The translations under genes were made by a program, and so were the position numbers. Source: a virus. Taken from it: DNA of 22,468 nt. This document shows positions 1 through 22,468 of this stretch, one piece after another. Under the pieces are notes generated by a model that saw only the letters and a program-made list of their open reading frames with translations, was not told the origin of the DNA and did not search any database. The stretch covers positions 1-22,468 of the IMG/VR virus record IMGVR_UViG_3300022072_000146; one strand, 5' to 3'. How positions within the stretch are numbered: position 1 is the stretch's first letter; every line of letters starts with the position of its first letter.

Positions 1-7814: not shown

Positions 7815-8115
7815 CGTCAACGATATTGTCACATTGAAGCTGGGCAACGGCGAAGAACTCGTTGGAAAACTAGCAGAAAGAACGGACGACGAAATTACTC
7901 TTATCAGACCCCTAGTATTCACCATGCACCCCCAGAATGGACAAGCTATGCTGGTGCCCTGGCTGATGAGTATCAATCCAATGGGAACAACACCAATTTC
8001 AATAAACAGGTCTAATATCCTCGCCGTAACGAAAACCATGAAAGATATCGCCGACTCGTATATCGAATCCACCAGTGGTATTGTCAAACCGCCGACGCCT
8101 GGCTTAGTTCTGTAA
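7789..8115 (+). CDS. Small beta-rich phage protein, possibly Sm/SH3-like
   Basis: 108 residues. The start overlaps glutaredoxin by 26 bases, with AAAGGAAA upstream as SD. The pattern VNDIVTLKLGNGEELVGKLAERTDDEITLIRPLVF is a strongly twisted beta-barrel-like arrangement as in Sm/LSm proteins. ISINRSNILAVTKTMKDIADSYIESTSGI is similar in layout to a hypothetical protein common in T4-like cyanophages. It has no catalytic motif. A hairpin terminator follows at 8141. The Sm-like fold is a guess from strand pattern only. Confidence 0.75.
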   Translation: MLLANLNYNVNDIVTLKLGNGEELVGKLAERTDDEITLIRPLVFTMHPQNGQAMLVPWLMSINPMGTTPISINRSNILAVTKTMKDIADSYIESTSGIVKPPTPGLVL

Positions 8116-8140
8116 GATAACACACATTTTTAACGTAATT

Positions 8141-8164
8141 ATATCCGGTCCGCCGGATATTTTT
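8141..8164 (+). terminator. rho-independent terminator after the RNR/glutaredoxin block
   Basis: Perfect 8-bp stem ATATCCGG (8141-8148) / CCGGATAT (8153-8160), 4-base loop TCCG, then TTTT. It separates the nucleotide-metabolism genes from the virion genes that begin with a late promoter 18 bases downstream. Confidence 0.8.
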
Positions 8165-8181
8165 ATGTCTAAATCAAAATG

Positions 8182-8189
8182 TATAAATA
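8182..8189 (+). promoter_or_regulatory. T4-type late promoter for virion genes
   Basis: Exact TATAAATA. Expected start is near 8195, giving a 20-base leader with AAGGA before the PAAR ATG at 8215. It lies just after a terminator and before two virion genes, which fits a late promoter read by a gp55-like sigma. Confidence 0.65.
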
Positions 8190-8214
8190 TGTATATAAAA
8201 TAAGGATTTGAAAA

Positions 8215-8508
8215 ATGCCGGGTGTACATAGAAATAGTGATTCGAGAGCTTGCGGAGCAGTAACACAATCCAGTAGTACCAAAGTACGCGTTAATGGTCG
8301 TGATATTGTGCTGCAGGGAGATAACAACTCGCATGGCGGTGGACCACTAAGAGCATCAGTAACAAATGTCCGCGCAAACGGAAAACCTATTATTATTCTT
8401 AATAATTCTGCTGCGCCGGATAGTTTGTGTGGAGTAATTGGACATGGCGGACACGGACACTGTAATCCAAAAGCCACGAGCGCAAGCGGCAATGTTAATG
8501 CTGGATAA
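8215..8508 (+). CDS. PAAR-domain spike-tip protein
   Basis: 97 residues, the same size class as T4 gp5.4. It starts MPGVHRNSDSRACGA and shows the PAAR pattern of paired strands: VRVNGRDIVLQGDNNSHGGG, then VRANGKPIIILNN, ending CGVIGHGGHGHCNPKAT-ASGNVNAG. His and Cys residues (H5, C13, H40, C72, H76, H79, H81, C82) can supply the zinc site that sharpens the tail-spike tip. It is followed 12 bases later by a large virion protein and preceded by a late promoter, consistent with a baseplate/tail role in penetrating the outer membrane. Confidence 0.85.
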   Translation: MPGVHRNSDSRACGAVTQSSSTKVRVNGRDIVLQGDNNSHGGGPLRASVTNVRANGKPIIILNNSAAPDSLCGVIGHGGHGHCNPKATSASGNVNAG

Positions 8509-8520
8509 CGGAGATACAAT

Positions 8521-9954
8521 ATGAGTTTTACAGATTTCAAAGCAGGTTTACAAAATGTCAATAGTTATATTGACGGAAGACATCACCTAAGCGGCACTAC
8601 TGCGTTAGGCAGCGATGCTCTTAAAATTGTTACAGGAGCGAATTATAGTTTCACTCTACGAGAACTTATTTGTAGTGTTCTTGGCGGACATGGCTTCAAG
8701 TTGCCTAACATTCAGATTTGTTTGTCGGCAAATATAAATGCGTTACTTGGATTAGACCTCTTACAATCAGCACTGCGTGGTGCGATACAATCTCTTTCTG
8801 ATTCGTTTAATAAGTTTATGGATATGTTGTCAATCGACAGTGTAATCGGAAGACTTAACGGTATCCTAAATGAAGCCATCAATGTAGCAAACATGATTAA
8901 CTTTTGTGGTACGGCAATCAATCCAATTGCTATTCCTAATATGATTGAGCAGGCGTTTAGTTCGCTGTTAGGAAAAGGCGATGCTTTAATCAGCAAGATA
9001 GGCTTTCCGTCAATCTCTACCTGTTTATCTCTTGATGGGTCATTCAACACCGGTTCCTTTATCACTGATCCTGGTGATATCACTACAAAAGATCCAGGCA
9101 TACTTGGCGACATTGCTTATTATTACCCAGAAATTTCTACAGGCACAGTCACGACTGAAATCGAGAATGAGCTAGTAAACACTATTTCTAGTATCGTTAC
9201 TGAGATGGAAGCATTAATCGCAGCAGAAACAAATGTAAAGGGCGCATATGCCTCCAGTGATGATGGCACGGGCTCGGGTCTTGGCGGCAGTGACTTTGCT
9301 GACCCTACCTTTAATGGCGGCGGCAGTAGCGAATGTAGTACCACACTAGGAATCCTACATAATCCTGGTTCAGGCACGGTTGCTGAAAATACTCGTATTG
9401 CGGCAAGTCTTAAATCATCATATGACCAGCTTGCTGGATATCCGGTTCAGTATATTGATCCGGTTACCAATGAAGTAGTGGAGTATGCGAATATATTTCA
9501 TCTAATCGTTACACCAGCAGTATTGGCTATATTAGATAAAGATGATGCGTTTATTGCTACGGTAGAGGATCAAATTCCGGTATACGACTATTGCGGCAAT
9601 ACTATTGGGTTCACGGCATCAAGAACGCAAGGTCCAGCTGATGAAAAGAGTGATGGAACTGTTCCAGCGGCAGTGAGTTGTCCTGGTGAAAATAGTGCTG
9701 GTTTAACCACCTTTAGTACGGGCGATGCTACCACAGAATCAATAGCGACAGCAGCAGCAGAAGCATCTGCCGAGGCAGCAGTAGAATCAGGTACCACAGT
9801 GGCTGCAACCTCTACACCATTTCTTTTACCACAATTGACAACCATAGCGAGAGATTCTTCAAACGCCGCGAACGGCAGCCTGATATACAATACTGACAGT
9901 AATAAAATCCAGGGATTTCAGAATGATGTATGGATTAACATAGACGGCACATAA
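8521..9954 (+). CDS. Virion (tail/baseplate) structural protein
   Basis: 477 residues, cotranscribed with PAAR (ACGGAG as SD). It has no signal peptide. The first 170 residues are mixed amphipathic/hydrophobic with scattered Cys (LICSVL, IQICLS, NFCGTA, STCLS). The middle is Gly/Ser-rich (SDDGTGSGLGGSDF, FNGGGSSECS). Residues 405-430 are an Ala/Glu-rich stretch. The C-terminus (SSNAANGSLIYNTDSNKIQ, then GFQNDVWINIDG) matches the short 'NGSLIYNT-TNK-QGF-N-W' module common at the ends of phage fibre and virion proteins. Similar proteins sit beside PAAR in marine T4-like phages. The exact position in the particle is unknown. Confidence 0.78.
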   Translation: MSFTDFKAGLQNVNSYIDGRHHLSGTTALGSDALKIVTGANYSFTLRELICSVLGGHGFKLPNIQICLSANINALLGLDLLQSALRGAIQSLSDSFNKFMDMLSIDSVIGRLNGILNEAINVANMINFCGTAINPIAIPNMIEQAFSSLLGKGDALISKIGFPSISTCLSLDGSFNTGSFITDPGDITTKDPGILGDIAYYYPEISTGTVTTEIENELVNTISSIVTEMEALIAAETNVKGAYASSDDGTGSGLGGSDFADPTFNGGGSSECSTTLGILHNPGSGTVAENTRIAASLKSSYDQLAGYPVQYIDPVTNEVVEYANIFHLIVTPAVLAILDKDDAFIATVEDQIPVYDYCGNTIGFTASRTQGPADEKSDGTVPAAVSCPGENSAGLTTFSTGDATTESIATAAAEASAEAAVESGTTVAATSTPFLLPQLTTIARDSSNAANGSLIYNTDSNKIQGFQNDVWINIDGT

Positions 9955-9959
9955 AATGC

Positions 9960-9988
9960 TTGACACGCATAGATTAATGTGCTATAAC
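9960..9988 (+). promoter_or_regulatory. sigma70-type promoter for the 10015 gene
   Basis: TTGACA (9960-9965), 17-base spacer, TATAAC (9983-9988), directly after the virion protein stop and 26 bases before ATG 10015. Confidence 0.72.
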
Positions 9989-10014
9989 TGAGTTACAAAC
10001 ATGGAGAATTTACA

Positions 10015-10194
10015 ATGTATGATAAAATCACAGATGAAGAGCAGGCAATGATTGCAGAATTTCTGGCCAATGGTGGCAAAATTAAGCAAATGCCCAAATA
10101 TGAGCGTACCGAAGAACTAGAAGCAAATGGCGCAAACTTTTATCGCCGCAAAAAAGCTCCCGTCCCAGCACCCGTAATCAAAAAAGCAGATTAA
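10015..10194 (+). CDS. Small conserved-looking phage protein, 59 residues
   Basis: MYDKITDEEQAMIAEFLANG, then GGKIKQMPKYERTEELEANG and a basic, Pro/Ala-rich tail (RRKKAPVPAPVIKKAD). It has its own promoter (9960) and a clear SD (TGGAGAA, 8 bases upstream). The 'FLANGGKIKQMP' pattern resembles short proteins seen in marine myophages. A small N-terminal helix-turn-helix followed by a charged tail is plausible, but no function is assigned. It forms an operon with the HNH gene 16 bases downstream. Confidence 0.78.
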   Translation: MYDKITDEEQAMIAEFLANGGKIKQMPKYERTEELEANGANFYRRKKAPVPAPVIKKAD

Positions 10195-10210
10195 ACAAAG
10201 GAATAAGAAG

Positions 10211-10723
10211 TTGTCGGACACACTCGTAATAAACGCAGATGGTGCTCCAGTGAGTTATTTGCCCTTATCCGCTGTAAAGTGGAAAGAGGCGATTCTCTAC
10301 ATGTTCCATGATAAGTGCACAGTACTGGATTATTATGACGACTGGATGGTTCACAGTACAAACTGGGAAACAAAGGTGCCCGCGGTTATCATGTTGAAAG
10401 ATTACATGCGCCGAGGACGTATCCCGCGGTTTAGTAAATCAAATCTTTATCTGCGTGATATGAATACCTGCCAGTATTGTAATACCCTGTTCGGCAAGCA
10501 CAATCTCACGGTGGACCACGTAACACCTGTTAGTTTAGGAGGCAAAACTCGCTGGACTAACTGCGTGAGCGCATGTGGACCGTGTAATTCTCGCAAGAGC
10601 AATAAAACAACAGTAAAGCCAATTCGTGTGCCGTATGAGCCAACATATTATCAGCTGGTTGATAATCGCAAGAATATGCCTATTGAGATTCGTCATCCGT
10701 CATGGGAACAGTGGCTTACATAA
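10211..10723 (+). CDS. HNH endonuclease (McrA-like fold)
   Basis: 170 residues from a TTG start, supported by AAAGGA 7 bases upstream; no ATG or GTG is available before the conserved N-terminus MSDTLVINADGAPVSYLPL. The HNH zinc-finger core is CQYC (about 92-95), LTVDHVTPVSLGG (catalytic His), N-x-V-x-A and CGPCNSRKSNKT. The upstream KWKEAILYMF...VLDYYDDWMVHS is typical of a conserved HNH protein in T4-like cyanophages. That family is core rather than selfish, so this is probably not a homing enzyme; it may process DNA during replication or packaging. TTG initiation is notable in a phage that carries IF-3. Confidence 0.85.
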   Translation: MSDTLVINADGAPVSYLPLSAVKWKEAILYMFHDKCTVLDYYDDWMVHSTNWETKVPAVIMLKDYMRRGRIPRFSKSNLYLRDMNTCQYCNTLFGKHNLTVDHVTPVSLGGKTRWTNCVSACGPCNSRKSNKTTVKPIRVPYEPTYYQLVDNRKNMPIEIRHPSWEQWLT

Positions 10724-10753
10724 ATTAATTCCGAACTATTTTATAAGTGATTG

Positions 10754-10782
10754 AAAGTGTAGCATTATTTGTTGCACTTTTT
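10754..10782 (+). terminator. terminator of cassette copy A
   Basis: Stem 10754-10763 / 10771-10780 (10 bp including two G-U pairs), 7-base loop, then a T-run. It ends the 10015-10723 operon and abuts the next promoter (-35 at 10785). Confidence 0.72.
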
Positions 10783-10784
10783 AC

Positions 10785-10813
10785 TTGACTTCCTCGTCGC
10801 CACGGTGTATAAT
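10785..10813 (+). promoter_or_regulatory. sigma70-type promoter for the adhesin gene
   Basis: TTGACT (10785-10790), 17-base spacer, perfect TATAAT (10808-10813); ATG at 10857. Confidence 0.75.
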
Positions 10814-10856
10814 TTTAGTACAGAAACAAAGAACACAGCAGAAAAAGAGAATCACT

Positions 10857-12626
10857 ATGAAAAATCTAGCATCATCAGTATCAGCACTCGCAATCGCAGT
10901 AGTAACATCTTCCGTAGCCACATCCACGTTGGCACAAGATGCTGCTACTAACGCAGCAAATATCGCGACTAACGCAACAAATATCGCGACTAACGCAACA
11001 GATATCACAACTAACGCAACTACAGCAGCAGAGGCAAGTGCCACTAACGTAGTCGCCATCGTATTTGTGAATAATCGTTTGACAACGCTGAACAGTAAGA
11101 CTGAAACAGATATTGCGACTAACGTAACAGATATTGCGACTAACGCAGACGCTATCGCATCAAATCGCACTGACGGCATGGCTGCTGTCGGTATAGTATC
11201 GACCGCCACTCAAACCAACGCAACAAATATCGCGACTAACGCAGACGCTATCGAAGCCAACACAGGCGATATCACACAGTTGCAAACCCTCGGCCAGTTT
11301 AATTTCGTCACCGCGATTACTGCCGATAATAACACTCAAACCAACGCAACAAATATCGCGACTAACGTAACAGATATTGCGACTAACGTAACAGATATTG
11401 CGACTAACGCAGACGCTATCGCAATACTACAGACACAAGGCGTAACAGGAGACACTGGCGCTCAGGGCATTCAAGGCATTCAGGGAGAAACAGGCGCACA
11501 GGGAATTCAAGGCATTCAGGGAGAAACAGGCGCAACAGGCGCAGCAGGCGCTGATGGCGATACTGGCATTCAAGGTGAAACAGGTACAGATGGCGTAGAT
11601 GGAACCAATGGCACTAATGGCGTAGATGGCGTAGATGGAACCAATGGCACTAATGGCGTAGATGGCGTAGATGGAACCAATGGCACTAACGGAACTAATG
11701 GCGAAGATGGCGCACAAGGCATTCAAGGCGCAGATGGCACAGATGGCACTAACGGAACTAATGGCGAAGATGGCGCACAAGGCATTCAAGGCGCAGCAGG
11801 CGCAGATGGTGAAACAGGAGACACTGGCGCTCAGGGCATCCAGGGCGAAACAGGTACAGATGGCGTAGATGGCACAGATGGCGATAAAGGCGAAGACGGC
11901 GATAAAGGCGAAGACGGCGACGACTTTAACGGTGACGCTCGTCTGACAGTTGTAGAAACAGCCATCGATACTACAGCAACTACAGCAGCAGGGGCAAGTG
12001 CCGCTAACGCAACAGCTATCACGACTACAGCAACTACAGCAGCAGGGGCAAGTGCCGCCAACGCAGCAGATATCACAACTAACGTAAAGGCTATCGTAGA
12101 TACAGCAGAGCAGACATTGAAGCAAGCAAATAAGGCTCTGTCAGAGGCTATCGTATCACAAAATAATGAACGTATCCTGGCAGTAGCTGAACTCGCAGTA
12201 CAAGCAGAAAAGAACTTGGCAGATGCCAAAGAACTAGATGAGGCAACTAACGCACGAGTAGACACTAACGTTACTGCGATTGCTACTAACGTTACTGCGA
12301 TTGACACCAACAGAACAACCATTCGTAGCAATACATCAGCTATCTCTACCAACCGAGCAGCTATCCAAACCAACGCGGCTAACATCGATAACAACTCCAA
12401 GCGTATCGCCGCTGAATCAGCCAAAACTGCGGCATCGATTAATGCGCTATCATCAGCACCAGTGAACGGCATTGGTGTAGGCTTGGGCATCACAAATGAT
12501 GGCGGTCAGGCTATCTCAGTTGGATTCAAAACAATGCTTGATGCTAACACAATGTTTACTAGCACCTTAGCAGCAGACTCGACTGGTTCAGTGACAGTAG
12601 GCTTCGGCATCGGGTGGTCATTCTAA
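10857..12626 (+). CDS. Exported trimeric autotransporter-like adhesin: signal peptide, coiled coils, collagen-like stalk, YadA-type anchor
   Basis: 589 residues from ATG 10857 (AAAAAGAGAA SD). An upstream in-frame start at 10785 lies in the promoter and is rejected. Residues 1-26 are a Sec signal peptide ending STLA-QDA. Residues 27-194 contain heptads of the form I-A-T-N-A-T-N with Ile at a and Asn at d, the 'N@d' layer known from trimeric adhesin stalks. Residues ~195-358 are Gly-X-Y collagen-like repeats (GIQGETGAQ, GVDGTNGTNG, GDKGEDG). More coiled coil with AIATNVTAIDTN follows. The last ~65 residues (SAPVNGIGVGLGITNDGG ... VGFGIGWSF) match the YadA anchor: four beta strands ending in aromatic Phe. 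The protein is expected in the outer membrane of the infected cell, not in the virion. Function is inferred: surface display, exclusion or aggregation. Confidence 0.85.
   Translation: MKNLASSVSALAIAVVTSSVATSTLAQDAATNAANIATNATNIATNATDITTNATTAAEASATNVVAIVFVNNRLTTLNSKTETDIATNVTDIATNADAIASNRTDGMAAVGIVSTATQTNATNIATNADAIEANTGDITQLQTLGQFNFVTAITADNNTQTNATNIATNVTDIATNVTDIATNADAIAILQTQGVTGDTGAQGIQGIQGETGAQGIQGIQGETGATGAAGADGDTGIQGETGTDGVDGTNGTNGVDGVDGTNGTNGVDGVDGTNGTNGTNGEDGAQGIQGADGTDGTNGTNGEDGAQGIQGAAGADGETGDTGAQGIQGETGTDGVDGTDGDKGEDGDKGEDGDDFNGDARLTVVETAIDTTATTAAGASAANATAITTTATTAAGASAANAADITTNVKAIVDTAEQTLKQANKALSEAIVSQNNERILAVAELAVQAEKNLADAKELDEATNARVDTNVTAIATNVTAIDTNRTTIRSNTSAISTNRAAIQTNAANIDNNSKRIAAESAKTAASINALSSAPVNGIGVGLGITNDGGQAISVGFKTMLDANTMFTSTLAADSTGSVTVGFGIGWSF
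11440..11930 (+). repeat. collagen-like Gly-X-Y coding repeats
   Basis: Tandem 9- to 36-base units, for example the GATGGAACCAATGGCACTAA blocks around 11598-11700 and the repeated AATGGCGAAGATGGCGCACA blocks near 11698 and 11760. They encode Gly-X-Y triplets. Copy number is likely to vary by slippage or recombination. Confidence 0.8.
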
Positions 12627-12663
12627 GATATCACTAGCAGACAACAGAACTTAACCTAACTAG

Positions 12664-12691
12664 AAGCGCAGCATTAATTGTTGCGCTTTTT
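12664..12691 (+). terminator. terminator of cassette copy B
   Basis: Stem AAGCGCAGC (12664-12672) / GTTGCGCTT (12680-12688) with one G-U pair, 7-base loop, T5. It ends the adhesin transcript immediately before the next promoter. Confidence 0.82.
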
Positions 12692-12693
12692 GG

Positions 12694-12722
12694 TTGACAA
12701 CCAGAATACCTTAGTGTATTGT
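12694..12722 (+). promoter_or_regulatory. sigma70-type promoter for the 12755 gene
   Basis: TTGACA (12694-12699), 17-base spacer, TATTGT (12717-12722). The -10 lies over an upstream in-frame ATG (12719), which is why the gene start is set at 12755. Confidence 0.72.
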
Positions 12723-12754
12723 ATATGTATAGCAACAGAGAAAAGAGAATCATC

Positions 12755-13006
12755 ATGAAACGCAACTATCGCAAAGCATTCGTCGAACTTAAAAAAATGG
12801 GCTGTCCTGTATTAGAAGGTGGCTACGATAACATGGATACATTTCGTATCAGTGGTGAAGATAACGTGACTGACACGTGGGCAGACTATTACGCTCACAG
12901 TTACGGTGAGTTTGGTGTAAAGCAGGAAGTATGTGATGTACTACGCAAGCATGGACTGTACGCAGAATGGATTAACCCTGGTGTGTTGGAAGCATGCCTA
13001 GCATAA
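12755..13006 (+). CDS. Small phage protein, unknown function
   Basis: 83 residues. The start at 12755 has AAAAGAGAA upstream and lies about 33 bases after the -10. MKRNYRKAFVELKKMGCPV, then FRISGED, TDTWADYYAH, FGVKQEVCDVLRKHGLYAEW and NPGVLE. The pattern of a short basic N-terminal helix, an 'ISGED...WADYY' core and 'GLYAEWINPG' end recalls hypothetical proteins of marine T4-like phages. No catalytic motif or membrane segment is visible. It is the only gene between two promoters, so probably monocistronic. Confidence 0.78.
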   Translation: MKRNYRKAFVELKKMGCPVLEGGYDNMDTFRISGEDNVTDTWADYYAHSYGEFGVKQEVCDVLRKHGLYAEWINPGVLEACLA

Positions 13007-13031
13007 TATTACCGTTAATCAATAATAATGG

Positions 13032-13060
13032 TTGACAACACCGATTTAATACGATAGTAT
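13032..13060 (+). promoter_or_regulatory. sigma70-type promoter for 13086 and the SleB hydrolase
   Basis: TTGACA (13032-13037), 17-base spacer, TAGTAT (13055-13060); 25 bases to the ATG at 13086. Confidence 0.68.
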
Positions 13061-13085
13061 AAATGTACACAAGGGAGTTACTACG

Positions 13086-13313
13086 ATGGCAACATATGAA
13101 GTCGAAACAATCTATTATACAAATACAGGTGGTGTAAAATCCAAGGAATGGGATCTCTTTAATAATAAACGACAGGCTGTCAGTCATATGCGAACAAAAC
13201 TGAACAACAGCAGCTACGGCTTAACTAAACAGGGCAAAGTCTCTGACGGTGAAGTAAAACTGATTGACGACCGAGGTATTACCAAGCAAGTAATCATGTT
13301 TGGCGAACTGTAA
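13086..13313 (+). CDS. Small protein of unknown function
   Basis: 75 residues with a strong SD (AAGGGAG). MATYEVETIYYTNTGGVKSK, EWDLFNNKRQAVSHMRTKL, VKLIDDRGITKQVIMFGEL: alternating strands with one helix, basic, soluble. I do not recognise the family. It is cotranscribed with the cell-wall hydrolase 21 bases downstream, which may be incidental. Confidence 0.72.
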   Translation: MATYEVETIYYTNTGGVKSKEWDLFNNKRQAVSHMRTKLNNSSYGLTKQGKVSDGEVKLIDDRGITKQVIMFGEL

Positions 13314-13334
13314 TCTAAATTCGAGGCAATAATC

Positions 13335-13892
13335 ATGAAGAACCTATTAGCAGTAATGGCAACAGTATGCGTTAGCGCAGCCGCGGCAGGAGAAGCTGAA
13401 ACCAGTATCCCTATGTCAGCGCTGGCACTTGGATTGTCAGAAGATGTGACATATGATCCAGAATCTTATCCGCAAGTTGAATGTATGGCAATGAACATAT
13501 ATCATGAAGCCCGAAGCAGCAACAACGCCGATCAGTACGCAGTAGCCGATGTTGTTCTTAACCGAGCAGATGACACTCGATATCCTAATACTATCTGCGA
13601 AGTTGTCAAGGATGGTTTCAAACACGCAAACGGCGAAATGAAACGCAACAAGTGCCAGTTTAGCTGGTACTGTGATGGCAAAGGTGACACGCCAACAGAC
13701 ATGGAGTCATTTTACAAAGCACGGAGTATTGCGTGGGATATGGTAATGCTTGACAGTTTCCGTGGTATTACTGAAGGCAGCACACACTATCATACATCAT
13801 ACGTTAATCCAATCTGGAACAAAAGTAAGAGTGGCTGGAGCATTACTCGTGTAGGCCGCATTGGATCACACATCTACTATCGCTGGAATTAA
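13335..13892 (+). CDS. Secreted SleB-type cell-wall hydrolase (putative endolysin)
   Basis: 185 residues. MKNLLAVMATVCVSAAAA-GEAE is a Sec signal peptide with a likely cut after about residue 18. The mature part is a SleB/Hydrolase_2 domain: ECMAMNIYHEARSSN (catalytic-type Glu in YHEAR), AVADVVLNRADDTRYPNTIC, CQFSWYCDGKGD, then THYHTSYVNPIWNKS. Such domains cleave peptidoglycan and are used as endolysins in marine phages. The signal peptide implies export by the host Sec system rather than holin-dependent release, so lysis timing would be set by expression or activation. No holin is recognisable next to it. Cysteines (four after the signal) could form periplasmic disulfides. Confidence 0.87.
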   Translation: MKNLLAVMATVCVSAAAAGEAETSIPMSALALGLSEDVTYDPESYPQVECMAMNIYHEARSSNNADQYAVADVVLNRADDTRYPNTICEVVKDGFKHANGEMKRNKCQFSWYCDGKGDTPTDMESFYKARSIAWDMVMLDSFRGITEGSTHYHTSYVNPIWNKSKSGWSITRVGRIGSHIYYRWN

Positions 13893-13991
13893 TATACTAT
13901 AGCATTTACTACATATAGATATAATATACTAAATACATACATATGATGGTTCAGAAACAATAGAGCCGTTAAATGAAAGTAGTAACAAATA

Positions 13992-14339
13992 ATGTATGAA
14001 TATAAATGTATGACTGTGCGAGTCGTGGATGGTAATACAATTGATGCCGAGATAGACTTAGGATTTAATGTACTGGTCAAGCAACGGATTAAATTGTTTG
14101 GTGTAAACGTACCCGACATGCGTAGCTACAAAGAAGAAGATAAGGATCGTGCTATTAAGGCACGAGATAGGCTTCTTGTATTGTTGGGTAACGAATTTAT
14201 ATGCCAAACAATGCTAAATAAGCGAGGCAAAACAGGACGTACACTAGGTCAAGTATACGTTATGGATATTAATGGACAACGCATAGATGTAAATCAGGCA
14301 TTAATAGACGAAGGATTTGCCTCCAAGTTTGGAGAGTAA
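13992..14339 (+). CDS. Staphylococcal-nuclease-fold protein with altered active site
   Basis: 115 residues, MYEYKCMTVRVVDGNTIDAE...IDLGF, the standard start of phage TNase-like proteins. Fold landmarks: VVDGxT (11-16), KQRIKLFGVNVPD (30-42), GRTLGQVYV (82-90), VNQALIDEGFA. Aligned with staphylococcal nuclease, R83 equals Arg87, but the Ca2+ ligands Asp21 and Asp40 are N15 and N39, Arg35 is K34 and catalytic Glu43 is D42. Activity is therefore doubtful; it may bind nucleic acid or be a slow enzyme. Its stop is 2 bases before the membrane protein start, so they form one operon. The leader (13893-13991) is AT-rich without a clear promoter. Confidence 0.83.
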   Translation: MYEYKCMTVRVVDGNTIDAEIDLGFNVLVKQRIKLFGVNVPDMRSYKEEDKDRAIKARDRLLVLLGNEFICQTMLNKRGKTGRTLGQVYVMDINGQRIDVNQALIDEGFASKFGE

Positions 14340-14341
14340 CT

Positions 14342-16267
14342 ATGAGATTAGCAGTTCTAGTAATGTTAACAGCCCTGACGATTAGTGGCGTAGCAATTTA
14401 TTATAGTGTAGCCGGATTGGTAGCAATCTTTGCTTCCGCAGCTATACCTATTATCATCATGGGCGGTGCTCTTGAAGTTGGTAAACTTGTGGCGGCTGTT
14501 TGGCTACACAAATACTGGGCCCGCGCAGCATGGTGGCTAAGAGCGTATCTTAGTGTAAGTGTGGTTGTTCTTATGTTTATTACAAGTATGGGAATCTTTG
14601 GGTTCTTATCTAAAGCACACATTGAGCAAACATCGAACGCACAGGAAGGTGTAGCACAAATAGAACGTGCGGCAACAGAGATTACTCGACAGAATGAAAT
14701 CATTGCCAGAGCCGAAGAAAAAATAAGCAAAGCAGAATCAAGTTCTGGCAACCTTAATACCGACATACAAACACAGATTGACCAAGAACAAGAACGTATT
14801 GACAGTACATATAACAGAGTTCAGCCGGCTATTGCTGAGCAAAATGCCATCATTGAAAACGCAAGAACAGATGATGCTGGAAGAACAAAACCATACGAAG
14901 AGCAACTAACAAATATTCAAGCAGAAGTAATAAGACTTGGGGCAACAGCGAGTGAATATGAGCAATCTATCACAACACTAAGTGCCGATGTTAGTCCTGT
15001 TCAGCCGTTACTAGATAGTATTACGAATATAGAAGCAGAAATCATTCGTGTTACTAATCAGCTACAAAGTAAAGAACGAGACCAAATTCGTGCTGGTCAA
15101 GCAATCATCGGCGTAAGCAGTGATGGAGCATTTGGCAGCAACACTCGCCGAGCACTAGTAGCATGGGTCGAGGCACAACGAGGACGCATAACACAGATAC
15201 AACTAGATGTGTCGAGAATACGCCAAGATGCTACCACGCAAATAGACGCAGAACGCACCAGACTTGCTGGTGTTGTAGATGGCATTCGTGTTACGCAAAT
15301 ACCTGCGCTCAAAGATCGGGAAGTTGCGATGCTTGCTAAGATTGATGAGGTTCGTTCTAGTGAGTCACCAGCTATCGCCACAGCTAGAAATGAAATTGCT
15401 CGAATCAGAACGGGCGCAGAGCAACAGATATCAGCAAGCCAGACACTGGTCGAAAGACTGCGTAATAGTTTACAAGTAGGCATCGATGAAAATTCGGATA
15501 CTATCGTACAGGCACAAACAATCAAAATTCGTGAAGCAAACGAAACTATTGACACATTAACAGAACAACAGTATGCTTTACAGGCAGACTATAGAAAATT
15601 AGAAGCAGAAGTAGGACCAGTTAAATATCTAGCAGAGTTTATTTACGGCAATGAGGCTGGACAAGATTTACTCGAGGAAGCAGTACGATGGGTAATCATT
15701 GTTATTATCTTTGTATTTGATCCACTTGCTGTTGTTCTCCTAATCGCTAGTCAGTACACATTTGAGTGGAATAGAAAGCATAAGAAGAAGGATGATGTTG
15801 AGCCAGATCCTACACCACCGAGCAATCCTACACCAAAAATAAAGGACATCACTTTATCTAATAATCCAGAACCGTGGCATTCGGTAAGTTCAATATCGCC
15901 AATAGAATGGTCTCTTGGTCCATTACCAACACCGGCACCGGTCGACTTTGCTCCTGCTATAGTAGAACCAGTAGCAGAGGTAATACCAGAGCCAGTAGTA
16001 GAACCGGTAGTAGAACCAGTAGTAGAGGTAATACCAGAGCCAGTAGTAGAACCAGTAGTAGAGCCAGTAGTAGAGGTAATACCAGAGCCAGTAGTAGAAC
16101 AGGTAGTAGAACCAGTAGTAGAGCCAGTAGTAGAGGTAATACCAGAGCCAGAAGTCAAGATAGAAAAAGAACAACGAAGCGAAACAATTCAGCCAGCACC
16201 AGATACTAAACCTGGAGCAAAGGGCGTTAGTAAAGTCTTTAGATTCGCAGAGAAAACTAACAGTTGA
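14342..16267 (+). CDS. Inner-membrane coiled-coil protein with PG-binding-like motif and VEP repeats
   Basis: 641 residues. Three N-terminal membrane segments (about 5-28, 30-52, 68-90; SAAIPIIIMGGALEVGKLV and VVLMFITSMGIFGFLSKAH are typical of a membrane protein in marine T4-like phages). Residues ~95-445 are a long Ala/Glu/Gln/Arg coiled coil. Within it, 251-280 (AGQAIIGVSSDGAFGSNTRR, ALVAWVEAQR) resembles a peptidoglycan-binding motif. A fourth membrane segment is at 448-472. The tail is Pro-rich with VVEPVVEVIPEP repeats (541-604). A four-span layout predicts both termini on one side and the coiled coil on the other; a periplasmic coil would fit the PG-binding-like motif. It resembles the DUF4407 architecture. 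Function unknown. Confidence 0.8.
   Translation: MRLAVLVMLTALTISGVAIYYSVAGLVAIFASAAIPIIIMGGALEVGKLVAAVWLHKYWARAAWWLRAYLSVSVVVLMFITSMGIFGFLSKAHIEQTSNAQEGVAQIERAATEITRQNEIIARAEEKISKAESSSGNLNTDIQTQIDQEQERIDSTYNRVQPAIAEQNAIIENARTDDAGRTKPYEEQLTNIQAEVIRLGATASEYEQSITTLSADVSPVQPLLDSITNIEAEIIRVTNQLQSKERDQIRAGQAIIGVSSDGAFGSNTRRALVAWVEAQRGRITQIQLDVSRIRQDATTQIDAERTRLAGVVDGIRVTQIPALKDREVAMLAKIDEVRSSESPAIATARNEIARIRTGAEQQISASQTLVERLRNSLQVGIDENSDTIVQAQTIKIREANETIDTLTEQQYALQADYRKLEAEVGPVKYLAEFIYGNEAGQDLLEEAVRWVIIVIIFVFDPLAVVLLIASQYTFEWNRKHKKKDDVEPDPTPPSNPTPKIKDITLSNNPEPWHSVSSISPIEWSLGPLPTPAPVDFAPAIVEPVAEVIPEPVVEPVVEPVVEVIPEPVVEPVVEPVVEVIPEPVVEQVVEPVVEPVVEVIPEPEVKIEKEQRSETIQPAPDTKPGAKGVSKVFRFAEKTNS
15961..16150 (+). 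repeat. imperfect 48-60 bp repeats encoding VIPEPVVEPVVEPVVE
   Basis: Tandem units built from GTAGTAGAACCAGTAGTAGA-type sequence encode Val/Glu/Pro repeats at residues ~541-604 of the membrane protein. The rigid extended composition recalls TonB-type spacers. Likely hypervariable in length. Confidence 0.8.
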
Positions 16268-16292
16268 CTCAATCACAATAACATGATATAAT
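16264..16292 (+). promoter_or_regulatory. sigma70-type promoter for the 16332/IF-3 operon
   Basis: TTGACT (16264-16269), 17-base spacer, perfect TATAAT (16287-16292). The -35 overlaps the TGA stop of the preceding membrane protein. Confidence 0.75.
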
Positions 16293-16331
16293 AAAATTAA
16301 TAAATCAATCAATAACTCAATGAGGAACTAT

Positions 16332-16748
16332 ATGTCGGATAACGGAATTTTTACGATCACACCACCAGATATGCAACTTTCTGAAAATGGACCAAGTATC
16401 ACTGTCATAAGTACAGATGAGAAGTTGATCGAAGATGTTGAAGATTTACACGAAACAATATTCAAAAATGTTCCTGTGAATGTATATCACCCAGATGGTC
16501 ATGTTCAAGATAGTAACTTAGCTTGGTCGCTAAGTGTAATGCGGTTAAGTGATACAGTTTTTGTAGACTTAGATACCGCTAATGAGCTAAGTATATTATG
16601 TGCCATGATAAGCAAGGCAAATGTAGTGTTTATCGCCGGCGACAACAGACCAGAAGTTATTAAACTTCTTAATAGCACTGACACGGAATTCGCAATATAC
16701 AATAGTGTAAGCGAGTACATGGCAAGAATGCTAGAATCACTATATTAA
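16332..16748 (+). CDS. Unknown protein, possibly Rossmann/deoxyribosyltransferase-like
   Basis: 138 residues from ATG 16332, chosen because GAGGAA lies 5 bases upstream; an ATG at 16320 overlaps that SD. Alternating strands and helices: SITVISTDEKLIEDVEDLHE, VPVNVYHPDG, NLAWSLSVMRLSDTVFVDLD, TANELSILCAMISKANVVFI, IYNSVSEYMARML. The 'DTVFVDLDTANELSI' placement after a parallel strand resembles nucleoside 2-deoxyribosyltransferase-like folds, where a Glu in that helix is catalytic, but I cannot confirm it. First gene of the operon leading to IF-3. Confidence 0.7.
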   Translation: MSDNGIFTITPPDMQLSENGPSITVISTDEKLIEDVEDLHETIFKNVPVNVYHPDGHVQDSNLAWSLSVMRLSDTVFVDLDTANELSILCAMISKANVVFIAGDNRPEVIKLLNSTDTEFAIYNSVSEYMARMLESLY

Positions 16749-16761
16749 CCCAAGGGAAAAA

Positions 16762-16806
16762 ATGTTAAAAAGCAACCACTCAAACAAAAAAGTTACAAAT
16801 GTCTAA
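16762..16806 (+). CDS. 14-codon leader ORF overlapping IF-3
   Basis: ATG 16762 follows the only good SD in the gap (AAGGGA, 16752-16757). It reads MLKSNHSNKKVTNV and stops at TAA 16804-16806. The IF-3 ATG (16799) lies inside its last codons in another frame (AATGTCTAA). IF-3 itself has no SD (AAAAAAGTTACAA before ATG), so termination-reinitiation on this leader is the likely way it is translated. Translation of such a short ORF is inferred, not proven. Confidence 0.55.
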   Translation: MLKSNHSNKKVTNV

Positions 16807-17332
16807 TTTCAAAAAACGCGAAGAACGTCAGGCGATTAACGAGCATATTAGATACAATGAATTACGTGTTCTGGATGAATCAGGACAACTAGGCGTAATG
16901 TCGAAAGCAAAGGCATTGCGGATTGCTGAGGAGCAAGGATTGGATTTGGTAGTAATCACCGAAACAGTTGATCCTCCAGTTGCGAAAATTCTAGATGCCA
17001 CTAAGCACTTCTATGAGCAGAAAAAACGTGAAAAAGAAGTAGCAAAAAAGCAGCGTGAAGGACGAGTTGAAGTCAAAGAAATTCAATTCCGTCCAGGTAT
17101 CGGCATTCATGATTTCGAAACTAAACTCAAGCACATTGATAACTTTTTGAGCAAGGGCGCTAAAGTTCGCTGTATGGTAAGATACAAAGGCAGAGAGAAC
17201 GCTAACAAACAAATTGGATTTGAGGTACTACAGAGAATAGTCGAAACACTTGAAAATTCAGAATGGGAAACCCCGCCAAATCTGAATGGAAATAGATTAA
17301 TAGGGATATTGAAAAGAGATAAAAATGAGTAA
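16799..17332 (+). CDS. infC: Translation initiation factor IF-3 homologue
   Basis: 177 residues, the length of bacterial IF-3 (about 180). The N-domain starts INEHIRYNELRVLDESGQLG, then ALRIAEEQGLDLVVITETVD, PPVAKILDATKHFYEQKK (counterpart of the PPVCRIMDYGKFLYE signature). A Lys-rich linker (76-89) follows, then the C-domain: VEVKEIQFRPG (90-100), DFETKLKHIDNFLSKGAKVR, MVRYKGRENANKQIGFEVLQ, and NRLIGILKR. Both lobes and the linker are intact, so 30S binding and start-codon proofreading are plausible. The 3' end overlaps or adjoins bS21. IF-3 is essential in bacteria and rare in phages. It could favour phage mRNAs or displace host IF-3. Confidence 0.93.
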   Translation: MSNFKKREERQAINEHIRYNELRVLDESGQLGVMSKAKALRIAEEQGLDLVVITETVDPPVAKILDATKHFYEQKKREKEVAKKQREGRVEVKEIQFRPGIGIHDFETKLKHIDNFLSKGAKVRCMVRYKGRENANKQIGFEVLQRIVETLENSEWETPPNLNGNRLIGILKRDKNE

Positions 17333-17351
17333 TCACATGAAAGGACGAGGC

Positions 17352-17546
17352 ATGTCCGTAGAAGTAAGAAATAATGATGTCAACCGAGCAATGCGCAAAC
17401 TAAAGAAAATGATGAGCAATGAAAACATTCTCCGCGAAGTCAGAGAACGGGAAGCATTTGAAAAACCTAGCCTAAAGCGCAAGAAGGCCAAAGCAGCGGC
17501 ACGTAATCGCTGGAAAAAAGAACAGCAAAAAAACTTAGAAAAATAA
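17352..17546 (+). CDS. rpsU: Ribosomal protein bS21
   Basis: 64 residues from ATG 17352, preceded by AAAGGA at 6 bases. MSVEVRNNDVNRAMRKLKKM then REVREREAFEKPSLKRKKAK, AAARNRWKKEQQ: the bS21 pattern (V-x-V-R, A-x-R-x-x-K, E-V-R-x-R-E-x-x-E-K-P-S, R-K-x-A-K). An alternative in-frame ATG at 17325 overlaps the IF-3 stop by 8 bases (ATGAGTAA) and would add nine residues not found in the family. bS21 sits near the anti-Shine-Dalgarno on the 30S subunit. Phage copies are known in pelagiphages and metagenomic phages and are thought to bias ribosomes. Confidence 0.92.
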   Translation: MSVEVRNNDVNRAMRKLKKMMSNENILREVREREAFEKPSLKRKKAKAAARNRWKKEQQKNLEK

Positions 17547-17555
17547 CCTTTTCTC

Positions 17556-17584
17556 TTGACATTTGGCTAATAATGTATTATAGT
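17556..17584 (+). promoter_or_regulatory. sigma70-type promoter for clpS
   Basis: TTGACA (17556-17561), 17-base spacer, TATAGT (17579-17584). Transcription should begin near 17591. Confidence 0.72.
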
Positions 17585-17604
17585 AACTAGTATGATAAGA
17601 ATTA

Positions 17605-17697
17605 ATGTTACGAGACACGTAGCATAATGATAAGATGAGTACGGGTGATGCCGAAATACATCCGCGGGAGGTCACGGTTAACCTCCCAATACTACCC
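17605..17697 (+). promoter_or_regulatory. possible structured leader RNA of clpS
   Basis: Hairpin 1: 17605-17612 / 17618-17625 (ATGTTACG / CGTAGCAT, one G-U pair). Then a potential three-helix junction: GGGT 17643-17646 with ACCC 17694-17697, GATG 17647-17650 with CATC 17659-17662, and GGGAGGT 17666-17672 with ACCTCCC 17681-17687. It lies downstream of the promoter and upstream of ATG 17731. It overlaps the N-terminal codons if translation starts at 17635, so only one of the two readings may be right. Confidence 0.35.
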
Positions 17698-18030
17698 AGA
17701 TTCGCCAGAATATATAATGAATGGTTTAACATGAGCACTCACACAGTAACAAAAACTAATATCGGTATCATTACAGGATTACCGAGCAAATATAAGGTAA
17801 TATTACTCAATGATAATTTTACTCCGGTAGATTTTGTGATTGCGTTATTGATTGATGTATTTGGCAAGAACGAAGATGATGCTATTAATATAACATGGCA
17901 AGTTCATCATAATGGCAAAGGTATTGCTGGTGTTTACTACCACGAACTCGCCGAGCAAAAGGTACAGGAAGCAACACGATATTCTCGAAAAAGTGGCTTT
18001 CCATTGGGATTTTCATTAGAAGAAGATTAA
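17635..18030 (+). CDS. clpS: ClpS, N-degron adaptor of Clp protease
   Basis: 131 residues from ATG 17635, or 99 from ATG 17731 (MSTHTVTK). The second fits the usual ClpS N-terminal length better; neither has a good SD. The core PSKYKVILLNDNFTPVDFVI, TWQVHHNGKGIAGVYYHELA, EQKVQEATRYSRKSGFPLGF is a full ClpS domain. Substrate-pocket residues N59, D60, T63 and H91 match E. coli N34, D35, T38 and H66; the gate Met40 is Val65. ClpS delivers proteins with Leu/Phe/Tyr/Trp N-termini to ClpA(C)P. A phage copy could redirect host proteolysis. A terminator follows at 18063. Confidence 0.92.
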   Translation: MSTGDAEIHPREVTVNLPILPRFARIYNEWFNMSTHTVTKTNIGIITGLPSKYKVILLNDNFTPVDFVIALLIDVFGKNEDDAINITWQVHHNGKGIAGVYYHELAEQKVQEATRYSRKSGFPLGFSLEED

Positions 18031-18062
18031 TTTTAAATTTCAAACTATTTTATAAGTGATTG

Positions 18063-18091
18063 AAAGCGCAGCATTAATTGTTTCGCTTTTT
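18063..18091 (+). terminator. terminator of cassette copy C
   Basis: Stem 18063-18072 / 18080-18089 with one C-T mismatch, 7-base loop, T-run; ends the clpS transcript next to the -35 at 18094. Confidence 0.7.
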
Positions 18092-18093
18092 GC

Positions 18094-18122
18094 TTGACAA
18101 CCAAGACGCCTTGGTGTATTGT
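18094..18122 (+). promoter_or_regulatory. sigma70-type promoter for the 18154 gene cluster
   Basis: TTGACA (18094-18099), 17-base spacer, TATTGT (18117-18122); 31 bases to ATG 18154. Confidence 0.72.
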
Positions 18123-18153
18123 ATATGTATAGCAACGAAGAAAGAGAATCACT

Positions 18154-18291
18154 ATGTACACTGTCAAATATCGTTTTTACAACTACGCTGTATTAGAAAA
18201 AACTTTCGAAACCCACGCCAAAGCGAAGGGGTTCTTTTTCGCAATGTCTCGTCGCTCTGGTGTAAAATACGCAGAATTAGTAGGAGCTTAA
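18154..18291 (+). CDS. 45-residue basic protein, unknown
   Basis: MYTVKYRFYNYAVLEKTFET, HAKAKGFFFAMSRRSGVKYA, ELVGA. It starts in the cassette RBS context (AAAGAGAATCACT-ATG) behind its own promoter and is followed 1 base later by the next gene, so it is a real small gene. Two strands then a helix (THAKAKGFFFAMSRR), basic and aromatic. No family recognised. Confidence 0.7.
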   Translation: MYTVKYRFYNYAVLEKTFETHAKAKGFFFAMSRRSGVKYAELVGA

Positions 18292-18292
18292 T

Positions 18293-18517
18293 ATGAACGA
18301 TTTTATGAACAACCTCTACGGAGCAATCGGTACAGAAGTTAGTGGTTATTATAACGGCGTTCCTTTCCTTGGCACCATCACAGATACTCGTCCTCGATAC
18401 GGCAATGATATTCAAGTCAGAGTCGTTGATGACGAGGGCCGATGGTTCATAATCAATGGCACAGAATTACTTAATGGTTCTAGCGCAAGCTATAGTAACC
18501 TTCACGTTTATCTTTAA
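18293..18517 (+). CDS. Small protein of unknown function, SH3-like pattern
   Basis: 74 residues, SD TAGGAG. MNDFMNNLYGAIGTEVSGYY, NGVPFLGTITDTRPRYGND, IQVRVVDDEGRWFIINGTEL. The run of short strands with a 'GxxFxGTITDTRPRYGNDIQV' turn resembles small beta-barrel proteins that regulate or bind nucleic acids, but this is pattern only. Second gene of the 18154 operon. Confidence 0.75.
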   Translation: MNDFMNNLYGAIGTEVSGYYNGVPFLGTITDTRPRYGNDIQVRVVDDEGRWFIINGTELLNGSSASYSNLHVYL

Positions 18518-18538
18518 TAAAGAAATGGTAACAGCATA

Positions 18539-18646
18539 ATGACCCCACAATCTATAATGAACCTAATGTCTAACACAGTATTAATCTTCACGATGATATT
18601 GTTAGTACTAAACATTGGAAATATTCTTATTAAGGTGATGCTATGA
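18539..18646 (+). CDS. 35-residue single-pass membrane peptide
   Basis: MTPQSIMNLMSNTVLIFTMI then LLVLNIGNILIKVML. About 22 continuous hydrophobic residues from TVLIFTM on; short polar N-terminus, no charged residue until Lys32. The stop overlaps the next start (ATGA at 18643), which supports real translation. No good SD, so expression may be low or coupled. Could be a holin-like or membrane-tuning peptide; unproven. Confidence 0.5.
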   Translation: MTPQSIMNLMSNTVLIFTMILLVLNIGNILIKVML

Positions 18647-18906
18647 AACTCGCAGACTTTGAATTTAATCCCACACAGATGGCATTGGAATTTGGTGACA
18701 AGTATAGCCTAAGCATTATTAACAATGGGTATGGCAAAGACCATGGCTTGTATGAGATTGCGGTTTTTGCTAAAGGTAGTTTGACAGAAATGCCTGGTAT
18801 CACAGTTGAAGGAGATACTGTAAAAGGTTACTTGACGGAGGATGAGGTTAATGCTATCATAGTGAAGATGTTTACGATTACTGGAAAGGATCCTGTACAA
18901 GTATAG
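18643..18906 (+). CDS. Small phage protein, unknown function
   Basis: 87 residues with SD AAGGTG. MKLADFEFNPTQMALEFGDK, YSLSIINNGYGKDHGLYEIA, VFAKGSLTEMPGITVEGD, then YLTEDEVNAIIVKMFTITG. The 'Y-L-S-I-I-N-x-G-Y-G...G-L-Y-E-I-A-V' strand pair and C-terminal helix look like a conserved hypothetical of marine T4-like phages. Overlaps the membrane peptide by 4 bases. No function assigned. Confidence 0.75.
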   Translation: MKLADFEFNPTQMALEFGDKYSLSIINNGYGKDHGLYEIAVFAKGSLTEMPGITVEGDTVKGYLTEDEVNAIIVKMFTITGKDPVQV

Positions 18907-18919
18907 AGCTTGAAGAATA

Positions 18920-18942
18920 AGTACTTCGTGGATCACGATACT
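18920..18942. repeat. imperfect inverted repeat before the endonuclease gene
   Basis: AGTA (18920-18923), TCGTG (18926-18930), loop GAT, CACGA (18934-18938), TACT (18939-18942), with a 2-base bulge. No T-run follows, so an operator or mRNA hairpin is more likely than a terminator. Confidence 0.4.
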
Positions 18943-18983
18943 ACCAATATCTAACACCATCCTAACACAGAGAAATGTATAAT

Positions 18984-19478
18984 ATGTCAGCGACTATATT
19001 ACCAAGCGAACAAGGTTTTGTTTATAAATGGATATACAAACCCACGGGGGAGTATTATATAGGAATCCATAAGGGCACCATGGACGATGGATACATTGGT
19101 TCCGGTGTATTATTTAGAAGAAAGTTTACCAATACTTCCCGTGATCATTGGGAGAGAGAAGTACTATTCGAAGGCGATTACTGGACCGAATGTCTGAAAA
19201 AAGAAAAAGAACTAGTAAACTGGAAAACCTTAAAAGAACCGTTGTGTCTCAATCTGGCAGTAGGCGGTAAAAGAGGCAGATCTGGACCTTCTTTGCACGC
19301 AGGAAAGCGTCAATCGTACAGATGTAAACCACAGGAGATCATACTAGATGGCACGACATATCCCACGCGAATGATTGCCTGTAAAAAATTGAGTATTACA
19401 TTTGAAGAATTGGACGCTAGACTTATACACGCAGGATGGCAGAAATCATGCAAGTATAACAGATACAATAGATATTGA
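18984..19478 (+). CDS. GIY-YIG homing endonuclease
   Basis: 164 residues from ATG 18984 (AGAGAAA 8 bases upstream); an ATG at 18975 is too close to that SD. GFVYKW (11-16), YYIGIHKGTMDDGYIGSG (24-41) and a catalytic-type Glu in KKEKELV define the same subfamily as the nrdA endonuclease. The C-terminal domain (SYRCKPQEIILDGTTYPTRM, then ACKKLSITFEELDARLIHAG) is a NUMOD1-like DNA-binding unit. Sits between small genes, not inside a recognisable target gene. Confidence 0.85.
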   Translation: MSATILPSEQGFVYKWIYKPTGEYYIGIHKGTMDDGYIGSGVLFRRKFTNTSRDHWEREVLFEGDYWTECLKKEKELVNWKTLKEPLCLNLAVGGKRGRSGPSLHAGKRQSYRCKPQEIILDGTTYPTRMIACKKLSITFEELDARLIHAGWQKSCKYNRYNRY

Positions 19479-19520
19479 TACGTTTATTCGACACCAATAT
19501 TCATTCTAAAGGAAAGAAAC

Positions 19521-19718
19521 ATGAGCACCGGTTATTTTACAAAATCCACTAAATCATATAGGTGTAAACCACAGGAAATCAGCCTAAACGGCATGACATA
19601 TCCTACGAGGATGCAGGCAATCAAGGCATTGGGAATAACGTTCGACGAGCTGGACAGCCGCCTAATCAGGGCAGGATGGTGGAAATCCTGTAGATATAAC
19701 TGGGCAAACAGAACATAG
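19521..19718 (+). CDS. Free-standing homing-endonuclease DNA-binding domain
   Basis: 65 residues with a strong SD (AAAGGAAAG). After MSTGYFTKSTK the rest (SYRCKPQEISLNGMTYPTRM, QAIKALGITFDELDSRLIRA, GWWKSCRYN) is about 70% identical to the C-terminal domain of the endonuclease just upstream, including at DNA level. No nuclease domain. It arose by duplication of the DNA-binding part. It could compete for or repress at the endonuclease target, or be a relic. Confidence 0.78.
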   Translation: MSTGYFTKSTKSYRCKPQEISLNGMTYPTRMQAIKALGITFDELDSRLIRAGWWKSCRYNWANRT

Positions 19719-19769
19719 AGTCTCCGCGAGATATGTCAAAACGTGAGTTATGGTATGCGCAGAATGCAG

Positions 19770-19798
19770 TTGTTTTTCGCTCTAAAATGGTGTAAATA
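19770..19798 (+). promoter_or_regulatory. weak sigma70-type promoter for the DUF1127 operon
   Basis: TTGTTT (19770-19775), 17-base spacer, TAAATA (19793-19798), 46 bases before ATG 19844. Weaker matches than the other promoters. Confidence 0.45.
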
Positions 19799-19800
19799 TA

Positions 19801-19823
19801 TATGTGAGCATGATGCTCATATA
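19801..19823. promoter_or_regulatory. 23-bp near-perfect palindrome at the predicted transcription start
   Basis: Centred on 19812, core GAGCATGATGCTC, 11-base arms with one G/T exception. Its position directly after the -10 suits a repressor operator. Confidence 0.5.
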
Positions 19824-19843
19824 CACACATATAGAGAAAACCA

Positions 19844-20062
19844 ATGAACAAACTCCTAACAATACTACGAAAAATGTTTCCGAAACAAAAAAAAGTTTCA
19901 AAAGAATATATGACATGGGCTCGTACTGAGTATGGTCGTGATTGGCAATTTGCCTATCAATCAATGATGGATAATCCTGGTTCAATTCCAAGAATCGATC
20001 ATGAAGTCAAGTTTTCATCCACGTGTGTTGATACAAATATAAACCTAAAGGGATGGATTTAA
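19844..20062 (+). CDS. Small basic protein, unknown
   Basis: 72 residues: MNKLLTILRKMFPKQKKVSK, EYMTWARTEYGRDWQFAYQS, MMDNPGSIPRIDHEVKF. The N-terminal amphipathic basic helix may bind membrane or RNA, and TWARTEYGRDW looks like a second helix. First gene of a four-gene overlapping operon; its stop overlaps the next start (TAATG). SD is weak (GAGAAAA). Confidence 0.72.
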   Translation: MNKLLTILRKMFPKQKKVSKEYMTWARTEYGRDWQFAYQSMMDNPGSIPRIDHEVKFSSTCVDTNINLKGWI

Positions 20063-20253
20063 TGTCAACAGCAACTATTAGTACATACTACTGCAAATTT
20101 TGCGATGCAGTTAAAACAATCGCACTAACAGCACTCATGGGAATGATCGCATTTGGCGAATCAACTGGCAGAGCAAGAGCGGCATCAGCATTAGCCCAGC
20201 AGGGCCATCACGATCTAGCTAGAAAAGTTATGTTAGATGGAGATGACAAATGA
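20062..20253 (+). CDS. Small protein with alphaproteobacterial DUF1127-like C-terminus
   Basis: 63 residues from ATG 20062 (AAGGGATG SD, stop/start overlap); an ATG at 20053 has no spacing from the SD. MSTATISTYYCKFCDAVKTI, ALTALMGMIAFGESTGRARA, ASALAQQGHHDLARKVML. The N-terminal MST-T-TYYC-FC-AV motif is shared with the next gene. The 'GRARAASALAQQGHHDLARK' segment is like the 'ARAAAELAR-GY-E-A' helix of small alphaproteobacterial proteins. Possibly a protein- or RNA-binding regulator. Confidence 0.72.
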   Translation: MSTATISTYYCKFCDAVKTIALTALMGMIAFGESTGRARAASALAQQGHHDLARKVMLDGDDK

Positions 20254-20474
20254 GCACTCAAACAATTGCAACTTACTATTGTGCATTCTGTGCCGCAGTT
20301 GCCAACTTCTTTAAAAATTCAATAAAAGAAACATGCTTTGATCCAAAGTTTGATCGAAAAACACACAAAATACTTAGCCAAATGAGTAACCGTGAACTAG
20401 CTGACATCGGCATTACTCGCGGTGATATTATGCACATCTCAATGGGCGGCGACATTTATAGAGGTGATCGCTAA
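20250..20474 (+). CDS. DUF1127-family small protein
   Basis: 74 residues. MSTQTIATYYCAFCAAVANF has the same CxxC-bearing start as its neighbour. The C-terminal half, FDRKTHKILSQMSNRELADI then GITRGDIMHISMGG, is a DUF1127 (YjiS-like) motif: L-S-x-R-E-L-x-D-I-G-I-T-R-G-D-I. Bacterial DUF1127 proteins are small Arg-rich factors linked to RNA metabolism and nutrient or stress responses in alphaproteobacteria. Overlaps its neighbours by ATGA and TAATG. A host-derived gene captured by the phage is the likely origin. Confidence 0.85.
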   Translation: MSTQTIATYYCAFCAAVANFFKNSIKETCFDPKFDRKTHKILSQMSNRELADIGITRGDIMHISMGGDIYRGDR

Positions 20475-20677
20475 TGTGGAATAGAATGATTAAACGATTA
20501 GAGATTATTGGTTACTGTAGAGCCATTGGCGCCCTTAGTCAGCAACATGGTGTCACTCAACGGCATATTGATTGCTTAAAAGATTCTGCTGACCAGGCTC
20601 GTGTTGACCTAGCAAAAATGAAAAACGAAACTAAATTACGTATAACAAATAACATGGCAACCAAATTAATCGGTTGA
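20474..20677 (+). CDS. Small helical protein, last gene of the DUF1127 operon
   Basis: 67 residues, SD GAGGTGAT. MWNRMIKRLEIIGYCRAIGA, LSQQHGVTQRHIDCLKDSAD, QARVDLAKMKNETKLRI. All helix, with a first helix 'RLEIIGYCRAIGALSQQHG' similar in layout to the GRARAASALAQQG helix two genes upstream, so it may be a divergent relative. Its TGA stop overlaps the -35 of the next promoter. Confidence 0.72.
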   Translation: MWNRMIKRLEIIGYCRAIGALSQQHGVTQRHIDCLKDSADQARVDLAKMKNETKLRITNNMATKLIG

Positions 20678-20702
20678 CAAATATAAATATCTATGCTATA
20701 AT
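20674..20702 (+). promoter_or_regulatory. consensus sigma70 promoter for the 20750 gene
   Basis: TTGACA (20674-20679), 17-base spacer, TATAAT (20697-20702): perfect match in both boxes, the strongest in the window. The spacer contains TATAAATA. The leader carries a tandem TAGTTAAACA repeat (20707-20716, 20718-20727). Confidence 0.8.
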
Positions 20703-20749
20703 AGTATAGTTAAACAATAGTTAAACACACACACACATGGAGAACTAAA

Positions 20750-21040
20750 ATGAACGATATGACAAAACAATTTGAGCAATTTACTAACATGCTCAAGGCA
20801 GTAACACCACAGATTACGCCAAACAAAAATGGCTATGAAATCCGTACCAAAGTACTAGAGTATGCCCAAAATCAAACTTGGCAGGACTATCATGCTAAGT
20901 TTGCTGGATACGAAACAACAGTTACCAAGGAAGGTGACGAAGTAGTTACTAAGGTAGAACTGCCCGAAGTACCAGGCGCTGATGTTGTATTAGAAACAGC
21001 ACAGAAGTTTTATGATTTTGTAAGCGGCAAGAAATCCTAA
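20750..21040 (+). CDS. Small abundant-type phage protein, unknown function
   Basis: 96 residues, SD TGGAGAA. MNDMTKQFEQFTNMLKAVTP, QITPNKNGYEIRTKVLEYAQ, NQTWQDYHAKFAGYETTVTK, then EVVTKVELPEVPGADVVLET, AQKFYDFVSG. The 'GYEIRTKVLEYAQNQTWQDYHAK' helix and 'VPGADVVLETAQKFYDFV' end are familiar from hypothetical proteins of marine T4-like phages. Acidic, soluble, no enzymatic motif. Its dedicated consensus promoter and strong terminator mark it as a highly expressed single-gene unit. Confidence 0.82.
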   Translation: MNDMTKQFEQFTNMLKAVTPQITPNKNGYEIRTKVLEYAQNQTWQDYHAKFAGYETTVTKEGDEVVTKVELPEVPGADVVLETAQKFYDFVSGKKS

Positions 21041-21062
21041 TAATCAGATTATATAATATTTG

Positions 21063-21090
21063 AAAGGACTCCTTTATGGGGTCCTTTTTT
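21063..21090 (+). terminator. rho-independent terminator after the 20750 gene
   Basis: Stem AAAGGACTCC (21063-21072) / GGGGTCCTTT (21078-21087), 10 bp with one G-U pair, 5-base loop, T-run through 21090. Confidence 0.88.
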
Positions 21091-21155
21091 ACATCTTGCT
21101 ATTGATTTTACCACACTGTTAGCGTCTACATTTATTGATTATATTAAATAACAGT

Positions 21156-21362
21156 ATGACACAAGAAGAACTTAAAAAAGTAAACGAGATGTTCTACGCA
21201 GTAAAAGGACATTTGTTTCCAATAGAATACACTGTAAACGAGATGCGCAGCGTATATGAATCCTACTTTAATCGTATGTGGGGAAATGACGAGTTTTACA
21301 CTCATATAGAAGACTTCGAGGAAGTATGGGACAATAGAACTACATGGCTTTCTCACATTTAG
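21156..21362 (+). CDS. Small protein of unknown function
   Basis: 68 residues from ATG 21156; an in-frame TTG at 21135 would add seven. MTQEELKKVNEMFYAVKGHL, FPIEYTVNEMRSVYESYFNR, MWGNDEFYTHIEDFEEVWDN. Acidic, aromatic, helical. No convincing SD or promoter, so it is the least certain of the mid-size genes here; frame length and composition favour coding. Confidence 0.55.
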   Translation: MTQEELKKVNEMFYAVKGHLFPIEYTVNEMRSVYESYFNRMWGNDEFYTHIEDFEEVWDNRTTWLSHI

Positions 21363-21443
21363 GTTACGATGCCTTCCCATTATGCGATGACAATCCTGCT
21401 ACATTGATAAATATTGATATAATATAAAAGGAAATATAATATC

Positions 21444-21920
21444 ATGGGAAGACCACTAAACAAACGTTACTTTGCTGATAAGCTAGTAGGCCCAACTCTC
21501 GCTGGCAACGAAATTCAAATACATTTTCATAACGGCACGACTACTGTGAACGGCTTTATCGTTAAACAAACGGGAACTAGAAAATTTGTAGTTTCCGAAA
21601 CAGGTGTCGAGGACGCAACATATAATTGTGTATTGACAGCTGGCCTAGAGACACATGAGCTAACAGTAGGACAAATGTTAATTATTGTCAAAGCAGACGA
21701 TGGTGAAGTATACACGATAAGTAAAATTGCTGGACATAAGTGTACGCTAAAAACAGCAAATGTTATCGGTGCTAATATCTATGATGGCAAAAGTGTTCCG
21801 TGGAACTTCGCTGCTGATGAAACTGACGGAGCTGTACAGATTGAAGAAGCCGGCGATGATAACGTTGGTGGAAATGGTGATCAAGATAACTTGTATGAAA
21901 CGCCCGAGATCGTGGCGTAA
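21444..21920 (+). CDS. Probable virion structural protein
   Basis: 158 residues, SD AAAAGGA 12 bases upstream. The start MGRPLNKRYFADKLVG is a recognisable beginning of small structural proteins in marine T4-like phages. Then beta-rich sequence (EIQIHFHNGTTTVNGFIVKQ, TGTRKFVVSETG, YTISKIAGHKCTLKTANVIG) and an acidic Gly/Asp/Asn tail (EEAGDDNVGGNGDQDN). No membrane segment. A GATAAATA box (21406-21413) upstream is a degenerate late-promoter candidate. Confidence 0.75.
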   Translation: MGRPLNKRYFADKLVGPTLAGNEIQIHFHNGTTTVNGFIVKQTGTRKFVVSETGVEDATYNCVLTAGLETHELTVGQMLIIVKADDGEVYTISKIAGHKCTLKTANVIGANIYDGKSVPWNFAADETDGAVQIEEAGDDNVGGNGDQDNLYETPEIVA

Positions 21921-21965
21921 TATAAATTATATATATAAATTAAAATAGTCTGTATGGCTAAATCG

Positions 21966-21995
21966 CCCCTTAGTAGATTTATTTTTACTAAGGGG
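21966..21995. terminator. hairpin between convergent genes
   Basis: Perfect 10-bp stem CCCCTTAGTA (21966-21975) / TACTAAGGGG (21986-21995), 10-base loop. No long T-run on the plus side (TTACTCATTT), so termination efficiency is uncertain; it could serve both converging transcripts. Confidence 0.6.
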
Positions 21996-22018
21996 TTACT
22001 CATTTCCATAGAAACGTG

Positions 22019-22468
22019 TTAAATTTTAAATTTGCAATTATCAAAATGCCATCTATTCATGTTTCCAGTTGAACCGGTCTTGTCGCAATGCGGACACGTT
22101 ACAGTCTTTCGCATTGCAGCAAGCATTTTTCCTCTATTAGATCTTTCCTCTTTTGAAAGAGATTGATGATATGAACGAACTCCGCTCAGATGATTGTACA
22201 TTTCTTCCTTCGACAATGCCCGCATCCGCGCCCCAGTCTTTTCTGAATTTTCCTTTCTACCTTCAGGAGTGTTTCTTTTTGCTTGCATAGCATCAACAGC
22301 ATTTTTACTTCGTATCTTACGCTGTTCTGTATCTAAATTTGCCCAATGAGCTTTTAGTCCGTCGCTCATTGCTTTAGACACAATATTATTAGTATCAGTA
22401 ATATTTAAAAAATCTTGTCTATGTTTTACATTCATTTTTTTAAGGACAGTGCCTTCCCATAATTTTTT
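22019..22468 (-). CDS. Homing endonuclease C-terminal part (5' end outside window)
   Basis: The frame is open from the window edge, reading KKLWEGTVLKKMNVKHRQDF before the first obvious ATG (22435), so the true start is probably outside. 150 codons visible including stop. It carries repeated basic helices (TEQRKIRSKNAVDAMQAKRN, GVRSYHQSLSKEERSNRGKM) and ends with a zinc-finger-like CPHCDKTGSTGNMNRWHFDN-C, a C-terminal module frequent in phage GIY-YIG and HNH homing endonucleases. The nuclease domain is not in view, so its class cannot be stated. Confidence 0.78.
   Translation of the reverse strand, partial: KKLWEGTVLKKMNVKHRQDFLNITDTNNIVSKAMSDGLKAHWANLDTEQRKIRSKNAVDAMQAKRNTPEGRKENSEKTGARMRALSKEEMYNHLSGVRSYHQSLSKEERSNRGKMLAAMRKTVTCPHCDKTGSTGNMNRWHFDNCKFKI

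Follow-up and report, generated by a model that had tools for sequence, protein, structure and literature searches.

A phage gene for a collagen-like fibre with a predicted YadA-type membrane anchor

Introduction

Does a collagen-like fibre encoded by a phage belong to the virion, or could it be displayed on the infected cell? The question is raised by an open reading frame of IMG/VR record IMGVR_UViG_3300022072_000146, of which we analysed the whole stretch of 22,468 nts (hereafter the window), coming probably from an uncultured marine phage. A first-pass annotation, made from the letters of the sequence, had read the product as an exported, trimeric and membrane-anchored fibre, not as a tail fibre. 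The collagen-like tail fibres of phages (PHROG 5073 and 1806) resemble this product in their Gly-X-Y repeats and coiled-coil stalks but, unlike it, are expected to carry neither an export leader nor a membrane anchor. Type Vc trimeric autotransporter adhesins are well known. We argue here that the locus is probably an accessory gene, comparable to a moron, of a marine phage of the T4 superfamily, and that it encodes a trimeric-autotransporter-type fibre displayed on infected cells.

Results

Layout of the gene and its product

The gene occupies positions 10857–12626 on the + strand, exactly as first annotated, with an ATG at 10857 and a stop codon at 12624–12626. Its translation of 589 aa is free of cysteine. 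The protein begins with a signal-peptide-like leader (residues 1–26, positions 10857–10934; MKNLASSVSALAIAVVTSSVATSTLA|QD) with a predicted cut after TLA. This leader passes a crude signal-peptide rule, consistent with the Sec signal peptide claimed earlier; its hydrophobic core is modest, below most, and the same rule was met by 3/33 genes of the window and by 15/140 ORFs of its relatives. An N-terminal stalk follows (residues 27–194, positions 10935–11438), in which 11 I-x-x-N motifs and 21-bp tandem repeats were found and the heptads are broken up by short hydrophobic inserts. The collagen-like region (residues 195–356, positions 11439–11924) consists of 54 consecutive Gly-X-Y triplets with no interruption and no proline; Pfam Collagen matched it with E = 1.2e-26, which bears out the long Gly-X-Y region of the first-pass annotation. 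A C-terminal stalk (residues 357–518, positions 11925–12410) carries seven I-x-x-N motifs, and AF2 models contain a helix over about residues 470–530. The protein ends with a putative YadA-type membrane-anchor domain (residues 519–589, positions 12411–12623) of four predicted strands, with Phe as final residue. All of these features lie on the + strand.

The Ile-Asn heptads, with Asn in position d, proved far more frequent than composition predicts: I-x-x-N occurs 18 times in the protein against 3.8 expected from composition-preserving shuffles, and in tandem heptads 12 times against 0.07. The [I/V]xxNxxx heptad is the pattern described for trimeric coiled coils (PMC12933892), and a trimeric stalk of the kind carried by type Vc adhesins is predicted on this basis. 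No head domain of the trimeric autotransporter type was recognised in the 589 aa. Arithmetic from standard rises gives a fibre of ~95 nm.

Similarity of the C-terminus to YadA anchors

Compared with Pfam at full length, the protein gave no anchor match. The last 101 residues alone reached 17.1 bits with PF03895 (E = 0.006), below the cut-off of 22.7, in an alignment spanning profile positions 12–60 of 60 and reaching the last residue of the protein. Weak tblastn matches in cultured phages (E 0.2–9) led to several phage proteins annotated ‘adhesin’. A family HMM was made of 14 cultured-phage YadA anchors, together with a held-out version omitting the 4 seeds found via the window sequence. On the window C-terminus the family HMM scored 32.3 bits (best shuffle 16.5) and the held-out HMM 31.5 bits (best of 20,000 shuffles, 16.7). 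Over 2,217 real ORFs, the window protein scored 28.6 and the top unrelated ORF 5.3. For the anchor ending in Phe that had been proposed at the outset, the direct PF03895 score thus fell short, but the alignment runs to both ends and the phage-anchor profile is significant, which argues for homology to the anchor of type Vc adhesins.

Profile A3, which joins the window sequence to 24 viral anchors, matched Hia (3.2e-15), YadA (3.5e-14) and AtaA (6.1e-9) in the PDB. With the A3 alignment, AF2 produced one helix and four strands in the anchor at low confidence (pLDDT 54), and the top five Foldseek matches of this model were the anchors of AtaA, Hia (three entries) and YadA. VIA-align on the AF2 anchor model placed methyltransferase sheets level with TAA anchors, with no separation from unrelated beta sheets; the model is therefore supporting rather than decisive. 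PDB matches obtained from single-sequence AF2 of the anchor region were uninformative.

Could a glycine-rich beta stretch have come to resemble YadA anchors by convergence, the product being a secreted collagen fibre free of any membrane anchor? A direct Pfam score under the cut-off would fit, as would the identity of 16–28% between the window C-terminal region and the 24 viral members. Against this stand an alignment that is end to end, up to the last residue, composition-preserving shuffles none of which came near, and the agreement of the held-out HMM. We regard convergence as extremely improbable. Chance similarity is rejected on the end-to-end alignment, the shuffles and the held-out HMM.

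Leader and anchor among stalk-carrying proteins

A different reading makes the product a tail or head fibre of the virion, in which the hydrophobic N-terminus serves for attachment to the particle, with the YadA-like domain as receptor-binding tip. Phage collagen repeats and I-x-x-N stalks do usually belong to tail fibres, and the PHROG matches of the window protein are tail fibres, though these matches are repeat-driven. Published precedents include a marine phage whose tail fibre is reported to contain a YadA-like domain (PMC3909814) and pelagimyophages with YadA domains in their structural operons (PMC7029224). As a control, we collected 35 further viral proteins that share this type of stalk. 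The anchor is present in none of them (0/35) and only 2/35 meet the leader rule, both with doubtful starts; they look like ordinary tail fibres. In place of an N-terminal virion-attachment domain, the window protein has its leader, unlike nearly all of these 35 proteins. Since none of the look-alikes has the anchor and hardly any has the leader, the combination of leader and anchor marks a class apart, which weighs against the virion fibre.

YadA-anchored genes in other phages

Searching with the Erwinia phage RF1 protein revealed related anchors in at least 78 phage records. Examples from cultured phages, which infect gut and plant bacteria, are, besides RF1, phiEco32 gp119 (an ‘agglutinating adhesin’), Erwinia phage S6 gp046, Yersinia phage P778, Salmonella phage Munch and Cronobacter phage GAP32. 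The PF03895 cut-off was passed by 10/10 cultured members tested, and 4/10 also matched Collagen; collagen repeats, leader and anchor are combined in RF1, P778, phiEco32 and Munch. The first-pass annotation had suggested looking for the same layout in related phage genomes, and this leader-stalk-anchor order was indeed recovered in cultured phages, four of them with collagen. Leaders were present, at or near the annotated start, in all 14 cultured-phage relatives read, and in 22/24 IMG/VR members, a set that overlaps the cultured one (some are the same phages) and in which one exception is a 5′-cut record; both proportions contrast with the 15/140 of background ORFs. The collagen of the window is longer, with 54 triplets against 17–22 in the cultured examples read and up to 44 in IMG/VR locus L042. 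Because many phages encode YadA-anchored ‘adhesins’, the window fibre does not appear singular, and since YadA-like adhesin genes are already annotated in GenBank phages, it represents a divergent addition to a known group. In the literature searched on phage-encoded YadA-anchored proteins we found no paper testing the function of one.

The neighbours of the cultured homologues are tRNAs and small hypothetical genes of early type, or else dUTPase, polA or nrd genes; tail genes mostly lie elsewhere, and this further disfavours a tail fibre. In Pantoea phage AAM22, the YadA-anchored gene also adjoins structural genes of the opposite strand. In phiEco32, gp119 is located on the strand opposite to the late cluster, in a part described as early or middle (PMC8948821); its position suggests the early class. 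A tyrosine integrase was found in 1/16 records and was absent from the other 15, hence lysogenic conversion is not the usual role of these genes. One distant homologue favours the virion reading: the annotation of gp092 of Yersinia phage fHe-Yen8-01 reads ‘receptor binding protein, phage particle associated’. Several small neighbouring proteins of this phage bear the particle-associated label too, so carry-over of membrane material is possible.

An accessory slot in the lineage of the window

The window encodes nrdA/nrdB, glutaredoxin, a PAAR-motif protein, a cell-wall hydrolase, IF-3 and ClpS. NrdB (5251–6381) is closest (~61%) to phages of 350–380 kb such as XbC2, GAP32 and CBB, and the exonuclease (649–1335) is close to that of Agrobacterium phage Atu_ph07 (490 kb). 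These closest matches suggest a large T4-superfamily phage as source, the window being a piece of a jumbo phage genome. A search for the Gp23 capsid protein in two relatives found nothing, and when the whole window was compared with cultured phages at the DNA level, no match was obtained.

Nine IF-3-related contigs share, where covered, the order hnh, slot, p75, hydrolase, nuclease, membrane protein, IF-3 and ClpS. Between hnh and p75, these contigs carry other, unrelated and non-structural genes, for instance radical-SAM-like and oxygenase-like genes (named from sequence only) at L016:2076–3699. The slot looks like an accessory-gene hotspot, and no YadA anchor was seen in any of the nine contigs. 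The adhesin gene is also carried by the near-identical virus L002, whose contig ends within the collagen repeats. Among viral contigs, no close relative of the C-terminus was confirmed.

At 8215–9954, a PAAR-motif gene is followed by a gene for a 477-aa protein with a weakly tail-fibre-like C-terminus, both having relatives in several related contigs. The adhesin gene sits ~0.9 kb downstream of this pair. Such a PAAR gene and possible fibre gene upstream would place it near a structural cluster, as a virion fibre might be, yet the slot itself holds accessory, non-structural genes in the relatives.

Repeated terminator-promoter cassettes

An element of ~80 bp is present in three copies in the window (10755–10834, 12664–12743 and 18064–18143), two of which bracket the adhesin gene. 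Each has a terminator hairpin followed by a TTGAC-17-TATAAT-type promoter. The upstream, PeSL-like copy (10755–10834, + strand; repeat family D4) combines a hairpin of -9.7 kcal/mol with the promoter of the adhesin gene, TTGACT-17-TATAAT at 10785, a sigma70-type sequence found by promoter scan. In the downstream copy (12664–12743, + strand; same family), the terminator at 12664–12691 reaches -14.6 kcal/mol and no shuffle folds equally well; the cassette hairpins in general fold better than shuffles. The downstream copy would end the adhesin transcript and start the next one. Both signals of the ‘dedicated strong promoter and terminator’ announced by the first-pass annotation are therefore in place, but they are not dedicated, being copies of an element found three times. 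Fragments of similar elements, with weak scores, are present in related viruses.

A repeated unit of promoter and stem-loop flanking accessory genes corresponds, as far as the sequence tells, to the PeSL of T4-type phages. PeSL cassettes are credited with mediating gene shuffling in these phages (Arbiol 2010; Comeau 2014; as cited in PMC4503421). Relative to the PeSL as presented in that source, the window cassettes similarly bracket an accessory gene, but their order is terminator then promoter, and only slot variation is seen in the window lineage. The repeated cassette is probably mobile, and its movement, which we infer, would explain the patchy distribution of the gene.

The sigma70-type promoter also speaks against a virion fibre. 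An ordinary tail fibre is rejected on the anchor, the leader, the slot content, the neighbourhoods of cultured homologues and this promoter; overall, we consider a tail or head fibre unlikely.

A mobile cassette raises another alternative, that the fibre is exported and anchored and has no phage-specific function, as a bacterial adhesin gene in transit. The gene is patchy, being present in the window virus and in the near-identical L002 and not seen in the nine related contigs; it is flanked by repeats, and its GC content is higher (~47% versus ~40%). Its frame is nevertheless intact, with an organised promoter and terminator, and two scans of 84,980 bacterial genomes, which reach close relatives only, returned no relative. 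Moreover, unrelated lineages of virulent phages share this architecture, which suggests selection. A gene merely in transit is accordingly judged very improbable.

Discussion

A fibre probably displayed on infected cells

The leader, trimer-type stalks, collagen segment, YadA-anchor-homologous C-terminus and terminator-promoter cassette can be read directly in the window. The exported, trimeric and anchored fibre of the first-pass annotation is favoured over a tail fibre by the anchor homology, the layouts of cultured phages and the stalk look-alike control. The scheme that follows is built on what is established for type Vc secretion, namely export by Sec, insertion of a trimeric barrel with the help of BAM and exposure of a long fibre. 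The Sec and BAM machineries of the host would export the fibre, three chains would assemble into a 12-strand outer-membrane barrel, and a fibre of ~95 nm would be exposed on the infected cell.

Compared with the type Vc adhesins YadA, Hia, SadA and AtaA, the window fibre has a leader of the same kind, a predicted trimeric coiled-coil stalk and a predicted four-strand anchor ending with an aromatic residue. It differs in being phage-encoded, in having no recognised head domain, in the 54-triplet collagen placed inside its stalk and in a direct Pfam anchor score below the cut-off. With the YadA-anchored ‘adhesins’ of cultured phages it shares leader, stalk, anchor and mostly non-structural neighbourhoods, and collagen repeats with RF1, P778, phiEco32 and Munch. 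The curli operon of pelagimyophages is also a phage-encoded machinery for a cell-surface fibre, for which aggregation (‘sibling capture’) has been proposed (PMC7029224); it uses type VIII secretion instead, and no sequence relation to the window fibre is expected.

As to its role, the fibre would most likely change the way in which phages and other cells interact with the infected-cell surface. Among possible functions, we put superinfection exclusion or receptor shielding slightly ahead of the aggregation of infected cells with their neighbours or sibling capture, itself a tentative proposal; other surface roles, for example as a debris decoy, would take the remaining share.

More generally, virulent phages of several unrelated lineages, one of them marine, may produce trimeric autotransporter fibres of their own soon after infection begins and so alter the surface of the cell that they will kill, for superinfection exclusion or to tether neighbours. 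That these form a general, unrecognised class is a proposition for which we see the balance as even. The interest lies mostly in this class of phage YadA-anchored proteins. Genes for such proteins, annotated ‘adhesin’ or ‘tail protein’, occur here and there in phage genomes. Should infected cells display their products, ‘tail fibre’ would be the wrong annotation in many cases, and phages would own a surface-display route that uses host autotransporter export and is testable in culturable coliphages such as phiEco32.

Other genes of the window

In the window, nrdA (1878–5178) is divided into two ORFs, of 496 and 343 aa, between which lies a 260-aa ORF (3368–4150) that resembles the GIY-YIG ORF of the window at 18975 (37% identity over part, as seen in L002). 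This recalls the split nrdA with homing endonucleases of T4-like phages. A second GIY-YIG/NUMOD3 ORF (6382–7521) comes after nrdB. The IF-3 gene (16799–17332) encodes both domains of the translation initiation factor (Pfam E ~1e-25) and has relatives in 71 cultured phage records. At 14342–16267, a 641-aa protein combines an N-terminal membrane region with a coiled coil and a tail of VVEPVVEVIPEP-type repeats; jumbo phages and Pelagibacter phage Mosig share its N-terminus. Finally, a homologue of the ClpS protease adaptor (17725–18030, Pfam E = 4.7e-27) is found at the corresponding position of the nine related contigs, and a phage ClpS would be a possible way to redirect host proteolysis.

Follow-up and report, generated by a model that had tools for sequence, protein, structure and literature searches.

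A DUF1127 gene in a probable modular cassette of small overlapping phage genes

The marine-type phage record analysed here, a viral stretch of 22,468 bases that we call the window, carries a row of four tiny overlapping genes (A, B, C and D), and this segment is very probably one A-B-C-D copy of a modular phage small-protein cassette. Gene C encodes a member of the DUF1127 family. Proteobacteria have few small proteins more common than those of the DUF1127 family, whose function is debated between two views, PhoR partner and RNA binder. Our best explanation overall is a tentative one and falls somewhat short of an even chance: the cassette copy would be membrane-tethered and C would tune a host regulator. 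Other genes of the window include nrdB, a glutaredoxin, a cell wall hydrolase and an IF3 homologue.

The four open reading frames share one orientation on the + strand (19844-20677, Table 1). A and B overlap at a TAATG, B and C by 4 bases and C and D by 1 base. Since A to D are co-oriented with stop-to-start overlaps, they are probably translated together. The initial annotation had described an operon of three. Its frames (20053-20253, 20250-20474 and 20474-20677, + strand, mutual overlaps of 1-4 bases) are present as described and the overlapping gene set stands, but the unit begins earlier, at gene A (19844-20062). Judged from the sequence, the true start of B is probably 20062 and not 20053, because a start codon at 20062 shares a TAATG with the stop of A, an arrangement that is recurrent in relatives; the ATG at 20053 is inside the last codons of A, and an MGIM.. 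is found 5' of the true start in relatives too. At the other end, the unit is delimited by a promoter that overlaps D and has the D stop codon within its -35 box. A hairpin is predicted at the palindrome TGAGCATGATGCTCA in the fold of 19719-19850, and the inverted repeat is listed on the - strand as terminator-like; it is possibly a reduced leader hairpin or an operator.

Table 1. Features of the cassette segment and its borders in the window
Feature	Position	Strand	Size	Description	Basis
Palindrome	19805..19819	+	15 nt	TGAGCATGATGCTCA then ATATACACACATATAGAG; directly before gene A	sequence
Gene A	19844..20062	+	72 aa	EYxxDWxfAYqxM family, ends NINLKGWI	own HMM
Gene B	20062..20253 (start probable)	+	63 aa	CxxC, hydrophobic/amphipathic helix, GRARAASALAQQG helix and turn	
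Gene C	20250..20474	+	74 aa	TYYCxFC N-terminal helix and DUF1127 core	
Gene D	20474..20677	+	67 aa	MWxRxIKRxEIIGxxRA family	pairwise identity, hhalign
Sigma-70 promoter	20674..20702	+		12/12, extended -10 (TTGACA, 17 nt, TATAAT)	
Gene G	20750..21040	+	96 aa	conserved neighbour 3' of cassette, function unassigned	

That the frame 20250-20474 encodes a DUF1127 protein, as proposed initially, is borne out by a PF06568 match with E 2.6e-9 and 37.1 bits against a cut-off of 23.3 (7.3e-11 in the family search of the record), which covers profile positions 14-36 of 37. The absence of a DUF1127 hit, named initially as the refuting outcome, is thereby not observed. As to the arginine-rich first part of the domain, the match sets in only at profile position 14, and C as a whole contains five arginines. 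C is also recovered at 6.4e-21 by an HMM built without the window sequence. Its DIG[LI] core reads NRELADIGITRGDI, and this core is aligned in A2 and A6. The model of C contains helices at 3-27, 36-43, 47-53 and 57-64 (mean pLDDT 67.0). Bacterial DUF1127 proteins (A. tumefaciens SDP1-3, R. sphaeroides CcaF1, E. coli and Salmonella YjiS) are, like C, small proteins with an N-terminal helix and an LSxxxxRELADIGITRGDI-type core, whereas the phage protein differs by the TYYCxFC at its N-terminus. Among A-D only C matches PF06568. The first frame had likewise been called DUF1127-like, but no Pfam family matches it at E<=10, and its proposed relation to DUF1127 finds no support in the profile-profile comparison of families B and C (probability 4.5%), a value that likewise lends no support to homology of B and C over their full length. 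The third gene does follow, but it belongs to a separate family, D, and is no DUF1127: it has no Pfam match over cut-off and none to PF06568 at E<=10, and the profiles of C and D compare with a probability of 1.8%.

Family B, named here, has GRARAASALAQQGHHDLAR as its signature. The window protein scores 5.1e-28 with an HMM built without the window sequence, and its model consists of one long and one short helix (6-46 and 50-58, mean pLDDT 77.6). No Pfam family matches family B above cut-off and no PHROG below E 0.01, the best PHROG reaching E 0.058; this lack of matches makes the cassette invisible to current phage annotation. Weak hits to PHROG 12535 and to DUF5318 (5 of 55 members, best E 0.0061) were taken as chance. 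Nevertheless, the family recurs in hundreds of uncultured viral contigs. Searching the B alignment against viral contigs gave at least 600 stretches, of which at least 224 were confirmed and 80 kept, and the kept stretches together with earlier loci and the window yield 63 distinct B proteins. Outside viral contigs, a scan of genome contigs returned four stretches and one weak MAG match with a pattern that fits only 9 of the 63 distinct B, and one plasmid query returned none. An exclusive occurrence of B in phages is not established, as the contig pattern would miss most distinct B.

What B and C share is the N-terminus. The initial annotation had pointed to two adjacent genes with a common start, and TYYCxFCxAV is indeed found in both, but only C continues into a DUF1127 core. 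Thirteen of 17 residues are identical in this segment (E 7e-8, a single comparison), while its coding DNA agrees in 32 of 51 bases and in 5 of 17 codons. So few identical bases and codons speak for an old likeness at the protein level and not for a recent DNA copy. Thus, of the duplicated set that had been suggested, the duplication or exchange of part of a gene is retained and a fresh duplication is not. Among the matches listed, 57 of the 63 distinct B have the CxxC N-terminus, as do 12 of the 22 distinct DUF1127 genes that lie downstream of B; it is absent from all 31 DUF1127 genes upstream of B and all ten in loci lacking B. Since 6 of the 63 B proteins lack the CxxC, it is not essential. 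A CxxC could form a zinc hook between B and C, but we regard this as a speculative idea at most, because the motif lies inside a continuous predicted helix and is missing from these six.

Exchange of modules extends beyond the N-terminus. Genes of types A, C and E alike can terminate in an NLKGWV tail, which overlaps the B start. Reading it as a ribosome-binding artefact was dismissed, as AAAGGA explains the KG while N, L, W and V persist although their codons change; the tail may act as a peptide or linker. The second tail, YEAGDHYMRGKxVATWKGKAHA, ends DUF1127 and D-type genes, and a fused form in L103, L138 and L169 combines a D-like start, a B-like hairpin and a YEAGDHYMRGK-type tail. B and D have the turn of the second helix in common (hhalign probability 72.7%, E 3.2e-5, one comparison). 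Because of such shared modules iterated HMMs merged B, C and D, and the families were then split manually by motif. Two DUF1127 genes with unlike N-termini and tails flank B in L032, L041, L054 and others.

Gene A scores 6.5e-23 with its own HMM, which has the window sequence among its seeds, is 38% identical over 73 aa to gene A of L017 (E 7e-21, a single pair) and matches no Pfam family. Gene D is 54% identical over 50 aa to L017:3413-3640 (E 1e-19, a single pair), aligns to profile A7 with an hhalign probability of 90.4% (38% over 24 columns) and scores 9.5e-5 with an HMM built without the window sequence. Gene G has matches in 30 loci with at most 68% identity and no PHROG at E<=0.01. Of 27 distinct cassette loci with G, 10 have a strong sigma-70 promoter (TTGACA) 64-76 nt 5' of this gene. 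Weak family matches of D (Csx12, TFA2_Winged_2) and G (G1RFP) were regarded as chance.

We speak of a B-cassette where B is accompanied, on its own strand, by one or more genes of type A, C, D, E or F, and the window has one (A-B-C-D). Among the matches listed, all 63 distinct B have such a partner, with A2 counted alongside A. This figure is partly circular, since the neighbourhoods of B served to define families A, D, E and F, DUF1127 and DUF3563 being independent Pfam families. Among these listed proteins, 55 have an A or A2 partner, 47 a C, 27 a D and 11 an E. Most B-C pairs overlap or abut and the others are 109-157 bases apart, again among the matches listed; the order A-B-C-D is also found in L017 and L021. 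F-type partners are hydrophobic and 33-42 aa long. E-type partners in L015 (1.7e-7) and L071 (7.7e-7) match DUF3563 (PF12086) over cut-off, those in L040 and L046 below it; in contrast to these cassettes, the window has no E gene. The T4-type late promoter ATAAATA occurs within 140 nt 5' of the cassette in 8 of 64 cases (expected 2.0-2.9). Searches of titles and abstract openings in the open-licence literature returned no publication on the cassette or its leader, and none that treats DUF3563 together with DUF1127.

Among isolates, B was found in the four Melnitz methylophages only. In Melnitz EXVC044M, genes 44-46 (MZ577097; also MZ577095, MZ577096 and MZ577098) encode an A2-type protein, B and DUF1127 in the same order and with overlaps. 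The Melnitz C is 43.5% identical over 93% of the query, and the Melnitz B 37% over 77%. Their cassette differs from that of the window in being near RNR genes, in its A of the A2 type and in another small ORF after C. The genes are annotated only as hypothetical and DUF1127, and DUF1127 does not appear in the text of the paper (PMC9004378). Only 4 of 44 matching phage records cover 80% of C, the same number as there are Melnitz records, and none of 236 plasmid records with a tblastn match does so.

These isolates also bear on the host. DUF1127 had been taken to indicate an alphaproteobacterial host, but the phages with the same B-C pair infect Methylophilales sp. H5P1, placed in the Gammaproteobacteria in the abstract of PMC9004378. 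With the same cassette in Methylophilales phages, the host class cannot be read from DUF1127. Roseobacters, rhizobia and Methylophilales all have isolate phages that carry DUF1127, and the nrdB of the window is nearest to jumbo phages of Xanthomonas and Erwinia (~61%).

Could C simply be a lone, recently captured host DUF1127 gene whose neighbours are unrelated and have no common function? Single DUF1127 genes do occur elsewhere in phages, among them roseophages and rhizobiophages, often by an Hsp20-like gene. With C as query, a pattern search found at least 13 viral contigs, most with a lone DUF1127 gene, and several of the lone viral genes among the matches listed adjoin an Hsp20-like gene. 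However, we consider capture very improbable for the window, because the B-C pair recurs, in Melnitz and in 47 of the 63 distinct B loci among the matches listed, and because the N-terminal module common to B and C is found on listed DUF1127 genes only downstream of B.

Many relatives carry a run of hairpins 5' of the first cassette gene. From 18 sequences we built a covariance model, R1, of the last two leader hairpins. It gives 54 matches at E<=1 in the window and 95 loci, 53 of them on the cassette strand, and is found in 42 of 64 distinct B loci (e.g. L029:2436-2563), mostly before A and otherwise before C or B. In the window itself R1 has no match (best 7.1 bits, E 2.4, filters off). All four pairs of the first modelled stem have changed on both sides and 99.0% of cells pair; its covariation is 0.110 compared with a shuffled mean of 0.034, a value that none of 500 shuffles reached, and slid controls gave zero or close to it. 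There is little variation in the second modelled stem of this alignment, since divergent leaders are not aligned there. Stems of at least four pairs around a CC loop are present in 26 of 27 chosen leaders, with 9.1 expected in shuffles; the pattern was set after data inspection, and the 27 are a selection from 39 leaders plus L045 and L064. The last loop usually contains CCU, which could pair with a Shine-Dalgarno site. Rfam has no match at cut-off in the window and 19 related loci save two tRNAs in relatives, and its freshwater-2 model was set aside (16.7 bits against a cut-off of 49.9).

In a second test with another seed, 20 leader bases were scanned, which gave at least 120 loci and 89 distinct contexts. 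Of these 89 listed contexts, 80 have cassette genes (69 with B) and 6 are cut off within 100 bases. The leader-seeded and B-seeded sets overlap, at least 19 of 80 listed leader contigs being in both. The remaining three contexts (L124, L136 and L137) show the leader core, another small gene and then csgF and csgG homologues. Leader control of bacterial DUF1127 genes has been described, e.g. in S. meliloti (PMC12218461).

The leader bears on the main rival of the PhoR reading developed below, in which C would be a CcaF1-like binder of phage or host RNA, perhaps of its own leader in relatives, that steers RNase E-dependent turnover or sRNA maturation with B and D as helpers. CcaF1, a 71-aa DUF1127 protein of R. 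sphaeroides, binds mRNAs and acts with RNase E, and the alphaproteobacterial CIN1 locus combines DUF1127 genes with CcsR-like sRNAs (both from PMC10253847). Structured leaders before so many cassettes, usually with the CCU loop, fit such a role, and CIN1 with its DUF1127 genes and CcsR/cuckoo sRNAs resembles the leader-bearing relatives in uniting DUF1127 and RNA hairpins in one transcription unit. In the cassettes, however, the RNA stands before and not after the genes, occurs also without DUF1127 (A-E-B, A-E-B-F) and has no Rfam match; the window has neither a gathering match to CcsR-like sRNAs nor an R1 leader. Moreover, just five of the 74 residues of the window C are arginines, and PMC11707872 saw no indication that Salmonella YjiS binds RNA. 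We judge RNA binding by C to be on the unlikely side, while a serious contender.

The preferred reading places the cassette at the inner membrane. B would be a membrane-inserted or membrane-bound microprotein, the shared N-terminal helix would bring C to the same inner-membrane place, and the DUF1127 hairpin of C would contact a host regulator by protein-protein interaction, most likely the PhoR sensor kinase or its complex, with the result that the phage alters the phosphate handling of its host. Membrane association of the cassette proteins seems rather likely to us. The 19-residue Kyte-Doolittle maximum exceeds 1.6 in 65% of 55 family B members and in 0% of 53 C, and Salmonella YjiS associates with the inner membrane (PMC11707872). 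The N-terminal segments are amphipathic, 0.8% (window B) and 4.6% (window C) of shuffles being as high; no such excess appears in the best windows of L051 C and L029 D. Two values stand against this reading: the best 19-residue stretch of the window B is borderline (KD 1.62, octanol +0.11), and the N-terminus of the window C is better on the octanol scale (-3.3).

PhoR or phosphate as the target is a clearly more doubtful proposition. According to PMC12501420, PhoR is a binding partner of A. tumefaciens DUF1127 proteins and of E. coli YjiS, and Pst expression and phosphate uptake rise when these DUF1127 proteins are lost. Since loss raises uptake, a phage copy should reduce it, a change of no obvious benefit that argues against our explanation. 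Among the matches listed, 31 of the 81 B-seeded loci and 46 of the 120 leader-seeded ones have a PiT-like transporter gene. It accompanies 22 of 45 distinct loci with DUF1127 compared with 3 of 17 without (Fisher p 0.041, uncorrected for relatedness), and both genes are missing from 14 of the 62 loci tabulated. The match of the PiT-like protein to PF01384 (PHO4) stays below cut-off (E 0.0014), and no solved structure matches it; two ND/HDxxN-type repeats and PxSTx motifs, as we take them to be, are visible in its sequence. In L053 a gene before the cassette encodes a protein of the phosphate-binding type. Evidence for the phosphate link comes from relatives, as no recognised phosphate gene lies in the window. 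Cupredoxin genes are found in 16 of 81 B-seeded and 25 of 120 leader-seeded loci among the matches listed.

Hydrophobic proteins could also serve the envelope itself, with membrane microproteins guarding the infected cell or modifying its envelope (superinfection exclusion, lysis timing) and DUF1127 as a mere scaffold. The hydrophobic helix of B and the F-type partners agree with this, as do the csgF and csgG genes that some phages have behind the leader; PMC9004378 considers pores and pinholins in connection with the csgGF operon. Yet csgG is rare among the matches listed, with just one of 81 B-seeded loci and 7 of the 120 leader-seeded ones, and no defence or lysis family was matched, so that we find an envelope function improbable.

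Beyond the window, the cassettes may represent an undescribed marine-phage regulon, a possibility to which we give clearly less than an even chance. It would pair a new cis-acting structured RNA with a combinatorial cassette in which the CxxC helix, DUF1127, the GRARAAAEL hairpin, DUF3563 and the NLKGWV and YEAGDHYMRGK tails are shuffled as modules. Situated at the inner membrane and often beside a PiT-like transporter, it would be a counterpart of bacterial DUF1127/PhoR or DUF1127/sRNA control, and the window would be a leaderless branch. Phages that keep DUF1127 in a fixed partnership offer a new way to ask for its function: the partner B, conserved over hundreds of contigs, can be co-purified, and the leader RNA of the relatives is a testable new structured RNA.

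Several other genes of the window deserve mention. Upstream of the cassette lie two ORFs (18975-19478 and 19521-19718); the C-terminal part of the first (RCKPQEIxLxGxTYPTRM...AGWxKSC) recurs in the second, and they have a sub-threshold match to the I-TevI DNA-binding domain (0.022). The IF-3 homologue at 16799-17332 contains both Pfam domains (3.7e-25 and 1.3e-24; PHROG 4.1e-46). The ORF at 17635-18030 matches PHROG 27368 'ATP-dependent protease' (7.3e-26), and its product may be a ClpS-type adaptor, judging by its sequence. The nrdA gene is interrupted (1878-5178): barrel-domain positions 1-221 and 214-523 are found in two ORFs, with an unrelated 260-aa ORF (3368-4150) between them that looks GIY-YIG endonuclease-like by eye. 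The 613-aa protein encoded at 10785-12626 contains collagen-like GxY repeats (GAQGIQG, GTDGTNG) and is probably a fibre; long open frames on the reverse strand of this gene are due to composition.
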